Both the position numbers and the translations under genes were made by a program. The notes under the pieces are model-generated. The model had not been told where the DNA came from. It saw only the letters and a program-made list of their open reading frames with translations, and ran no database searches. A stretch of 64,000 nucleotides of DNA from Streptomyces sp. NRRL S-1022 (GTDB taxonomy: Bacteria > Actinomycetota > Actinomycetes > Streptomycetales > Streptomycetaceae), in assembly GCF_000720135.1 (NCBI RefSeq), contig NZ_JOIU01000008.1:1-64000 (forward strand), given 5' to 3'. This document shows positions 1 to 64,000 of this stretch, piece after piece (within the stretch, counting starts at the first letter, position 1; every line of letters begins with the position of its first letter).

Positions 1-120
1 CGACTCTATCAGATCTTTTCTCGATCCGATTTCCTCGGTGCTTTCCAGGTTCCCGCTCTCGCGTTTCCCTTTCCGGCGGTTCCGACTTTATCAGAAGTTT
101 TCAGCCGGTCTGACCGGCCG
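1..120 (-). promoter_or_regulatory. rRNA operon upstream region, downstream promoter modules
   Basis: Read on the minus strand, this AT-richer stretch carries two related modules. Each has an A-run followed by TCTGATAAAGTCGG (around 82-95) or TCTGATAGAGTCG (1-13). These GATAAAGT/GATAGAGT -10-like elements followed by GTCGG are typical of the multiple tandem promoters ahead of Streptomyces rRNA operons. The 16S gene should therefore begin just left of the window. No rRNA sequence itself is present. The -35 elements of these two modules are weak. Confidence 0.75.
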
Positions 121-185
121 CTCATTTCTGAGTAATCGGAGGGCTTCTCGGAATGTCGTTCACGACTTCTGAAGAAGCGATGTAG

Positions 186-215
186 ATTGTATCGGCTGCC
201 CGCTGGACCTGTCCA
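186..215 (-). promoter_or_regulatory. rRNA promoter, second from upstream
   Basis: On the minus strand TGGACA (215-210) and TACAAT (191-186) are separated by 18 bases. The good -10 hexamer and the position between two other rrn-like promoters support a vegetative promoter reading left into an rRNA operon. Confidence 0.6.
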
Positions 216-233
216 GTTCCAGGCAACTGTTTG

Positions 234-262
234 AATCTACCTCCCCACTCCCTCCGTGTCAA
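234..262 (-). promoter_or_regulatory. rRNA promoter, strong sigma-HrdB type
   Basis: On the minus strand a perfect -35 TTGACA (262-257) lies 17 bases from TAGATT (239-234). It is the best consensus promoter near this edge and forms the upstream member of the tandem rrn promoter set. The 63 bases between it and the end of the SpoIIM-like gene hold nothing else that I recognise. Confidence 0.7.
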
Positions 263-325
263 CGGCTCTCGCGGGGCGAACAGGAGACTAACAGGTCACG
301 GGGGCCGAGTGCACATCCGGCGAAC

Positions 326-1333
326 TCAGGCAGCCGTGGGCACGGAGGCGCTGCGGTCCGCCGCTTCGAGGTCACCGGTCTCGCCTGCGCGGGCCGCGCG
401 ACCGCCCAGGACGTAGACGTACGCCAGGAAGGCCAGCTCGGCCGCGATCCCGATGCCGATGCGGGCCCAGGTGGGCAGGCCGGAGGGGGTGACGAAGCCT
501 TCGATGGCGCCGGAGACGAACAGGACCAGGGCGAGACCGATGGCCATGCCGACGGCTGCTCGTCCCTCCTCGGCGAGGGCCGCGCGCCGGGTGCGTGGGC
601 CGGGGTCGATGAGGGTCCAGCCGAGGCGCAGGCCCGTACCGGCGGCGACGAAGACCGCGGTCAGTTCGAGCAGGCCGTGCGGGAGGACCAGGCCGAGGAA
701 GGTGTCGAGGCGGCCGGCCGAGGACATGAGGCCGAAGCCGACGCCGAGGTTGAGCATGTTCTGGAACAGGATCCAGAGGACGGGCAGGCCGAGGAAGACG
801 CCCAGGACCAGGCACAGCGCCGCCGCCTGGGCGTTGTTCGTCCACACCTGGGCGGCGAAGGCGGCCGCGGGGTGGCTGGAGTAGTAGGTCTCGTACTCGC
901 CGCCCGGGCGGGTCAGCTCGCGCAGCTGGCTGGGCGCCGCGATGGACGACTGCACCTCGGGGTGGGTGCCGATCCACCAGCCCAGGAGGACGGCGACCGC
1001 GGTGGAGACGAGCGCCGTGGGCACCCACCAGTGGCGGGCGCGGTAGACCGCGGCCGGGAAGCCCTGGGTCAGGAAGCGCGTCACGTCACGCCAGGAGGCG
1101 CGGCGGGTGCCGGCGACGGCGCTGCGCGCGCGTGCCACGAGTTGGCTGAGCCGTCCCGTCAGTTGCGGGTCCGGTGCGCTGGACTGGATGAGGGAGAGAT
1201 GGGTGGCGGTGCGCTGGTAGAGGGCGACGAGTTCGTCCGCTTCGGTGCCGGTGAGCCGGCGCCGGCGGCGGAGCAGTGCATCGAGCCGGTCCCATTCCGC
1301 TCGGTGTACGGAGACGAAGACGTCCAGGTCCAT
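326..1333 (-). CDS. SpoIIM-like (stage II sporulation protein M family) membrane protein
   Basis: This 335-residue integral membrane protein belongs to the SpoIIM/DUF95 family. A soluble N-terminus of about 95 residues is Arg-rich and helical. It is followed by a hydrophobic segment (ALVSTAVAVLLGWWIG, about residues 107-122), a loop with EYETYYSSHPAAAF, and then at least four more membrane segments. The C-terminal tail of about 25 residues is polar. In Bacillus SpoIIM takes part in septal peptidoglycan remodelling. Actinobacterial homologues are usually found next to RDD proteins, as here, and their function is not established. The gene is divergent from the RDD gene and ends close to the rRNA promoters. 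Confidence 0.85.
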   Translation of the reverse strand: MDLDVFVSVHRAEWDRLDALLRRRRRLTGTEADELVALYQRTATHLSLIQSSAPDPQLTGRLSQLVARARSAVAGTRRASWRDVTRFLTQGFPAAVYRARHWWVPTALVSTAVAVLLGWWIGTHPEVQSSIAAPSQLRELTRPGGEYETYYSSHPAAAFAAQVWTNNAQAAALCLVLGVFLGLPVLWILFQNMLNLGVGFGLMSSAGRLDTFLGLVLPHGLLELTAVFVAAGTGLRLGWTLIDPGPRTRRAALAEEGRAAVGMAIGLALVLFVSGAIEGFVTPSGLPTWARIGIGIAAELAFLAYVYVLGGRAARAGETGDLEAADRSASVPTAA

Positions 1334-1358
1334 CGGGTCTGCCTGCTCCTCGGCTGGT

Positions 1359-1380
1359 CGTCCACGGCGCGACGTGGACG
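1359..1380. promoter_or_regulatory. inverted repeat between divergent SpoIIM-like and RDD genes
   Basis: CGTCCAC (1359-1365) and GTGGACG (1374-1380) form a perfect 7-base inverted repeat with an 8-base spacer inside the 143-base divergent intergenic region. It could be an operator for either gene. No regulator is assigned. Confidence 0.3.
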
Positions 1381-1476
1381 CTCGTCGTTGCTGTCAGCTT
1401 GTAGTACTGGGGCGCGATGCGCCCACAGCTTGGCAGACTGGCGGTTCAGGGGGCGGACCAGGAAAGGGCGGCGGGC

Positions 1477-2514
1477 GTGAGTGAGCTGGTGACGGGCGAG
1501 GCGGTGGCGCTCGAACTGCGGCCCGCGAAGCTGCCGAGCAGGGCGCTCGCCGTATTGCTCGACCTGGTGGTGGCGATGGTGGTGTATCTGGTCGTGATCA
1601 TCGTGCTGGTGGCGTCGACGGCTTCGCTGGACGAGGCCGCACAGGTGGCGCTGTCGATCACGGCGTTCCTGCTGGTGCTGGTCGGCGGCCCCATAGCCGT
1701 CGAGACGCTCAGTCACGGGCGTTCGCTGGGGAAGCTGGCGTTCGGGCTGCGGGTGGTGCGGGACGACGGGGGGCCGATCCGGTTCCGGCACGCGCTGGTG
1801 CGGGGCGCGATCGGAGTGGTCGAGATCGTGATGACGTTCGGCGTGGTGGCCTGTATCGCCTCGCTGGTATCGGCGCGGGGGCGGCGGCTCGGTGACGTGT
1901 TCGCCGGGACGCTGGTCGTGCGCGAGCGGATACCGGCCGGGCGGACCGGGTTCGTTCCGCCTCCCCCGCCGTGGCTCGCGGGGCGGTTCGCGGGGCTGGA
2001 CCTGTCGGCCGTTCCGGACGGGCTGTGGCTCGCCGTCCGGCAGTACCTGACCCGGATGCACCAGCTCGATCCGCGGGTGTCGGCGGAGATGGCACAGCGG
2101 CTGGCGGCCGATCTCGCCGGCCGTACGGGGACGCCGGTGCCGCAGGATCTGCCTCCGGCCGCCTTCCTGGCGGCCGTGGTCCACGAGCGGCAGTCCCGTG
2201 AGGCCCGGCAGGCGTTCGGCCACGGTGGTGCGGGGTCGGCCGGCTTCCCGCCGCCGGTGGCACAGCCGAGTGCGCCTGCCTCGTATCCGGCGCAAGCCGC
2301 CTATCCGGGTCCCTCGTCGTCCTACGAGCCCTCTTCCCCGCCGCCTGACCGATCTCCGTACCGGTCCGGGCCCTCTCCGCAAGCTCCGGCTTCGTACCGG
2401 TCCGCCGCCCACCAGCCGTCGCAGCCGCCGGCACCGCTCGCTCCCTCGCCTGCCCCGCGGGGCGACGAGTCGCGGCTCGACCGGCCGGCCACCGGGTTCG
2501 CGCCGCCGGCGTAG
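1477..2514 (+). CDS. RDD family membrane protein with proline-rich tail
   Basis: This 345-residue protein contains an RDD domain. The motif LPSRALAVLLDLVV lies near the N-terminus, with membrane segments around residues 25-45, 55-75 and 125-145, and a GRSLGKLAFGLRVVRDDG motif between them. After about residue 250 the chain becomes disordered and rich in Pro, Ser and Tyr. I chose the GTG at 1477 because GGAAAGGG lies 8-15 bases upstream; an ATG at 1417 in the same frame would add 20 residues with no ribosome-binding site. RDD proteins are membrane proteins of uncertain, possibly transport or envelope, function. Pairing with a SpoIIM-like gene is common in actinobacteria. Confidence 0.85.
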   Translation: MSELVTGEAVALELRPAKLPSRALAVLLDLVVAMVVYLVVIIVLVASTASLDEAAQVALSITAFLLVLVGGPIAVETLSHGRSLGKLAFGLRVVRDDGGPIRFRHALVRGAIGVVEIVMTFGVVACIASLVSARGRRLGDVFAGTLVVRERIPAGRTGFVPPPPPWLAGRFAGLDLSAVPDGLWLAVRQYLTRMHQLDPRVSAEMAQRLAADLAGRTGTPVPQDLPPAAFLAAVVHERQSREARQAFGHGGAGSAGFPPPVAQPSAPASYPAQAAYPGPSSSYEPSSPPPDRSPYRSGPSPQAPASYRSAAHQPSQPPAPLAPSPAPRGDESRLDRPATGFAPPA

Positions 2515-2578
2515 CGCGGGCGGGGTCCGCCGGCGCGGTGCCGTCCGGAGCCAGGCGGTTCATGCGCGTCAGGCTGGG

Positions 2579-3193
2579 TCAGGCGAATCTCGACGGTGGT
2601 GACTCCAGGTCCTCCAGCTCGATCCCGGGTGCGGAGAGGACCACGTCGCCGGCGATGTGGACGGTGTGCTGTTCGCCGGTGTCCAGGGCTGTGACCTGGT
2701 ATTCGTCCACGGTCAGGGGGCCGTTGTCAGTGGCGTGTGCTTCGCTGTTCACCAGAGCCCAGGACTGGTCCACGGTGCGGGGGGCGAGGACCGGGTCGGT
2801 GAGGGCCACGAGGCGTACCCGGGTCGCGGCGGACGAGGGGGTGAGGCGCAGGAGCCGGGCAGTGGCGACGAGGAACGCGGGGGACGTGCCGGTGAAGGCG
2901 TGGGCGCGCACATTGCCTTCGGTGGCATGGGTGCCGGTGGGGTCGGTGCGGACCCAGGTGACACCGTCGAGGGCGGCGCCGCGCACCTGCCAGCCGCCCG
3001 CGTGGAGTTCGAGGCGGATGGGACGGCCGAGGTCGTCCAGGGCGAGGTCGACCGAGCCGCGGTGGTCACCGGCGGGGCCGGTCAGTCGCGAGACGTAGCG
3101 CCAGCCGGACGGGCCGGGGGCGCACTGGAAGTGTTCTTCCCCGAGGGGGGTGTGATCGTGCGGATCGTGGAGCGAATAACGGCCGCGGGGCAT
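2579..3193 (-). CDS. hypothetical protein, probable soluble beta-rich domain
   Basis: This 204-residue protein has no signal peptide or membrane segment. Recognisable stretches are GWRYVSRLTGPAGD, SVDLALDDLGRP and WVRTDPTGTHATEG, followed by acidic and hydrophobic beta-like segments ending in LEDLESPPSRF. The pattern of alternating strands faintly resembles putative glycolipid-binding domains, but I cannot assign it firmly. It starts at the ATG ending at 3193. It lies downstream of sahH on the same strand, separated by two strong hairpins, so it is probably a separate transcription unit. It converges on the RDD gene with a 64-base gap that holds no clear terminator. Confidence 0.7.
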   Translation of the reverse strand: MPRGRYSLHDPHDHTPLGEEHFQCAPGPSGWRYVSRLTGPAGDHRGSVDLALDDLGRPIRLELHAGGWQVRGAALDGVTWVRTDPTGTHATEGNVRAHAFTGTSPAFLVATARLLRLTPSSAATRVRLVALTDPVLAPRTVDQSWALVNSEAHATDNGPLTVDEYQVTALDTGEQHTVHIAGDVVLSAPGIELEDLESPPSRFA

Positions 3194-3272
3194 GGGGGTC
3201 CTGGGTCTTGACGGGCTGGTCCGGCCGGAGCCCATAGGTCGGTGGGCCAAGCCATGGGTGGGGGGCCAAAGG

Positions 3273-3307
3273 GGCAGGCCCCCGGCACGGGGGTGCGGGG
3301 GCCTGCC
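3273..3307 (-). terminator. first hairpin downstream of sahH
   Basis: GGCAGGCCCCC (3273-3283) pairs perfectly with GGGGGCCTGCC (3297-3307) around a 13-base loop. No T-run follows. It is the second hairpin met by transcription leaving sahH. Confidence 0.55.
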
Positions 3308-3322
3308 TCGGAGGACCTGCTG

Positions 3323-3356
3323 CCGGGGATGCGTCGGTGCACCGGCGCATCCCCGG
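3323..3356 (-). terminator. long near-perfect palindrome downstream of sahH
   Basis: CCGGGGATGCG (3323-3333) pairs with CGCATCCCCGG (3346-3356). The centre CGGTGCACCG is itself a palindrome, so the arms extend to 17 bases with a single mismatch. It lies 25 bases past the sahH stop codon and is a likely factor-independent terminator of the Streptomyces type that lacks a U-tract. Confidence 0.65.
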
Positions 3357-3381
3357 CGGGCCGGACTGTGGGATCGCCGGC

Positions 3382-5280
<1,899 letters not shown>

Positions 5281-5322
5281 AGGAGATCGACGTGAGGAGT
5301 TCGACGTGAGGAGTTCGACGTG
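5281..5322 (+). repeat. three tandem 14-base RBS-GTG cassettes before the PTS gene
   Basis: AGGAGNTCGACGTG occurs three times in direct succession, at 5281-5294, 5295-5308 and 5309-5322. Each copy contains AGGAG, a 6-base spacer and a GTG start codon. Because 14 is not a multiple of three, each GTG is in a different frame. The GTGs at 5292 and 5306 each open a five-codon frame (V-R-S-S-T) whose TGA overlaps the next GTG as GTGA. The third GTG (5320) starts the PTS permease. Translational coupling through two mini-cistrons is therefore possible. Confidence 0.9.
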
Positions 5323-7407
5323 ACCAGTCCGGCCGGGCCGCCCGCCACGGGTGGCCGCGATGACGGGCGGCAGCCGCTGCGGCTGCTGGCGGTGACCGCC
5401 TGCCCGACCGGCATCGCGCACACGTACATGGCGGCGGAGAAGCTGGCGCAGGCCGCCGCCGGTCTCGGTATCGAGCTGAAGGTGGAGACACAGGGATCCA
5501 TCGGAGCCGAGAACGTCCTCGATGACAACGATGTCAGACATGCGGACGGTGTGATCGTCGCCGCCGACAAGGACGTCGACCTCAGCCGTTTCGTGGGGAA
5601 GCGGGTGCTCACGGTCGGGGTCGCCGAGGGCATCCGCCATCCCGAGCAGCTGATCGAACGGGTGCGCTCGGCGCCCGTGCACCGTGCGGACGGGGCCGGC
5701 GACGGTCCGGCGGCTTCCGCGCCGGGCGGCGGAGAGCGAGGAGCGGTGTACAAGGCGCTGATGAACGGGGTGTCGTACATGATCCCGTTCGTGGTGGTCG
5801 GCGGATTGCTGATCGCGGTCTCGCTGGCGCTCGGTGGCCATGCCACGGCCAAGGGCTATGTGATCCCGGAGGGCACCTTCTGGGCACACGTCAACGCGGT
5901 CGGCGGGATCGGCTTCCAGCTGATGATCCCGATCCTGTCCGGTTACATCGCCTACGCCGTCGCCGACCGGCCCGCGTTGGTGCCGGGCATGATCGGCGGC
6001 TGGATCGCCAACACGGGGACGCTGTACGACTCCAAGGCCGGCGCGGGTTTCATCGGGGCGATCGTGACCGGGTTCCTCGCCGGGTACCTGGTGCTGTGGA
6101 TCAAGAAGGTCCGGGTGCCGAGGTTCGTGCAGCCGATCATGCCGATCATCGTGATCCCGATCGTGGCGACGACGGCGCTCGCGCTGTTCTTCATCTACGT
6201 CATCGGCAAGCCGATCTCCTGGGTGTTCGAGCATCTGACGAGCTGGCTCGGCGGGATGACCGGGACCAGTGCGGTGCTGCTCGGCGCGATCCTGGGCCTG
6301 ATGATCGCGTTCGACATGGGCGGGCCGGTCAACAAGACGGCGTTCCTGTTCGGCGCGGGGCTCATCGCGAGCGGGAACCAGACGGTGATGGGGATGTGCG
6401 CGGCGGCGATCCCGGTGATGCCGCTCGGCCAGGGCCTGGCCACGCTGATCCGCCGTCGGCTGTACACGCAGCAGGAGCGGGAGACGGGTCTGGCGGCCCT
6501 GTTCATGGGCTGCTTCGGTATCTCGGAGGGCGCCATCCCGTTCGCCGCGGCGCGGCCGGCGCAGGTCATCCCGGCGAACATGCTCGGCGGCGCGGTGGCC
6601 GGCGCGGTCGCGGGACTGGCCGGGGTGAAGGACGCGGTGCCGCACGGCGGGCCGGTCGTGGCGGTGCTGGGCGCGGTGAGCGGGGTGCCGGTGTTCTTCG
6701 TGGCCGTGGCGATCGGCACGGTGGTGACGGCGCTGACGACGGTGGCCCTGGTCGACGTGAACGGGCGCCGGGGGCGTACGGAGGACGCGGGTACGGGTGC
6801 CCCTGGTGCCGGGGCACCCGTACCGGGGCAGGCGGGGCGGGAGCTGTCGCCGGTCGGGGCCGCCACGGTCGGGGCGCCGACGGTGCAGGGTCCGGACGTC
6901 CGGAGGGCGGCGGCCGGGGCCGGGACGCGGACCGCCGGGGAGGACGTGCCCGAGGTGCTGTCCGGGCACCTGACCGAGCGGACCGTGCGGGTGGCGCTCG
7001 GGGCGGCGGACAAGGAGGCCGCGATCCGGGAGATGGCGGAGCTGCTGGCGGGCAGCGGCCGGGTTGCCGATGTGGCGGAGCTGGTGGCGACCGCGCTGCG
7101 GCGCGAAGAGCAGGGCACCACCGGGCTCGGCGAGGAGATCGCGATACCGCACGCCAAGACGGACGCGGTGACGGCGCCGGTGGTCGGCTTCGCGCGGTCG
7201 GCGGAGGGCGTCGAGTGGGGCTCGCTGGACGGTACGAAGGCCCGACTGATCTTCATGATCGCCGTACCGGAGGCCGCCGCGGGCGACGAGCACCTGCGGA
7301 TCCTGGCGCTGTTGTCCCGCAAGCTGACGGACACCGGGTTCCGGGAGCGGCTGCTCGCGGCGCCGGACGAGCGGGCGGTGCTGGACGTACTGGCCGAGGT
7401 CGGGTGA
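5320..7407 (+). CDS. fructose-type PTS permease, domains IIB-IIC-IIA
   Basis: This 695-residue membrane permease of the phosphotransferase system would import and phosphorylate a fructose-like sugar. The IIB domain (about 20-125) has the phosphocysteine motif VTACPTGIAHTYMAAE (Cys28). The IIC domain (about 140-480) has some nine membrane segments and the motif FDMGGPVNKTAF. After a Gly/Ala/Pro-rich linker the IIA domain (about 545-690) carries GLGEEIAIPHAKTD with the phosphohistidine at residue 611. The fructose permeases of Streptomyces fru operons, as I recall, have the order A-B-C, so this may be a second, distinct permease. No fructokinase or regulator gene is adjacent. The start is the third of three tandem RBS-GTG cassettes. 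Confidence 0.92.
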   Translation: MTSPAGPPATGGRDDGRQPLRLLAVTACPTGIAHTYMAAEKLAQAAAGLGIELKVETQGSIGAENVLDDNDVRHADGVIVAADKDVDLSRFVGKRVLTVGVAEGIRHPEQLIERVRSAPVHRADGAGDGPAASAPGGGERGAVYKALMNGVSYMIPFVVVGGLLIAVSLALGGHATAKGYVIPEGTFWAHVNAVGGIGFQLMIPILSGYIAYAVADRPALVPGMIGGWIANTGTLYDSKAGAGFIGAIVTGFLAGYLVLWIKKVRVPRFVQPIMPIIVIPIVATTALALFFIYVIGKPISWVFEHLTSWLGGMTGTSAVLLGAILGLMIAFDMGGPVNKTAFLFGAGLIASGNQTVMGMCAAAIPVMPLGQGLATLIRRRLYTQQERETGLAALFMGCFGISEGAIPFAAARPAQVIPANMLGGAVAGAVAGLAGVKDAVPHGGPVVAVLGAVSGVPVFFVAVAIGTVVTALTTVALVDVNGRRGRTEDAGTGAPGAGAPVPGQAGRELSPVGAATVGAPTVQGPDVRRAAAGAGTRTAGEDVPEVLSGHLTERTVRVALGAADKEAAIREMAELLAGSGRVADVAELVATALRREEQGTTGLGEEIAIPHAKTDAVTAPVVGFARSAEGVEWGSLDGTKARLIFMIAVPEAAAGDEHLRILALLSRKLTDTGFRERLLAAPDERAVLDVLAEVG

Positions 7408-7560
7408 GCCGACGCGGCTGACGGGGCGGCCGGTTCCGCCCACGGACGGGCGTCGGCCGGGCCCGGCTCTGCTGGAACCGCGGAGGTTCGCGGGCGGGGT
7501 GCCGCCGGTCCTCACCGCCGTCAGACCGCGGTCAGGCCGCCGTCAGGCCGGGGTCGGTGC

Positions 7561-7583
7561 CCGGGCCGGTGTGGCCGGCCCGG
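7561..7583. terminator. hairpin between convergent PTS and CDF genes
   Basis: CCGGGCCGG (7561-7569) and CCGGCCCGG (7575-7583) form a perfect 9-base stem with a 5-base loop. It lies in the 214-base convergent gap and can serve both genes. Three short GTCAGRCC repeats (7520-7550) lie beside it. Confidence 0.6.
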
Positions 7584-7621
7584 CCCCTGCCGACGGCTCG
7601 TTCCGCGTGAGCGGTGACCGG

Positions 7622-8602
7622 TCAGTGCCCGGCGGGGTGCGGGGTCGGGCCGCCCGGGGTCGCCTCCGGGTCCGGGCCCTTGGCGGCCTCGGCCTCGCTG
7701 TAGATGTCCGGCTCCAGGTAGATGACGCGGGCGATGGGGACGGCGGCGCGGATGCGGGCCTCGGCGGCGTTGATGGCGCTCGCGACCTCGGCGGCCGTGT
7801 CGTCGTGCTGCACGGCGATCTTGGCGGCGATCAGCAGCTCCTCGGGGCCGAGGTGCAGCGTGCGCATGTGGATGATGCCGGTGACCGTGCGGCCGTCGAC
7901 GATCGCGGCCTCGATCTTCTTGACGTCTTCGAGGCCGGCGGCCTCGCCGAGCAGCAGCGACTTGGTCTCGGCGGCCAGGACCAGGGCGATCAGGACGAGC
8001 AGGACACCGATGCAGACCGTGCCGATGCCGTCCCAGATGCCGTCGCCGGTGAGCAGGGCCAGGCCGACGCCGCCGAGGGCGAGGGCCAGACCGATGAGCG
8101 CACCGAAGTCCTCAAGCAGGACGACGGGCAGCTCGGGCGCCTTGGCGCGGCGGATGAACTGGGCCCAGGAGAGCCTGCCGCGCAGTTCGTTGGATTCCTT
8201 TATGGCCGTCCGGAAGGAGAAGCCCTCGGCGATGATCGCGAAGATGAGGACGCCGACCGGCCAGTACCAGTGCTCCAGTTCGTGCGGGTGGCGGATCTTC
8301 TCGTAGCCCTCGTAGATCGCGAACATGCCGCCGACGGAGAAGAGCACGATCGAGACGAGGAAGGCGTAGATGAACCGCTCGCGGCCGTAGCCGAAGGGGT
8401 GCTGCGGGGTGGCCTCGCGCTGTGCCTTCTTGCCGCCGACGAGCAGCAGGAACTGGTTGCCGGAGTCGGCGAGCGAGTGGACGCCCTCGGCGAGCATCGA
8501 GGAGGACCCGCTGAACGCGAACGCCACGAACTTCGATGCCGCGATCGCGAGGTTGGCGCCGAGTGCCGCCACGATCGCCCTGGTACCGCCTGACGCGCTC
8601 AT
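7622..8602 (-). CDS. cation diffusion facilitator (CDF) metal efflux transporter
   Basis: This 326-residue inner-membrane antiporter probably exports Zn2+ or a related divalent metal. Membrane segments span roughly residues 10-230. The metal-site motifs EGVHSLADSGNQ in the second segment and LLEDFGALIG in the fifth are present, followed by a cytoplasmic C-terminal domain (about 235-305). The motif set resembles the SLC30A9-like subgroup common in actinobacteria. I start it at the ATG at 8602; an upstream in-frame ATG would add 43 Arg- and Pro-rich residues that look non-coding. It lies downstream of manA on the same strand across a 167-base gap. Confidence 0.9.
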   Translation of the reverse strand: MSASGGTRAIVAALGANLAIAASKFVAFAFSGSSSMLAEGVHSLADSGNQFLLLVGGKKAQREATPQHPFGYGRERFIYAFLVSIVLFSVGGMFAIYEGYEKIRHPHELEHWYWPVGVLIFAIIAEGFSFRTAIKESNELRGRLSWAQFIRRAKAPELPVVLLEDFGALIGLALALGGVGLALLTGDGIWDGIGTVCIGVLLVLIALVLAAETKSLLLGEAAGLEDVKKIEAAIVDGRTVTGIIHMRTLHLGPEELLIAAKIAVQHDDTAAEVASAINAAEARIRAAVPIARVIYLEPDIYSEAEAAKGPDPEATPGGPTPHPAGH

Positions 8603-8723
8603 GTGTCCGCGTTGTCCCTTCGCCTCTGTCGCCTCGTAGCTCCGTCCAGGCGGGTGCCCGGTTTTGCCCGGCCTTTGCCGGTGGGCCATTCTTGCAGCCC
8701 GGCCGGGCAGCTCCGCGTCAGGT

Positions 8724-8787
8724 GTCCACAACCCCGGTCATATGATCCGCGGCCCGTCCACAGCCCTGGTCATACGATCACAGTGGC
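8724..8787. repeat. 32-base imperfect tandem duplication at the manA 3' end
   Basis: GTCCACARCCCYGGTCATAYGATC occurs at 8724 and again at 8756, a period of 32. The second copy contains the last codons and stop codon of manA (stop 8770-8772), so the first copy is a duplicated and slightly diverged gene end. Confidence 0.75.
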
Positions 8788-9921
8788 GCGGAAGACGGTG
8801 CCCGCGCCCGAGATCTCCGCCCGCTCGCCGGCCGGGACGAACACCGACCGGCCGGGGCGGAGTTCGAGGTCGCCCGCGCGGACGGTGCCGGCCGTGCAGA
8901 GCAGGATCTGCGGGGTGTCCCGGGTGAGGTCGTGGGTGCTGCCGCCCTCGGGGAGGACGTACCGGGAGAGCCGGAACTCGTCGATCGGCGTCTCGTAGAC
9001 CTCCTCGCCCTCCGGGGAGGCCTCGGGGCGCAGCACACCCGGGTCGGCCGGCTCGAAGCTGACGATCCGCAGGAGTTCGGGGACGTCGACGTGCTTCGGG
9101 GTCAGGCCGCAGCGCAGGACGTTGTCGGAGTTGGCCATGATCTCGACGCCGAGGCCGTTCAGGTAGGCGTGCGGGATGCCGGCGCCGAGGAACAGGGCCT
9201 CGCCGGGCTGGAGGCGGACGTGGTTGAGCAGCATGGCCGCGATGACGCCGGGGTCGCCCGGGTAGTGGTGGGCGATGTCGGCGTAGGGGGCGTAGGCGCC
9301 GCCGAGGCGGGTGCAGGCGACGGTGGCCTCGGCGACCGTGTGCGCCATCTCCGCCGGGTCGGCGCTGAGGATCGCGGTGAGCACCTCGCGCAGGGCCGCT
9401 TCCGCGGGGTGGGCGTGCAGCAGGTCGACGTACGGCTTGAGGGAGTCGACGCCGAGCCCGTCGAGCAGATCGGCGGCCCGGAGCGGGTCGCGGAAGCCAC
9501 ACAGACCGTCGAACTCGGTGAGCGCGCAGATCAGTTCGGGCTTGTGGTTGGCGTCCTTGTAGTTGCGGTGCGGGGCGTCGACCGGGATGCCGCGGCGCTC
9601 CTCGTCGGCGTACCCCTCCTCGGCCTGCTTCAGGTCGGGGTGCACCTGGAGGGACAGGGGCGCGCCGGCAGCGAGGATCTTGAGCAGGAACGGCAGGCGC
9701 GGGCCGAATCTGGCGACCGTGCGGGCGCCGAGTTCCCGCTCCGGGTCGGTCTCGATGACCTCGACGAGGGTCCCGCGCGCGGTACGCGAGGGGGCGCCGG
9801 GGTGTGCGCCCATCCACATCTCCGCCTGGGGTTCGCCGGTCGGCTCGACGCCGAGGAGGTGCGGGATGGCGGTGGGGGAACCCCAGGCGTAGGGGCGGAC
9901 GGTGTTGTCGAGGCGGTCCAT
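8770..9921 (-). CDS. manA: mannose-6-phosphate isomerase, class I
   Basis: This 383-residue cytosolic zinc enzyme interconverts fructose-6-phosphate and mannose-6-phosphate at the entry to GDP-mannose synthesis. The N-terminal PYAWGSPTAIPHLLG, the zinc-binding region LSLQVHPDLKQAEEGY, NYKDANHKPEL and the C-terminal GAGIPHAYLNGLGVEIMANS are all family signatures. It ends with a small cupin-like domain. Together with the SIS gene, manB and the pyrophosphorylase at 25189 it supplies mannosyl precursors for glycans. The start ATG at 9921 is conventional. Two 42-base repeats separate it from the SIS gene upstream. Confidence 0.96.
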   Translation of the reverse strand: MDRLDNTVRPYAWGSPTAIPHLLGVEPTGEPQAEMWMGAHPGAPSRTARGTLVEVIETDPERELGARTVARFGPRLPFLLKILAAGAPLSLQVHPDLKQAEEGYADEERRGIPVDAPHRNYKDANHKPELICALTEFDGLCGFRDPLRAADLLDGLGVDSLKPYVDLLHAHPAEAALREVLTAILSADPAEMAHTVAEATVACTRLGGAYAPYADIAHHYPGDPGVIAAMLLNHVRLQPGEALFLGAGIPHAYLNGLGVEIMANSDNVLRCGLTPKHVDVPELLRIVSFEPADPGVLRPEASPEGEEVYETPIDEFRLSRYVLPEGGSTHDLTRDTPQILLCTAGTVRAGDLELRPGRSVFVPAGERAEISGAGTVFRATVIV

Positions 9922-9970
9922 GTGTCTTCTCTGTCTCCGTACGTGCGCTGCTCGGCCGGCGCTGTCGCTT

Positions 9971-10054
9971 CTTCCCGCGCCGCCGGCGGAACGTGTCGGA
10001 CCACCGGCGGAGCTTCCCGCGCCGCCGGCGGGGCGTGTCGTGCCGTCGGCGGGC
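9971..10054. repeat. two 42-base direct repeats between SIS gene and manA
   Basis: A unit beginning CTTCCCGCGCCGCCGGCGG occurs at 9971 and at 10013, a period of 42, and fills half of the 157-base gap. The two copies differ at several positions in their second half. No coding or regulatory role is evident. Confidence 0.7.
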
Positions 10055-10078
10055 GCGGGCGGTCGGCCAGGAGTCAGA

Positions 10079-11206
10079 TCAGGCCCTCGAAGCGAGCGCC
10101 AGGTAAACGGCGGCGAAATCCGTGACGGCGATCAGTTCCGCGAGGGTCTCCAGTTCGCCGCCCTCCTCCGGTTCGAGTTCGCTGATCGGCGTGTCGTGGC
10201 TGAGGGCCACGTCACGGGCGGCGGGGGCGGCGGTGAGGCCACCGATCGGGCGGTCGCGGAGCAGCACCACGCGCGCGTGCAGCGCGGGCGGCTCCTCCAC
10301 CCGGTCGCGGAAGAAGTCGTCCGGGTCGGCGTTCGCGGCGAGCGGGCCGGCCAGCAGGGCGTTGTGCGCGGCGAGCGCCTCGGGCAGTTCCGCGACCAGG
10401 GCGGGGCGGCCGGCGAGTTCGGCGAGGGCGGCGGCGAACCGGCGGCCCGCCGGACCGGCCGAGACGCCCTCCGTCCACACCATGGGCAGGGCGTCGGCCA
10501 GTTCGGCGGCGAGGGTCTTGGCGGGGTTGCTGTAGGTCGCGATGGCGGGGCCGCAGCGCTCGGCGATGTGGTCCAGACGGTCGGCGACCTTCTCCAGGGC
10601 GTCCTGTGGGGCGGCGATCAGGCCGATCCGGTCCAGCAGCGCCAGCAGGGGGGTCAGCAGCGCCCAGAAGACGCCCGGTGAGGACGCGGCGAGCGGTTCC
10701 TCGTGGTCGTACGGTGCCGTCGCCATGGGTACGAACAGGCCGTGCGCGCCGGCGACCGCCTCGGCGAGCGGGGTGTGCGGCGGGGCCACGGCGACGACCG
10801 AGCAGCCGCGGCGGTATGCCTGGTCGGCGAGCAGGGAGAGGCTCGGTTCGGTGCCGTCCGGGGTGGCGATCAGCAGCAGGTCCACGGAGCCGGCCCAGCC
10901 CGGGAGTTCCCAGCGCAGGGCGCCCGCGGCCGGGGCGACGCCGGCGGGGGCCAGCCGCACGACGGGGCTGCCCACGCCGGCCAGCGTGCCGAGGAGGTCG
11001 GCGGTGTGGGTGGCGGCGGCGCCGGGGCCCGCGATGAGGACCGCGCGGGGGCGGCCGTCCGGCTTGAGCTCGCCCATGCCCGCCTCCGCGGCGTGCCGGG
11101 CGGCGGTGCGGACGCGGGCGCCCGCCTCCGCCGCGCCGCGCAGCAGTCCGCGGTGGTCGGCCTGGGCGAGGCCTTCCGGGGTGTCGAGCAGCGATTCGTC
11201 CAGCAT
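10079..11206 (-). CDS. SIS-domain protein, phosphoglucose/phosphomannose isomerase-like (TobH-type)
   Basis: This 375-residue cytosolic protein resembles the bifunctional phosphoglucose/phosphomannose isomerases and the mycobacterial gene between manA and manB. The N-terminal SIS fold contains VLIAGPGAAATHTADLLG and LLLIATPDGTEPSLSLLADQA; the C-terminal domain contains ATYSNPAKTLAAELADALPMVW and AELPEALAAHN. Catalytic competence is uncertain: the typical sugar-phosphate Ser/Thr loop is degenerate (PDGTEPSLS). It lies between manA and the Trm112-like gene, all leftward, which suggests a role in hexose-phosphate supply for GDP-mannose. Confidence 0.82.
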   Translation of the reverse strand: MLDESLLDTPEGLAQADHRGLLRGAAEAGARVRTAARHAAEAGMGELKPDGRPRAVLIAGPGAAATHTADLLGTLAGVGSPVVRLAPAGVAPAAGALRWELPGWAGSVDLLLIATPDGTEPSLSLLADQAYRRGCSVVAVAPPHTPLAEAVAGAHGLFVPMATAPYDHEEPLAASSPGVFWALLTPLLALLDRIGLIAAPQDALEKVADRLDHIAERCGPAIATYSNPAKTLAAELADALPMVWTEGVSAGPAGRRFAAALAELAGRPALVAELPEALAAHNALLAGPLAANADPDDFFRDRVEEPPALHARVVLLRDRPIGGLTAAPAARDVALSHDTPISELEPEEGGELETLAELIAVTDFAAVYLALASRA

Positions 11207-11262
11207 GGGCGGCAGCCTCCGGTCGCCGGGGATCCTGGGGTCCTACGAGCTGCGGGGCCTGG

Positions 11263-11433
11263 TCACCCGGGGCGGCGGGCCTCGTCGACCAGCAGGACGG
11301 GGATGCCGTCGCGGACCGGGTAGGCGAGGCCGCAGTCCTGTCCCGTGCAGATCAGCTCGGTGTCCTGCTCCTTCAGGGGGGCGTGGCAGGCCGGGCAGGC
11401 GAGGATCTCCAGGAGGCCGGCTTCGAGCGCCAT
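11263..11433 (-). CDS. Trm112 family zinc-ribbon protein
   Basis: This small protein of 56 residues has two cysteine pairs, [10 protein letters not shown] and [20 protein letters not shown], which form the zinc ribbon of the Trm112/YcaR family. Trm112 proteins act as small activators of methyltransferases in eukaryotes and archaea; in bacteria the role is unclear. It sits between manB and the SIS gene, with gaps of 71 and 56 bases, and is probably co-transcribed with them. The ATG at 11433 follows CGAAGGGACACCCC on the coding strand. Confidence 0.88.
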
Positions 11434-11504
11434 GGGGTGTCCCTTCGGGGGCGGGTGTCGGTGATGTCTGTGGCTGGTCAGCGTACCGCTGATGGGCCGG
11501 CGGC

Positions 11505-12869
11505 TCAGCCCCTGATGATCGCCAGTGCCTCGTCGCGGATCTTCACCATCGTGGCCTCGTCCCTGGCCTCGGCGTTCAGGCGGAGGAGCGGCTCCGTGTT
11601 CGACGGGCGGACGTTGAACCACCAGTCGGCCCCGGCGACCGTGAGGCCGTCGAGGTCGTCCAGGGTGACGTCGGCGCGGCCCTCGTACGCGGTGCGGATC
11701 GCGGCGAGGCGGGCGGCCTGGTCGGCGACGGTGGAGTTGATCTCGCCGGAGCCGGTGTAGCGGTCGTACTCGGCGACCAGGGCGGACAGCGGGGCCTCCT
11801 GGCCGCCGAGGGCGGCCAGGACGTGCAGGGCGGCCAGCATGCCCGTGTCGGCGTTCCAGAAGTCCTTGAAGTAGTAGTGGGCCGAGTGCTCGCCGCCGAA
11901 GATGGCGCCGGTGCGGGCCATCTCGGCCTTGATGAAGGAGTGGCCGACCCGGGTGCGGGCCGGGGTGCCGCCGTTCTCCCGGACGACCTCCGGGACCGTG
12001 CGGGAGGTGATCAGGTTGTGGATGACCGTGCCCGTGCCGCAGTTGCGGGCGAGTTCGCGGGCGGCGACCAGGGCGGTGATCGCGGACGGGGAGACCGGGT
12101 CGCCGTTCTCGTCCACGACGAAGCAGCGGTCGGCGTCGCCGTCGAAGGCGATGCCGAGGTCGGCGCCCTCCGCCGGGACCCGCTTCTGCAGGTCCACGAG
12201 GTTGGCCGGGTCGAGCGGGTTGGCCTCGTGGTTGGGGAAGGTGCCGTCCAGTTCGAAGTACATCGGGACGAGGGTCAGGGGCAGGCCGGCGAAGACCGAG
12301 GGGACCGTGTGGCCGCCCATGCCGTTGCCGGCGTCGACGACGACCTTCAGGGGGCGGATGGAGGTCAGGTCGACGAGGGAGCGGAGGTACGCTGCGTAAT
12401 CCTCCAACGTCTCGCGCGAGGAGAGGGTTCCCGGCCGGTCCACGGGTGCCGGGGCGCCCGCGTCGAGCCAGCGTTCGGCCAGCTCGCGGATCTGCGCGAG
12501 GCCCGTGTCCTGGCCGACGGGCGCGGCGCCCGCGCGGCACAGCTTGATGCCGTTGTACTGGGCCGGGTTGTGGGAGGCCGTGAACATCGCGCCCGGCAGG
12601 TCCAGCGCGCCGGAGGCGTAGTACAGCTGGTCCGTGGAGCACAGGCCGATCTCGGTGACGTCCACCCCGCGGTCCGCCGCGCCGCGGGCGAAGGCGCGGG
12701 AGAGACCGGGGGACGAGGGCCGCATGTCGTGGCCGACGACGATGGCCGCCGCTCCGGTCACCTCCGCGAAGGCGGCGCCGAAGAGCCCCGCCAGTGCCTC
12801 GTCCCACTGGTCCGGGACCACTCCGCGCACGTCGTACGCCTTCACGATCTGTGACAGATCAGCAGTCAC
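11505..12869 (-). CDS. manB: phosphomannomutase / phosphoglucomutase
   Basis: This 454-residue alpha-D-phosphohexomutase converts mannose-6-phosphate to mannose-1-phosphate. Motifs in order are [12 protein letters not shown] at the N-terminus, the phosphoserine loop [13 protein letters not shown] (Ser99), the metal loop AFDGDADRC, the sugar-specificity loop [10 protein letters not shown] and the C-terminal phosphate-binding [12 protein letters not shown] chose GTG at 12869 because AGGAGGG lies 6 bases upstream; an in-frame ATG at 12902 would overlap that site. It acts between manA and the nucleotidyltransferase at 25189. Confidence 0.96.
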
Positions 12870-13026
12870 GGCCAACCCTCCTGAAGTCCTATGGGTGCCC
12901 ACAAACTACCCGCCGGGGGTAAGGGAGCGGTGCGCGGACACCGGGTGGGCCCCCGGTGAACCCCGCCCGTGGCGCCCGGACGGGCCGGACCGTCACACCG
13001 ACGGGGGTGGTGTGAGGCGGTGTGCG

Positions 13027-13071
13027 CGCTCAGTTGTCCGGGGAGCGGGACGCTCAGTTGTCCGGGGAGCG
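13027..13071. repeat. 24-base tandem duplication at the DUF3499 gene end
   Basis: CGCTCAGTTGTCCGGGGAGCG occurs at 13027-13047 and 13051-13071. The right copy contains the stop codon and last five codons of the DUF3499 gene, so the left copy is a duplicate of the gene end lying just downstream of it. Confidence 0.85.
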
Positions 13072-13479
13072 CAGCACCCTGAGGTGGCCGCGGCGGGCGA
13101 CCTCCATGGGGTCGGCGCCGCGGGGGCCGCCGCCGCCCGCCTCGGCCGCGCGCTCCTGCGGGCGGGCCGCCTCGCGCACGGCGTTGGCCAGCGCTTCCAG
13201 GTCGTCTCCGCTGGGCCGCGCGGGCGCGGAGGCGTCCAGGAGGCGTACGACCTCCCAGCCGCGCGGGGCGGTGAGGCGCTCGGAGTGCTCGGCGCACAGG
13301 TCGTAGCAGTGGGGTTCGGCGTAGGTGGCGAGCGGGCCGAGGACCGCGGTCGAGTCGGCGTAGACGTACGTCAGCGTCGCGACGGCGGGTCGGCCGCAAG
13401 CGGTGCGCGAACAGCGACGTACAGGGCTCACGACGTTGGACGGTACCGCACTCTTGAGCGGGCCGCGACGACTCTCCAC
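13054..13479 (-). CDS. DUF3499 family protein, probable metal-binding
   Basis: This 141-residue protein is the actinobacterial DUF3499 family found beside manB and whiB. The conserved core is RRCSRTACGRPAVATLTYVY followed by EPHCYDLCAEHSERLT, giving four Cys and two His that look like a zinc site. The C-terminal half is low-complexity and charged. The GTG start at 13479 is preceded by GGAG seven bases away. It is divergent from the zincin-like gene. The last codons are tandemly duplicated downstream. Biochemical function is unknown. Confidence 0.85.
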   Translation of the reverse strand: MESRRGPLKSAVPSNVVSPVRRCSRTACGRPAVATLTYVYADSTAVLGPLATYAEPHCYDLCAEHSERLTAPRGWEVVRLLDASAPARPSGDDLEALANAVREAARPQERAAEAGGGGPRGADPMEVARRGHLRVLRSPDN

Positions 13480-13621
13480 CAGGTCACTCCACCGTGTCGT
13501 GCTGTGAGACGCCCCACATACCCCTGCGGACAGGGGCTGTTGACCTGCACGGACGGGTTCGCGGCGGGCGCCGGGCGGGACAGCGTCCGGTCATGAGTCG
13601 GTACAAACACCGTCAATTGGC

Positions 13622-13650
13622 TTGAGTCGGCGGTCTTGGAGAGCTACGGA
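13622..13650 (+). promoter_or_regulatory. candidate promoter for the zincin-like gene
   Basis: TTGAGT (13622-13627) and TACGGA (13645-13650) are spaced by 17 bases within the 279-base divergent region. A small hairpin CCCCTG-cgga-CAGGGG lies nearby (13520-13535). The match to the vegetative consensus is moderate. Confidence 0.35.
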
Positions 13651-13758
13651 AACGCGCCAGACCTTGGCCGGAATGGTCATCCTGCGACATGGGGGTGTGG
13701 GCCGGTTGCCGCGTGGAGCCGGACGTGCCCAGGATGCGGGGACTACGCTTCATCGGTG

Positions 13759-14214
13759 ATGGACAACCGTGTACCGCCCCGTGCCGCCGGCCCCGGGCCC
13801 CGTCGCCGTGACCGCCACGGGCGGGGCATGCGGGGGCCGATCGCCCCGCCGCAGGTGCCGCTGGCCGCGAGCCGTGCCGAGGTGTTCGCGGACCTGGTGC
13901 AGGACTCCGTGGAGCGTCTCGAACGGCGCTGGCCGCAGCTGGCCGACATCGACTTCCTGGTGCTGGAGGTGCCCCGGCTGGAGGGGCGGGCGGATCAGGT
14001 GGCGTGGCCGGACGACGGCGTGCCGCTCGGCGGGATCGTCCCCGCGCAGGACGGGCGGCGGGCGCGGGTGGTCGTGTACCGGCGGCCCGTGGAGATCCGG
14101 ACCAAGGGCCGCGACGAGCGGGCCGCGTTGGTGCACGAGGTGGTCGTGGAGCAGGTCGCGGAGCTGCTCGGGCTGACGCCGGAGACCGTGGATCCCCGGT
14201 ACGGGGAGGACTAG
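13759..14214 (+). CDS. zincin-like metallopeptidase family protein, degenerate HExxH
   Basis: This protein of about 151 residues belongs to the minimal zincin family (PF06262-like) conserved beside whiB in actinobacteria. The fold markers are the helix EVFADLVQDSVERLERRWPQ, the strand DIDFLVLEVP and PLGGIVPAQ. The active-site helix reads VHEVVVEQVAELLGL (His126, Glu127): the second zinc-binding His of HExxH is Val. It may therefore be a non-catalytic relative, or use another ligand. The ATG at 13759 is immediately preceded by an in-frame GTG; earlier in-frame codons look non-coding. A TACGCT element 8 bases before the GTG suggests possible leaderless transcription. Confidence 0.75.
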   Translation: MDNRVPPRAAGPGPRRRDRHGRGMRGPIAPPQVPLAASRAEVFADLVQDSVERLERRWPQLADIDFLVLEVPRLEGRADQVAWPDDGVPLGGIVPAQDGRRARVVVYRRPVEIRTKGRDERAALVHEVVVEQVAELLGLTPETVDPRYGED

Positions 14215-14266
14215 GCGCGCCTCTTCCGGGCGCCGGCGGCACGACCGCCCGCGCCCGCCCGCGCTC

Positions 14267-15775
14267 CTACCTCTGCAGGACCGACAGGTCCTGCTCCGTC
14301 CGGGGTACCGCGACCGTGCCGTGGTCGTTCGGCAGGGTCTGGATGGTGAAGGCGGGGACGCCCCCCTCGGTGGCGGCGAGGGTACGGGAGGCGTAGACGG
14401 GGCCGCCGGAGACGGGTTCGACCGTGAGGGCGTACGTGCCCTTCAGGCCGGCCGGCACCGGGGCGTCGACGTCCTGGGTCGTACCGGATTTGATCGTGAA
14501 CGTCTTGGCCGCCGGGGTGCCGCCCTCGCTGCCGGCGGAGGCGGTGACCTTGACCGTGGCCGTGCCGCCGGGGGCGGTCAGGGCGAGGGTGGTGCCCTTG
14601 GCGCTGTTGTCGGCGGAGGTCGCGCGCGCGCCGACGGCGGCGGCGGCCGGGATGAACGCCGTTTCCTGCTTGTCGCCCTTGCCCCGGACGACCCGGAGGG
14701 CCGCCACGACCGGAACCGCCTGGTCGGTGGGGGTGAGGACCAGGGAACCGGCCTCGCCGCGCGTGACGTCGCCGAGGTCGACCGTCGTCGTCATGCCGGA
14801 CTTGACGTGCGCGGTCTCGTTCCCGGCCGGGGTGATCAGGCCGTCGGGCGAGGCCAGGCGGATCTTCAGGTCGGCGTCGTCGTCGCCGGGCGCGAAGGCG
14901 ATCAGGCGGACGTCGGTGGCGTCCTTCGGGATGCCGGGCAGGACCAGGCTGCCGGCGGGGTCCGCGGCGGCGGCCAGCCAGTCGCCGCCCGACTTGTCGT
15001 CCAGGGCCTGCACGGCCGCAGCGACCCGGCCGCTGCGCACGCCGACGTGCACGGTCACGTCGTCCTGCCGCTCGTCGGTGAGCGTGGAGAGCAGGATCGG
15101 CTCGCTCGCGTGCGGCTTGACCGTGAGGTTCTCGCCCAGCGGGGACTTGATCGCGCCGTCCTTGCCGTACAGCTCGATGTCGACCACGGCCGCGGAGTCG
15201 TCGGGGTTGGTCAGATGGACGTAGTCCGTGCGGCCGGTGGCCGTGCTGGCGCCGGGGAACCAGAACTCGGTGTCGGCTCCGGTGCAGTTGACGCCCAGCA
15301 GGCCCCGGCCGGTGCCGGCGGCGACCTCGGTGGTCTCCTGGACGGTCCAGCCGGGCGCGAACCCGCCGTCCGCCGTGCCGATCAGCGCGGGTGTCTCGGC
15401 GCCGGAGGTCTCGCCGGTGGACGGCGTGCCCGGCGCCTTCGGGGCGAGCAGCGGCTCGTCGGTCTTCTTCCCGGCGCCCTTGCCGCCCTTGCCGCCTTCC
15501 GTGCCGTCCGCCGACTGCCCGGTGGCCGGCCGCATCCGTGCCTCGCCGCTGCGGGCGGCGCCCTTGGTGACGGGCGTGAACGAGGTGTACGCCGTGTCGG
15601 CGATGTCCGACATGCTCGGCGCCGGGCACAGCAGACCGGTGCGCTCCACGGGGAGTTGGGCGGCCGTCCCGGGGGCGGCGGTGCCGGACGCGGACGGCGC
15701 GTCGAACGCGGCGAACGCGGTGACGGCGGCCAGCGCGGCCGTACCGGCGAGCAGGGACAGGGTGGTGCGGTTCAC
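14267..15775 (-). CDS. secreted or membrane-anchored DUF5719 family protein
   Basis: This 502-residue protein starts with an uncleaved or cleavable hydrophobic segment (LSLLAGTAALAAVTAFAAF) and continues as an extracytoplasmic, beta-rich chain (for example EFWFPGASTATGR, VDIELYGKDG, GVRSGRVAAAVQALDD). It matches the DUF5719 family that follows giant glycosyltransferases in actinobacteria. The GTG start at 15775 overlaps the TGA of the glycosyltransferase as GTGA, so translation is coupled and the two proteins probably act together at the cell envelope. No catalytic motif is visible. Confidence 0.85.
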   Translation of the reverse strand: MNRTTLSLLAGTAALAAVTAFAAFDAPSASGTAAPGTAAQLPVERTGLLCPAPSMSDIADTAYTSFTPVTKGAARSGEARMRPATGQSADGTEGGKGGKGAGKKTDEPLLAPKAPGTPSTGETSGAETPALIGTADGGFAPGWTVQETTEVAAGTGRGLLGVNCTGADTEFWFPGASTATGRTDYVHLTNPDDSAAVVDIELYGKDGAIKSPLGENLTVKPHASEPILLSTLTDERQDDVTVHVGVRSGRVAAAVQALDDKSGGDWLAAAADPAGSLVLPGIPKDATDVRLIAFAPGDDDADLKIRLASPDGLITPAGNETAHVKSGMTTTVDLGDVTRGEAGSLVLTPTDQAVPVVAALRVVRGKGDKQETAFIPAAAAVGARATSADNSAKGTTLALTAPGGTATVKVTASAGSEGGTPAAKTFTIKSGTTQDVDAPVPAGLKGTYALTVEPVSGGPVYASRTLAATEGGVPAFTIQTLPNDHGTVAVPRTEQDLSVLQR

Positions 15776-18700
15776 TGCTGGCTCCCGTCGGGGCGCTGGC
15801 TACCGGTGCCGTGGGGGTGCTGGTCCGGGTCGTAGCCCTGCTGGGCGGGGTCGTACGACGGGTCGTAGGCCTGCTGGGCGGGGTCGTAGCCCTGCTGGGC
15901 CGGGTCGTACGCCGGGTCGTAGCCCTGCTGCTGGTAGGCCGCCGGGTCGTACGGCATCTGGTCGGCCGTGCCGTTGTAGGCGTACGGGTCGTAGGGGGCC
16001 GTCTGGTAGGGGTCGTGCTGCTGGTACGCCTGCTGGTCGTAACCCGCCGTGGGCTGGTACGGGTCCGTGCCGTAACCGGCGTGCCCGGAGTCCCCGGCGC
16101 CCTCGTAGGCGGCCTGGTCCCTCCCCCAGTCCCGGCTTCGCTCGTCCGGGGGGACCTCCGTGTCGTACGACTGCTGCCGCGGTACGGAGGCCGGGGGCTG
16201 CTCGGGCTGCGGGGGCGCGGCGGGGGACTCCCCGGCAGCCTCCTCGGCCTGGGCGCGCAGGCGGCGGGCGCGGCGGCCCTCGCCGGCGGTGGCCTGGGCG
16301 GGCAGGGGCTGCTCCTCGGGCAGGTCGTCGTCGACGTCGCGGCGCCGGCCGGGCAGGGCGAGGACGACGAGGACGACGGCGAGCGCGCCCTGCGCCCAGA
16401 GCCAGGCGCCGTGGGCGATCGGGGCATCGTAGGTGATGTCCAGCCTGCCCCCGGCGGAAGGGAGTGGGAAGCCCTGGGCCCAGCCGTCGACGGTGGTGCG
16501 GGTGAGCGGTTTGCCGTCGAGGGTGGCCGTCCAGCCGTCGGCGGCGCTGTCGGCGAGGCGCAGGACGCGGCTGCCGGAGCCGGCGGGGATCGTGGTGTGG
16601 ATCTCGACCGGCCCCGCCGTGACGGGCTGGGGCCGGCCCTGGCCGGAGGCGGGCACGATGGCCGCGCGGGCGACGTCCTGGTCGACGCGCCACAGGGCGT
16701 TGCCGTTCTGCTGGCTGAGCCGGGACAGGCCGGGGGTGGCGTCGAGGATCCGGGTGATGTCGCGGGGGGCGCCCTTGTGGACGAGGACGTAGCGCACGGC
16801 GAAGCCGCCGAGTTCGTCGGCCTGGTCGGCGCCCGAGCCGGCGACGAGGTTGGCGACGACCTTGTCCAGGCGGGCGTTCTCCCCGTCGGCGGCGGCGATC
16901 TCGGCGTCGCCCATGCGGGCGCCGGAGCCGCGGACCAGGGTGTAGCGCACGCGTGCGGCGGAGTCGCTGTCCAGCACCAGGGTGCGGGCCTGGTCGCCGC
17001 CGGAGGAGTCCTCGGCGACGAACGCGGGCACCTGGGCGGGGTCACGGCGCTCCAGGGGGCCGTCGGCCCCGCCGATCATCCAGCCGGCGGCGACCAGCAG
17101 GGGGCCGGCGGCGGAGGCGAAGGCGATCAGGGCGGCGACGGGCTGGCGCCAGCCGAAGCTCTGCTCGGCCACGCGCGCGCGTGCGCCGTCGGCACCGAGG
17201 GCAGCGGCGGCCAGCAGGGCGAGGCCGTAGACGAGGGTGGCCGGTCCGGCCCAGGCGGACTTGTTGGACAGGACCGCGAAGACGAGGCCGACCAGGGCGA
17301 CGGCCCACGCGGTGCGGATGCCGAGCTGCCGCTCGGAGCGCAGCAGGGCGGCGAGCGCGGCGAACACGATGCCGATGAGCATCAGGCCGTCCACGGTGCC
17401 GGGGCCGCCGGGGGCGGCGCCGAGCAGGTCGAGCGCGGAGGCGGCCGAGGGCCCGTACTCCAGGCCTGCCTCCTGGAAGAAGCCGGTCGGCAGCAGCGTC
17501 AGCGACCAGGGGGCCAGGACGAGCAGCGGAGTGCCGAGCTGGACGAGGAAACGCAGGCCGTGGGCGATGAGGTCGCCGCGGCGCAGCACCAGCACGCCGA
17601 GACCGAGGAGCAGTGCGATGGGCCAGACGATCGGGGTGAAGGCGGTGGTGACGGTCAGCAGCAGCGCGTACGCCCAGGTGGCGCGCCAGCTGCCGCGCGC
17701 GCCGCCGCGGTGGGCCAGGCCGCTCGCGGCGATGCCCGCGCGCGCGATGAGCGGCAGCAGCACGGCGAGGACGGCGGTGCCGATGCGGCCGCCGGCCAGG
17801 GCGCCGGTGGTGGCGGGCAGGAAGGCGTAGGCGACGGCCGCCCACGCGCGCAGCAGCCGGGAGGTGACCAGGGGCCGGGAGGCGAAGTAGGCGGTGCATC
17901 CGGCGAGCGGGACCGAGCAGACCAGCAGGACGGTGACGGCGAGTCCGGTGGAGCCGAACAGGAGCGAGCCGAGGGTCGCGACGATCGCCAGGTAGGGCGG
18001 CGCGGACGGGGTGCCGCCGGCGCCCACCGGGTGCCAGGCGTCCAGGTAGCGGGACCACAGGTCGCCGGCTCCGGCCGGGGCGGGCAGCAGGGCGCCGCCG
18101 GCGAGGGCGCCGCCGCCGAGCAGGGCGCGGCAGGCGACGACGGAGATGAGCAGCAGCGCGAGGAAGAGCACCGGGCCGGGCCTGCGGGCGATGCGCTTGA
18201 GCCGGGCGAACTGCTCGACTTCGAGGAACTCGGCGTCGTCGCCGCCGGGCCCGGACTCCACGGCGCCGCCGTGCCGGCCGGCCGAGGAGGTGTCGGTGTC
18301 GGTGCCGCTGGTGAAGCTGCCCGCGATCTGTTCCACGGTGGCCCGGACGGTGGCGCCGGGCGGCGGGAGGAGCTGGCGCAGTTCGCCCTTGTCGATCCGG
18401 GCGGGGCCGCGGCGGCGCCGGGCGGCGAGGATCCGCTCGGGCCGCAGCAGGGTGCTCAGCAGGCCGCGGATCTCGTCGACGGCCTGACCGGGGACCTTGC
18501 CGACGAGGTAGGCGAGGGTGCGCAGGACGGTGCCGAGGACGAGCCGCAGCAGCACCCAGGGCAGCGCGGGCGTGCGGGTGTTGACGAGCAGGGTGTAGAC
18601 GGCGCCGGCCTTGTCGACCTTGTGCGGGGAGGCGGCGGTGCGGCCGGCGCAGTCCACCGTGCGGCGCTCGCGGGAGGCTGCCTCGGCGTGCCGGACGACC

Positions 18701-19539
18701 GCGTCGGGGGCGATCAGAACGCGGTGGCCGGCGCTGTGGGCGCGCCAGCACAGGTCGACGTCGTCGCGCATGAGGGGCAGCCGGCGGTCGAAGCCGCCGA
18801 GCTGTTCGAAGACGTCGCGGCGGATGAGCATGCCGGCAGTGGACACGGACAGCACGGTGCGGACGTGGTCGTGCTGGCCCTGGTCCTGCTCGCGGCGGTC
18901 CAGCCCGGTCCAGCGGCGGCCGGAGTTGGCGATGGAGACGCCGACCTCCAGCAGCTGGCGGCGGTCGTACCAGCCGCGCAGTTTGGGGCCGACGACCGCG
19001 ACGTCGTCGCGGCCGAGTTCGAGTTCGTTGTCGACGACCCGCAGCAGCTGGGCGAGGGCGTCGGGTTCGGGGGCGCAGTCGTCGTGCAGCAGCCACAGCC
19101 AGTGGACGGGCTCGCCGTGCGGCAGCTCGGGGAGGTCGTAGGCGTCGTCGCGCCACGAGCGCGTGACGGGGTCCCAGCCGCTGGGGCGCTTGAGGTACGG
19201 CAGGTCCTCGGGGGTGAGGACGGGTGCGGTGCGGGTCGCCTCCTCCACGGCCTGGCCGAAGCCGGTGCGGCGGGCGAGGTGCAGCACCCGGGCGTCGCCG
19301 AGGGCGTCGGTGAGCAGCTGGGCGGAGTCGTCCGCGCTGCCGGTGTCGGCGGCCACCGCGTACTGGACGGGGCGCTCCTGGCCGAGCAGCCCGGCGAGCG
19401 CGTCGGGCAGCCAGCGGGCGCCGTCGTGGGAGACGAGGACCGCGGTCACCACATGACGCGGGAACTCGGGCGGGCGGGTCGGGTCAAACCCGGCGGTGGC
19501 GGCGCCGGTTCGGGCGGCCGCATGGCTGTGCACGGACAT
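15772..19539 (-). CDS. giant membrane glycosyltransferase, GT2 domain plus multi-pass region
   Basis: This 1255-residue protein begins with a family 2 glycosyltransferase domain (about 30-290). It has VTAVLVSHDGARWL, the DxD-like LLHDDCAPEPDAL and RDDVDLCWRAHSAGHRV. A first hydrophobic stretch follows at about 330, then roughly a dozen membrane segments (about 455-860), an extracytoplasmic region, a final membrane segment near 1040 and a cytoplasmic tail with YDPAQQGYDPAQQ repeats. It probably transfers a sugar to a lipid-linked or exported envelope glycan; donor and acceptor are unknown. It is coupled to the DUF5719 gene by a GTGA overlap and lies downstream of whiB. The ribosome-binding site at this ATG is weak, so the start could shift by a few codons. 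Confidence 0.88.
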   Translation of the reverse strand: MSVHSHAAARTGAATAGFDPTRPPEFPRHVVTAVLVSHDGARWLPDALAGLLGQERPVQYAVAADTGSADDSAQLLTDALGDARVLHLARRTGFGQAVEEATRTAPVLTPEDLPYLKRPSGWDPVTRSWRDDAYDLPELPHGEPVHWLWLLHDDCAPEPDALAQLLRVVDNELELGRDDVAVVGPKLRGWYDRRQLLEVGVSIANSGRRWTGLDRREQDQGQHDHVRTVLSVSTAGMLIRRDVFEQLGGFDRRLPLMRDDVDLCWRAHSAGHRVLIAPDAVVRHAEAASRERRTVDCAGRTAASPHKVDKAGAVYTLLVNTRTPALPWVLLRLVLGTVLRTLAYLVGKVPGQAVDEIRGLLSTLLRPERILAARRRRGPARIDKGELRQLLPPPGATVRATVEQIAGSFTSGTDTDTSSAGRHGGAVESGPGGDDAEFLEVEQFARLKRIARRPGPVLFLALLLISVVACRALLGGGALAGGALLPAPAGAGDLWSRYLDAWHPVGAGGTPSAPPYLAIVATLGSLLFGSTGLAVTVLLVCSVPLAGCTAYFASRPLVTSRLLRAWAAVAYAFLPATTGALAGGRIGTAVLAVLLPLIARAGIAASGLAHRGGARGSWRATWAYALLLTVTTAFTPIVWPIALLLGLGVLVLRRGDLIAHGLRFLVQLGTPLLVLAPWSLTLLPTGFFQEAGLEYGPSAASALDLLGAAPGGPGTVDGLMLIGIVFAALAALLRSERQLGIRTAWAVALVGLVFAVLSNKSAWAGPATLVYGLALLAAAALGADGARARVAEQSFGWRQPVAALIAFASAAGPLLVAAGWMIGGADGPLERRDPAQVPAFVAEDSSGGDQARTLVLDSDSAARVRYTLVRGSGARMGDAEIAAADGENARLDKVVANLVAGSGADQADELGGFAVRYVLVHKGAPRDITRILDATPGLSRLSQQNGNALWRVDQDVARAAIVPASGQGRPQPVTAGPVEIHTTIPAGSGSRVLRLADSAADGWTATLDGKPLTRTTVDGWAQGFPLPSAGGRLDITYDAPIAHGAWLWAQGALAVVLVVLALPGRRRDVDDDLPEEQPLPAQATAGEGRRARRLRAQAEEAAGESPAAPPQPEQPPASVPRQQSYDTEVPPDERSRDWGRDQAAYEGAGDSGHAGYGTDPYQPTAGYDQQAYQQHDPYQTAPYDPYAYNGTADQMPYDPAAYQQQGYDPAYDPAQQGYDPAQQAYDPSYDPAQQGYDPDQHPHGTGSQRPDGSQQ

Positions 19540-19719
19540 CGAGGTACGGGCCCCGGTTCGATGGACTGCGGTGGACGCCTGTGTCTTCTCGGGGGCGAGG
19601 GGACAGCGGGGCGTCTCGGACGAGCGCCCACACTATCGGCTGGGCATGACGACGGCCCGCTGCCTGTGGACAACCCATGGGCGGCGGGCCGTTCGTGACG
19701 TCTGCGGCCGTACGTGCGG

Positions 19720-19983
19720 TCACACGGCGGCCTTCTTCAGGCGGCGGCGTTCCCGCTCGGACAGCCCGCCCCAGATGCCGAAGCGCTCGTCGTTGGCGAG
19801 GGCGTACTCAAGGCACTCGGAGCGGACCTCGCAGGCGAGGCAGACCTTCTTGGCCTCTCTGGTGGAGCCGCCCTTCTCGGGGAAGAAGGACTCGGGGTCG
19901 GTCTGGGCGCACAGCGCGCGCTCCTGCCAGCCGAGTTCCTCGTCCGCGTCGTCGACCAGCAGTTGCTGCACCAGCTCGGTCAT
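19720..19983 (-). CDS. whiB: WhiB sporulation regulator
   Basis: This 87-residue iron-sulfur protein is WhiB, the founding Wbl protein. It binds sigma factor region 4 and works with WhiA to commit aerial hyphae to sporulation septation. The 4Fe-4S cysteines are Cys25, Cys48, Cys51 and Cys57 (VCLACEVRSEC), followed by the turn FGIWGG and a basic tail RERRRLKKAAV. The sequence appears identical, from memory, to S. coelicolor WhiB. The start is the ATG at 19983. The long upstream region (to about 20366) carries a strong promoter at 20056-20085 and further palindromes, consistent with developmental control. S. coelicolor whiB is known to have two promoters. Confidence 0.98.
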   Translation of the reverse strand: MTELVQQLLVDDADEELGWQERALCAQTDPESFFPEKGGSTREAKKVCLACEVRSECLEYALANDERFGIWGGLSERERRRLKKAAV

Positions 19984-20055
19984 GTGCGCCCCTCGTCTGT
20001 CTTTCGCGTCCCCGTGCGTAGCCGTTACCGATTTCGGCTGAACGACACGAGTGAA

Positions 20056-20085
20056 ATTACAAGTGTGCTGCTCCGGGCGAGTCAA
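20056..20085 (-). promoter_or_regulatory. whiB proximal promoter
   Basis: On the minus strand TTGACT (20085-20080) is separated by 18 bases from TGTAAT (20061-20056), about 70 bases before the whiB ATG. Both hexamers match the vegetative consensus well. Confidence 0.65.
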
Positions 20086-20200
20086 GCCGAGATCTGCTAT
20101 TGGGCCCGTTATTCACTCTGCGGAACCAAGGCCGTGCGGAAAGTGTTCAAATCGCCATATACCTTGACACGCAGCTGGGCCCGCGGGGGCGATCGAACCC

Positions 20201-20220
20201 CCGTACAGATCTCTGTACGG
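20201..20220. promoter_or_regulatory. perfect palindrome upstream of whiB
   Basis: CCGTACAGA (20201-20209) and TCTGTACGG (20212-20220) form a perfect 9-base inverted repeat with a 2-base centre, the shape of a dimeric repressor or activator operator. A second stem, CGGGGG...CCCCCG (20184-20203), abuts it. The binding protein is unknown. Confidence 0.45.
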
Positions 20221-20296
20221 AGAAGGACGTCTCCGTGTTCGATCGCGTTCCGCGAGGCTGGAGCGCTCGGATGTGCCCCATGTGTCCCGACCTCCC

Positions 20297-20341
20297 GGTG
20301 AGCAAACCTTTCACCGCACAGATGGACCGGATGAGGTGAAA
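20297..20341. promoter_or_regulatory. BldD-like GGTGA/TCACC repeats between whiB and the Cys leader
   Basis: GGTGA (20297-20301), TCACC (20311-20315) and GGTGA (20335-20339) form overlapping inverted repeats; TTTCACC and GGTGAAA (20309-20315 and 20335-20341) match perfectly. The layout resembles the published BldD half-site pattern AGTGA(n)TCACC, and whiB is a known BldD target. The assignment here is inference. The repeats end 25 bases before the leader-peptide promoter. Confidence 0.35.
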
Positions 20342-20366
20342 CATGTCCCACATACCGGGCCCTGAG

Positions 20367-20395
20367 TTGACAGTGCGGGTGTGAACCGGTGTCCT
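20367..20395 (+). promoter_or_regulatory. promoter of the cysteine leader peptide and cysteine dioxygenase
   Basis: A perfect TTGACA (20367-20372) is followed by a 17-base spacer and TGTCCT (20390-20395). Initiation about seven bases further on would fall at or next to the ATG at 20403, giving a leaderless leader-peptide mRNA. Confidence 0.65.
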
Positions 20396-20402
20396 AGTGG
20401 GC

Positions 20403-20498
20403 ATGCTCGCGAACTTGGCGCTCACCTTGACCCGCACCGCCGGGTCCCTCGGTGCCGCCCGCGCGCGCTGTAGCTGTTGTTGCTGTCCCAGCTGTTGA
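20403..20498 (+). CDS. cysteine-rich leader peptide (31 residues)
   Basis: This frame encodes a 31-residue peptide whose end reads CSCCCCPSC before TGA: six cysteines among the last nine residues, in a window where Cys codons are rare. A consensus promoter places transcription start at or next to its ATG, so it is probably translated from a leaderless mRNA. It lies 172 bases before a cysteine dioxygenase gene on the same strand. Poly-cysteine leaderless small ORFs that sense cysteinyl-tRNA supply are known upstream of cysteine-metabolism genes in mycobacteria. By analogy, ribosome stalling at the Cys codons would control cysteine dioxygenase. The function here is inferred; the peptide sequence is directly visible. 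Confidence 0.8.
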   Translation: MLANLALTLTRTAGSLGAARARCSCCCCPSC

Positions 20499-20609
20499 GC
20501 CGAGCCCGCTCCGGCTGTTCCCGAGTCCATACCGGCTCGGTCGCGTCTCCCCCTCAGTGATCCCTCATCCGGGGAATCCGGGGACACCCCGCACGCCCGT
20601 GACCCGGGC
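20472..20609 (+). promoter_or_regulatory. attenuator-like competing hairpins after the Cys leader
   Basis: AGCTG (20472-20476) pairs with CAGCT (20490-20494), enclosing the Cys codons. AGCCG (20498-20502) can pair with CGGCT (20512-20516), but the same bases also pair as CCGAGCC (20500-20506) with GGCTCGG (20534-20540), so the two folds exclude each other. Two GC hairpins follow, CGGGG-aca-CCCCG (20579-20591) and GCCCG-tgacc-CGGGC (20595-20609). The arrangement suits ribosome-position-dependent control. Confidence 0.45.
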
Positions 20610-20670
20610 GGACCGTACGCGTCACCCCAGCACCAGCCCCCACTCTTCCGCCGAGGACCAGCGCACCCAG

Positions 20671-21177
20671 ATGAACAGCGACAACGACCTCCAGATCGCC
20701 GGCGACATCCTCGAGGTACCGCACCTGCTCCAGCCGCCGCGCGAGCACCCGGCGACCGTCGCCGAGTTCGTGGGGCTCGCCCGGTCGATCGCCGCCGACC
20801 GCGCCCAGTGGGCCCCCCTCGTCCGGTACGACGCCACCACCCGCTGGTACCACCGGCTGCGCACCGGCCCCGGCTACGAGGTGTGGCTGCTGTCCTGGGT
20901 GCCCGGGCAGGGCAGCGGGCTGCACGACCACGGACCCTCGTCCGGCGTGCTCACCGTCCTGGAGGGCACCCTCACCGAACGCACCGAGCGCGGCACGCGC
21001 GCGCTGGCGGCGGGTTCCCAGCGGGTGTTCGCGCCGGGATACGTCCACGAGGTCGTCAACGACGCGCTGGAGCCGGCGGTCAGCCTGCACGTGTACCACC
21101 CCGGCCTGACCCGGATGCCGATGCACACCTCCCCGCACTGCGAGGCGCGCACCGGGCCGGGTGCGGTGACTGCCTGA
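20671..21177 (+). CDS. cysteine dioxygenase family protein
   Basis: This 168-residue cupin oxidises cysteine to cysteine sulfinic acid using Fe(II) and O2. The iron ligands are visible in LHDHGPSSGVLTVLEG (His85, His87) and YVHEVVND (His126). Cupin motif 1 carries the extended spacing of bacterial cysteine dioxygenases. I start it at ATG 20671; the frame is open further upstream but the codons there look non-coding, and GAGGA lies about 15 bases before the ATG. Its upstream leader peptide ends in a cysteine run, which independently supports a link to cysteine. It precedes the F420 genes on the same strand with a 34-base gap. Confidence 0.88.
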   Translation: MNSDNDLQIAGDILEVPHLLQPPREHPATVAEFVGLARSIAADRAQWAPLVRYDATTRWYHRLRTGPGYEVWLLSWVPGQGSGLHDHGPSSGVLTVLEGTLTERTERGTRALAAGSQRVFAPGYVHEVVNDALEPAVSLHVYHPGLTRMPMHTSPHCEARTGPGAVTA

Positions 21178-21211
21178 CGCATTGTCGGACCCGCCTGCAA
21201 GACTTGCTCCC

Positions 21212-22171
21212 ATGCGCATTGTGGTTCTGGCAGGCGGCATCGGCGGTGCCCGTTTCCTGCGCGGTCTGAAGCAGGCCGCGCCGGACGCGGACATCACCGT
21301 CATCGGCAACACCGGCGACGACATCCACCTCTTCGGGCTGAAGGTCTGCCCGGACCTGGACACGGTGATGTACACGCTCGGCGGCGGCATCAACGAGGAG
21401 CAGGGCTGGGGGCGGTCCGACGAGACCTTCCACCTCAAGGAGGAACTGGCGGCGTACGGCGTCGGCCCGGAGTGGTTCGGGCTGGGCGACCGCGACTTCG
21501 CCACGCACATCGTGCGGACGCAGATGCTGGGCGCCGGCTATCCGCTGAGCGCGGTCACCGAGGCGCTGTGCGACCGCTGGAAGCCGGGCGTGCGGCTCAT
21601 CCCGATGACCGACGACCGCGTCGAGACCCATGTGGCCGTCGTGCTGGAGGGTGAGCGCAAGGCGGTCCACTTCCAGGAGTACTGGGTGAAGCTGCGCGCC
21701 TCGGTCCCGGCCGAGGCGGTCGTCCCGGTCGGCGCCGAGCAGGCCAAGCCGGCCCCGGGCGTGCTGGAGGCCATCGCGGAGGCGGACGTCATCCTCTTCC
21801 CGCCGTCCAACCCGGTCGTGTCCATCGGCACCATCCTCGCCGTGCCCGGTATCCGCGAGGCCATCGCCGAGGCGGGCGTGCCGGTGGTCGGCCTCTCCCC
21901 GATCGTCGGCGACGCGCCGGTGCGCGGCATGGCCGACAAGGTGCTCGCCGCGGTCGGCGTGGAGTCCACGGCCGCCGCGGTCGCCGAGCACTACGGCTCG
22001 GGGCTGCTGGACGGCTGGCTGGTCGACACGGTCGACGCGGGCGCGGTCGAGCGGATCGAGGCGGACGGCATCCGCTGCCGGGCGGTGCCGCTGATGATGA
22101 CCGACGTGGACGCGACCGCGCAGATGGTGCGGGAGGCGCTGGCGCTGGCCGAGGAGGTGCGGGGGGCGTGA
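21212..22171 (+). CDS. fbiA: 2-phospho-L-lactate (phosphoenolpyruvate) transferase, F420 biosynthesis
   Basis: This 319-residue CofD/FbiA enzyme joins the lactyl- or PEP-derived phosphoguanylate to Fo to make F420-0 or dehydro-F420-0. The N-terminal [19 protein letters not shown] and the following [19 protein letters not shown] are family signatures, as are [16 protein letters not shown] and [13 protein letters not shown]. The ATG at 21212 lacks a clear ribosome-binding site. Its end overlaps the start of fbiB as GTGA. The pair mirrors fbiA-fbiB next to whiB2 in mycobacteria. Confidence 0.96.
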
Positions 22172-23562
22172 GCGCGACGGCGTCCGCCGGGCCGGCCGAG
22201 CAGCCCGGGTACCGGGTCTGGGCCTTGTCCGGCATCCCCGAGGTGCGGCCGGGCGACGACGTCGCCAAGCTGATCGCCGCGGCCGAGCCGGGCCTGGCCG
22301 ACGGCGATGTGCTGATCGTCACCTCCAAGATCGTCTCCAAGGCCGAGGGGCGGATCGTGCAGGCGGCCGACCGGGAGGCCGCGATCGATGCCGAGACGGT
22401 CCGGGTCGTGGCCCGGCGCGGCGCGCTGCGCATCGTGGAGAACCGGCAGGGACTGGTCATGGCCGCGGCGGGCGTCGACGCCTCCAACACTCCGGCCGGG
22501 ACGGTGCTGTTGCTGCCCGAGGACCCGGACGCGTCCGCGCGCGCGATCCGGGCGGGGCTGCGCGACTCCCTCGGCGTCGACGTCGGCGTCGTCGTCACCG
22601 ACACCTTCGGGCGGCCCTGGCGGGCTGGGCTCACGGACGTGGCGATCGGCGCGGCCGGGGTACGCGTGCTGGACGATCTGCGCGGCGGCACGGACGCGTA
22701 CGGCAACCCGCTGAGCGCGACCGTCGTCGCCACGGCGGACGAGCTGGCCGCCGCCGGTGACCTGGTCAAGGGCAAGGCGGCGGGGCGGCCGGTGGCCGTG
22801 GTGCGCGGACTGCCCCACGTGCTCGCCACCGCCGCCGCCGCCGGCTCCCCCGACGCTTCCGACGTATTCGACTCCGCCGGCGCTTCCGGGGACGGCGGTG
22901 CCGACCAGGGCGCGCGGGCGCTGGTGCGCGCCGCGCGGGACGACATGTTCCGGCTCGGCACCTCCGAGGCGGTGCGGGAGGCCGTCACCCAGCGCCGTAC
23001 GGTGCGGACGTTCACCGACGAGCCCGTGGACCCCGGTGCGGTCCGCCGCGCGGTGGCCGCCGCGGTCACCGCGCCCGCTCCGCACCACACCACGCCCTGG
23101 CGGTTCGTGCTGCTGGAGTCGGAGGAGTCGCGGGTACGGCTGCTGGACGCGATGCGGGACGCCTGGATCGCCGACCTGCGCCGGGACGGCAGGAGCGAGG
23201 AGTCCGTCGCCAAGCGGATCCGGCGCGGTGACGTGCTGCGCAACGCGCCGTACCTGATCGTGCCGTGCCTCGTCATGGACGGCTCGCACACCTACGGGGA
23301 CGCCCGGCGGGACGGTGCCGAGCGGGAGATGTTCGTCGTCGCCATGGGCGCGGGCGTGCAGAACCTGCTGGTCGCGCTGGCCGGGGAGCAGCTGGGTTCG
23401 GCCTGGGTGTCGTCCACGATGTTCTGCCGGGACGTGGTCCGTGACGTCCTGGGGCTGCCTGCGGACTGGGATCCGATGGGCGCGGTGGCGGTCGGCCGTC
23501 CGGCGGAGGAGCCGGGACCGCGGCCGGAGCGGGACGCGGGGGCGTTCGTGACGGTGCGCTGA
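22168..23562 (+). CDS. fbiB: bifunctional F420-0:gamma-glutamyl ligase / FMN-dependent reductase
   Basis: This 464-residue protein has a CofE-type ligase domain (about 1-250), with [15 protein letters not shown] and [16 protein letters not shown], which adds glutamates to F420-0. It is fused to an FMN nitroreductase-like domain (about 275-450; [35 protein letters not shown]), which in actinobacteria reduces dehydro-F420-0. Both domains look intact. The GTG start overlaps the fbiA stop. The two genes form the core of F420 tail synthesis. Confidence 0.96.
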
Positions 23563-23626
23563 GCGCCTAGTCTCGTAGGACGGCACCGGCACCTCCGGAA
23601 GCCCACCGGCACCCTAGGACTCACTC

Positions 23627-24679
23627 GTGGCAGGACGATTCCCCCAGCGGCCGGCACTCCCCCACGGCCCGAAAGGCGTGGGAAGTGCCCCCGTGCCCGT
23701 GCGCGGGCAGGTCGCCGTACCCGCGGCGGCCGCTGCCGGGATACCGCGGCAGGCGGCGGTCCCCGCGCGGGTTCGGCGATGGGTGCCGGACGGGCCGCTG
23801 GACCTCGGGCTGATCCTCGGGCCGCTGCGGCGCGGGCCCGCCGACCCGACGTTCCGGGCCACGGCGGACGGCTCCGTGTGGCGGGCCTGCCGTACGCCCG
23901 CCGGGCCGGGCACGCTGCGGGTGCGGGCGTACGGCGGTGAGGTGTGCGGTGAGGCGTGGGGGCCGGGGGCCGAGTGGCTGCTGGAGCGGTTGCCGGAGCT
24001 GCTCGGTGCCGCCGACGATCCCGGCGCGTTCGTGCCGCGGCACCGGGTGGTGGCGCTGGCGCGGCACCGGCGGCCGGGGCTGCGGCTGACCCGGACGGGG
24101 CTGGTGTTGGAGTCGTTGATTCCGTCCGTGCTGGAGCAGAAGGTCACCACCGACGAGGCGTACCGGGCGTGGCGGCGGCTCGTACGGGGGTTCGGGGAGC
24201 CGGCGCCGGGGCCCGCGGGGGTGAGCGAGCGGCCGATGTGGGTGATGCCGGCGCCGCGTACATGGGCGCTGATCCCGTCCTGGGAGTGGCATCGGGCCGG
24301 TGTGGACGACAAGCGGGCGTCCACGATCCTGCGGGCCGTGCGGGTCGCTGCGCGGCTTGAGCAGGCGGTGGGGATGCCGGCGGACGAGGCCCGGGCGCGG
24401 CTGGAGGTCGTGCCGGGGGTGGGGCCGTGGACGTCGGCGGAGGTGGTGCAGCGCAGTCATGGGGCGGCGGATGAGGTGACCGTCGGGGATCTGCATCTGC
24501 CGGGCATCGTGGGGTGGGCGCTGGCGGGGGACCGGGACGCGGACGACGCGGAGATGCTGCGGCTGCTGGAGCCGTATGCCGGGCAGCGGCACCGGGCGGC
24601 TCGGCTGATCCTGCTGAGCGGGGCGGTACCGGCACGCCGCGCCCCGAAGATGCGCCGCGTCGACATCGGCTTGCTCTGA
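23627..24679 (+). CDS. DNA-3-methyladenine glycosylase II-like base-excision enzyme (HhH-GPD)
   Basis: This 350-residue protein is an HhH-GPD superfamily DNA glycosylase of the AlkA type that would excise alkylated bases. The core contains SLIPSVLEQKVTTDEAYRAW, the helix-hairpin-helix LEVVPGVGPWTSAEV and the catalytic Asp region VTVGDLHLPG (Asp288). The first 60 residues are Ala/Pro-rich and not conserved, so the GTG start at 23627 may be too early. It is rightward, 64 bases after fbiB. Its 3' side abuts the 43-base minisatellite. Confidence 0.88.
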   Translation: MAGRFPQRPALPHGPKGVGSAPVPVRGQVAVPAAAAAGIPRQAAVPARVRRWVPDGPLDLGLILGPLRRGPADPTFRATADGSVWRACRTPAGPGTLRVRAYGGEVCGEAWGPGAEWLLERLPELLGAADDPGAFVPRHRVVALARHRRPGLRLTRTGLVLESLIPSVLEQKVTTDEAYRAWRRLVRGFGEPAPGPAGVSERPMWVMPAPRTWALIPSWEWHRAGVDDKRASTILRAVRVAARLEQAVGMPADEARARLEVVPGVGPWTSAEVVQRSHGAADEVTVGDLHLPGIVGWALAGDRDADDAEMLRLLEPYAGQRHRAARLILLSGAVPARRAPKMRRVDIGLL

Positions 24680-24700
24680 CGCGTCCTCGGGTCGGGACCG

Positions 24701-25018
24701 GCTTCCCCACCGGCGCTGCCGGGCCCGGCCGGGGGCGGAACGCTCACCGGCGCTGCCAGGCTCAGGCCGGCCGGGAATCGTTTCGCTCACCGGCGCTGCC
24801 AGGCTCAGGCCGGCCGGGAATCGTTTCGCTCACCGGCACTGCCAAGCCCAGGCCCGCCGGGAATCGCTTCGCTCACCGGCACTGCCAAGCCCAGGCCCGC
24901 CGGGAATCGCTTCGCTCACCGGCACTGCCAAGCCCAGGCCGGCCCGGAATCGCTTCGCTCACCGGCACTGCCAAGCCCAGGCCCGCCGGGAATCGCTTCG
25001 CTCACCGGCGCTGCCAGG
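24701..25018. repeat. 43-base minisatellite between alkA-like and manC-like genes
   Basis: A 43-base unit beginning GCTCACCGGCRCTGCCARGC occurs six times in perfect register at 24742, 24785, 24828, 24871, 24914 and 24957. A 19-base partial copy follows at 25000 and a degenerate copy precedes at 24701. Copies 1-2 form one subtype and copies 3-6 another (GCACTGCCAAGCCCAGG). The period is not a multiple of three and no frame stays coherent, so it is non-coding. There are no unique spacers, so it is not CRISPR. It fills the convergent gap. Confidence 0.95.
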
Positions 25019-25188
25019 GTGCCGCTGCGCCCACCCGTGCCGCCCCAGCAGCACGACTGCCCGCAGCTACGGCGACACGACGGCCGCCACCAAGGCGGAC
25101 ACCGCCCCAGCCACGCAGCACGGCTGCCCGGGGCTGTGGCGGCTCGGCGGTGGGGCGCTCTCCCGGGAGCGGCGGTCCGAGGCTGGGG
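25019..25188. other. non-repeat remainder of the alkA/manC intergenic region
   Basis: These 170 bases between the minisatellite and the manC-like stop codon show no gene, no strong hairpin and no clear promoter. They contain only loose GCAGCACGRCTGCCCG echoes at 25050 and 25116. Confidence 0.4.
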
Positions 25189-26271
25189 TTACTGGTCCGA
25201 CGAGAAGCGGACGGCGCCGGAGGGGATGCGGGCGTCGCACCACACCCGGACCCCCTCGCGGAGCTCGTTGTCGGCGCCGATGACCGCGCCGTCGCCGATG
25301 ACCGTGCCGGTGAGGACGGAGCGTTCGCCGACGCGGGCCCGGGTGCCGATGAGGGAGTCGGTGATGACGGCACCGGGCTCGATGACGGCGCCCGGAAGAA
25401 TGGTGGAGCCGAAGATCCGCGCGTCCTCCGCCACGAACGCGCCCTCGCCCACCACCGTGCCGCCGGTCAGCTTGGCGTTGGGCGCCACCGTGGCCGTGGG
25501 CAGCACGAGACGGTCGCCGCAGCGGCCGGGCACGGCCGGGGACGGCGCGCGGCCGAGGACCAGGTCGGCCGAGCCGCGGACGAACGCGGCCGGGGTGCCG
25601 AGGTCCAGCCAGTACGTGGAGTCGACCATGCCCTGCAGATGCGCGCCGGCGGCCAGCAGCCCGGGGAAGGTCTCCCGCTCCACCGACACCGGCCGCCCGG
25701 CCGGGATCGTGTCGATCAGCGAGCGGCGGAAGACGTACGCCCCCGCGTTGATCTGGTCGGTGACGATCTCCTCCGGCGTCTGCGGCTTCTCCAGGAAGGC
25801 CAGGACGCGCCCCGTCTCGTCCGTGGGCACGAGGCCGTACGCGCGCGGGTCCGTCACCTTCGTCAGGTGGAGCGAGACATCGGCGCCCGTCGACTCGTGG
25901 GTGTCCACCAGGGCCCTGATGTCCAGGCCCGTCAGGATGTCGCCGTTGAAGATCAGCACCGGGTCGTCGGGCCCGGAGTGCAGGCGGGCGGCGACGTTGC
26001 GGATGGCCCCGCCCGTGCCGAGCGGCTCCTCCTCCGTCACGTACTCGATGTGCAGGCCCAGCGCGGAGCCGTCGCCGAAGTACGGCTCGAAGACCTCGGC
26101 CAGATAGCTGGTCGCGAGGACGATGTGCTCGACGCCCGCCGCCCGCGCCCGCGCCAGCTGGTGGGTGAGGAACGGCACTCCGGCGGCCGGGACCATCGGC
26201 TTGGGCGTGTGCACCGTGAGCGGTCGCAGCCGGGTGCCTTTGCCGCCGACCAGGAGGATCGCTTCTGTCAC
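25189..26271 (-). CDS. mannose-1-phosphate guanylyltransferase-like nucleotidyltransferase
   Basis: This 360-residue cytosolic enzyme activates a sugar-1-phosphate, probably mannose-1-phosphate to GDP-mannose, given manA and manB nearby. It begins with the pyrophosphorylase signature ILLVGGKGTRLRPLT and continues with TPKPMVPAAG, LIFNGDIL and a C-terminal left-handed beta-helix of hexapeptide repeats (about 255-345: TVVGEGAFVAEDARIFG and so on). The GTG at 26271 is chosen because it places the signature at the N-terminus. M. tuberculosis Rv3264c occupies the equivalent place. Which nucleotide and sugar it uses cannot be read from sequence. Confidence 0.88.
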   Translation of the reverse strand: MTEAILLVGGKGTRLRPLTVHTPKPMVPAAGVPFLTHQLARARAAGVEHIVLATSYLAEVFEPYFGDGSALGLHIEYVTEEEPLGTGGAIRNVAARLHSGPDDPVLIFNGDILTGLDIRALVDTHESTGADVSLHLTKVTDPRAYGLVPTDETGRVLAFLEKPQTPEEIVTDQINAGAYVFRRSLIDTIPAGRPVSVERETFPGLLAAGAHLQGMVDSTYWLDLGTPAAFVRGSADLVLGRAPSPAVPGRCGDRLVLPTATVAPNAKLTGGTVVGEGAFVAEDARIFGSTILPGAVIEPGAVITDSLIGTRARVGERSVLTGTVIGDGAVIGADNELREGVRVWCDARIPSGAVRFSSDQ

Positions 26272-26457
26272 CTGTCGTCTCTGCTTCCTGCCGGGACCGG
26301 CCGAACTACTCGTCAACACTCGTTTCGGCCGGTCAGTGTATGCAGACCGTGCGACGACGCCTCCGATGGCCGCGCGGTGTCCCGTGAATCGGCGTGCGGT
26401 TTCCCCCACCCGTCCCCGCGCCCGTCGCCCCGACGGCGGTGAACGCGGGTCCCGGCC

Positions 26458-27915
26458 TCAGCGTCCCTGGTACGCCGCCGCGCTGGAGCGGGCCGTGCCG
26501 AGCCGGGCGTAGAGCAGCTTGCCGGGGCACTCGGTGGCGAACCCGTCGCGGTGGCCGGAGATCACGTTCAGTCGTACGTTCTTCCCCTTGGGGTACAGAT
26601 TGCCACCGCCCGACGTGAGATATGTCTTTCCTAGGGGATTGGCCCCATAGAGCCCCAGCTTCCACGCGGTGAGCCGGGCGACGGCCGTCACGGCGCTGCC
26701 CGACGGCTTGACCGACCCGTACGTGCCGATCACGGCGATGCCCGTGCTGTTGGTGTTGAAACCGAGGGTGTGTGCGCCGAGCACCGCCTTGGCCACGCCC
26801 CCGGCCCGGCCCTCGTAGATCGTTCCGCACTTGTCGACGAGGAAGTTGTAGCCGATGTCCCGCCAGCCCATGCTCTTGACGTGGTACCGGTAGATGCTGC
26901 GGATGACGGACGGGGCCTGTGCGCAGGTGTACGCGTTGCCCGAGGCCGTGTGGTGGACGAAGGCCGCCTTGACCTTGGCCGTGTAGACGAACCCGTGCTC
27001 GCGCAGTGACTCGTCCGCTCCCCAGCCCCGGCGCGTGACGATCCGGGGGCGCGGTCCGATGTACGGCTTCGCCCGTGCGGGATCGTCGAGCGAGGTGCCC
27101 TGGAGGCGGGCCAGTTCCCGCTCGGTGGCCTCCCGGTCCAGTTCCGGGATCGCGGTGGCGCCGAAGTCGGTGATGTCGGCGTTGGCGCCGGACGCGGCGA
27201 TCGCGGCCTCCGTGTCCAGGGCGGTACCGGGCGGGTCGTCGGCCTCCGCGGCGTCCGACGCCTCGGTGACCCCCGCCTCCCCCGCGCCGGCGTCCCCGTC
27301 CCCCGTGTTCGTCCCGTCCCCTCCGTCGTTCCCGGGGTCGACCAGCTCCAGCCGCAGCCCCGACGGCAGCGGTGACCGCGGCGGGCCTCCCGCCCGGCTG
27401 CCTGCCGCGCCCTGCGGCCCCTCCGCCCGCACCCGCACGTCCACGCCGTCCGACTCCCCCACCCACAGCGGTGCGGTCGCCCCGCGCAGCCGCCGCGCGG
27501 AGCCCTCCGCCGTACCGGGATCGGCGCCATGGCCGGCGGTGTGCGTCTCGACGTCCTGCCAGCCGGACCACCGGCCCGTCGCGGCGGACCGGGTACGCAC
27601 CCGCACCCGGCCGTGCAGTTCACTGCCCGGGTCGTCCCAGACGACGCCGACCAGCGCGAACCGTGCGAGGCCGGTGCGGTGCAGCCCCAGTCCGGGGGCG
27701 CCGCCGAGGACGCGCTCCCGGGCGAGGGGGACGAGCGGCAGCGACCGGGTGCTGCCGGGCACGGCGGCCCCGGCCGGTGCCGGCGCGGCGGACGCGGGCA
27801 GCGCCGGGGTGAGGGCCACGACGGCCGCGAAGGTGACGCCGATCGAGCGGGCGGTGAGCGGGGAGACGCCAGGACAGGAAGGGAGGAATCCACGCATGTG
27901 CATGATCTTTGACAT
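26458..27915 (-). CDS. secreted peptidoglycan-recognition-type N-acetylmuramoyl-L-alanine amidase
   Basis: This protein of about 485 residues has an export signal (GVTFAAVVALTPALPASAAP), a beta-rich central region, a Gly/Asp/Ala-rich linker and a C-terminal PGRP/amidase-2 domain (about 300-480). Zinc ligands are visible in AAFVHHTASGNAY and VISGHRDGFATECPG, and DIGYNFLVDKCGTIYEGR is the family core, so it should cleave the muramoyl-alanine bond. The start is ambiguous among ATGs at 27915, 27903 and 27897; I take the first. It sits next to LCP genes, in line with wall remodelling, and diverges from the TIGR03089 gene. Confidence 0.88.
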   Translation of the reverse strand: MSKIMHMRGFLPSCPGVSPLTARSIGVTFAAVVALTPALPASAAPAPAGAAVPGSTRSLPLVPLARERVLGGAPGLGLHRTGLARFALVGVVWDDPGSELHGRVRVRTRSAATGRWSGWQDVETHTAGHGADPGTAEGSARRLRGATAPLWVGESDGVDVRVRAEGPQGAAGSRAGGPPRSPLPSGLRLELVDPGNDGGDGTNTGDGDAGAGEAGVTEASDAAEADDPPGTALDTEAAIAASGANADITDFGATAIPELDREATERELARLQGTSLDDPARAKPYIGPRPRIVTRRGWGADESLREHGFVYTAKVKAAFVHHTASGNAYTCAQAPSVIRSIYRYHVKSMGWRDIGYNFLVDKCGTIYEGRAGGVAKAVLGAHTLGFNTNSTGIAVIGTYGSVKPSGSAVTAVARLTAWKLGLYGANPLGKTYLTSGGGNLYPKGKNVRLNVISGHRDGFATECPGKLLYARLGTARSSAAAYQGR

Positions 27916-28026
27916 AGTCCGACAAATATGTCCATCAGTTGACTGACGGAGTGTCGGACAACGTTCCGCCGAACCGGTGGCCCCACCGCCCGGCGCCCCC
28001 GCCCGCCCGCGCGTACCCTGTGCCGG

Positions 28027-28782
28027 GTGAACGCCACCGATCGCACCCCTGCCGACCTGCTGACTTCCGCGCTCGCCGCGGACCCCGGCCGCCCGCTGGT
28101 GACCTTCTACGACGACGCCACGGGCGAACGCGTCGAACTGTCCGTGGCCACCTTCGCCAATTGGGTGGCCAAGACCGCCAATCTCCTCCAGGGCGACCTG
28201 TCCGCCGGGCCCGGTGACCGGGTCGCGCTGCTGCTGCCCGCGCACTGGCAGACGGCGGTGTGGCTGCTGGCCTGTTCCTCGGTGGGCGCGATCGTGGACG
28301 TCGGCGGGGACCCGGCGGCGGCCGACGTGGTGGTGAGCGGGCCGGACTCGCTCGACGCGGCGCTCGCCTGCACCGGTGAGCGGGTGGCGCTGGCGCTGCG
28401 GCCGCTGGGCGGGCGGTTCCCGCAGCCTCCGGCCGGGTTCCTCGACTACGCCGTGGAAGTGCCGGGCCAGGGCGACCGGTTCGCCCCGTTCGCGCCGGTG
28501 GACCCCGAGGAACCGGCGCTCATCGTCGCGGGGCGGGAGTTCAGCGGGGCGGAGGTCGTCGAGCGGGCCGCTTCGGAGGCGGGGGCGCTCGGGCTGACGG
28601 GTCCTGGTTCGAGGCTGCTGTCCGGGCTGCCGTACGACACCTGGGAGGGGCTGAGCGCGGGGCTGTTCTCGCCGCTGGCCACCGGGGGGTCCGTGGTGCT
28701 GTGCCGGAACGCGGAGCGGCTGGACGAGGACGCCCTGGCCAAGCGGGTCGAGAGCGAGCGGGTGACGGCAGTACGGCGGTGA
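28027..28782 (+). CDS. TIGR03089 family protein (AMP-binding-enzyme-like)
   Basis: This 251-residue protein is the actinobacterial TIGR03089 family, which resembles the N-terminal half of acyl-CoA synthetases (TFYDDATGERVELSVATFANWVAKTAN, LLLPAHWQTAVWLLACSSVGAIVDVGG) but lacks the C-terminal catalytic domain and the usual ATP-binding signature. It begins with GTG at 28027. A homologue is adjacent to the LCP gene in M. tuberculosis, as here. Function is unknown; it may be a non-catalytic relative. Confidence 0.85.
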   Translation: MNATDRTPADLLTSALAADPGRPLVTFYDDATGERVELSVATFANWVAKTANLLQGDLSAGPGDRVALLLPAHWQTAVWLLACSSVGAIVDVGGDPAAADVVVSGPDSLDAALACTGERVALALRPLGGRFPQPPAGFLDYAVEVPGQGDRFAPFAPVDPEEPALIVAGREFSGAEVVERAASEAGALGLTGPGSRLLSGLPYDTWEGLSAGLFSPLATGGSVVLCRNAERLDEDALAKRVESERVTAVRR

Positions 28783-28937
28783 GGCACAGGGGGCGCGGCC
28801 CAGCCGCACGGTCCCGCGCCCCGAGGTCTCGCCGTTCCCCCGAACGGAGTAGTACAGGGCGCTTCCGGCCCCCTCCCCCGGCATCGTCGTAAGGAACAGG
28901 ACGCGACGCTCGTACGCCGTGAGGGGATGGCCCCATC

Positions 28938-30125
28938 GTGACCGACACCGCAGGCGAGCCCCTCGGTCCCGGTCCCGGATCGGGAGCCTCGGCGACCGGG
29001 GACGGGCTGATACGACGGCGGCGCCGGCGCTGGGCGCAGGGTTCCGCGCTGGGCGCCGCCGTCCTGGTCGCGGCGGCCTCCGGGGCCGGCTGGGGCGTCT
29101 ACGCCAAGCTGAGCGCCAACATCACCGCCGACGACGCCGCCGCCGCCGAACTCGCCCGGTACGAACGGGAGCGGCCCACCGCACTGGTGCGGGACGCACA
29201 GAACATCCTGCTGATCGGGTCCGACACCCGGGCCGGGGACGGCAACGGCAAGTACGGCAGGGACCTCGGCAGCGAGCGGTCGGACACCACGATCCTGCTC
29301 CACCTGGCCGCCGACCGGCGCAGCGCCACCGCCGTCTCGCTGCCCCGGGACCTGATGGTGGACATCCCGGGCTGCCGGCAGGAGGACGGCACGCGCAGCG
29401 ACCCCGTGTTCGCGATGCTCAACCACGCCTACCAGGTGGGCGGTTCGGCGTGCACGATCCGGACCGTCGAGAAGCTGACCGGCATCCGCGTCGACCACCA
29501 CATGGTCGTCGACTTCAGCGGGTTCAAGGAGATGGTGGACGCCGTCGACGGGGTGGAGGTGTGCCTGAAGGAACCCGTCGACGACAAGGCGGCGCGGCTG
29601 AGGCTGCCCGCGGGGAAGGTCACGCTCGACGGGGAGCAGGCGCTCGGGTTCGTCCGGGCCCGCAAGTCGCTCGGCGACGGCAGCGACACCGAACGGATGG
29701 AACGCCAGCAGCGGTTCCTCGGCGCGCTCGTCAACAAGGTGCAGAGCAACGACGTGCTGCTGAATCCCGTGAAGCTGTACCCGGTGCTGGACGCGGCGAC
29801 CTCCTCGCTCACCACCGACCCCGATCTGGCCAGCCTGCGCGGCCTCTACCAGTTGGTGCGCGGGCTGCGTGACCTCCCTGCGGAACACGTGCAGTTCCTG
29901 ACGGTGCCGAGGGAGTCGTACGTCTACGACGCCAACCGTGATCAACTCGTGGAGCCGGAGGCCGAGAAGCTGTTCGCGCGGCTGCGGGCCGACCAGCCGG
30001 TGGTGGTCACCCAGGGGAATTCACGGGATGTTCCCGGGCGGGACACAGGATCGGGCGGCCCGAACGGCCCCTCGCCCGCACCGACTTTCCGCGGGAACAC
30101 CGCCGCCGAACAGACCTGTGAGTAA
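28938..30125 (+). CDS. LytR-CpsA-Psr family protein, LCP 1 of 5
   Basis: This 395-residue protein has a short cytoplasmic N-terminus, one membrane segment (GSALGAAVLVAAASGAGWGVY, about 36-56) and an extracytoplasmic LCP domain. The domain carries NILLIGSDTR, SDTTILLHL, VSLPRDLMVDIPG, VDFSGFKEMVDAVDGVEVC and GEQALGFVRARKS. LCP enzymes transfer glycopolymers from lipid carriers to peptidoglycan. The Asp and Arg residues used for magnesium and pyrophosphate binding are present. The C-terminal 35 residues are disordered and no LytR_C domain follows. The GTG start at 28938 follows GAGGGG. Confidence 0.92.
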   Translation: MTDTAGEPLGPGPGSGASATGDGLIRRRRRRWAQGSALGAAVLVAAASGAGWGVYAKLSANITADDAAAAELARYERERPTALVRDAQNILLIGSDTRAGDGNGKYGRDLGSERSDTTILLHLAADRRSATAVSLPRDLMVDIPGCRQEDGTRSDPVFAMLNHAYQVGGSACTIRTVEKLTGIRVDHHMVVDFSGFKEMVDAVDGVEVCLKEPVDDKAARLRLPAGKVTLDGEQALGFVRARKSLGDGSDTERMERQQRFLGALVNKVQSNDVLLNPVKLYPVLDAATSSLTTDPDLASLRGLYQLVRGLRDLPAEHVQFLTVPRESYVYDANRDQLVEPEAEKLFARLRADQPVVVTQGNSRDVPGRDTGSGGPNGPSPAPTFRGNTAAEQTCE

Positions 30126-30364
30126 GACGCAGGGAAAGAACGGCGACCTTCCCTTCGGAAAATGAGGGGGATTGCCCTGTTGTAGCAGGTGGAATTTGTC
30201 ACCGGCGTCGCTCGACGCTGAACTGGGCGGATAGTGTGAGCGGTCCGGTGCACCTGGCCGCGAGGTCCGACGGGCTTTGTCGGGGCCGTGCACCGATTCA
30301 CCGAGACCCGAGCGCCTTGGAGGGGGAAGGCGCCGCGTGGCCCCGACGGAGGATTCGGACAACC

Positions 30365-32125
30365 GTGGACGCGCAAGGCCGTGGGCGGGCGGACAACATC
30401 GACCCCGCAGACCAGTGGGTGCTCAATCCGAACACCGGCGAATACGAACTGCGACTGAGCCCTTCCGCAGCGCAGCCGCCGGTTCCCGGACCGCGCAGAC
30501 CGTCCTCCCGGGACGGCAGCGGTGCGGCGGGCGGCCGTGAGCGGCAGCCGGAGACCGGGCAGAGCCGGCAGTCGCCCCGGGCGCGCGGCGCCGAGGTGCC
30601 GGCACCGCGCTCGGCCCGGCGCCGCAACGCCGAACCGGAGGCACCGCAGGGGCGGCGCGCCGCCCGGCGGCCGGTGAAGAAGAAGTCGAAGGCGAAGAAG
30701 GTGCTGCTGTGGACCGGCGGGTCCATGGCCTTCGTGCTGGTCGCCGTGACGGCCGCCGGCTACCTCTACATCAAGCACCTGAACGACAACATCACCTCCG
30801 TGTCCGACGACGGCGCCGGCACCGGCGGCTTCAGCAAGGACGAGGCGATCAACATCCTGCTGATCGGCACCGACAAGCGCACCGGCAAGGGCAACGAGGG
30901 CTACGGCGACTCGGGCAGCGTCGGCCACGCCGACACCACGATCCTGCTGCACCTCTCCAAGGACCGGTCGAACGCGACCGCGCTCAGCATTCCGCGCGAC
31001 CTGATCGTCGACGTCCCGGACTGCCCCACCCAGCAGGCGGACGGCAGCCAGAAGGTCATCCCCGGCTCACAGGGCGTCCGCTTCAACAAGAGCCTCGGAC
31101 AGGACGACCGTACGCCCAGCTGCACCATGCGCACGGTGACGGAACTGACCGGAATCAAGCCGGACGACTTCATGGTCGCCGACTTCAACGCGGTCAAGAC
31201 GCTGACCGAGGCGGTCGACGGTGTCGAGGTCTGCCTGGCCAAGGACATCGACGACCCGGACTCGCATCTGAAGCTGTCCAAGGGCACGCACAACATCTCC
31301 GGCGAGCAGGCGCTGGCGTTCGTGCGCACGCGGCACTCCGTCGGCTTCGGCGGCGACCTGAGCCGGATCGGGCTCCAGCAGCAGTTCCTCGGCGCGCTGA
31401 TGCGCAAGCTGAAGGGCAACTCCACGCTCAGCAGCCCGACGAAGATGGTGAAGCTGGCGGAGGCGGGCACCAAGGCGCTGACCGTCGACGACAAGCTGGA
31501 CAGCATCACCAAGCTGAAGGACCTGGGCCTGGAGCTGGGCAAGCTCAACCCGAAGAACCTGACCTTCACCACGGTGCCGGTCGTGGACAACCCGGCGGAG
31601 AAGGTCCATTCCACGGTCGTCCTCAACGAGTCGAAGGCCCCGTCGGTCTTCGAGGCGATCCGCAACGACGTCTCCTTCACCGACGTGAAGAAGAAGCAGA
31701 AGGCGGCGAAGAACGCCCAGGCCGCCCGGCTCAAGGGCAGCAAGGCGCCCGCCTCCGACGTGCGGGTGCGCATCCTCAACGGCGGGGCCGCGCCCGGCAG
31801 CGCCCAGGCGGTGCTCAACTGGCTGCAGAACGACGAGGGCGTGACCAAGTCGGAGAACTCCGGCAACTCGCCCGCCCCGCTGAGCCGGACCACGCTGGAG
31901 TACGCGCCCGACCAGGCGGCCCAGGCGCGCCGGCTGGCCGCGATCATGGGCCTGTCCGGGGCCGCCATGAAACCGGGCAAGAGCGTGACCAACTCCCAGG
32001 GGCTGCCGGCGATGACGCTGACCCTGGGCAAGGACTTCAAGGGGGCGGGAGTGTCCCTCACGCCGCCGACGAAGGCGCCGGACGTCGACAAGTCCACGGC
32101 AGACAAGGTGAAGTGCGCCGGCTAG
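30365..32125 (+). CDS. LytR-CpsA-Psr family protein with LytR_C domain, LCP 2 of 5
   Basis: This 586-residue protein has an N-terminal cytoplasmic region starting VDAQGRGRADNIDPADQW and an Arg-rich segment. A membrane helix follows (VLLWTGGSMAFVLVAVTAAG, about 113-132), then an LCP domain (INILLIGTDKRTGKG, DTTILLHLSKDRSN, LSIPRDLIVDVPDC, GEQALAFVRTRHS) and a C-terminal LytR_C domain (about 465-570; DVRVRILNGGAAPGSAQ). GTG 30365 is chosen because GGAGG lies 12 bases upstream; an earlier in-frame GTG at 30236 is less likely. It is followed by a strong hairpin before LCP 3. Confidence 0.93.
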   Translation: MDAQGRGRADNIDPADQWVLNPNTGEYELRLSPSAAQPPVPGPRRPSSRDGSGAAGGRERQPETGQSRQSPRARGAEVPAPRSARRRNAEPEAPQGRRAARRPVKKKSKAKKVLLWTGGSMAFVLVAVTAAGYLYIKHLNDNITSVSDDGAGTGGFSKDEAINILLIGTDKRTGKGNEGYGDSGSVGHADTTILLHLSKDRSNATALSIPRDLIVDVPDCPTQQADGSQKVIPGSQGVRFNKSLGQDDRTPSCTMRTVTELTGIKPDDFMVADFNAVKTLTEAVDGVEVCLAKDIDDPDSHLKLSKGTHNISGEQALAFVRTRHSVGFGGDLSRIGLQQQFLGALMRKLKGNSTLSSPTKMVKLAEAGTKALTVDDKLDSITKLKDLGLELGKLNPKNLTFTTVPVVDNPAEKVHSTVVLNESKAPSVFEAIRNDVSFTDVKKKQKAAKNAQAARLKGSKAPASDVRVRILNGGAAPGSAQAVLNWLQNDEGVTKSENSGNSPAPLSRTTLEYAPDQAAQARRLAAIMGLSGAAMKPGKSVTNSQGLPAMTLTLGKDFKGAGVSLTPPTKAPDVDKSTADKVKCAG

Positions 32126-32135
32126 GTAACCCTAG

Positions 32136-32173
32136 GGGCCCGTCGTGCGTCTAACCGGACGCGGGACGGGCCC
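32136..32173 (+). terminator. hairpin between LCP 2 and LCP 3
   Basis: GGGCCCGTC (32136-32144) pairs with GACGGGCCC (32165-32173), and inside it GCGTC pairs with GGACGC, leaving a short loop. It lies 10 bases after the LCP 2 stop codon. Confidence 0.7.
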
Positions 32174-32207
32174 GTTGCTTGGCGCAAGGGTGGGGAGGGC
32201 AGGGAGA

Positions 32208-33857
32208 TTGGCGCAGAGCGAGGTGCGCGGGGATGCTCCGGCGGTCGAGGACACGATGTCGCTCGCGTCGAGGACCACGGACGCCCCGGGGCGCTCCGGC
32301 CGGCACGGCGGCCGGCGACGGGTCGGCGGTCCGCAGACCGACAAGCGGCGCCGCAGACGGCGCGCGCTGCGCTGGTCGGCGACCGTGCTGGCGGTGGTGA
32401 TACTGGGCACGGCCGGCGCCGGATATCTGTACTACCAGCATCTCAACGGCAACATCCAGAAGGGCGCCCGCGCGGGCGGTGACGACTCCAAGGCGCACCG
32501 GACCGCCCCGAACGCGGCGGGCCAGACCCCGCTGAACATCCTCCTGATCGGCTCCGACAGCCGGAACTCCAAGGAGAACGTGAAGCTCGGCGGCAGCCGC
32601 GACAAGGCCGGCGACCCGCCGCTGGCGGACGTGCAGATGCTCATCCACCTCTCGGCGGACCGCAAGAGCGCCGCCATGGTGAGCATCCCGCGTGACACCC
32701 GGGTGGACATCCCCGACTGCAAGGACCCGGACGGCAAGGACTACCCGAAGACCAACGACATCATCAACGTCACCCTGGCCCGGGGCGGAGCCGGCTGCAC
32801 GCTGCTCACCTGGGAGGAGCTGACCGGGGTCTACATCGACCACTGGATGACGATCGACTTCGCGGGCGTGGTGCGGATGGCGGACGCCATCGGCGGTGTC
32901 GAGGTCTGTGTGAACCAGAACGTCTGGGACCACTCGACCCCGAGCCAGCGCGGCGGCTCCGGGCTGAAGCTCACCAAGGGAACGCACAAGGTGAAGGGCG
33001 AGCAGGCCCTGCAGTGGCTGCGCACCCGGCACGCCTGGGGCAGCGACCTGATGCGGGCCCGCGCCCAGCACATGTACCTGAACTCGATGATCCGTACGCT
33101 GAAGCAGCAGAACGTGTTCACCGACACCGGCCGGCTGATGGACCTGGCCGATGCGGCCACCAAGTCCCTGAAGGTCTCCGAGGAGATCGGCACGGTCAAG
33201 AAGCTGTACGACCTCGGCATGGAGATGAAGTCGGTGCCGACCGACCGCATCACCAGTGTGACGATGCCCAACCTCCCGGACCCGAACGACCCGGACAACC
33301 ACGTCGTGCCGGACAAGGCCAAGGCCGACAAGGTGTGGCAGATGCTCCAGGACGACGTGCCGTTCGACAAGAACGGCGGGAAGTCCGACGGCAAGAAGGG
33401 CGGGGGCAAGGACAAGCCGGCCAAGACCCCCTCGCTCGACGCGGCCCGGCTCGGCGTGCTGGTGCAGAACGCCACCCGGACCTCCGCCGAGGCCGCGGTC
33501 CCGCAGCGGGCGTCGGCGATCGGGCAGGTGCTCGTGCAGAAGGGCTACACCCGGGCGCAGGCCGACACCTCGGGGAGCCTGTCCGAGGACAGGACGGTCG
33601 TACGGTATCCGAGCGCGGACCTGGAGGGTGACGCCCAGGCGGTGGCCAAGGCGCTGGGCATCCCGATGAGCCAGGTGCAGAAGTCCACCGACGTGTCGGG
33701 GGTCACGGTCGTCGTCGGCGCGGACTGGCGCACCGGGACTGCCTACCCCAAGGAGTCCGTCCCGAAGGCCGGCGACCTGCCCGAGGGCACCGACTCCGCG
33801 AACGCGTCGGACAAGCCGACGTGCATGGACGTGTACAAGCCCTACCAGTGGCAGTGA
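32208..33857 (+). CDS. LytR-CpsA-Psr family protein with LytR_C domain, LCP 3 of 5
   Basis: This protein of about 549 residues has an Arg-rich N-terminus (DKRRRRRRALRW), a membrane helix (SATVLAVVILGTAGAGYLYY) and an LCP domain with NILLIGSDSRNSK, ADVQMLIHLSADRKSA, VSIPRDTRVDIPDC and GEQALQWLRTRHAW. A Lys/Gly linker and a LytR_C domain (LGVLVQNATRTSAEAAVP) follow. The start is uncertain: I prefer TTG 32208, eight bases after GGGGAGGG, over ATG 32256 or GTG 32223. It ends at a bidirectional terminator shared with the convergent glycosyltransferase. Confidence 0.9.
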   Translation: MAQSEVRGDAPAVEDTMSLASRTTDAPGRSGRHGGRRRVGGPQTDKRRRRRRALRWSATVLAVVILGTAGAGYLYYQHLNGNIQKGARAGGDDSKAHRTAPNAAGQTPLNILLIGSDSRNSKENVKLGGSRDKAGDPPLADVQMLIHLSADRKSAAMVSIPRDTRVDIPDCKDPDGKDYPKTNDIINVTLARGGAGCTLLTWEELTGVYIDHWMTIDFAGVVRMADAIGGVEVCVNQNVWDHSTPSQRGGSGLKLTKGTHKVKGEQALQWLRTRHAWGSDLMRARAQHMYLNSMIRTLKQQNVFTDTGRLMDLADAATKSLKVSEEIGTVKKLYDLGMEMKSVPTDRITSVTMPNLPDPNDPDNHVVPDKAKADKVWQMLQDDVPFDKNGGKSDGKKGGGKDKPAKTPSLDAARLGVLVQNATRTSAEAAVPQRASAIGQVLVQKGYTRAQADTSGSLSEDRTVVRYPSADLEGDAQAVAKALGIPMSQVQKSTDVSGVTVVVGADWRTGTAYPKESVPKAGDLPEGTDSANASDKPTCMDVYKPYQWQ

Positions 33858-33883
33858 CCAACTGACCGGCCGGAACCGCGGAA

Positions 33884-33914
33884 AGGGCCCCTCCACCAGC
33901 GGGAGGGGCCCTTC
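33884..33914. terminator. bidirectional terminator, LCP 3 / glycosyltransferase
   Basis: AAGGGCCCCTCC (33884-33895) pairs perfectly with GGAGGGGCCCTT (33903-33914), with A- and T-flanks on both sides. It is centred in the 66-base gap between convergent genes. Confidence 0.85.
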
Positions 33915-33923
33915 GCGGGTCTG

Positions 33924-34952
33924 TCAGACGGTGTCCAGGACCGCGGGCCGCCGGGAGGCGACGACCTTCCTCGCCAGGGACTTCGGGCTGGTCAGGAAGC
34001 CCCAGCCCCAGGACATGTGCATGGTGGCGAGGGCCACCGGGATCTGCAGCCGGGCCTTCGGGGGCAGCCCCTTGCCGGCCGGGAGGGAGCCCGCGACGAT
34101 CGCGGCGAGGTAGCCGCCGGGGATCACGAAGGCCCACGGGGTCAGCGCGGCGCCGGCGACCAGGCCCGCCGCTATCGCGCACACCGCCACCGGCGGGGCG
34201 AGGTAGCGCAGGTTGATGGAACCGGAGTGGTAGCGGGCGACGACGTGCCGCCAGCGGCCGTAGTCCTTGTACTGCTTGGCCAGCGCGCGCACCGACGGCC
34301 GCGGCCGGTACGACACCCTCAGCTCGGGCGAGAACCAGATGAGCCCGCCCGCCTCGCGGATGCGGAAGTTCAGCTCCCAGTCCTGGGCGCGGATGAACTC
34401 CTCGTTGTAGCCGCCCTGCTGCTCCAGCGCCTCGCGGCGGAACACCCCGAGGTAGACCGTCTCGGCGGGGCCGGCCTGGCCGCCGGTGTGGAAGGCCGCG
34501 TTGCCGACGCCGATCCTCGATGTCATCGCGGCGGCCACCGCGTGCTCCCAGTCGTTCTCGCCCTCGGCGTGCATGATGCCGCCGACGTTCTGCGCGCCGG
34601 TCTCCTGAAGGAGGCGGACCGCGGTCGCGATGTAGTCCGGCGAGAGCATGCCGTGGCCGTCGACACGGACCACGATCGGATGCCGGGAGGCCTTGATCGC
34701 CGCGTTCAGCGCCGCGGGCGTGCGGCCGGTCGGGTTCGGGACGGTGTGCACGCGCGGGTCTTCGGCGACCAGCTCGGCGGCGATCTCGTCCGTGCGGTCC
34801 GTGGACGGACCGAGGGCGATCACGACCTCCATCTCGCCGGCGTACTCCTGCGCGAGGATCGCTTGGACGGCCCCGCGCAGATGCCGCTCCTCGTTGAGGA
34901 CGGGCATGATCACTGACACGGCGGGGAGCCGCACGTCGGGCTTGGCGTTCAT
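33924..34952 (-). CDS. family 2 glycosyltransferase
   Basis: This 342-residue protein has an N-terminal GT-A domain with VSVIMPVLNEERHLRGAV, VNPTGRTPAALNAAI-like acceptor region, the metal-binding VRVDGHGMLSPDY and the acceptor-side AQDWELNFRIREAGG. Two membrane segments lie near the C-terminus (about 250-290) and a basic tail follows. It is likely to build an envelope polysaccharide at the inner face of the membrane. It is flanked by LCP genes that could attach the product to peptidoglycan. ATG at 34952 follows GAGG. It is divergent from LCP 4. Confidence 0.9.
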   Translation of the reverse strand: MNAKPDVRLPAVSVIMPVLNEERHLRGAVQAILAQEYAGEMEVVIALGPSTDRTDEIAAELVAEDPRVHTVPNPTGRTPAALNAAIKASRHPIVVRVDGHGMLSPDYIATAVRLLQETGAQNVGGIMHAEGENDWEHAVAAAMTSRIGVGNAAFHTGGQAGPAETVYLGVFRREALEQQGGYNEEFIRAQDWELNFRIREAGGLIWFSPELRVSYRPRPSVRALAKQYKDYGRWRHVVARYHSGSINLRYLAPPVAVCAIAAGLVAGAALTPWAFVIPGGYLAAIVAGSLPAGKGLPPKARLQIPVALATMHMSWGWGFLTSPKSLARKVVASRRPAVLDTV

Positions 34953-35080
34953 AGGGGCCTCACGTTACCGCGAACGGGGGACACGGATGCGCGCCGCCGG
35001 GGCTGCGACGCGGGCTGGAGATCGTATCGGCCTACTGTGCTCACGGATCCCACGTACGGCCTCGTCCGGAGGTGTCCTCC

Positions 35081-36577
35081 TTGTCCAGCCCGCCTCGGTC
35101 CCCCGCGCCTCCGCAACGCCGCCAGCCGCCCCGCCGTGTACCGCGACCGCCGGAACGGCTGGTACGGTCCGTCCGGCCGCCGAGGCGGCCCCGCTGGGCC
35201 ATGCGGGCGGTCACCACCCTGTCGGTCGTGGTGCTCGCCTCCGCCGGGATCGGGCACGCGGTGGTCGCCAGTCTGGACGCGGGGATCGCCCGGATCGACG
35301 CCTTCAAGGACATGAAGAACCGGCCCCGGGCCGGCCACGGCATGAACCTGCTGCTGGTCGGCACCGACGGCCGCGACAAGATCAGCGAGCAGGACCGGCG
35401 CGCCTACCGGCTGGGCGGGCAGCCCTGCCACTGCACCGACACGATGATGATCGTGCACATCTCGGAGGACCGGGATCGGGCCACCGTGGTGAGCCTGCCG
35501 CGCGACTCCTACGCCGAGATGCCCGCGCACCTCGACCTGAACTCGGGGCAGCGGCACGGCCCGCACCCGGTCAAGCTGAACGCGGCCTACGCCGAGGGCG
35601 GCCCCCAGCTGACCATCCGCACGGTCGAGAACATGACCCACGTGAAGATCGACCACTATCTGGAGGTCGACTTCACCAGCTTCATGAAGACCGTCGACGT
35701 GCTCGGCGGGGTCAAGGTGTGCACGCCGACACCGCTGAAGGACTCGTACACCGGGCTCGACCTCGGGCCCGGCACCCACACCCTGCTGGGCGGGCAGGCG
35801 CTGCAGTACGTGCGTGCCCGGCACATCGACGGTGTCAGCGACCTGGGCCGGATGAAGCGGCAGCAGCGGTTCCTGGCCGCGCTGCTGGAGAAGACGACCT
35901 CCTCCGGGGTGCTGCTGAACCCGATGCGGTTCCGGGACGTGACCCGGGCGGTGCTCGGCTCGGTCCGCGCCGACGAGGGCTTCGGCACCGACGAGCTGCT
36001 CGACCTCGGCCGCGCGATGCGGGAGTTCTCCCCCTCCTCGTCCGAGTTCACCACCGTCCCCATCGGGCAGATGGACTTCCAGGTCAAGGGCATCGGCTCG
36101 ACGTTGAAGTGGGACCCGGCGAAGTCCGACGAGCTGTTCCGGGCGCTGCGCGACGACAAGCCGCTCGCCGGGGACCGTCCGCACCGCGACCCGGCGCACA
36201 CCCCGCTGCCGGTTGAGGTGGCCCCGGACTCCATCCGGGTGCAGGTGGCGAACGGCAGCGGCACGGTCGGGCTGGGCAAGCGGGTCGACGCGGCACTCGC
36301 GGCGACCGGCTTCGCCACCACCCGCCTGCCGGTGACCGCGCCCGCCCACGTGGCCCGCACGGTGATCTCCTACGACCCCCGCTGGGACCGCTCCGCCCGT
36401 TCCCTGGCCGTGGCCCTGCCGGGCAGCGAGCTGCGCGCGGTGCCGGGGCAGGGGCCGCTGCTGAAGGTGACGGCCGGCGCGGACCTCGCCGACGTGCGCA
36501 AGGTGCGCAGGGTGCGCTTCGAGGACCCGGCACAGCCGGAGCAGAACGTGGTCCGGGGCAACGAGGTGGTGTGCTGA
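35081..36577 (+). CDS. LytR-CpsA-Psr family protein with LytR_C domain, LCP 4 of 5
   Basis: This protein of about 498 residues has a Pro/Arg-rich cytoplasmic start, a membrane helix (AVTTLSVVVLASAGIGHAVV) and an LCP domain with NLLLVGTDGRDK, DTMMIVHISEDRDRA, VSLPRDSYAEMP and GGQALQYVRARHI. A C-terminal LytR_C-like domain follows (IRVQVANGSGTVGLGKRVD). The insertion CHCTD in the first motif region is unusual. TTG 35081 lies eight bases after GGAGG and is preferred over GTG 35072, which overlaps that site. It converges on the thioesterase gene across a 21-base minisatellite. Confidence 0.9.
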   Translation: MSSPPRSPAPPQRRQPPRRVPRPPERLVRSVRPPRRPRWAMRAVTTLSVVVLASAGIGHAVVASLDAGIARIDAFKDMKNRPRAGHGMNLLLVGTDGRDKISEQDRRAYRLGGQPCHCTDTMMIVHISEDRDRATVVSLPRDSYAEMPAHLDLNSGQRHGPHPVKLNAAYAEGGPQLTIRTVENMTHVKIDHYLEVDFTSFMKTVDVLGGVKVCTPTPLKDSYTGLDLGPGTHTLLGGQALQYVRARHIDGVSDLGRMKRQQRFLAALLEKTTSSGVLLNPMRFRDVTRAVLGSVRADEGFGTDELLDLGRAMREFSPSSSEFTTVPIGQMDFQVKGIGSTLKWDPAKSDELFRALRDDKPLAGDRPHRDPAHTPLPVEVAPDSIRVQVANGSGTVGLGKRVDAALAATGFATTRLPVTAPAHVARTVISYDPRWDRSARSLAVALPGSELRAVPGQGPLLKVTAGADLADVRKVRRVRFEDPAQPEQNVVRGNEVVC

Positions 36578-36634
36578 GCGCTCCGCCGGGAGCGCCGCGG
36601 CACACCGCCCGGCCCGCGCGGCCCTCCGGCCGTC

Positions 36635-36947
36635 CCCGAAGCGTTCCGGCCGGTCCCCGGAGCGTTCCGGCTAGTCCCCGGAGCTATCCCGCCGGCCCCC
36701 GGAGCGTTCCGGCTAGTCCCCGGAGCTATCCCGCCGGTCCCCGAAGCACTCCAGCCGGTCCCCGGAACTATCCCGCCGGCCCCCGAAGCACTCCAGCCGG
36801 TCCCCGGAGCACTCCGGCCGGTCCCCGGCGCGCTCCAGCTAGTCCCCCGGAGCTATCCCGCCGGTCCCCGGAGCTTTCCGGCCGGTCGGAGCTTTCCGGC
36901 CGGTCCCCGGAGCGTTCCGGCCGGTCCCCGGAGCTATCCGGCTAGTC
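36635..36947. repeat. 21-base minisatellite between LCP 4 and thioesterase genes
   Basis: About 15 copies of a 21-base unit (CCCGGAGCNNTCCGGCYGGTC with variants) fill the convergent gap; one unit has 22 bases and one 18. Several units carry GGCTAGTCC, matching the true 3' end of the thioesterase gene, whose stop codon (36942-36944) lies in the last unit. The array thus looks like an expansion of a gene end. A plus-strand frame opening at the LCP 4 stop (36571-36945) stays open through most units and would encode heptads PAGPRSV; I doubt that it is translated. Confidence 0.95.
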
Positions 36948-37502
36948 CTCGAAGCCCTCCGCCGCCCTCTTCTCCCGCAGCTCGCGGATCGCCCGGCGGC
37001 GGGCCAGGCGGTGGGTGCGGCGGATCTGGGCCTCCTGGTAGCGGCGGCGGTCCCGGTCGGTCTCCGGTATCACCGGCGGCACCCGGCGCGGCCTGCCGTC
37101 GGCGTCGACGGCCGCGAAGACCAGGTACGCCGAGCCGACCTGGGTGGCCGGGTCCGACTCGTTCCAGCGCTCGGCGAGCACCCGCACGCCGATCTCCATC
37201 GAGGTCCGGCCGGTCCAGTTCACCTGCGCCTTGACGTGGACCAGGTCACCGACGCGGACCGGTTCGAGGAACACCATCTCGTCCATGGACGCGGTGACGG
37301 CGGGACCGCCGGAGTGCCGGCCGGCCACCGCGCCCGCCGCGTCGTCGACCAGTTTCATGATCACCCCGCCGTGCACCGTCCCCAGCAGGTTGGTGTCGTT
37401 GTGGGTCATGATGTGGCTGAGGGTGGTGCGCGAGGCGGACGTGGGCTTGCCCGGGATGTCCGGCTGCGTGTCCGGATCCGTGTCCGTGGCCTGGTCTGTC
37501 AT
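36942..37502 (-). CDS. acyl-CoA thioesterase (hotdog fold)
   Basis: This 186-residue cytosolic protein is a YciA/BACH-like thioesterase that hydrolyses acyl-CoA. The family signature is HIMTHNDTNLLGTVHGGVIMKLVD followed by AGAVAGRHSGG and VFLEPVRVGDLVHVKAQV; the charged catalytic Asn-Asp region is present. The C-terminal 45 residues are a highly charged helix (RRYQEAQIRRTHRLARRR) that extends beyond the hotdog domain. The ATG at 37502 follows GGAGGG. Its last codons sit in the 21-base minisatellite. It is divergent from LCP 5. Confidence 0.9.
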   Translation of the reverse strand: MTDQATDTDPDTQPDIPGKPTSASRTTLSHIMTHNDTNLLGTVHGGVIMKLVDDAAGAVAGRHSGGPAVTASMDEMVFLEPVRVGDLVHVKAQVNWTGRTSMEIGVRVLAERWNESDPATQVGSAYLVFAAVDADGRPRRVPPVIPETDRDRRRYQEAQIRRTHRLARRRAIRELREKRAAEGFED

Positions 37503-37621
37503 GCCCTCCACCCTATGCCGACGGCTCATTCGCGGACTTTGTGTCGGGTTCGCAACAGCGGGGCCCTGATTTCCCGACATCTCTTGTCGAGCACATATCC
37601 GCGCCCTGCACACTGGGGCCC

Positions 37622-38947
37622 ATGAATGACTGGCCCGAGGGATGGTCCGACGACAACCGCGGCCCGCGCTACGGACGCGGCAGTGCCGGCGCACAGCCGG
37701 AGGGGGCCCGCGTGATGCGTCAGGTGCAGCGCGGCCCGGCGGTACCGCCCGGACCGCGCTCGGCGTACGGCGACCCCGGCCCGGCGGCGCCGCCGTACGG
37801 GGCCGGTGTGCCGCAGCAGCCGTCGTACGTCGACGGCCGCGGACACGAGGAAGGCGCCGGCTACGGCGACTACGACAGCGGCTACAACACGGGCCAGGTC
37901 TACGGCGGCCCCGGCGGCCGGGGCCCGGGCGGCCCGGAAGGGGCGTCCACCCGCGCCCCGCGCCCCGCGCCGAACTGGCGGCGCCGGATCAAGTGGACGG
38001 CGATCACTCTGGCGACCGTGCTGGTCGTCACGTCGGTGGCCACCTACTTCTGGGCCGACTCCAAGCTGCGCCGCGAGGTGGACCTGTCCAAGGTCATCGA
38101 CCGGCCGGAGTCGGGCGCGGGCACGAACTACCTGATCGTCGGCTCGGACAGCCGTGAGGGCATGTCCAAGGCGGACGAGAAGAAGCTGCACACCGGCGGT
38201 GCCGAGGGCAAGCGCACCGACTCGATGATGATCCTGCACGTCGGCGACAACGGCGACACCCTGATCTCGCTGCCGCGCGACTCGGACGTGGTGGTCCCGT
38301 CGTACAGAGGGTCGACGTCCGGGAAGGTCTACCCGGCGCAGGGGCGGCACGCCAAGCTGAACGCCACCTACGCCGAGGACGGGCCGACGCTGCTGGTCCG
38401 CACGGTCGAGGCGAACACCGGTCTGCACATCGACCACTACGTGGAGATCGGCTTCCAGGGCTTCGCGAACATCGTGGACGCGGTGGGCGGGGTCGAGATC
38501 GACATCGACAAGGGCTTCAAGGACAAGTGGTCGGGCGCCGACTTCCAGGCCGGCAAGCAGACCCTGAACGGCCAGCAGGCGCTCGCGTTCGTCCGGACCC
38601 GGCACGCGTTCGCCGCCTCCGACCTGCAGCGCACCAAGAACCAGCAGAAGTTCCTGGCCGCGCTGGCCCACCAGGTGGCCACCCCGTCGACGATGCTGAA
38701 CCCGTTCAAGTTCTACCCGACCATGGGCGCGGGCCTGGACTCCCTGATCGTCGACAAGGACATGGGCCTGTGGGACCTGGCCTCGATGTTCTGGGCGATG
38801 AAGGGCGTCAGCGGCGGTGACGGCACCTCGATGAACATGCCGATCTCCGGCTCCGCCGGCGGCAACCTCGTCTGGGACAAGGCGAAGGTGAAGACGCTGG
38901 TGGACCAGCTGAACAACGACGAGAAGGTCACCGTCTCCGGCAACTGA
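37622..38947 (+). CDS. LytR-CpsA-Psr family protein, LCP 5 of 5
   Basis: This 441-residue protein has a long cytoplasmic N-terminus of about 120 residues rich in Gly, Tyr and Pro, one membrane helix (AITLATVLVVTSVATYFWA) and an LCP domain with NYLIVGSDSREGMSK, RTDSMMILHVGDNGD, SLPRDSDVVVPSYRG and GQQALAFVRTRHAF. There is no LytR_C domain. It is the most diverged of the five and may serve a different polymer. The ATG at 37622 is preceded by GGGG. It ends at a very strong bidirectional hairpin. Confidence 0.92.
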   Translation: MNDWPEGWSDDNRGPRYGRGSAGAQPEGARVMRQVQRGPAVPPGPRSAYGDPGPAAPPYGAGVPQQPSYVDGRGHEEGAGYGDYDSGYNTGQVYGGPGGRGPGGPEGASTRAPRPAPNWRRRIKWTAITLATVLVVTSVATYFWADSKLRREVDLSKVIDRPESGAGTNYLIVGSDSREGMSKADEKKLHTGGAEGKRTDSMMILHVGDNGDTLISLPRDSDVVVPSYRGSTSGKVYPAQGRHAKLNATYAEDGPTLLVRTVEANTGLHIDHYVEIGFQGFANIVDAVGGVEIDIDKGFKDKWSGADFQAGKQTLNGQQALAFVRTRHAFAASDLQRTKNQQKFLAALAHQVATPSTMLNPFKFYPTMGAGLDSLIVDKDMGLWDLASMFWAMKGVSGGDGTSMNMPISGSAGGNLVWDKAKVKTLVDQLNNDEKVTVSGN

Positions 38948-38953
38948 CGCCGG

Positions 38954-39001
38954 CGCGCGGCGGCCGGGGGGACCCCGCGGGGTGCCCCCGGCCGCCGCGC
39001 G
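38954..39001. terminator. bidirectional terminator, LCP 5 / copper-storage gene
   Basis: A perfect 17-base stem (38954-38970 with 38985-39001, CGCGCGGCGGCCGGGGG on the left) encloses a second palindrome ACCCCGCGGGGT. It lies in the 59-base gap between convergent genes and is among the strongest hairpins in the window. Confidence 0.85.
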
Positions 39002-39006
39002 TGGGC

Positions 39007-39381
39007 TCACATGCTGGCGCCCGCCATCGCCCGGCAGGTCTCCGCGCAGCGGCGACACGCCTCGGCGCAGCGCATCATCTGCTGGTCGTCCGGCATGGAC
39101 ATACACGCCTCGGCGCACATGTCGCAGACCTTCGCGCAGAGCATGCACATCTCGCCGGCCATGGGCGAGCGCCGCATCATCATGTCGGCGCACATGCGGG
39201 TCGCCTCGGAGCAGTCCATGAGCGCCCGCATGACCTGCATCTGCGCCTGGCCGCCCATCTGCATGCAGGAGCTCATGGTCTCCTCGCACATGTTGTGGCA
39301 GTTCATGCAGGCCTCGATGCAGTCCTGCATCTGCTGCGTGAGGGCGGGCATCGTTCCGGACCGCGACTGGGACTGGGTCAT
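39007..39381 (-). CDS. four-helix-bundle copper-storage (Csp-like) protein
   Basis: This 124-residue protein has 16 cysteines and about 20 methionines arranged as amphipathic helices, for example CIEACMNCHNMC, CSEATRMC, CMLCAKVCDMC and CAEACRRCAETC. This is the pattern of Csp proteins, tetrameric four-helix bundles whose cores bind many Cu(I) ions. There is no Tat or Sec signal, so it should be cytosolic like the Csp reported in S. lividans. ATG 39381 follows AGGAGGAG. It probably buffers copper and protects against toxicity. No metal-responsive regulator gene is adjacent. Confidence 0.9.
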   Translation of the reverse strand: MTQSQSRSGTMPALTQQMQDCIEACMNCHNMCEETMSSCMQMGGQAQMQVMRALMDCSEATRMCADMMMRRSPMAGEMCMLCAKVCDMCAEACMSMPDDQQMMRCAEACRRCAETCRAMAGASM

Positions 39382-39468
39382 GGCTCCTCCTGGGACGGCG
39401 GGATGAGGCCCGGGGCGGGCCCCATGTGCTTCCGTCCTACGCCGGGGAGCGGCGTCCCGCATGTCGGG

Positions 39469-40626
39469 TCACGGCAGGTTGCGGGCCATGACGATGCGCT
39501 GGACCTGGTTGGTGCCCTCGTAGATCTGGGTGATCTTGGCGTCGCGCATCATGCGTTCCACCGGGTAGTCGCGGGTGTAGCCGTAGCCGCCGAGGAGCTG
39601 GACGGCGTCGGTGGTGACCTCCATGGCGACGTCCGAGGCGAAGCACTTGGCGGCGGCACCCAGATAGGTGAGATCGGCGTCGCCGCGCTCGGAGGCGGCG
39701 GCGGCCTGGTAGGTGAGGGCGCGGGCCGCCGAGATCTTCATGGACATGTCGGCGAGCATGAACTGGATGCCCTGGAAGTCGGCGATCGCCTTGCCGAACT
39801 GCTTGCGCTCCTGGACGTAGCCCTTGGCGTAGTCGAGGGCGCCCTGGGCGCAGCCGAGGGCCTGGGCGGCGATGGTGATGCGGGTGTGGTCCAGGGTCTT
39901 CATGGCCGTCAGGAAGCCCGTGCCCTCCTCGCCGATCATGCGGTCGGCGGGGATGCGGACGTTGTCGAAGTAGACCTCGCGGGTCGGGGAGCCCTTGATG
40001 CCGAGCTTCTTCTCCGGGGCGCCGAAGGAAACGCCCTCGTCCGACTTCTCGACCACGAAGGCCGAGATGCCCTTGGAGCGCTTGGCGGGGTCCGTGACCG
40101 CCATCACCGTGTAGTACTCGGAGACGCCCGCGTTGGTGATCCAGCGCTTGACGCCGTTGAGGATCCAGTGGTCGCCGTCGCGGACGGCCTTGGTCTTCAT
40201 GCCGGCCGCGTCCGAGCCCGCCTCCGGCTCGGACAGGCAGTACGAGAACATCGCGTCGCCCTTGGCGAGCGGGCCCAGGTACTTCTTCTTCAGTTCCTCG
40301 GAGCCGGAGAGGATCACCGGCAGGGAGCCGAGCTTGTTCACGGCCGGGATGAGCGAGGAGGAGACGCAGGCACGGGCGACCTCCTCGATCACGATGACCG
40401 TGGCGAGGGCGTCGGCGCCGGCGCCGCCGTACTCCTCGGGGACGTGCACGGCGTGCAGGTCATTGGCGACGAGGGCGTCGAGGGCCTCCTGCGGGAAGCG
40501 GGCCTCCTCGTCCACCGCCGCGGCGTACGGCGCGATCTTCGCCTCGACCAGCGAGCGGACGGCGTCCCGGAGCATGTCGTGCTCCTCGGACGGGCGGTAC
40601 AGGTCGAAGTCAGCCGATCCGGCCAC
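39469..40626 (-). CDS. acyl-CoA dehydrogenase
   Basis: This 385-residue flavoenzyme carries the acyl-CoA dehydrogenase hallmarks: YCLSEPEAGSDAAGM for FAD and substrate binding, WITNAGVSEYYTVMAV, and the C-terminal catalytic base in TQIYEGTNQVQR. It oxidises acyl-CoA to enoyl-CoA in fatty acid or branched-chain amino acid breakdown. It occupies the position of fadE25 in the mycobacterial purE-purK neighbourhood. It starts at GTG 40626 with GGAG about 12 bases upstream. The substrate range cannot be read from sequence. Confidence 0.94.
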   Translation of the reverse strand: MAGSADFDLYRPSEEHDMLRDAVRSLVEAKIAPYAAAVDEEARFPQEALDALVANDLHAVHVPEEYGGAGADALATVIVIEEVARACVSSSLIPAVNKLGSLPVILSGSEELKKKYLGPLAKGDAMFSYCLSEPEAGSDAAGMKTKAVRDGDHWILNGVKRWITNAGVSEYYTVMAVTDPAKRSKGISAFVVEKSDEGVSFGAPEKKLGIKGSPTREVYFDNVRIPADRMIGEEGTGFLTAMKTLDHTRITIAAQALGCAQGALDYAKGYVQERKQFGKAIADFQGIQFMLADMSMKISAARALTYQAAAASERGDADLTYLGAAAKCFASDVAMEVTTDAVQLLGGYGYTRDYPVERMMRDAKITQIYEGTNQVQRIVMARNLP

Positions 40627-40816
40627 GGTGTCTCACGCTCCAAAGACGCTGTGATACTGACGCTAATTACCGTTAAGTAACTGAATTTTAGATCGCCTGT
40701 GTGAACACGCCTACGTGAGCTTGGTGACAGCGGGAAAATTGCCCGCTGAACGGCCCGACTATGCTCAGGCACCGCATGACCGAGCAGGAACGACGGACCG
40801 GAGCTGGAGCACACCC

Positions 40817-42160
40817 ATGAGCCTGAAGATCACCGTGATCGGCACCGGCTACCTCGGCGCCACACACGCCGCGGCCATGGCCGAGCTGGGCTTCGAGGTG
40901 CTGGGCCTGGACGTCGTACCGGAGAAGATCGCCCTGCTGGAGCGCGGCGAGACCCCGATGTACGAGCCGGGGCTCGACGAGCTGCTGCGCCGGCACGTGG
41001 CCGGGATCGAGGGATCCACCGGCCGGCTGCGGTTCACCACGGACTGGGCCGAGGCCGGCGCCTTCGGCGAGGTGCACTTCGTGTGCGTGAACACCCCGCA
41101 GAAGCACGGCGAGTACGCCTGTGACATGAGTTACGTCGATTCCGCGATCGCCTCCCTCGCCCCGCATCTGCGCGGCCCGGCCCTGGTGGTCGGCAAGTCG
41201 ACCGTGCCGGTGGGCTCGGCCGACCGGCTGGCCGCCTACCTGGCCGAGCACGCCCCGGCCGGCGCGGACGCCGAGCTGGCGTGGAACCCGGAGTTCCTGC
41301 GCGAGGGCTTCGCCGTCCAGGACACCCTGCACCCGGACCGGATCGTCGTCGGGGTGCGCAGCGAGCGGGCCGAGAAGCTGCTGCGCGAGGTGTACGCCGG
41401 CCCGGTCGGCGAGGGCACGCCGTTCGTGGTCACCGACTTCCCCACCGCCGAGCTGGTGAAGACGGCCGCGAACTCCTTCCTCGCGACCAAGATCTCCTTC
41501 ATCAACGCGATGGCCGAGGTGTGCGAGGCGGCCGGCGGCGACGTGGCGGAGCTGGCGGAGGCCATCGGGCACGACGACCGGATCGGGCGGAAGTTCCTGC
41601 GCGCCGGGATCGGCTTCGGCGGCGGCTGCCTGCCCAAGGACATCCGCGCGTTCATGGCCCGGGCGGGCGAGCTGGGCGCCGACCAGGCGCTGACCTTCCT
41701 GCGGGAGATCGACTCCATCAACATGCGCCGGCGCGGGCAGATGGTGGAGATGACCCGGGAGGCGCTGGGCGGCGGCTCCTTCCTCGGCAAGCGGGTCGCG
41801 GTGCTCGGCGCCACCTTCAAGCCGGACTCGGACGACGTCCGCGACTCGCCCGCGCTGAACGTGGCCGGCCAGATCCACCTGCAGGGCGGCCAGGTGACCG
41901 TGTACGACCCGAAGGGCATGGACAACGCCCGCAAGGTCTTCCCGACCCTGGGGTACGCCGACTCGGCGCGGGCGGCCGTCCGGGGCGCCGACGTCGTGCT
42001 GCACCTGACCGAGTGGAGCGAGTTCCGCGAGCTGGACCCGGCGGCGCTCGGCGAGGTGGCGACGGCCCGGGTGATCCTCGACGGACGCAACACCCTGGAC
42101 CCTGAGCAGTGGCGGCGGGCGGGCTGGACCTACCGGGCGATGGGCCGCCCCACCGCCTAG
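40817..42160 (+). CDS. UDP-glucose/GDP-mannose dehydrogenase family protein
   Basis: This 447-residue enzyme oxidises a nucleotide sugar at C6, most likely UDP-glucose to UDP-glucuronate. It has the NAD-binding VIGTGYLGATHAAAMAELG, the central domain with TAELVKTAANSFLATKISF, the catalytic cysteine in FGGGCLPKDIRAFM and the C-terminal GATFKPDSDDVRDSPAL. ATG 40817 follows GGAG by nine bases. GDP-mannose as substrate cannot be excluded, given manA and manB nearby. A perfect terminator follows. Confidence 0.93.
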   Translation: MSLKITVIGTGYLGATHAAAMAELGFEVLGLDVVPEKIALLERGETPMYEPGLDELLRRHVAGIEGSTGRLRFTTDWAEAGAFGEVHFVCVNTPQKHGEYACDMSYVDSAIASLAPHLRGPALVVGKSTVPVGSADRLAAYLAEHAPAGADAELAWNPEFLREGFAVQDTLHPDRIVVGVRSERAEKLLREVYAGPVGEGTPFVVTDFPTAELVKTAANSFLATKISFINAMAEVCEAAGGDVAELAEAIGHDDRIGRKFLRAGIGFGGGCLPKDIRAFMARAGELGADQALTFLREIDSINMRRRGQMVEMTREALGGGSFLGKRVAVLGATFKPDSDDVRDSPALNVAGQIHLQGGQVTVYDPKGMDNARKVFPTLGYADSARAAVRGADVVLHLTEWSEFRELDPAALGEVATARVILDGRNTLDPEQWRRAGWTYRAMGRPTA

Positions 42161-42180
42161 ACGCAGCGGTACCGGGTGAC

Positions 42181-42215
42181 GCCGGTTCGGCCGAGGCTCA
42201 GTCGGCCGAACCGGC
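42181..42215. terminator. terminator after UDP-glucose dehydrogenase gene
   Basis: GCCGGTTCGGCCGA (42181-42194) pairs perfectly with TCGGCCGAACCGGC (42202-42215) around a 7-base loop. It separates convergent genes. Confidence 0.85.
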
Positions 42216-42248
42216 GTCTGTCCGCATTCTGCACCACGCCGCTGTGGC

Positions 42249-42755
42249 TCACGCACCCTTCGCCCGGTACCGGCGCATCTTCGCGCGGGCCCCGCACACC
42301 TGCATGGAACACCAGCGGCCGCGGCCGGCGGGGCTGCGGTCGTAGTACGCCCAGTGGCAGGTGCCGGCCTCGCACGCCTTGAGCCGGGTCCAGGTGCCGG
42401 CGACCAGTGCCTCGGCGACGGCGGCGGCGACCCGGGAGAGCAGCGGGCCCTGCTCGGCGGGGGCGAGCCGGGCCGAGCCGTCCCGCTCGTCGACGGCGAC
42501 GTGCAGCGGGGCCCGCGCCAGCAGGGTGCCCAGCGGGGTCACCGCGCGGTGCGGCGGGTGGCCGGCGTGGGCCAGCAGCGCGGCCCGCAGCGACTCGCGC
42601 AGTTCCCGCGCGTCGGTCAGCCCGGTCACGGTGATCCCGAGGCGCCCCCGGCCCTCCGGCGTGTCCAGCGAGTCGGCGCCCGTCTCGATGTCCAGCGTGT
42701 TCACCAGGGACTCGATCAGGGCCAGGCCGCCGGGCGCGGCCGATCTCTCGCTCAT
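42249..42755 (-). CDS. CGNR zinc-finger regulator
   Basis: This 168-residue protein belongs to the CGNR (ABATE plus zinc finger) family of probable transcription regulators. The N-terminal two thirds is the ligand-binding-like domain (LIESLVNTLDIETGADSLDTP). The C-terminal motif CEAGTCHWAYYDRSPAGR and RWCSMQVCGARAKMRR provides four cysteines and a basic helix. It is divergent from the VOC gene, and the 85-base region between them holds a cluster of GTTACC/GGTAAC repeats, so it probably regulates itself and the VOC pair. Confidence 0.88.
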   Translation of the reverse strand: MSERSAAPGGLALIESLVNTLDIETGADSLDTPEGRGRLGITVTGLTDARELRESLRAALLAHAGHPPHRAVTPLGTLLARAPLHVAVDERDGSARLAPAEQGPLLSRVAAAVAEALVAGTWTRLKACEAGTCHWAYYDRSPAGRGRWCSMQVCGARAKMRRYRAKGA

Positions 42756-42789
42756 GCTTGCGACGTTACCCCCGATGCGGGAGCATGCA

Positions 42790-42825
42790 GTAACCGTTAC
42801 CGGTTACCCGGTTTTGCAGGTAACC
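42790..42825. promoter_or_regulatory. palindromic operator cluster between CGNR and VOC genes
   Basis: GTAACCG-TTAC-CGGTTAC (42790-42807) is a perfect palindrome. GGTTACC (42802-42808) and GGTAACC (42819-42825) form a second overlapping inverted repeat with a 10-base spacer. A further GTTACC lies just left (about 42765-42770). The cluster reaches to 15 bases from the VOC start codon, a position suited to repression by the divergent CGNR protein. Confidence 0.7.
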
Positions 42826-42840
42826 ATGGAGGAGGTAGTC

Positions 42841-43209
42841 ATGGCGCTCGCCAAGCTCGACGTCGTGGTCCTGGACTGTCCCGACCCGCGCGCGCTGGCC
42901 GGCTTCTACGCCGGCGTGCTGGGCGGCACGGTCGAGGAGAACCCCGAGGACGGCACGTGGGTGGACCTGAAGGTGCCGGGCGGGCCGGCCCTGGCCTTCC
43001 AGCGGGCGCCCGGCTTCGTGCCGCCGCGGTGGCCCGCGCCGGAGCACTCCCAGCAGTTCCACCTGGACCTCGCCGTCGAGGACCTGGACGCAGCCGAGAA
43101 GGGGGTGCTGGAGCTGGGCGCCGAGCCGCTGGACGCGGACGACCGCGAGCGGACCTTCCGTGTCTACGCCGACCCTGCCGGGCACCCGTTCTGCCTGTGC
43201 GCCTGCTGA
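42841..43209 (+). CDS. VOC family (glyoxalase-fold) protein 1
   Basis: This 122-residue single-domain VOC protein reads VVVLDCPDPRALAGFYAGVLGG at the N-terminus and ends in VYADPAGHPFCLC. Metal-ligand positions expected of the fold (His or Glu on the strands) are partly present (FHLDLAV), but the substrate is unknown. It could be a dioxygenase, glyoxalase or antibiotic-binding relative. ATG 42841 follows GGAGG. Expression is probably under the CGNR operator. The next gene is a clear tandem paralogue. Confidence 0.85.
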   Translation: MALAKLDVVVLDCPDPRALAGFYAGVLGGTVEENPEDGTWVDLKVPGGPALAFQRAPGFVPPRWPAPEHSQQFHLDLAVEDLDAAEKGVLELGAEPLDADDRERTFRVYADPAGHPFCLCAC

Positions 43210-43247
43210 ACCGGGGCGCACCCGACCGTTGCGAAGGAGAAGACACC

Positions 43248-43640
43248 ATGGCGTCCGTGGCCCGTTTCCGTAACGTCGTGCTCGACTGCCCCGACCCGCA
43301 CGCGCTGGCCGCCTTCTACGCGGCGGTGGGCGGCGGCACCCCGCGGGCGGAGGACGACGACTGGGTGGTGCTCCAGCTCCCGGGCGGTCCCCGGCTCGCC
43401 TTCCAGCGGGCCGAGGGGTACACCCCGCCGGAGTGGCCGCGCGCGGACCGCAACGGCCAGCAGCTCCACCTGGACTTCGACGCGGGTGCGACCTGGGCGG
43501 AACTGGACGCGGCGCACGAGCGGGTGCTGGAGCTGGGCGCCCGCCCGCTGGACCTGGAGGACCGCGAGAAGAAGGACTTCCAGGTGTACGCCGACCCGGC
43601 CGGGCACCCGTTCTGCCTGTGCCGGATCGAGGGCGAGTGA
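43248..43640 (+). CDS. VOC family (glyoxalase-fold) protein 2
   Basis: This 130-residue paralogue of the preceding gene shares VVLDCPDP-ALA-FYA at the start, PGGP-LAFQRA in the middle and VYADPAGHPFCLC at the end. It begins with ATG 43248 after GAAGGAG, 38 bases past VOC 1, so the pair forms an operon. Its stop codon is only 4 bases from the stop of the convergent pseudo-dipeptidase gene. Whether the two form homo- or heterodimers is unknown. Confidence 0.85.
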   Translation: MASVARFRNVVLDCPDPHALAAFYAAVGGGTPRAEDDDWVVLQLPGGPRLAFQRAEGYTPPEWPRADRNGQQLHLDFDAGATWAELDAAHERVLELGARPLDLEDREKKDFQVYADPAGHPFCLCRIEGE

Positions 43641-43644
43641 CGTC

Positions 43645-44781
43645 CTAGGAGGCGTCCAGTTCGGTGATCCTCGCGGTGGACGCCTCCCGGCGCTGCTGCG
43701 CGGCCCGGGCGGCGAAGTCCGCGCTGCGCAGCACCCGCTGCACGTTGCCCCAGGTCAGCAGGGCCAGCTCGGTCTCGGACCAGCCGCGGCGGAGCAGCTC
43801 GGCGACCAGGTGGGGGTAGCGGGAGGCGTCGGCGAGGTCCCGGGGGTGGACGGCCCCGGAGTCGTAGGTGCCGGACAGGCCGACGCAGTCGGGGCCGGCC
43901 ACGTCCCGGACGTGGTCGAGGTGGTCGGCGACGTCGGGGACGGTCGGGCCGGTCTGCTCGGCGGTCAGCGGCACCATGCACAGGCCCTTCGCCCGGCCCA
44001 GGGCGGTGAGGAGTTCGTCGGGCAGATTGGCCGGGTGCGGGCGCAGGGCCCGGGCCGCCGAGCGGCTGCACAGCACCGGGGTCTTGGACAGGGCGATGGT
44101 CCGCTCCACGGTGTCCGGGGCGGCTCCGGAGACGTCGGCGAGCACCCCGAGACGGTTCATCTCGCGGACGACCTCCTCCCCGAACCGGGTCAGCCCCGAG
44201 GGGCCCGCCCAGGCGGTGTCGGCGACGCTGAGCACGCGCAGCCCGAGGGTGTGCAGGATGCGCAGGAGGGCCAGCGAGTCGCCCAGCGCGGCGCCGGGCG
44301 CGGGACCCAGCACCACGGCGACCCGGCCGCGGTTGCGGGCGTCGATGACCTGCCCGGCGGTGCGCACCAGGCGCAGGCCCTCCGGGTGGGCCTCGACGAC
44401 CGTGCGGACCAGGTCGAGCTGCTCCAGGGTGGCCGTCACGGCGCGTTCGTCGTCCGGCCCCTCGGGCAGGTGCAGCGACCAGAACAGCGCGGCGACGTGC
44501 CCCTCGCGCAGCCGGGGCACGTCCGTGTCGATGGCGGCCTCGCCCAGCTCCAGGTCGTACCACGGCAGATGGCGCAGGGCCCAGGGCAGACCGCTGTAGC
44601 CGTCGGCGACCGGATGGTCGGCCAGCAGGGCGTGCGCCCGCTCCAGCAGCTCGCCGGCCGGCTGCGCGGCACGGCGGTACGACCCGTCGAGCGGGGCCGG
44701 GGCCGGACGAGGGTCGTCCGGCAGGCAGTCGTCCTCGCCGACCTCAGCGGTGGCGGGGATGTCGTCCTGGAGGTCGGCCAT
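43645..44781 (-). CDS. membrane-dipeptidase (M19) homologue lacking the metal site
   Basis: This 378-residue protein is plainly a paralogue of the dipeptidase upstream (shared [30 protein letters not shown]) but every catalytic metal ligand is changed. DGHNDLPW is DGYSGLPW (Tyr62 and Gly64 for His and Asp), the bridging Glu of GAEGGH is lost in GPAPGA, DLSH is DVSG (Gly219), SHSSAR is SRSAAR (Arg240) and GDYDG is GTYDS. The frame is intact and full length, so this is a pseudoenzyme rather than a pseudogene. It may bind the active enzyme, a peptide or the wall. It follows the active gene by 127 bases. Confidence 0.88.
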   Translation of the reverse strand: MADLQDDIPATAEVGEDDCLPDDPRPAPAPLDGSYRRAAQPAGELLERAHALLADHPVADGYSGLPWALRHLPWYDLELGEAAIDTDVPRLREGHVAALFWSLHLPEGPDDERAVTATLEQLDLVRTVVEAHPEGLRLVRTAGQVIDARNRGRVAVVLGPAPGAALGDSLALLRILHTLGLRVLSVADTAWAGPSGLTRFGEEVVREMNRLGVLADVSGAAPDTVERTIALSKTPVLCSRSAARALRPHPANLPDELLTALGRAKGLCMVPLTAEQTGPTVPDVADHLDHVRDVAGPDCVGLSGTYDSGAVHPRDLADASRYPHLVAELLRRGWSETELALLTWGNVQRVLRSADFAARAAQQRREASTARITELDAS

Positions 44782-44908
44782 GGCGGGCTCCGTACGTTCG
44801 TCGGCTACGTCGGTCGTGAGCTACGGCGTGCTGTGGCTGGCGTACCGACACGGTCGCACGGAGCGGAGGGAACCTTCCTGGTGAGTGGGGCGTTCGGGGG
44901 TACCCCGG

Positions 44909-46114
44909 TCAGCTCCCGCCGTGCGTGCCGTCGAGCGCCTCGATGGTGGCCAGGGACGGCGCGCGGGTGGCCCGCAGGTCCCGGGCCACGTCCTCGGCGG
45001 CGCCCAGGACGCGCACCGCGTTCTGCCAGGTCAGCTTGGCCAGGTCGGCCGTGGACCAGCCGCGCTCCAGCAGTTCCGCGAGCAGGTTGGGGTAACCGGA
45101 GACGTCGTTCAGGCCGTCCGGGGTGAACGCGGTGCCGTCGTAGTCCCCGCCGATGCCCAGGTGGTCGATGCCGGCGACCTCGCGCATGTGGTCCAGGTGG
45201 TCCGCGACCGTGGACACCGTGGCCACCGGGCGCGGGTGACGCTCCTCGAAGGCGCGGTGGATCTTCATCGCCTCGGGGCTGGTGTCCAGGTGGTGCACGC
45301 CGTGGGCGCGCATGTTCTCGTCGGCGGCGGCCGTCCAGTCGACGGCGGCCTGGAGCACGAACTTGGGCACGAACGTCACCATGGCCATGCCGCCGTTGGC
45401 GGGCAGGCGCTCCAGGACGTCGTCGGGGACGTTGCGCGGGTGGTCGCACACGGCCCGGGCGGAGGAGTGGGAGAAGATCACCGGCGCGTCGGCGGCGTCC
45501 AGCGCGTCCCGCATGGTCGTCGCCGCCACGTGGGAGAGGTCGACGAGCATGCCGAGGCGGTTCATCTCGCGGACGACCTCGCGGCCGAAGGCGGACAGGC
45601 CGCCCACGCCGGGTGCGTCGGTCGCGGAGTCCGCCCAGTCCACGTTGCTGTTGTGGGTGAGCGTCAGGTAGCGCACGCCGAGCGCGTACAGGCCGCGCAG
45701 GGTGCCCATCGAGTTGGCGATGGAGTGGCCGCCCTCGGCGCCCATGAGCGAGGCGATACGGCCGTCCCGGCGGGCCGCGTCCATGTCGGCGGCGGTCAGC
45801 GCGGGCGCCAGGTCCGCCGGGTAGCGGTCCAGCAGCCGCCGGACGCAGTCGATCTGCTCAAGCGTCGCCGCGACCGGGTCCGGCTCCTCGCAGGGTACGA
45901 AGACCGACCAGTACTGGGCGCCGACGCCGCCCGCGCGCAGCCGCGGCAGGTCGGTGTGCAGCTGCTCGTGCCGGTCGCCGGCGATGTCCAGCGCGTCCAG
46001 GTCGTAGCCGGCCTGCTTGCGCAGCGCCCACGGGAGGTCGTTGTGCCCGTCGGCCACGGGGAACTCGCGCAGCAGGGCGCGGGCCTCCTCCAGGGCGGCC
46101 GCCACGGCGGTCAC
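44909..46114 (-). CDS. membrane dipeptidase-type (M19) metallopeptidase, Sco3058-like
   Basis: This 401-residue binuclear zinc dipeptidase resembles human renal dipeptidase. Ligands are His24 and Asp26 (DGHNDLPW), the bridging Glu127 (GAEGGHS), His195 (VDLSHVA) and His216 (IFSHSSAR), with the catalytic Asp in GGDYDG. S. coelicolor Sco3058, its evident orthologue, has been characterised as a dipeptidase and is the closest bacterial relative of the human enzyme. There is no signal peptide. Its GTG start overlaps the purE stop as GTGA, so it is translated from the purK-purE transcript. Confidence 0.94.
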
Positions 46115-46635
46115 TTCCCGAAGCCGAAGCCGCTGCCCGCGCCCTCGACCTTGGCGCGCAGCCGCTTGCCCTTCTCGGTGGCCTGGTCGCGCAGGTCCTG
46201 CTGGAAGTCACGCATCTTGTGCAGCAGGTCCTCGTCGTGCGCGGCGAGCATCCGGGCGGCGAGGAGACCGGCGTTGCGGGCACCGGCGACGGAGACCGTG
46301 GCGACCGGGACCCCGGCGGGCATCTGCACGATGGAGAGCAGCGAGTCCATGCCGTCCAGGTACTTCAGCGGCACGGGCACACCGATGACCGGCAGCGGGG
46401 TCACGGAGGCCAGCATGCCGGGCAGGTGGGCGGCACCGCCCGCACCGGCGATGATCACCTTCAGTCCGCGGTCGGCGGCCTGCTCGCCGTACGTGATCAT
46501 CTCGCGGGGCATGCGGTGCGCGGAGACGACGTCGACCTCGTAGGCGATCTCGAACTCGTCCAGGGCCTTGGCGGCGGCTTCCATGACGGGCCAGTCGGAG
46601 TCCGACCCCATGACGATGCCAACAACGGGGCTCAT
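46111..46635 (-). CDS. purE: N5-carboxyaminoimidazole ribonucleotide mutase
   Basis: This 174-residue class I PurE rearranges N5-CAIR to CAIR in purine synthesis. It has [19 protein letters not shown], the conserved SAHRMP (catalytic His region) and [11 protein letters not shown]. Its ATG overlaps the purK stop as ATGA, and its own stop overlaps the dipeptidase start, forming a three-gene coupled operon purK-purE-dipeptidase. The C-terminal basic tail ([11 protein letters not shown]) extends slightly beyond the usual length. Confidence 0.97.
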
Positions 46636-47771
46636 TCGGTGATGGTGCCTCTCAGGTAGCCGGCTGCGTGACGGGCGCGCTCCAGCACCTCGTCCAGGTC
46701 GTCGCCGTAGGTGTTGACGTGTCCGACCTTGCGGCCGGGCTTCACGTCCTTGCCATACATGTGGATCTTGAGCTTGGGGTCGCGGGCCATGCAGTGCAAG
46801 TACGCGGAGTACATGTCCGGGAAGTCGCCGCCCAGGACGTTGACCATCACGGTCCACGGGGCGCGCGGGCGCGGGTCGCCCAGCGGCAGGTCCAGCACCG
46901 CGCGGACGTGGTTGGCGAACTGCGAGGTGATCGCGCCGTCCATGGTCCAGTGGCCGGAGTTGTGCGGGCGCATCGCCAGCTCGTTGACGAGGATGCGGCC
47001 GTCGCGGGTCTGGAACAGCTCGACGGCGAGGTGGCCGACGACACCCAGCTCCTTGGCGATGGTCAGCGCCATCTCCTCGGCCCGCAGCGCCAGGTCCTCC
47101 GCCAGGTCCGGCGCGGGGGCTATGACCGTGTCACAGACCCCGGCGACCTGCTGCGACTCCACCACCGGGTAGGCGACGGCCTGGCCGTGCGGGGAGCGGA
47201 CGACGTTGGCGGCCAGCTCGCGGACGTAGTCGACCTTCTCCTCGGCGAGCACGGGGACGCCGGCGCGGAACGGCTCGGCCGCCTCCTCGGCGGAGTCCAC
47301 GACCCACACGCCCTTGCCGTCGTAGCCGCCGCGGACCGTCTTGAGGACGACGGGGAAGCCGTCGCCCTCGGCGGCGAACCGGACCACGTCCTCCGGGTCG
47401 CTGACGATCCGGTGCCGGGGGCACGGGATGCCGATCGCGTCGAGCCTGGCCCGCATCACGCCCTTGTCCTGGGCGTGCACCAGCGCCTCCGGGCCGGGGC
47501 GCACGGGGATGCCGTCCGCCTCCAGGGCCCGCAGGTGCTCGGTGGGCACGTGCTCGTGGTCGAAGGTGATCACGTCGCAGCCGCGCGCGAAGGCGCGCAG
47601 CGTCTCCAGGTCGCGGTAGTCGCCGATGACGACATCGCTCACGACCTGCGCGGCGGAATCCTGCGGAGTGTCACTGAGAAGCTTGAACCTGATGCCCAAC
47701 GGGATGCCCGCTTCGTGCGTCATACGCGCGAGCTGCCCCCCGCCGACCATGCCGACTACCGGGAACGTCAC
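46632..47771 (-). CDS. purK: N5-carboxyaminoimidazole ribonucleotide synthase
   Basis: This 379-residue ATP-grasp enzyme carboxylates AIR to N5-CAIR. Motifs are [12 protein letters not shown] at the start, [13 protein letters not shown] for ATP binding and [15 protein letters not shown] near the active site. The GTG at 47771 is chosen because it places the first motif at residue 6. A TACCCT element seven bases upstream suggests that transcription may begin at or very near the start codon. It leads the purK-purE-dipeptidase operon and is divergent from gtrA. Confidence 0.96.
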
Positions 47772-47953
47772 ACCCCTAGGGTATCGGCCACACCGGGCAG
47801 GCCGGTTCCCGTCCCCCACACGGACTCTTACCGAGGGCTTCCCCTGTTCTTTCCGACCTGTTTCCGGGCAGTGGCCCGGTGCCCAGGCACCGGCGGGCCC
47901 GCCCGGCTAGCATGGCGGGGTCGACGAAACCTACGGACGGGAGCTGCACAGCC

Positions 47954-48457
47954 ATGGAACCTCGTTCCTCGGGGCTGCAACGGCTCGTACGCGAGGTCGT
48001 CAAGTTCGGGGCCGTCGGCGGTGCCGGCGTGCTCGTCAATCTCGGCGTGTTCAACCTGGTCCGGCACGTCTCGGACCTGCCGGTGGTGCGCGCCAGCATC
48101 ATCGCGACCGTCGTGGCCATCGTCTTCAACTACGTCGGCTTCCGCTACTGGACGTACCGGGACCGCGAAAAGAGCGGGCGCACCAAGGAACTCACGCTGT
48201 TCCTGCTGTTCAGCGCGGTCGGCCTGGTGATCGAGAACGGCGTGCTCTACCTGGCGACCTACACCTTCGGCTGGGACAGCCCGCTGCAGAGCAACGTCTT
48301 CAAGTTCGTCGGCATCGGCGTCGCGACCCTGTTCCGGTTCTGGTCGTACCGCAGCTGGGTGTTCCGGGCCCTGCCGGCCCGGGAGACCGTGGCGAGCGCG
48401 GAATCGATCCTCAAGCAGGAGTCGAAGAAGCAGCCGCCGCGCCAGCGCGTCCCGTAG
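47954..48457 (+). CDS. GtrA-like membrane protein
   Basis: This 167-residue protein has four predicted membrane helices (about 18-38, 48-66, 87-105, 117-136) and the GtrA signatures VKFGAVGGAGVLVNLGVFNL and VFNYVGFRYWTYRD. GtrA proteins help move polyprenyl-linked sugars across the membrane or support glycosyltransferases. The place next to purK matches Rv3277 in mycobacteria. ATG 47954 follows GGGAG. The region from its stop codon on is tandemly repeated. Confidence 0.9.
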   Translation: MEPRSSGLQRLVREVVKFGAVGGAGVLVNLGVFNLVRHVSDLPVVRASIIATVVAIVFNYVGFRYWTYRDREKSGRTKELTLFLLFSAVGLVIENGVLYLATYTFGWDSPLQSNVFKFVGIGVATLFRFWSYRSWVFRALPARETVASAESILKQESKKQPPRQRVP

Positions 48458-48493
48458 TCCCGAGCACGTCCCGTAGTCCCGAGCACGTCCCGT
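48449..48493. repeat. 19-base tandem repeat at the gtrA 3' end
   Basis: GTCCCGTAGTCCCGAGCAC occurs at 48449-48467 and 48468-48486, with a third partial copy to 48493. The first copy includes the gtrA stop codon TAG (48455-48457). The array lies in the convergent gap with the histidine kinase gene. Confidence 0.9.
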
Positions 48494-48530
48494 CCGTCCC
48501 GCACAGGCCCGCGCGGCCGCTCCGGGCCGG

Positions 48531-49802
48531 TCAGCGGACCATGGGCCGTTCCTGGTCCGGCTTGCGCGCGGGCGGTGTGCGCGACAGGAACAGGCCGAAC
48601 ACCGGGGGCTGCGCCTGGAGCAGTTCCAGCCGGCCGCCGTCGGCCTCCGCGAGGTCCCGCGCGACGGCCAGGCCGATCCCGGTGGAGTTCCGGCCGCTGA
48701 TGGTGCGCTCGAAGATGCGCGCGCCGAGGTCCGCCGGCACGCCCGGCCCCTCGTCGGTGACCTCGATCACGGCCTGGTTGCCGGTGACCCGGGTGCGCAG
48801 GGCGACGGTGCCGCCCCCGTGCATGAGCGAGTTCTCGATCAGCGCGGCCAGCACCTGGGCGACCGCGCCCGGGGTGCCCACCGCCTGCAGGTGCCGCTTG
48901 CCGGAGCTGACGATGGCCCGGCCGGAGCTGCGGTAGGCGGGCCGCCACTCGGCGAGCTGCTGCTGGATGACCTCGTCCAGGTCGAAGGTGACGGCGGAGC
49001 CGGTGCGCGGGTCGCGGGAGTTCGTCAGCAGCCGCTGGACGACGTCCGTCAGCCGCTCGACCTGCGTCAGCGCGATCGTCGCCTCCTCCTTCACGGTGTC
49101 CGGGTCGTCGGTGAGGGTGATCTCCTCCAGCCGCATGGACAGCGCGGTCAGCGGCGTGCGCAGTTGGTGGGAGGCGTCCGCCGCGAGGCGCCGCTCGGCG
49201 GTCAGCATGCGCCCGATCCGCTCGGCGGAGGCGTCCAGCACATCGGCGACCCGGTCCAGCTCGGGGACGCCGTAGCGCTTGTGGCGCGGGCGCGGGTCGC
49301 CGGAGCCGAGGCGTTCGGCGGTCTCGGCGAGGTCGGTCAGCGGGGAGGCGAGCCGGTTGGCCTGCCGTACGGCGAGGAGCACGGCCGCCACCACGGCGAG
49401 CAGCGCGACCAGTCCGATGATCAGCAGGGTCCGGCCGACCTCGCGGGTCACCGCGGAGCGGGGCTCCTGCACGGTGACCGTCTCGCCCTCCTCGCCGTGC
49501 TGGGTGTAGCTGATGGTGTCGCCCTCGGGCTTGTCGCCGATCTCTATGGGCGGCTTGCCGGGCAGGCGGATGACCGCGTACTGGTCCTTGCTGACCGGGT
49601 TGCGCAGGACCTCCGCGTTGACGTGTTCCGCGGCGAGGATCCGGCTGTCCACGATGCTGGCCAGCCGCACCGCCTCCGACTCGACCCGCTCCTGGGCGCT
49701 GTTTCCGATCGTCCGCGTCTCGACGATCACGAGGGAGACACCGAAGACCGCGATCACCACGAGGACGACGGCGAGGGTGGACTGGATGAGACGTCGGCGC
49801 AT
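48531..49802 (-). CDS. two-component sensor histidine kinase
   Basis: This 423-residue membrane sensor has a first helix (TLAVVLVVIAVFGVSLVIV), an extracytoplasmic domain of about 90 residues, a second helix (TLLIIGLVALLAVVAAVLLAV), HAMP, a dimerisation domain with the phospho-His in DASHQLRTPLTA (His212) and an ATPase domain (ALIENSLMHGGG, VTDEGPGVP, STGIGLAVARD). The signal is unknown. It is encoded 48 bases downstream of its response regulator. Homologues in this position in S. coelicolor are uncharacterised to my knowledge. Confidence 0.94.
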   Translation of the reverse strand: MRRRLIQSTLAVVLVVIAVFGVSLVIVETRTIGNSAQERVESEAVRLASIVDSRILAAEHVNAEVLRNPVSKDQYAVIRLPGKPPIEIGDKPEGDTISYTQHGEEGETVTVQEPRSAVTREVGRTLLIIGLVALLAVVAAVLLAVRQANRLASPLTDLAETAERLGSGDPRPRHKRYGVPELDRVADVLDASAERIGRMLTAERRLAADASHQLRTPLTALSMRLEEITLTDDPDTVKEEATIALTQVERLTDVVQRLLTNSRDPRTGSAVTFDLDEVIQQQLAEWRPAYRSSGRAIVSSGKRHLQAVGTPGAVAQVLAALIENSLMHGGGTVALRTRVTGNQAVIEVTDEGPGVPADLGARIFERTISGRNSTGIGLAVARDLAEADGGRLELLQAQPPVFGLFLSRTPPARKPDQERPMVR

Positions 49803-49850
49803 GGTCCGTTACCTAAGGTGATCGCTGGGGCTGATCGCCGGGGCCCGGGC

Positions 49851-50528
49851 TCAGCTCTTCTCGAACCGGAAGCCGACTCCGCGCACCGTGGCGATGTACC
49901 GCGGGTTCGCCGCGTCGTCCCCGAGCTTCTTGCGCAGCCAGGAGATGTGCATGTCGAGGGTCTTGGTCGACGACCACCACGTGGTGTCCCAGACCTCGCG
50001 CATCAGCTGGTCCCGGGTCACCACCCGGCCGGCGTCCCGCACCAGCACCCGCAGCAGGTCGAACTCCTTGGCCGTGAGCTGGAGCTCCTCGTCGCCCATC
50101 CACGCCCGGTGCGACTCGACGTCGATCCGCACCCCGTGCGTGGCCGGCGGCTGCTGCGGCTCGGCGGCGCCGCGCCGCAGCAGGGCCCGCACCCGGGCGA
50201 GCAGTTCGGCGAGCCGGAAGGGCTTGGTGACGTAGTCGTCGGCGCCCGCGTCCAGGCCGACGACGGTGTCCACCTCGTCGGCCCGCGCGGTCAGGATGAG
50301 GATCGGCACGGCGTGGCCGTCGGCGCGCAGCCGGCGGGCGACCTCCAGGCCGTCCATACCGGGCAGGCCCAGGTCCAGCACGACCAGGTCGACGCCGCCC
50401 TGCATTCCGGCGTCGAGCGCGGCGGGTCCGTCCTCGCGCACCTCGACCTCGTAACCTTCCCGGCGCAGGGCGCGGGCCAGCGGCTCCGAGATGGACGCGT
50501 CGTCCTCGGCGAGCAGTACACGGGTCAT
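49851..50528 (-). CDS. OmpR/PhoB-family response regulator
   Basis: This 225-residue regulator has an N-terminal receiver domain (RVLLAEDDASISEPLARAL, phospho-acceptor Asp52 in VVLDLGLPG, and KPFRLAELLARV with the conserved Lys). A C-terminal winged-helix DNA-binding domain follows (TAKEFDLLRVLVRDAGRVVTR, SWLRKKLGDD). It forms a two-component pair with the kinase downstream and is divergent from the peptide transporter gene, which may be a target. No purine-rich ribosome-binding site is evident, so it may be leaderless. Confidence 0.94.
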   Translation of the reverse strand: MTRVLLAEDDASISEPLARALRREGYEVEVREDGPAALDAGMQGGVDLVVLDLGLPGMDGLEVARRLRADGHAVPILILTARADEVDTVVGLDAGADDYVTKPFRLAELLARVRALLRRGAAEPQQPPATHGVRIDVESHRAWMGDEELQLTAKEFDLLRVLVRDAGRVVTRDQLMREVWDTTWWSSTKTLDMHISWLRKKLGDDAANPRYIATVRGVGFRFEKS

Positions 50529-51018
50529 GAGGTGATGGTAGACCGCCCGGGCGCGCTGCCGGGGTGTGATCGCTTCCCGGGCTTCTTACCTTGCGACCCC
50601 GCTGGTACGAACCATTGACCTGGGGATGCGATCCTGGGAGAGACCTTCGAATTCCCCCGCGCGGTTCCCGCGACACCTGTGATCCGCGTCTCAAGTCCTT
50701 CCATATCCGGCACTGTCCTGCCGTATGGTGATCTGAACGCCTGTAGTACACCGGGGACCTTTGGCGGGCACACGCTGAAGGTCTCTTTTGTGTACGGGCT
50801 GATCAAGATCAGCCTTGAAAGGAATGACCTCTGGCCGGGCTCCGGACGCTTGGAAGCGTCGCGGGGCGTGGATCCCGGTGGTCGCCGTCCGCCGCTCCGT
50901 GATCCGGAGCGGGCTCCCCCTGGGCGTGGGGGTGGACGACCGACCCGCCGGTGCCGGCCACACCCCCACCGGGCGCGCAACGCTCCAGCAGCCGCGTCCC
51001 GACCAGCAAGGAACGACC
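50529..51018. other. long divergent region upstream of the peptide transporter
   Basis: This region of 490 bases contains no convincing gene. It includes TTGACC (about 50614-50619) as a possible -35 element for the rightward promoter and a perfect inverted repeat GGCTGATC-AA-GATCAGCC (50797-50814) about 205 bases before the transporter start. An in-frame ATG (50824) just after that repeat would extend the transporter by about 65 residues of non-conserved sequence, which I consider unlikely. The length suggests a structured 5' leader. Confidence 0.45.
50797..50814. promoter_or_regulatory. perfect inverted repeat in the transporter leader
   Basis: GGCTGATC and GATCAGCC flank a two-base centre. 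This could be an operator for the adjacent response regulator or an RNA hairpin in the leader. The sequence alone does not decide. Confidence 0.5.
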
Positions 51019-52524
51019 ATGGCGTCCAGCCTGACGAAGGACTCGGTCCGCCCGGGCACCCCCGGTTCCGAGAAGACCTTCTTCGGCCACCCCCGCGGAC
51101 TGGCCACTCTCTTCATGACCGAGATGTGGGAGCGCTTCTCCTACTACGGCATGAGGGCCCTGCTCCCGCTGTACCTGGTGGCCCCGGGTGGCCTGCACCT
51201 GAGCGCGGGCACGGCCAGCGCGATCTACGCGGTGTACCTGTCGCTCGTCTACCTGCTCGCCCTGCCCGGCGGCTGGTTCGCCGACCGTGTGCTCGGCCCC
51301 CGCAAGACGGTCGCCGTCTCGGGCATGATCATCATGCTGGGCCACCTGTGCCTGGCGCTGCCCGCCGCCGCGAGCTTCTACGTCGGCCTGGTTCTCGTCG
51401 CCATCGGTTCGGGTCTGCTGAAGGCCAACATCTCCACGATGGTCGGCCACCTCTACAACGGCCCGGAGGACCCGCGCCGGGACGGTGGCTTCACGCTCTT
51501 CTACATCGGCATCAACCTCGGTGCCTTCGTCGCGCCGCTGGTCATCGGCACCGTCGGTGAGAACGTCAACTGGCACCTGGGCTTCGCGCTGGCCGCGCTC
51601 GGCATGGCGCTGGGACTGGTCCAGTACCTGCTGGGCGGCCGCCACCTGAACCCGAAGAGCAGCGAGGTCCCGACCCCGCTGACGCCCGCCGAGAAGGCGG
51701 CCACGCTGCGCAAGGGACTGATCTGGCTGGCCGTCGCCGTGGTCTTCTACGGCGTCGTCGGCGGCACCGGCCACTTCACGCTGAACTGGGCGCTGATCCC
51801 GCTCACCCTCATCGGTCTGATCGTGCCGATCGTGGTCATCACCCGCATCCTGCGGGACAAGGACCTCGACTCCGCCGAGCGGTCGAAGGTGTCGGCGTAC
51901 ATCTGGTTCTTCGTGGCCGCCGCCGTGTTCTGGATGATCTACGACCAGGGTGGCTCGACGCTGTCGCTGTTCGCCGAGAAGCGGGCCGACAACACCATCC
52001 TCGGCTGGGAGTTCCCGGTCTCCTGGTACCAGTCGGTCAACCCGGTCATGATCATGGCGCTGGCGCCGGTCTTCGCCTGGCTGTGGCTGTGGCTGAACCG
52101 CCGCGGCAAGGAGCCGAGCACCATCGTGAAGTTCTCCTCCGGCCTGGTGCTGGTGGGTGCGTCCTTCTTCGTCTTCCTCGCCCCGCTGTCCATCGCGGAG
52201 GGCGGTCACAAGGCCGCGGCGATGTGGCTGGTCGCGATCTACTTCGTGCAGACCATCGGTGAGCTGACGCTGTCCCCGGTGGGTCTGTCCGTGACGACCA
52301 AGATGGCGCCGAAGAAGTACGCCTCGCAGATGATGGGCGTCTGGTTCCTCGCGGTCACCGCGGGCGACTCGGTCACCGCCCTGCTGTCCAACCCGGCCGT
52401 CGGCGGCGTCAACCTCGACAAGATGGGCTTCGTCGCCCTGGAGGCGGTCCTCGCCGTGGTCGCCGGTGTCGCGGTGTGGATGTACCGCGGCAAGGTGAAG
52501 AAGCTGATGGGCAACGTCCACTAG
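51019..52524 (+). CDS. POT-family proton-dependent oligopeptide transporter
   Basis: This 501-residue permease of the major facilitator superfamily imports di- and tripeptides with protons. The POT hallmark ExxERF is seen in MTEMWERFSYYGMRALLPLYL. The chain has about 14 membrane helices, with the motif GSGLLKANISTMVG and FYIGINLGAFVAPL early and SPVGLSVTTKMAPKKYASQMMG late. ATG 51019 follows AAGGA by eight bases. It lies a few genes from two dipeptidase-fold proteins, which might act on the same peptides. A strong terminator follows. Confidence 0.95.
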   Translation: MASSLTKDSVRPGTPGSEKTFFGHPRGLATLFMTEMWERFSYYGMRALLPLYLVAPGGLHLSAGTASAIYAVYLSLVYLLALPGGWFADRVLGPRKTVAVSGMIIMLGHLCLALPAAASFYVGLVLVAIGSGLLKANISTMVGHLYNGPEDPRRDGGFTLFYIGINLGAFVAPLVIGTVGENVNWHLGFALAALGMALGLVQYLLGGRHLNPKSSEVPTPLTPAEKAATLRKGLIWLAVAVVFYGVVGGTGHFTLNWALIPLTLIGLIVPIVVITRILRDKDLDSAERSKVSAYIWFFVAAAVFWMIYDQGGSTLSLFAEKRADNTILGWEFPVSWYQSVNPVMIMALAPVFAWLWLWLNRRGKEPSTIVKFSSGLVLVGASFFVFLAPLSIAEGGHKAAAMWLVAIYFVQTIGELTLSPVGLSVTTKMAPKKYASQMMGVWFLAVTAGDSVTALLSNPAVGGVNLDKMGFVALEAVLAVVAGVAVWMYRGKVKKLMGNVH

Positions 52525-52542
52525 TCCGTGGGACCTGGCCGG

Positions 52543-52578
52543 GAGGGCCGCCGCACCCAGGTGGGTGCGGCGGCCCTC
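52543..52578 (+). terminator. terminator after the peptide transporter
   Basis: AGGGCCGCCGCACCC (52544-52558) pairs perfectly with GGGTGCGGCGGCCCT (52563-52577) around a 4-base loop, followed by CTTGG. Another pair extends the stem by one base. Confidence 0.9.
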
Positions 52579-52672
52579 TTGGTGTGTGCGGGGGCGCTGG
52601 ACGCCGTCGCGGTCACGGTGCGACGGCGGCCGGGGGCGGCTCGTCGTGCCGTTCCCCGCGCCCCCGGGCCGG

Positions 52673-53944
52673 CTATCGCGCCCTTCGTCCGGGAAGCACC
52701 GTGAAGAGCGCGCCGCCCAGCAGGATCGCCGTTCCCGAGATCAGGGCCAGGGCCTTCAGGGTGCCGTGGTCGCTCGCGCCCGTCTCGGCCAGGCCGCCGG
52801 AGCCGCTGTCACCGCCGGTCGTGGCGGTACCGGAGGAGCCGCCCGACGCCGTGGTCCCGCCGGCGGCGCCGCCGGGCTGCCCGGTGGTGTCCAGGGTGAG
52901 GGAGACCGCCGTCCTCGTCGGGGTGCAGGTCGTGGTCGTACCGAGCGCCTTGACCGTGAGGACGCCCGGCGACAGCGTCGAGGTGCCGCTGGCACCGGGC
53001 TTGTAGGTGCCGGTGAGGTCGGGGATCTCGATCGGGGCGCCGGACTTGACGGGGCTCGCGTTCGTCGGACCCTCCACGTGCACCGTGCCCTTGTCGGCGC
53101 CGCCCAGCACCACCTCCATGGACGGCTTCACGGAGTCCTTCGGGATGTCGACGGGACTGTCCATCACCGACTTCTTGAACCGCACGGTGAGGGCGTAGCT
53201 CCCGCCGTCCTTCCTCGCGTCGATCTGCACCGGTGAGGTGGCGCTCTTGTCGCCGATCGGGGTCTTGCAGGCGTACGGGACCCGCACCTCCGTGCCGGGG
53301 AAGCCGGTCTGCCCGGTGCCGCCGGTCGCCGTGGGCGTGGCCGAGCGGGTGGGCGGCGCCGTCCTCGTCGGGTGCGCGGTGGCGGTCGCCGTGCCGCCGC
53401 CCGCCGTCACCTGGATCGTCGCCGCCTTCTGCACGGTCTCCTTGGGCGTGCACCTGGTGTCCGTCGACATCGCGTTGACGGTGTACGCGTCCGGCGTCAG
53501 GGTCACCTCGCCGGCCGCCGTCAGCTTCAGGCTGCCCTTCATGTCGGACAGCACCATGTTCTGGCCCTTGGGGATGGCGGGGTTCTGCCGCGGGCCCTGC
53601 ATGGCGATGTCGGCGGTCTGCGCACCGGACGCCTTCAGGACGCCGGACGGCTGGACCGAGTTCGCGGGCAGGTCGATGATGTCCGGGTTCCTGGACGCGG
53701 CCTGGACGAACTTCCACCCGATCTCCACCGTGTCCCCGGCCTTGGCCGTGGCCGGCGCGGTGATCTCGACCTTCGTGGTGCCGTCGACGGGGTCGATCCC
53801 CGCGGGCGGCACGCAGTGGGTGGCGTACGCCACCTCGGCCGCCTGCGCGGGCGCCACCATCGGGCCCAGCAGGACGCCCGCCGCACAGAGCATCAGCAGG
53901 GCGCCCGTGCTCCCGGCCGCTGTGCCTCTCCTTCGCATGCTCAC
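52673..53944 (-). CDS. sortase-anchored surface protein with LAETG motif
   Basis: This 423-residue protein has a signal peptide (GALLMLCAAGVLLGPMVAPAQA) and two related beta domains (about 35-190 and 220-355), each closed by a pair of cysteines. A Gly/Ser/Thr-rich stalk follows, then GLAETGASDHG, a membrane helix and PGRRAR. LAxTG is the motif read by class E sortases of Streptomyces, which also anchor long chaplins. The second domain (YACKTPIGDKSATSPVQI, KALGTTTTCTP) is homologous to the LPQTG protein at 55922. The GTG start at 53944 overlaps the stop of the gene upstream. The adhesive or structural role is unknown. Confidence 0.88.
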   Translation of the reverse strand: MSMRRRGTAAGSTGALLMLCAAGVLLGPMVAPAQAAEVAYATHCVPPAGIDPVDGTTKVEITAPATAKAGDTVEIGWKFVQAASRNPDIIDLPANSVQPSGVLKASGAQTADIAMQGPRQNPAIPKGQNMVLSDMKGSLKLTAAGEVTLTPDAYTVNAMSTDTRCTPKETVQKAATIQVTAGGGTATATAHPTRTAPPTRSATPTATGGTGQTGFPGTEVRVPYACKTPIGDKSATSPVQIDARKDGGSYALTVRFKKSVMDSPVDIPKDSVKPSMEVVLGGADKGTVHVEGPTNASPVKSGAPIEIPDLTGTYKPGASGTSTLSPGVLTVKALGTTTTCTPTRTAVSLTLDTTGQPGGAAGGTTASGGSSGTATTGGDSGSGGLAETGASDHGTLKALALISGTAILLGGALFTVLPGRRAR

Positions 53945-55023
53945 GTGGGTCCCTTCGTGGTGGGAGTCGTAGGACTCGTCGGGCTGTCGTCGTGCGGTGC
54001 GCAGGACCGGCCGGCCGGGCCGCCCGGAGCGGAGTCCGGGGTGAACCACGGCAGGGCCGGAGCGGGGGCGGCCCGGGCGGCCGGGGACCCGGCGGTGCGG
54101 GAGCGCGGGAACGGCAGGCGCGGGCGCGGGGCGGGCCGGGGCGCCCGGGAGGTAGCGCCGGGGCGGTGCGGGCGGACCCGGTCCACCACGGCCATGCCGG
54201 CGCGGAACAGGGCGGCCGGCACGACCAGGCAGAGCAGGATCCAGAACAGGGTCACGCCCCAGGGCCGGCCCACGCCCCACGGCTGTTCGGCGAGCACCCG
54301 GCCGCCGTGCCGCAGCGTCACGGTGTAGTCGCCGTGCGCCCCCGCCGGCAGTTCGACCGGCAGCTCGATCCGCGCCTTCTTCCCGGGTGCCAGGGTGCCG
54401 TGCCACTGCCGTTCGTCCCACTCCGGGGCGAAGACGCCGTGCGCGGTGCCGACCTGGAACACCGGGTTCTCGATCGGGCTCGTGCCGGTGTTGCCGACGG
54501 TGAGGACGAGGGTGCGGCCGGGCGGCGCCCCGAACCAGGTCAGCAGCCCGCTGGAGCCGGTCAGCCGGGTGTCGGAGAGCACCGCCAGCCGGCCGGCGGA
54601 GCGCTCGGCGGGCAGCGGGGCCACGGGGTGTCCGGCGACCTGGAGGACGGCGTCCGCCTCGGCCGCGGCACCGGTGACGGTGGCCACGTGCACCACGCAG
54701 GGGCAGGGTACGGGGGGTTCGGCGACCGGCAGTCTCCGGCCGAAGGTGCCGTCGGCGCCGGTGGTCACGGCCCGGCCGTCACCGTTGGCGCAGGAGTTGG
54801 TGCCGCCGACGACCCCCCGGGCCGGGGTGGCCCGCCCGCACACCAGCATCATCAGCAGCGTGCGCGGCCGCCAGCCGGTCCCGCTGACGGTGACCGACCC
54901 GCCGGTGCCGGCCTGCACCGCCGACAGCTTCACCGCCGGCCGCTCCGCCGCCGCCCCCCGCTCGACCGGCCCGGCCAGGACCAGCAGCAGCGCCAGGAGC
55001 ACCGCCGGCGCCCCCCGCCTCAC
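53941..55023 (-). CDS. secreted-domain membrane protein, possibly neocarzinostatin-like fold
   Basis: This 360-residue protein begins with a signal or anchor (AVLLALLLVLAGPVERGAAA). An extracytoplasmic domain has VQAGTGGSVTVSGTGWRPRT and a cysteine-rich CPCVVH segment, and a second immunoglobulin-like domain follows. There is one membrane helix (VTLFWILLCLVVPAALF, about 275-291) and a basic, Pro-rich cytoplasmic tail. The first domain vaguely recalls neocarzinostatin-family proteins. Its GTG start overlaps the stop of the gene before it and its stop overlaps the start of the gene after it (GTGA at both ends), so it is a fixed member of the surface-protein operon. Confidence 0.78.
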   Translation of the reverse strand: MRRGAPAVLLALLLVLAGPVERGAAAERPAVKLSAVQAGTGGSVTVSGTGWRPRTLLMMLVCGRATPARGVVGGTNSCANGDGRAVTTGADGTFGRRLPVAEPPVPCPCVVHVATVTGAAAEADAVLQVAGHPVAPLPAERSAGRLAVLSDTRLTGSSGLLTWFGAPPGRTLVLTVGNTGTSPIENPVFQVGTAHGVFAPEWDERQWHGTLAPGKKARIELPVELPAGAHGDYTVTLRHGGRVLAEQPWGVGRPWGVTLFWILLCLVVPAALFRAGMAVVDRVRPHRPGATSRAPRPAPRPRLPFPRSRTAGSPAARAAPAPALPWFTPDSAPGGPAGRSCAPHDDSPTSPTTPTTKGPT

Positions 55024-55844
55024 GACACCGCTCCCGATGGCTCGCCGGCACCACGGCGTCTCCGCCGGAGCACCGCCGTGACCACCGCCACCCCGCCCGC
55101 CGTGCCGGCCACCGCGCCCCACGGGACGTAGGCCGCCGAGGTGCTCGCGGTGCCGTGTGCGCCGCCCGGTGCCGTCACCGTCAGCCGTACGCGGACCCGG
55201 TCCAGCGCCGGCCGGCCCGGCCAGGGCTCGCTGAGCGTGCGCCGGGCGCCCGGCGGCAGCCGGACCGGCAGGGGGCGCGGGGCGCGGTCCAGGACCGGGC
55301 CGAAGAGTCCGTCGGCGCGCACCGCGAGTGTGGGTACGAGGACGGTCGTACCGCGGTTGACCAGTTCGTACGTGATCCGGTCGGGGTAGACGGCCAGGTG
55401 CTCGACGGTGAGGGCGGCCAGCGCCGGACCGCCGACCCGCAACCGGACCGGCACGGCCGCGGTACGGCCGTGCGCGTCGCCCGCCACGATCGCGCCGGTG
55501 CGGTCGCCGGGCGCGGCAGCGCGCGGCACGGTCACCGTGAAGGGCACCTCGGCGCGGGTCCGGGCCGGGACGGTGAGGGCGGCGCGGGCGAGGACCGTGG
55601 GCACGCCCGTGCCGCGCAGCCGGACGGTGAGCGGAGTCCGGCCGCGGTTGGTCACGGCCACCGTGTCCTGGAGCACCGCCCCGGGCGCGCCCTCGGCGTA
55701 GAACGCGGGGCGTCCGCCGCCCGCGGGCGCGAGCGACCAGCCGCCGGACTGCGCGTGGGCGGGCTGGGCGGCGGTCGGCAGCGCGAGCGACAGGAGCAGG
55801 GTGACGAGCAGCGGCATCCGCACGGGGGGCGGCGCGGGCGGCAT
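55020..55844 (-). CDS. secreted DUF916/COG1470-like protein with C-terminal membrane anchor
   Basis: This 274-residue protein has a signal peptide (LLVTLLLSLALPTAAQPAHA), two beta-sandwich domains of the kind found in WxL-operon DUF916 proteins (DTVAVTNRGRTPLTVRLRG, LTVEHLAVYPDRITYELVNRG) and a C-terminal membrane helix (GAVAGTAGGVAVVTAVL) followed by RRRRRG. In Firmicutes similar proteins help attach surface complexes. It starts at ATG 55844, seven bases after GGAG, and overlaps the next gene as GTGA. The assignment rests on fold-like pattern and context. Confidence 0.78.
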   Translation of the reverse strand: MPPAPPPVRMPLLVTLLLSLALPTAAQPAHAQSGGWSLAPAGGGRPAFYAEGAPGAVLQDTVAVTNRGRTPLTVRLRGTGVPTVLARAALTVPARTRAEVPFTVTVPRAAAPGDRTGAIVAGDAHGRTAAVPVRLRVGGPALAALTVEHLAVYPDRITYELVNRGTTVLVPTLAVRADGLFGPVLDRAPRPLPVRLPPGARRTLSEPWPGRPALDRVRVRLTVTAPGGAHGTASTSAAYVPWGAVAGTAGGVAVVTAVLRRRRRGAGEPSGAVS

Positions 55845-55921
55845 GGGCGGCTCCAGCGGTGGTGGCCGGACGGTTCGGCGGGCGTGCGCCGGGCGGCGGG
55901 CTGCGGCCCGGCCGGTCCCGG

Positions 55922-56632
55922 TCAGCGGCGGGCGGCCTGGCCGCGCCGGGTCAGCCACAGGACGCCCGCGGCGCCGGCGAGGAGAACCGTTCCGCCGAGG
56001 GTGCCGAGGGCGACCGCGGAGTCCTCGGGGCCCGTCTGCGGCAGCTGCGCGCCGGAGGAGGCACCGCCCGACGAGGAGGACGAGGGCGAGGAGGCGCCGC
56101 CCGACGAGGAGGACGAGCCGCCGGCCGCCGTCACGTCCAGGGTCAGGGACGGTTTCGGGCTGTTGGCCGGCGTGCAGGTCGTCGTCGTACCGAGCGCCTT
56201 GATGGTGAGCGTGCCCGGCGTGAAGGTCACCTTGCCGCTCTTCTTCGGCGTGTAGCTGCCGCTCAGGTCGCTGATCCTGATGGGCGTGTTCGCCGGGATC
56301 GCGGCGGCGTTGGCCGGTCCGCTGACGGCGAGCGTGCCGCTGTCGGCGCCGCCCAGCGCGATCGTGGCGCTCGGGCTCATCGCCCCCTTGCCCAGCTCGA
56401 CCGGGCTGGAGGAGACGCCCTTCTGCCAGGACATGGTGATCTTGTAGCCGCTGCCGCTCTTGACGCCCTTGATGTCGATGGGCGAGACGGCGCTCTTGAC
56501 GCCGATCGGGGTCTGGCACCGGTAGTCGACGTCGACGACGTCGGCATGGGCGGCCGGCGCGGCCAGCAGCACCGCCGAGCCGGCCAGGGCCGCGGCGGAC
56601 GCGAGCGCGGCGGTTCGTTTCGGGTACGACAC
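55922..56632 (-). CDS. sortase-anchored surface protein with LPQTG motif
   Basis: This 236-residue protein has a signal peptide (AALASAAALAGSAVLLAAPAAHA) and one beta domain of about 125 residues (YRCQTPIGVKSAVSPIDI ... LGTTTTCTP) whose two cysteines probably pair. A Ser/Gly stalk, AQLPQTGPEDS, a membrane helix and RRGQAARR follow. The motif is of the classic LPxTG type, in contrast to LAETG in its paralogue three genes downstream. It begins with GTG 56632. It opens a four-gene leftward operon; no sortase gene is in the window. Confidence 0.88.
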   Translation of the reverse strand: MSYPKRTAALASAAALAGSAVLLAAPAAHADVVDVDYRCQTPIGVKSAVSPIDIKGVKSGSGYKITMSWQKGVSSSPVELGKGAMSPSATIALGGADSGTLAVSGPANAAAIPANTPIRISDLSGSYTPKKSGKVTFTPGTLTIKALGTTTTCTPANSPKPSLTLDVTAAGGSSSSSGGASSPSSSSSGGASSGAQLPQTGPEDSAVALGTLGGTVLLAGAAGVLWLTRRGQAARR

Positions 56633-56836
56633 GGTCGGCCCACCCCATCCATTCCTGACGGAACATCAGATTCGGCCGTCAAGGTACGCCGGGGGCCGTG
56701 AGGTTGGAAGACGCGTCACACGCCGGAGTTGTGGCGATCCGGCGTGCGCGAGGAGACGGCGCGGGGGAGCCCGTGGGGCCCGGCGGCCACCCGGCGGTGC
56801 CGGTGCACACCGGCGCCCGGGTGGCCGTACGAGGGG

Positions 56837-57415
56837 TCAGGCCGGGGCGCCGAGTTCCGCCCAGACCGTCTTGCCCGGGGTACCGGGGGCGCGGAGCACC
56901 CCCCAGTCCAGGCAGAGCCGCTGCACGATGAACATGCCGTGGCCGCCGGGGCGGCCGGCGCGGTGTGGGGTGCGCGGAGCCGGCTGGCCGGCGCCCCGGT
57001 CGGAGACCTCCAGCCGGATCACCTTGTTGTCGCAGGCCAGGCGCAGCTCGTCGGGGCCCTCGGCATGCAGGCAGGCGTTGGTGACCAGTTCGGAGACGAC
57101 GAGCAGCACGTCCTCGGCGGCGGCCCGCTGGTCGGCCGAGTCGGCCGGGAGCCAGCCCCACGCGTACAGCGCCTGGCGGGTGAAGTCGCGGGCGAGCGGG
57201 ACCACCCCGCTCTCGCCTTCCAGGCGGAGTCTGCGGACCCGTCGCCCCTGGGTCCGCGACGTGCCGTCGGCCGCCCCGGGCGGCACGGACGACACGGACG
57301 GCGCGGCTGCCCCCGTGGCGGCACCGGTGGCCGGCGCCTCCGCTGCGGACGCCCCGGAAGCGCCGCTGGGCTCCGGGCCGCGGTCGCCCGGCGAGTAAGG
57401 CCGGGTGGTGCTCAT
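56837..57415 (-). CDS. anti-sigma factor, RsbW-like ATP-binding kinase
   Basis: This 192-residue protein has a disordered Ala/Gly N-terminus (about 1-55) and a GHKL ATPase domain with the N box EDVLLVVSELVTNACLHA, the G1 motif VSDRGAGQP and the G2 region GRPGGHGMFIVQRL. This is the serine-kinase anti-sigma family that holds SigB/SigF-type sigma factors and phosphorylates STAS antagonists. The STAS gene and sigma gene lie next to it, so a partner-switching module is likely. The match to the S. coelicolor sigI locus (arsI) is probable but not certain. Confidence 0.85.
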   Translation of the reverse strand: MSTTRPYSPGDRGPEPSGASGASAAEAPATGAATGAAAPSVSSVPPGAADGTSRTQGRRVRRLRLEGESGVVPLARDFTRQALYAWGWLPADSADQRAAAEDVLLVVSELVTNACLHAEGPDELRLACDNKVIRLEVSDRGAGQPAPRTPHRAGRPGGHGMFIVQRLCLDWGVLRAPGTPGKTVWAELGAPA

Positions 57416-57803
57416 CAGCGCTTCACCTCACCGATTCACCAGTTCAAGATTCAATAGTCCGGTCAGTAGTCCGGCCGGCGGCCGGACCTTCGGCCGGCGC
57501 CGTCGGCGCCGTCCGGTCCGTACGCCGTCCGGCGTGGTGCGCAGGTCGCCCCCGTCCCGTACGCCGGCGGGTCGTCCTGTCCCTCCGCCGCCCGGGCGGG
57601 GTCCCGTCCCGTCCGCGCGTCGGACGCGCGTTCCGTCAGGCCGTTCGCCGGCCCCCGGAGGAGCCTGCGGCCGGCAGGACGCTGCCTGCCTTCTTCTGCC
57701 CTCTCCTGCCCGGCGGATCCGACGGAACACCCCCGTATTGGACGTGACGCGGACAACGCCCTCGGAAGCCGGTGCGCGGACCGGTCCGGGCGAGGGCGGC
57801 GGC
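57416..57803. other. intergenic region between STAS and anti-sigma genes
   Basis: These 388 bases hold no gene that I can support; open frames on the minus strand have shadow composition. A perfect stem GTCCGGCC-GGC-GGCCGGAC (57469-57487) lies about 55 bases before the anti-sigma start and could be an attenuator, terminator or operator. The gap is long for genes of one operon, so the anti-sigma gene may have its own promoter. Confidence 0.45.
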
Positions 57804-58181
57804 TCAGTCGGCACCGTCGGCCAGGGCCGCCTCCACGGAATCGTGGACGGTGAAGACCGCCTCGGCCCCGGTGATCTCGAACACGCGGGCCACCACCGGC
57901 AGCATTCCGGCCAGGTGGACGCCGCCTCCGGCGGCCTCCGCCTTCAGCCGGGCGCCGAGCAGGACGTTCAGCCCTGTGGAGTCGCAGAACTCCAGGCGTG
58001 AGCAGTCCACGACGAGCCGCGCGAAGCCCTTGTCCAGAAGGTCGTCGAGGGGCTCACGCAAAAGATCGGCGGTGTGGTGGTCCAGCTCGCCGGCCGGTGT
58101 CACAACGGCGCTGGAGCCCTCTTCCCGCACCTCCACCAGAAGCCGGCCCGACTGTGCGCTGCCGACCGTCCCGTGGTCCAT
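57804..58181 (-). CDS. STAS-domain anti-anti-sigma factor
   Basis: This 125-residue protein of the SpoIIAA/RsbV family has the phosphorylation site in RLEFCDSTGLNVLLGAR (Ser68). Unphosphorylated, such proteins bind the kinase anti-sigma factor and free the sigma factor. ATG 58181 follows GGGAGAGAGAG. It is divergent from the sigma gene with 249 bases between the two starts. It corresponds in position to the antagonist of the S. coelicolor sigI locus. Confidence 0.92.
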   Translation of the reverse strand: MDHGTVGSAQSGRLLVEVREEGSSAVVTPAGELDHHTADLLREPLDDLLDKGFARLVVDCSRLEFCDSTGLNVLLGARLKAEAAGGGVHLAGMLPVVARVFEITGAEAVFTVHDSVEAALADGAD

Positions 58182-58249
58182 GCCGTCTCTCTCTCCCGAG
58201 GTCGTGGCTGCTGATGCCCTCGAACATTACGCCTTCTATGCGCACTCCG

Positions 58250-58273
58250 ACACCCGAACATCCGCACACAATC
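58250..58273 (-). promoter_or_regulatory. candidate SigB-type promoter for the STAS gene
   Basis: On the minus strand GATT (58273-58270) is followed after 14 bases by GGGTGT (58255-58250), close to the GNNT-N14-16-GGGTAY consensus of Streptomyces SigB-family promoters. This would let the sigma factor control its antagonist. Confidence 0.3.
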
Positions 58274-58300
58274 GGACATATCACATCAGAACGCACTTGC

Positions 58301-58323
58301 GACTCGCTCGGTGCACCGGGTAG
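58301..58323 (+). promoter_or_regulatory. candidate autoregulatory promoter for the sigma gene
   Basis: GACT (58301-58304) and GGGTAG (58318-58323) resemble a SigB-type promoter, but the 13-base spacing is one short. It lies about 108 bases before the sigma start codon. Confidence 0.25.
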
Positions 58324-58430
58324 GGCTAGTTAAGGACACACATCCCTACACGCCGGCTTCGGAGGCGCCGCACACCGCAGTGCACGTACTGGCTTCGGCA
58401 GCCTTATGCCGAGAACGATGGAGGACACCC

Positions 58431-59327
58431 ATGTCACCCCGGCTCGACGCATCGCATACCCCGATCGCGACGTCGACACCCCCACCGGAACAACTGGATC
58501 ATTTCATCGACACCCTCGACCTCCTTGAGGGACTCCCGGAGATCCCTCCGTACGACGAGATCGGCCCCGTCGACGCGCGGGCCCTGTCCAAGACCCTCTT
58601 CGAGCGGCTCGAATCGCTGGAGGAAGGGACGTACGAGCACGCGTACGTCCGCAACACCCTCGTCGAGCTGAACCTCGCGCTCGTCAAGTTCGCCGCCTCC
58701 CGCTTCCGCTCCCGCAGCGAGCCCATGGAGGACATCATCCAGGTCGGCACCATCGGCCTGATCAAGGCGATCGACCGCTTCGAACTCTCCCGCGGCGTCG
58801 AGTTCCCCACATTCGCGATGCCGACCATCATCGGTGAGATCAAACGGTTCTTCCGCGACACCTCGTGGTCCGTGCGCGTCCCGCGCCGGCTGCAGGAGCT
58901 GCGGCTCGACCTGGCCAAGGCCGGCGACGAACTGGCGCAGCAGCTGGACCGCGCCCCCACGGTCGCCGAACTCGCCGAACGCCTCGGCATCTCCAACGAC
59001 GAGGTCGTCGAGGGCATGGCCGCCTCGAACGCGTACACCGCCTCCTCGCTGGACGCCCAGCCCGAGGAGGACGAGACCGAGGGCGCGCTCGCGGACCGGA
59101 TCGGGTACGAGGACCACGGCCTGGAGGGCATCGAGTACATCGAGTCGCTCAAGCCGCTGATCGCCGAACTCGCACCCCGGGACCGCAAGATCCTCTCCCT
59201 GCGCTTCGTGGCGAACATGACCCAGTCGGAGATCGGCGAGGAGCTCGGCATCTCCCAGATGCACGTGTCCCGGCTGCTCTCCCGCACCCTGGTCCGGCTG
59301 CGCAAGGGGCTGACCCTGGACGAGTGA
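58431..59327 (+). CDS. sigI: SigB/SigF-family RNA polymerase sigma factor
   Basis: This 298-residue group 3 sigma factor has region 2 (LNLALVKFAASRFRSRSEPMEDIIQVGTIGLIKAIDRFE with the -10 recognition helix after it), region 3 (RVPRRLQELRLDLAKAGDELA) and region 4 with the helix-turn-helix MTQSEIGEELGISQMHVSRLL, in part shown here. It starts at ATG 58431 after GGAGG. The flanking STAS and anti-sigma genes show control by partner switching. The symbol follows the similarity in position to S. coelicolor SCO3066-SCO3068, where sigI lies; orthology to another SigB paralogue cannot be excluded. Confidence 0.85.
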   Translation: MSPRLDASHTPIATSTPPPEQLDHFIDTLDLLEGLPEIPPYDEIGPVDARALSKTLFERLESLEEGTYEHAYVRNTLVELNLALVKFAASRFRSRSEPMEDIIQVGTIGLIKAIDRFELSRGVEFPTFAMPTIIGEIKRFFRDTSWSVRVPRRLQELRLDLAKAGDELAQQLDRAPTVAELAERLGISNDEVVEGMAASNAYTASSLDAQPEEDETEGALADRIGYEDHGLEGIEYIESLKPLIAELAPRDRKILSLRFVANMTQSEIGEELGISQMHVSRLLSRTLVRLRKGLTLDE

Positions 59328-59543
59328 CACCGGCGTCGCTCCGGAGGCGGAGAGCGGCTCGGCCGACGACGCCGGGCCGCTTCGCCGTTCCCGGAGCACA
59401 GGCCACCGGCTCACGGGTGCCCAGCACCCCAACCGTTATGCGGTTCCTCACAGAAACCTCTTTCCGCAGCCGCCGCCGTCCACCACTATGGGTCCCCAAA
59501 CTGGCTGGTTTGTCAGCGGCCTTCTCGGGACGGAGGGTGTTGC

Positions 59544-61073
59544 ATGGCCGAGGGGGACCACGCCATTGCGGGGGACCACGAGGACGCGCCGGACGCACGG
59601 CTGACCGAACTGCTGCGCTCCCCCACGTCCACGGCGTACCCGGCGTTGCAGGAGCTGCGCCGCCGGCACCACCCGGCGGTCCTCGCCTACGCCCGGCTGT
59701 GCGCGACGAGCGAGTCCGCGGCCCGCCGGCTGGCGGCGGAGACGTTCACCACGGCGGCTCGCGAGACGGCCCGGGGCGTCGACCCGCCCGTCCCCCTGCG
59801 CCACCGGCTGCTGCTCCTCACCGTGCGGCTGGCGGCGGACTGGGCGCGCGGCGAACGCTCGGCGGGCGTCGACCCGGGCCTGCTGCTGGTGCTGGCCACG
59901 GCCGGCCACCCCGAGGGCCCGACCCCACCCCTGCTCCCGGCCTTCCAGTCACTGCCGTCCCGCGCCCAGGGACTGCTCTGGTACGGCGTCCTCGACGCGG
60001 AACCCGAGGAGCGCACCGCCGCCTTCCTCGGCCTCGGCCGCGCGGACGTCTCCCACGACACCCCGCGAGCCCTCACCGCCCTGGCCCGGGCCTGCCTGCG
60101 GCACCGGCTGGCTGCGTCCGACGAGCCGCGCTGCGCGGACTTCCGGCGGCTGATCGAGGAGGCGGTACGGCCGGACGCCCCGCGCCGCAGCGCCGACCTG
60201 GACACCCATATGGCACGCTGCCCGCACTGCGCGGCCGCGTTCGAGGAGCTGCGGGCGCTGCGGGACGCACCCCGGCAGACCCTGGCCGAGGGTCTGCTGC
60301 CGTGGCGCGGAACGGCGTACCTGCGCCAGGAGGAGCGCCCCGGACCGGCCGCCGTGCCCGCGACGGCGGACACACCGGGCCGGCCGCCCCGCAGCCGCGT
60401 CCTGCTCGGCTCGGCGGCCCTGGGCGTGGCCCTGATCCCGCTCCTGGTCTTCCTGTTCAGCCCCGCGCGCTCCACCGACCGGCGCCCGGCGGCGGTAACC
60501 CCCGCGCCCTCGTCGGTGACGGTGACGGCGACGGTCTCGGTCCCCCCGACCCGCTCTCCCTCCCCGTCCCCCACGTCCAAGTCCCCGTCCCCCACGCCGA
60601 CGTCACACCGCCCGGCTCCGGCCCCGCCCCGCCGCCGGACCCCCAGCCCGACGCCTCCGCCCGCCCCGCCGGGCGCCGCCTACGCCCAGGTCGTCAACCT
60701 CGCCACGGGCCGCTGCCTGGACATCCGCGACGGCGACCTGTCGAAGGGCAACGACGTCGTCACGGCCCCTTGCGACTCCTCCGCCACCCAGCGCTGGAGC
60801 GTCGACGCCTCCCTGGGCGTGCTCCGCTCGGCGGCCGACGACGATGTCTGCCTGGACAGCCGGGGCTCGGCCGACCGGGGCGTGGGCATCTGGGAATGCG
60901 ACTCGGTCGACGGCCGCCACGGCGAGAACCTCCGCTTCACCGTCGACCCCGACGGCACGATCCGCCCGGCCATCGCCATCGAGACGGCGGTGACCCCGGC
61001 CGACGGCGACGGCGTGTCCCTGCGCGCCCTGTCCGACAGCCGCGGCCAGCGGTGGCGGACGGGGGCGAGGTGA
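59544..61073 (+). CDS. ECF-sigma-like, zinc-finger and ricin-lectin fusion protein
   Basis: This 509-residue protein combines parts that are normally separate. Residues about 20-190 look like regions 2 and 4 of an ECF sigma factor (HHPAVLAYARLCATSESAARR, LPSRAQGLLWYGVLDAE, GRADVSHDTPRALTALARAC). A zinc-finger anti-sigma motif follows (DTHMARCPHCAAAFEELR, about 220-237), then a membrane helix (VLLGSAALGVALIPLLVFLF), a Ser/Pro/Thr-rich stalk and an extracytoplasmic ricin-type beta-trefoil with one to two QxW-like repeats (LATGRCLDIRDGD, SATQRWSVD). This suggests a sensor that binds sugar outside and regulates transcription inside. ATG 59544 follows GGAGGG. Confidence 0.82.
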   Translation: MAEGDHAIAGDHEDAPDARLTELLRSPTSTAYPALQELRRRHHPAVLAYARLCATSESAARRLAAETFTTAARETARGVDPPVPLRHRLLLLTVRLAADWARGERSAGVDPGLLLVLATAGHPEGPTPPLLPAFQSLPSRAQGLLWYGVLDAEPEERTAAFLGLGRADVSHDTPRALTALARACLRHRLAASDEPRCADFRRLIEEAVRPDAPRRSADLDTHMARCPHCAAAFEELRALRDAPRQTLAEGLLPWRGTAYLRQEERPGPAAVPATADTPGRPPRSRVLLGSAALGVALIPLLVFLFSPARSTDRRPAAVTPAPSSVTVTATVSVPPTRSPSPSPTSKSPSPTPTSHRPAPAPPRRRTPSPTPPPAPPGAAYAQVVNLATGRCLDIRDGDLSKGNDVVTAPCDSSATQRWSVDASLGVLRSAADDDVCLDSRGSADRGVGIWECDSVDGRHGENLRFTVDPDGTIRPAIAIETAVTPADGDGVSLRALSDSRGQRWRTGAR

Positions 61074-61085
61074 GCGTCCCCGTTC

Positions 61086-62261
61086 TCACACCACCCGGAC
61101 CCCCCGCCGCCACACCCCGCTGACCAGCGGCACGCCCGGCCGGTAGGCGAGGTGGACGTGGCTGGGCGCGTCCAGGAGCGTCAGGTCGGCGAGGGCGCCG
61201 GGAGTCAGGCGGCCGATGTCGGTGCGGCGGAGGGCGGCGGCGCCGCCGGCCGTGGCCGACCAGACCGCCTCGTCCGGGGTCATCCGCATGTCGCGCACGG
61301 CCAGCGCGATGCAGAAGGGGACGGAGGAGGTGAACGACGAGCCGGGGTTGCAGTCCGTGGAGAGGGCGACCGTCACACCGGCGTCCAGGAGGCGGCGGGC
61401 GTCCGGCCACTCGGCGCGGGTGGAGAACTCGGCGCCGGGGAGCAGGGTGGCGACCGTCGCGCTGTGGGCCAGGGCGTCCACGTCCGCGTCCGTGAGGTGG
61501 GTGCAGTGGTCGGCGCTCGCCGCGTCCAGTTCGACGGCGAGCTGCACGCCGGGGCCGTGGGAGAGCTGGTTGGCGTGGATGCGCGGGTGCAGGCCCTTCG
61601 CCTTGCCGGCGGTGAGGATCGCGCGGGCCTGGTCGCCGTCGAAGGCGCCCTGCTCGCAGAAGACGTCGATCCAGCGGGCGTGCGGCGCGCAGGCGTCCAG
61701 CATCTCGCCGGTGACCAGGGCGACATAGGCCGCCGGGTCGTCGGCGAAGTCGGGGCTGACGATGTGCGCGCCGAGGTACGTCACCTCGTCGGTGTGCTTC
61801 GCCGCCAGGCGCAGGGCGCGGGACTCGTCCTCGACGGTGAGGCCGTAGCCCGACTTGGTCTCGAACGTCGTCGTGCCCTGGCGGAGGGCCTCGTCGAGGT
61901 AACGGGTGAGGTTCGCCTCCAGTTCCGCGTCGCTCGCGGCCCGGGTGGCCGCGACCGTGGTGCGGATGCCGCCCGCCGTGTAGGAGCGGCCGGACATGCG
62001 GGCGTTGAACTCCTGCGTCCGGTCGCCCGCGAACACCAGGTGGGAGTGGGAGTCCACGAAGCCCGGCAGCACCGCCCGGCCGCCCGCGTCGACCCGGTTG
62101 TCGGTGGCGGGTGCTTTGCTGGATTCACCGGTCCACGCGATGCGGTCGCCGTCGATGACGACGGCCGCGTCCTGGACCAGACCGAGGGGGGAGCCGTCAC
62201 CCAGGGAGGGGTCGTTGGTGACCAGCGTGGCGATGTTGGTGATGACGGTGCTGCTGCTCAT
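61086..62261 (-). CDS. hutI: imidazolonepropionase
   Basis: This 391-residue metal-dependent amidohydrolase converts imidazolonepropionate to formiminoglutamate in histidine breakdown. It has the metal site [15 protein letters not shown], the specificity region [35 protein letters not shown] and the active-site Asp in [15 protein letters not shown] 62261 follows GAGGACACC and lies 20 bases after hutF on the same strand. Its product is the substrate of the hutF enzyme. It converges on the lectin gene with only 12 bases between stops. Confidence 0.97.
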
Positions 62262-62281
62262 GGTGTCCTCGTGGGTGATCG

Positions 62282-63619
62282 TCAGGCGCGGAGGGCTTCG
62301 ACCGCCCGCGCGAGGGCCTGCGGCACGTCCGGTACGAGCGTGTGCGCCCCGTCGCGTACGACATGCCTGCCGCCCACGACCGTATGCCGTACGTCGGCCG
62401 CGCCCGCCGCGAAGACGGCCGTCTCGGCGCCCAGCCGGGGCAGCGGTCCGGCCGTCCTGACCGAGTCCAGGGCGATCGTCGTCAGGTCGGCGAGCGCGCC
62501 GGGTTCGATCCGGCCGGCCTCGTCCCAGCCGAGGGCGGCGTGGCCGTCGGCGGTGGCGGCCCGCAGCAGGGCGGCGGCCGTCCAGTGGCCGCGGGTGCGG
62601 GTGCGCAGCCTCTCGTTCAGCTCCATCGCGCGCGCCTCTTCGAGCAGGTCGATGACGGCGTGGCTGTCGGAGCCGAGGGAGAGCGGGGAGCCGGCCCGCT
62701 GGAGGGCGACGGCCGGCCCGATGCCGTCGGCCAGGTCCCGTTCGGTGGTGGGGCACATGCAGGTGCCGGTGCCCGAGCCGCCGAGCAGGGCGATGTCCTC
62801 GTCGGTGAGGTGGGTGCTGTGCACCCCGGTGGTGCGCGGTCCGAGCACGCCGTGGTCGGCGAGCAGCCGGGTGGGGGTGCGGCCGTGCGCGGCGAGGCAG
62901 GCGTCGTTCTCGGCGGTCTGCTCCGACAGGTGCACGTGCAGCGGGGCCCGCCGCTCCTGCGCCCAGCCCGCCACGGTCGCCAGCTGGGCGGCGGGCACGG
63001 CCCGTACCGAGTGGATCGCCGCCCCGATCCGTGCGTGGTCCCGCTCCTCGAGAACCGCACAGCGTGCCGCCCAGGCCTCCGCGCTGCCGTCGGAGAACCG
63101 CAGCTGGTGGGTGTCGGGGGCCTCGCCGAAGCCGGAGGAGAGGTAGCAGGTGTCGAGGAGGGTGATGCGGATGCCGGCCTCGGCGGCGGCCGCGATCAGC
63201 GCCTCGCCCATGGCGTTGGGGTCGGCGTAGGGGGTGCCGCCGGGGGCGTGGTGGACGTAGTGGAACTCGCCGACGCAGGTGATGCCGGCGAGGGCCATCT
63301 CGGCGTACACCGCGCGCGCCAGGGCGTGGTAGGTCTCCGGGGTCAGGCGGTCGGCGACGGAGTACATCACCTCGCGCCAGGTCCAGAAGGTTCCGGAGCC
63401 GACCTGGACCGTGCCGCGCAGCGCCCGGTGGAAGGCGTGGCTGTGGGCGTTGGCGAGCCCCGGCAGGGTCAGCCCGCGCAGCACCTCGGCGCCGGGCGGC
63501 GGGGCGGGCGTGCCGGTGCGGACGGCGCCGATCCGCCCGTCCGCGACCTCGACGCTCACCCCCGGCTCGACGTGGGTGCCGAGCCAGGCGTGCTCCAACC
63601 AGTAGGTTCCGTCGGTCAC
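62282..63619 (-). CDS. hutF: formimidoylglutamate deiminase
   Basis: This 445-residue amidohydrolase deiminates N-formimino-L-glutamate to N-formyl-L-glutamate. It has the zinc motif [45 protein letters not shown] and the catalytic Asp region [11 protein letters not shown]. The GTG start at 63619 overlaps the stop of the M20 gene as GTGA. The five-step histidine route that uses HutF then needs an N-formylglutamate amidohydrolase; no classical HutG gene is in the window. Confidence 0.96.
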
Positions 63620-64000
63620 CTGCAGGCCAGCCCTTCCAGTACGTCGGCGAGTGCGTGCACCCCGGCCACGCAGTCGTCCTCGGCCGCGGACTCGGCCGGG
63701 GAGTGCGAGACTCCGGTGGGGTTGCGCACGAACAGCATGGCGGTCGGAATGCTCCCGGACAGGATCCCGGCGTCGTGTCCCGCGCCGGTGCCGAGGACGG
63801 GCACCGTCAGGCCGGTGTCCTTGCCGAGGATCCGGGCCAGTTCGTCCCGCAGGGCGTGGTCGAACTCCACGACCGGAGTGAAGGACTCCCGGACGACGTC
63901 GAGGTCGATGCCGTGCGCGGCGGCGTACTCCCGCGCGGCCTTCTCGACACCGCCCACCACCGTGTCCAGGGTCTCCTGGTCGGCGGCGCGGGAGTCGAGC
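63616..64000 (-). CDS. M20-family amidohydrolase (allantoate amidohydrolase-like), partial at 5' end
   Basis: The last 127 or so residues of an M20/allantoate-amidohydrolase-type enzyme are visible; the start lies beyond the right edge. The C-terminal metal-site motif [13 protein letters not shown] and [14 protein letters not shown] are characteristic. It is coupled to hutF by a GTGA overlap. The usual annotation would be allantoate amidohydrolase, but operon context suggests that it may hydrolyse N-formylglutamate, the product of HutF. Confidence 0.85.

Follow-up and report, generated by a model that had tools for sequence, protein, structure and literature searches.

The cysteine dioxygenase gene CDO1 in the window, a stretch of 64,000 nt from Streptomyces sp. 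NRRL S-1022 (host genome 8.9 Mb), is preceded by a short leader frame that ends in a run of Cys codons. As judged by sequence comparison, this is a real, family-wide Cys leader that is conserved at the codon level. We consider it likely that the leader acts in cis by having its codons read, i.e. as a ribosome-mediated attenuator of CDO1.

The leader, its promoter and CDO1

19720..19983, minus strand: divergent WhiB-type gene (open reading frame and sequence)
20367..20372, plus strand: TTGACA, −35 element, 36 nt upstream of the leader ATG (sequence)
20390..20395, plus strand: TGTCCT, presumed −10 element, weak by consensus and mostly kept by eye in a 23-row alignment (sequence)
20403..20498, plus strand: leader open reading frame MLANLALTLTRTAGSLGAARARCSCCCCPSC, followed by the stop (sequence; start codon at the expected transcription start)
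20469..20495, plus strand: Cys-codon tract TGT AGC TGT TGT TGC TGT CCC AGC TGT with five TGT and one TGC (sequence)
20499..20670, plus strand: C-rich, G-poor gap from the leader stop to the CDO1 start (base composition)
20653..20657, plus strand: GAGGA, putative Shine-Dalgarno sequence (SD) of CDO1, 13 nt upstream of the ATG (sequence)
20671..21177, plus strand: CDO1, cysteine dioxygenase type I-like cupin of 168 residues (PF05995, 68.6 bits, cut-off 23)

The leader MLANLALTLTRTAGSLGAARARCSCCCCPSC comprises 31 codons and a TGA stop, with six Cys among the last nine residues. Its stop is separated from the CDO1 ATG (20671) by 172 nt. The original prediction had described this frame, and its coordinates, peptide and gap length all proved exact. 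The TTGACA element is followed by a 17-nt spacer, TGTCCT, a further 7 nt and the ATG at 20403. This promoter had also been predicted. Both elements are present and their spacing is nearly invariant, but TGTCCT makes a poor −10 element and a sigma-70 scan that required A at position 2 found no promoter at the leader. Since TTGACA lies at an almost constant distance from the start (35–37 nt), the leader is probably leaderless, with transcription beginning at or next to its AUG. By eye, the −10 position reads TGTCCT or TCTCCT in most of 41 loci, and the usual A at position 2 is absent. A strongly conserved block, ACCGGATGAGGTGAAACATGTCCCACAT (approximately 20327–20354), lies just 5' of the leader promoter and may be an operator that serves either the leader or the divergent gene, which we take to be whiB from its sequence and neighbourhood.

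By family, CDO1 is a cysteine dioxygenase of type I and is predicted to destroy cysteine. Its best solved relatives are named cysteine dioxygenase (E = 2.4e-11), and its HDH, VHE and HVYHP motifs align with the solved chains; we presume these residues to be the His ligands and the Tyr of the active site. GAGGA is found in 81 of 96 close CDO1 loci, at a spacing of 12–14 nt in 88 of the 96. This spacing from SD to ATG (20653–20670) is long, yet conserved. We also rejected a longer CDO1 whose N-terminal part would run through the leader in a different frame: the CDO1 frame is open as far as the leader in 17 of 96 loci, and the frame offset is mixed.

The gap measures 87–193 nt in the 96 close loci and 65 nt in L133. 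With gap ends that are approximate outside the close set, CDO1 gaps have mean C and G fractions of 0.47 and 0.24, and 144 of 145 loci show a C-over-G skew above 0.1. The gaps before a second cysteine dioxygenase gene, CDO2 (30 of 30), and before cysM (28 of 28) are likewise C-rich, and the whiB 5' region is not (0 of 61). A C-rich gap common to CDO2 and cysM is therefore no specific sign of Rho, and we discarded a Rho site as an interpretation. An Rfam search returned a single chance match far below the cut-off.

Conservation across the family

The best 80 of 552 confirmed CDO loci, all from Streptomyces, carry a Cys-rich frame at the same place without exception (80/80). For a wider sample we used 150 genomes of the family with a CDO match, from 17 genera, which added 29 loci beyond the window and 39 further usable ones. 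The total came to 149 rows or 148 distinct places (L104 and L127 are the same place); L152, with only 228 bases, was left out, and the counts keep any species overlap between L003–L082 and the other family genomes.

A short frame with at least three Cys in its last 15 residues, following TTGACA, is present at 144 of the 148 distinct places, and no genus among the 17 is without a leader. At 143 of these places TTGACA is exact; L121 has one mismatch. Of the 146 tabled rows, 144 have the exact element 35–37 nt ahead of the leader start, and 144 have three to eight Cys in the last 15 residues. A Cys codon run kept in related species was what had been predicted, and its loss is not what we find. 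Among the places outside the 144, L103 has by eye a Cys leader with a longer tail, and L122 has two Cys. An extra CDO copy elsewhere (L104/L127) has no leader. In L139, CDO1 and TTGACA are kept, with leader start and Cys frame gone; this locus represents a natural case of leader loss.

To put numbers on chance, we combined TTGACA (at most one mismatch) 32–40 nt before a start, a frame of 10–75 residues and at least three Cys in the last 15. Of 1340 upstream regions of 520 nt with shuffled dinucleotides, 7 showed this combination; of the real regions (searched up to 900 nt), 132 of 134 did, as did 144 of 146 tabled rows of the enlarged set. The Cys run is thus beyond chance, as had been claimed for it. 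One might still suppose that conserved DNA of another function, for instance regulatory DNA of whiB or an antisense frame, merely reads as Cys codons. The region does lie between divergent genes, and an open minus-strand frame spans the leader in 91 of the 96 close loci. The scarcity of the combination in shuffled DNA, the fixed distance from promoter to start, and a Cys tail that persists in diverged DNA over 17 genera make such a by-product highly improbable.

Outside the family, 79 genomes beyond the genus gave a match, and 14 of their CDO loci (L234–L247) were inspected. None has such a leader and, within the DNA examined, none has a WhiB motif beside CDO; one of the 14, L246, has hardly any upstream DNA.

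Selection on the Cys codons

Between genera the N-terminus of the leader is unrecognizable by eye, and its length and Cys spacing vary freely; the Cys tail stays. Length changes by whole codons (28–34 codons in all but one of 98 close loci, the exception having 42). Calculated from single-base codon differences over codons 2–22, the dN/dS-like ratio of 81 leaders of the close set is 0.89. The leader Cys codons are TGT in 594 and TGC in 161 cases (79% TGT, 145 rows), as compared with 95 TGT and 688 TGC (12% TGT) in the long frames of the same loci (n = 167). The corresponding TGT:TGC counts are 31:57 in CDO2 leaders and 29:32 in cysM leaders, so the strong TGT bias is particular to CDO1. Because there is little constraint on the amino acids and yet a strong bias towards TGT, what looks functional in the CDO1 leader is its Cys codons rather than its peptide. 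The predicted poly-Cys leader before CDO1 is hence conserved and, by this measure, kept by selection at the codon level.

Alternatively, the frame could encode a functional small Cys-rich protein, binding a metal or thiols, in an operon with CDO1. A conserved frame with three to eight Cys near its end in nearly all rows would be expected of such a protein. The ratio of 0.89 in the N-terminal part, the freely varying N-terminus, length and Cys spacing, and the preference for a rare codon speak against it, and we regard it as very unlikely.

Other Cys-bearing leaders of the genome

In the genome of the window, short leaders with Cys near their end also precede cysI, the cysM operon, a tandem rhodanese gene, metN and CDO2:

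L166, 4785–4868: Cys-bearing leader before cysI
L167, 1034–948, minus strand: CDO2 leader, with its partner at 890–883 (sequence complementarity)
L168, 1123–1203: Cys-bearing leader before the tandem rhodanese
L170, 1285–1187, minus strand: metN leader MTTTSSRTRATEATMTPGARCMCRLMCRMCAF with three Cys
L171, 1530–1435, minus strand: Cys-bearing leader before the cysM/MoaD/JAB operon

Among the NCBIfam profiles, NF042934 was matched over its cut-off by the cysI, cysM, rhodanese and CDO2 leaders, and the rhodanese leader also matches NF042933 (Ms5788A family). No NCBIfam profile matched the metN leader, and for the leader of the window neither NF042934 nor NF042933 gave a match. A leader scan at a second rhodanese pair (C10:140k) found none. 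The metN leader mixes Met and Cys codons and may read cysteine, too; the available text of PMC8079986 describes its counterpart in S. lividans as the methionine-dependent metL.

Six CDO1 leaders from three other genera (L114, L115, L122, L131, L146 and L147) contain the LRRAASALC ending that, by eye, they have in common with the putative leader peptide family NF042934 (cis_reg_atten). Five of the six have extra Cys beyond CC. Five other-genus CDO1 leaders gave no match to NF042934, and L122 scored 14.5 bits, below the cut-off of 27. We interpret the LRRAASALC leaders of CDO1 as a form between the poly-Cys and the NF042934 types, as far as their sequences tell.

The CDO2 leader, VTDTCVRLWRRVHMDLVRYAGCVCRPSC followed by a stop, begins 35–37 nt after a TTGAC-like box. 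The −10 position of CDO2 reads TGTACT. Close relatives of this leader are present in 30 of 30 Streptomyces loci (L172–L201; 30 of 53 strong matches). Its peptide has a dN/dS-like ratio of 0.14, against 0.89 for the CDO1 leader. Complementarity links the final codons of the leader, CCGTCCTG, to CAGGACGG at the start of CDO2. With G-T counted half, this pairing scores at least 8 in 26 of 30 loci and in 13 of 600 shuffles; the duplex between leader and start amounts to −29.3, versus −25.0 for shuffles and −29.5 for swapped partners. Both sides hardly vary, so that the pairing rests on conservation and not on covariation. According to this sequence-based model, the anti-SD would be masked by a ribosome waiting on the Cys codons, which would allow translation of CDO2.

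RNA structure after the leader

20489..20500, plus strand: 5' arm of hairpin P1, over the last Cys codon, the stop and two bases (covariation; MFE fold)
20508..20517, plus strand: 3' arm of P1, GCTCCGGCTG (covariation; MFE fold)
20521..20540, plus strand: predicted hairpin P2, CCGAGTC / GGCTCGG, with no T run after it (MFE fold)

The alignment of P1 comprises 76 of 81 available loci. Its 10 pairs are formed in 97.4% of cells, and the 3' arm has the consensus GCTCC[A/G]GCTG. In 15 cells both sides have changed, a number reached by 0 of 500 shuffles; a single A-U to G-C exchange, common to 11 sequences, accounts for most of these double changes, so that few of the events are independent. The paired percentage and the covariation score are matched by no shuffle, the count of pair types by two, and the three pairs with a double change by 33 of 500. 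Sliding the partner by 1–3 columns lowers the pairing to 15–45%. The five loci left out (L042, L043, L056, L064 and L066) form 8, 9 or 10 of the 10 pairs; in L043 the partner lies 43 nt on and shows a further double change. L006 and L057, which are misaligned in the set of 76, form 9 and 10 pairs with a partner 41 nt on.

The folding energy around and after P1 is on average lower than in shuffled sequences. The 42-nt region after P1 has a mean z of −1.42 (z below −2 in 28 of 96 loci), 75 nt around and after the leader stop have a mean z of −1.92 (58 sampled loci), and a 118-nt piece of the window has a z of −1.96. No intrinsic terminator-like site was found at 20100–21250. A layout of the trp type was not recognized for the CDO1 leader, with no T-run terminator and, by eye, no antiterminator. 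A pairing of the first AGCTG copy with the 3' arm of P1 was rejected; by eye, it is lost when the P1 arm changes.

The leader resembles the poly-Cys leaders of mycobacteria in its design. CDO1 could accordingly be controlled by translational attenuation, a stalled ribosome masking leader RNA that otherwise sequesters the CDO1 SD. The leader/SD pairing of CDO2 in the same genome fits such a mechanism, as does a slightly lower accessibility of the SD than shuffled gaps give (0.202 versus 0.259; lower in 43 of 58 sampled loci). In our models, however, the SD was equally accessible wherever the ribosome stood (0.15/0.17/0.18 over 96 loci), and 93 of the 96 loci were insensitive to ribosome position at a threshold of 0.2. 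The duplex of the leader 3' end with the SD region (−11.9) is weaker than for mononucleotide-shuffled sequences (−17.3) and no better than for swapped partners (−11.7), and the likeliest partner of the SD lies within the gap in 93 of 94 loci. Freeing of the ribosome-binding site by a stalled ribosome, in the mycobacterial way, thus finds no support in the models for CDO1, and we consider it unlikely.

A candidate anti-SD within the CDO1 leader was also discarded. The best duplexes use CCUCGGUG (codons 15–17) with the SD, but many loci read CCCACGG there, the SD does not follow, and the mean is no better than for shuffled or swapped sequences. With SD accessibility unchanged and leader/SD complementarity below that of shuffles, the step that would connect P1 with CDO1 expression is missing from the proposed mechanism.

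Proposed mechanism

Based on the conserved promoter spacing, the Cys codons and P1 we propose the following mechanism for the preferred reading as a codon-reading attenuator. Transcription would start at or next to the leader AUG and nearly every transcript would therefore be translated from its 5' end. Progress of the ribosome through the TGU-rich Cys tract would depend on charged Cys-tRNA. A ribosome covers approximately 12–15 nt ahead of its position. When held at the first Cys codon (20469) it would leave P1, which begins at 20489, free to form, and on reaching the stop it would cover the 5' arm of P1. P1, with its covariation, would therefore gauge the position of the ribosome. P1 would then set the output of CDO1, by termination or by translation, in concert with P2 and the C-rich gap that follows. 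As a member of the set of sulfur genes with Cys leaders, CDO1 probably responds together with cysI, cysM, rhodanese, metN and CDO2.

Sign of control

We take SCO5772 of S. coelicolor to be CDO2. Both cysteine dioxygenases of this species were reportedly shown to be active by Dominy et al. in 2006. SCO3034 is named whiB in the available text of PMC4255298, and SCO3035 was taken as the CDO1 orthologue because it is next in number. As far as PMC4991794 is available, SCO3035 and SCO5772 rise 6.5- and 8-fold with cysteine-biosynthesis genes after H2O2. According to the same partial text, the 28 genes raised by H2O2 include SCO6094–6102, SCO4164–4165, SCO2910–2912, SCO5772, SCO3035 and metIN; the list holds cysteine-biosynthesis and sulfonate genes and also others such as SCO4498–4499, SCO6266 and SCO4881. 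The induction is credited there to HbpS-SenS-SenR and is absent in the mutant (PMC4991794). In the accessible portion of PMC4340878, cysI, cysA and cysM show a response to diamide whether NdgR is present or not. A common drop in charged Cys-tRNA would account simply for the sulfur genes on the H2O2 list, the synthesis and the destruction of cysteine then having the same sign.

The original prediction had suggested that the sign may be opposite, with expression favoured by ample Cys-tRNA. In terms of P1, ribosomes would then reach the stop and break this hairpin, turning CDO1 on, and stalled or absent ribosomes would leave P1 and P2 formed and the gene off. In favour of this arrangement, CDO1 by its family destroys cysteine, and the 5' arm of P1 sits exactly at the last Cys codon and the stop, where a finishing ribosome opens it. 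CDO1 also lacks the pairing of leader with SD that gives CDO2 its layout for expression upon stalling. In Streptomyces SCUT-3, cdo1 and cdo2 are 50.2- and 8.3-fold up on feather medium as compared with LB, according to the part of PMC7181669 available; the two media differ in much besides cysteine, and either SCUT-3 gene may be the counterpart of CDO1. Against it stands the co-induction of SCO3035 with cysteine biosynthesis under H2O2 (PMC4991794, in part).

The H2O2 data thus argue against an opposite sign and the feather-medium data point the other way. With the CDO2 leader laid out for expression upon stalling, the opposite sign is not supported as it had been proposed. We lean slightly towards derepression of CDO1 upon Cys-tRNA shortage or thiol oxidation. 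Induction of CDO1 by plentiful cysteine is a less probable but serious option, and the full switch with P1 opened by finishing ribosomes is a tentative one. It is rather doubtful that CDO1 is turned on by finishing ribosomes, and CDO2 and the biosynthetic genes by stalling, all via Cys codons. If true, a single signal, charged Cys-tRNA, would have opposite effects within the same cell by way of two RNA layouts.

Relation to known systems

The polycysteine leaderless short open reading frames of mycobacteria, reportedly described by Canestrari et al. in 2020, are the closest analogue. The CDO1 leader shares with them a short, probably leaderless frame with a conserved run of Cys codons near the 3' end, a position upstream of cysteine genes and the occurrence of several loci per genome; the predicted analogy was right in kind. 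Mycobacterial poly-Cys leaders are treated in the accessible parts of PMC4633059, PMC9031893, PMC13236596 and PMC9094748. In contrast to the mycobacterial leaders, the target of the CDO1 leader destroys cysteine, a hairpin overlaps the stop and the codons are biased towards TGT. Mycobacterial Cys attenuators hide the ribosome-binding site, whereas the CDO1 leader, in models only, has no such pairing and CDO2 has it by sequence.

In E. coli, a catabolic operon is headed by the leader TnaC, which detects free tryptophan by means of an arrest peptide. Like the CDO1 leader, it precedes an amino-acid-degrading gene; unlike the arrest peptide, the CDO1 peptide is conserved only in its Cys codons. 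The tna operon is mentioned in the available text of PMC1262725, where Cys leaders are proposed for mycobacteria and two other species and none for Streptomyces. The S. lividans leaders in the accessible part of PMC8079986 are, like the CDO1 leader, short, mostly transcribed leaderless and rich in the regulatory codon, and the list of eight leaders given there has no Cys or CDO leader. In the literature outside subscription papers, our search found nothing relevant that connects a leader peptide with cysteine dioxygenase in Streptomyces.

CDO1 and CDO2 form a matched pair in one genome; their leaders differ in RNA layout and in what selection keeps (only the Cys codons for CDO1, a conserved peptide for CDO2). 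This pair is suited to testing how the position of a ribosome becomes gene control. Cys-codon leaders are known on mycobacterial cysteine genes, and here one stands, family-wide, on a gene that destroys cysteine. This raises the question why an oxidizing cell would destroy cysteine while making it. Since the same kind of sensor sits on a cysteine-destroying gene, the synthesis and the destruction of cysteine may answer to one tRNA-charging signal.
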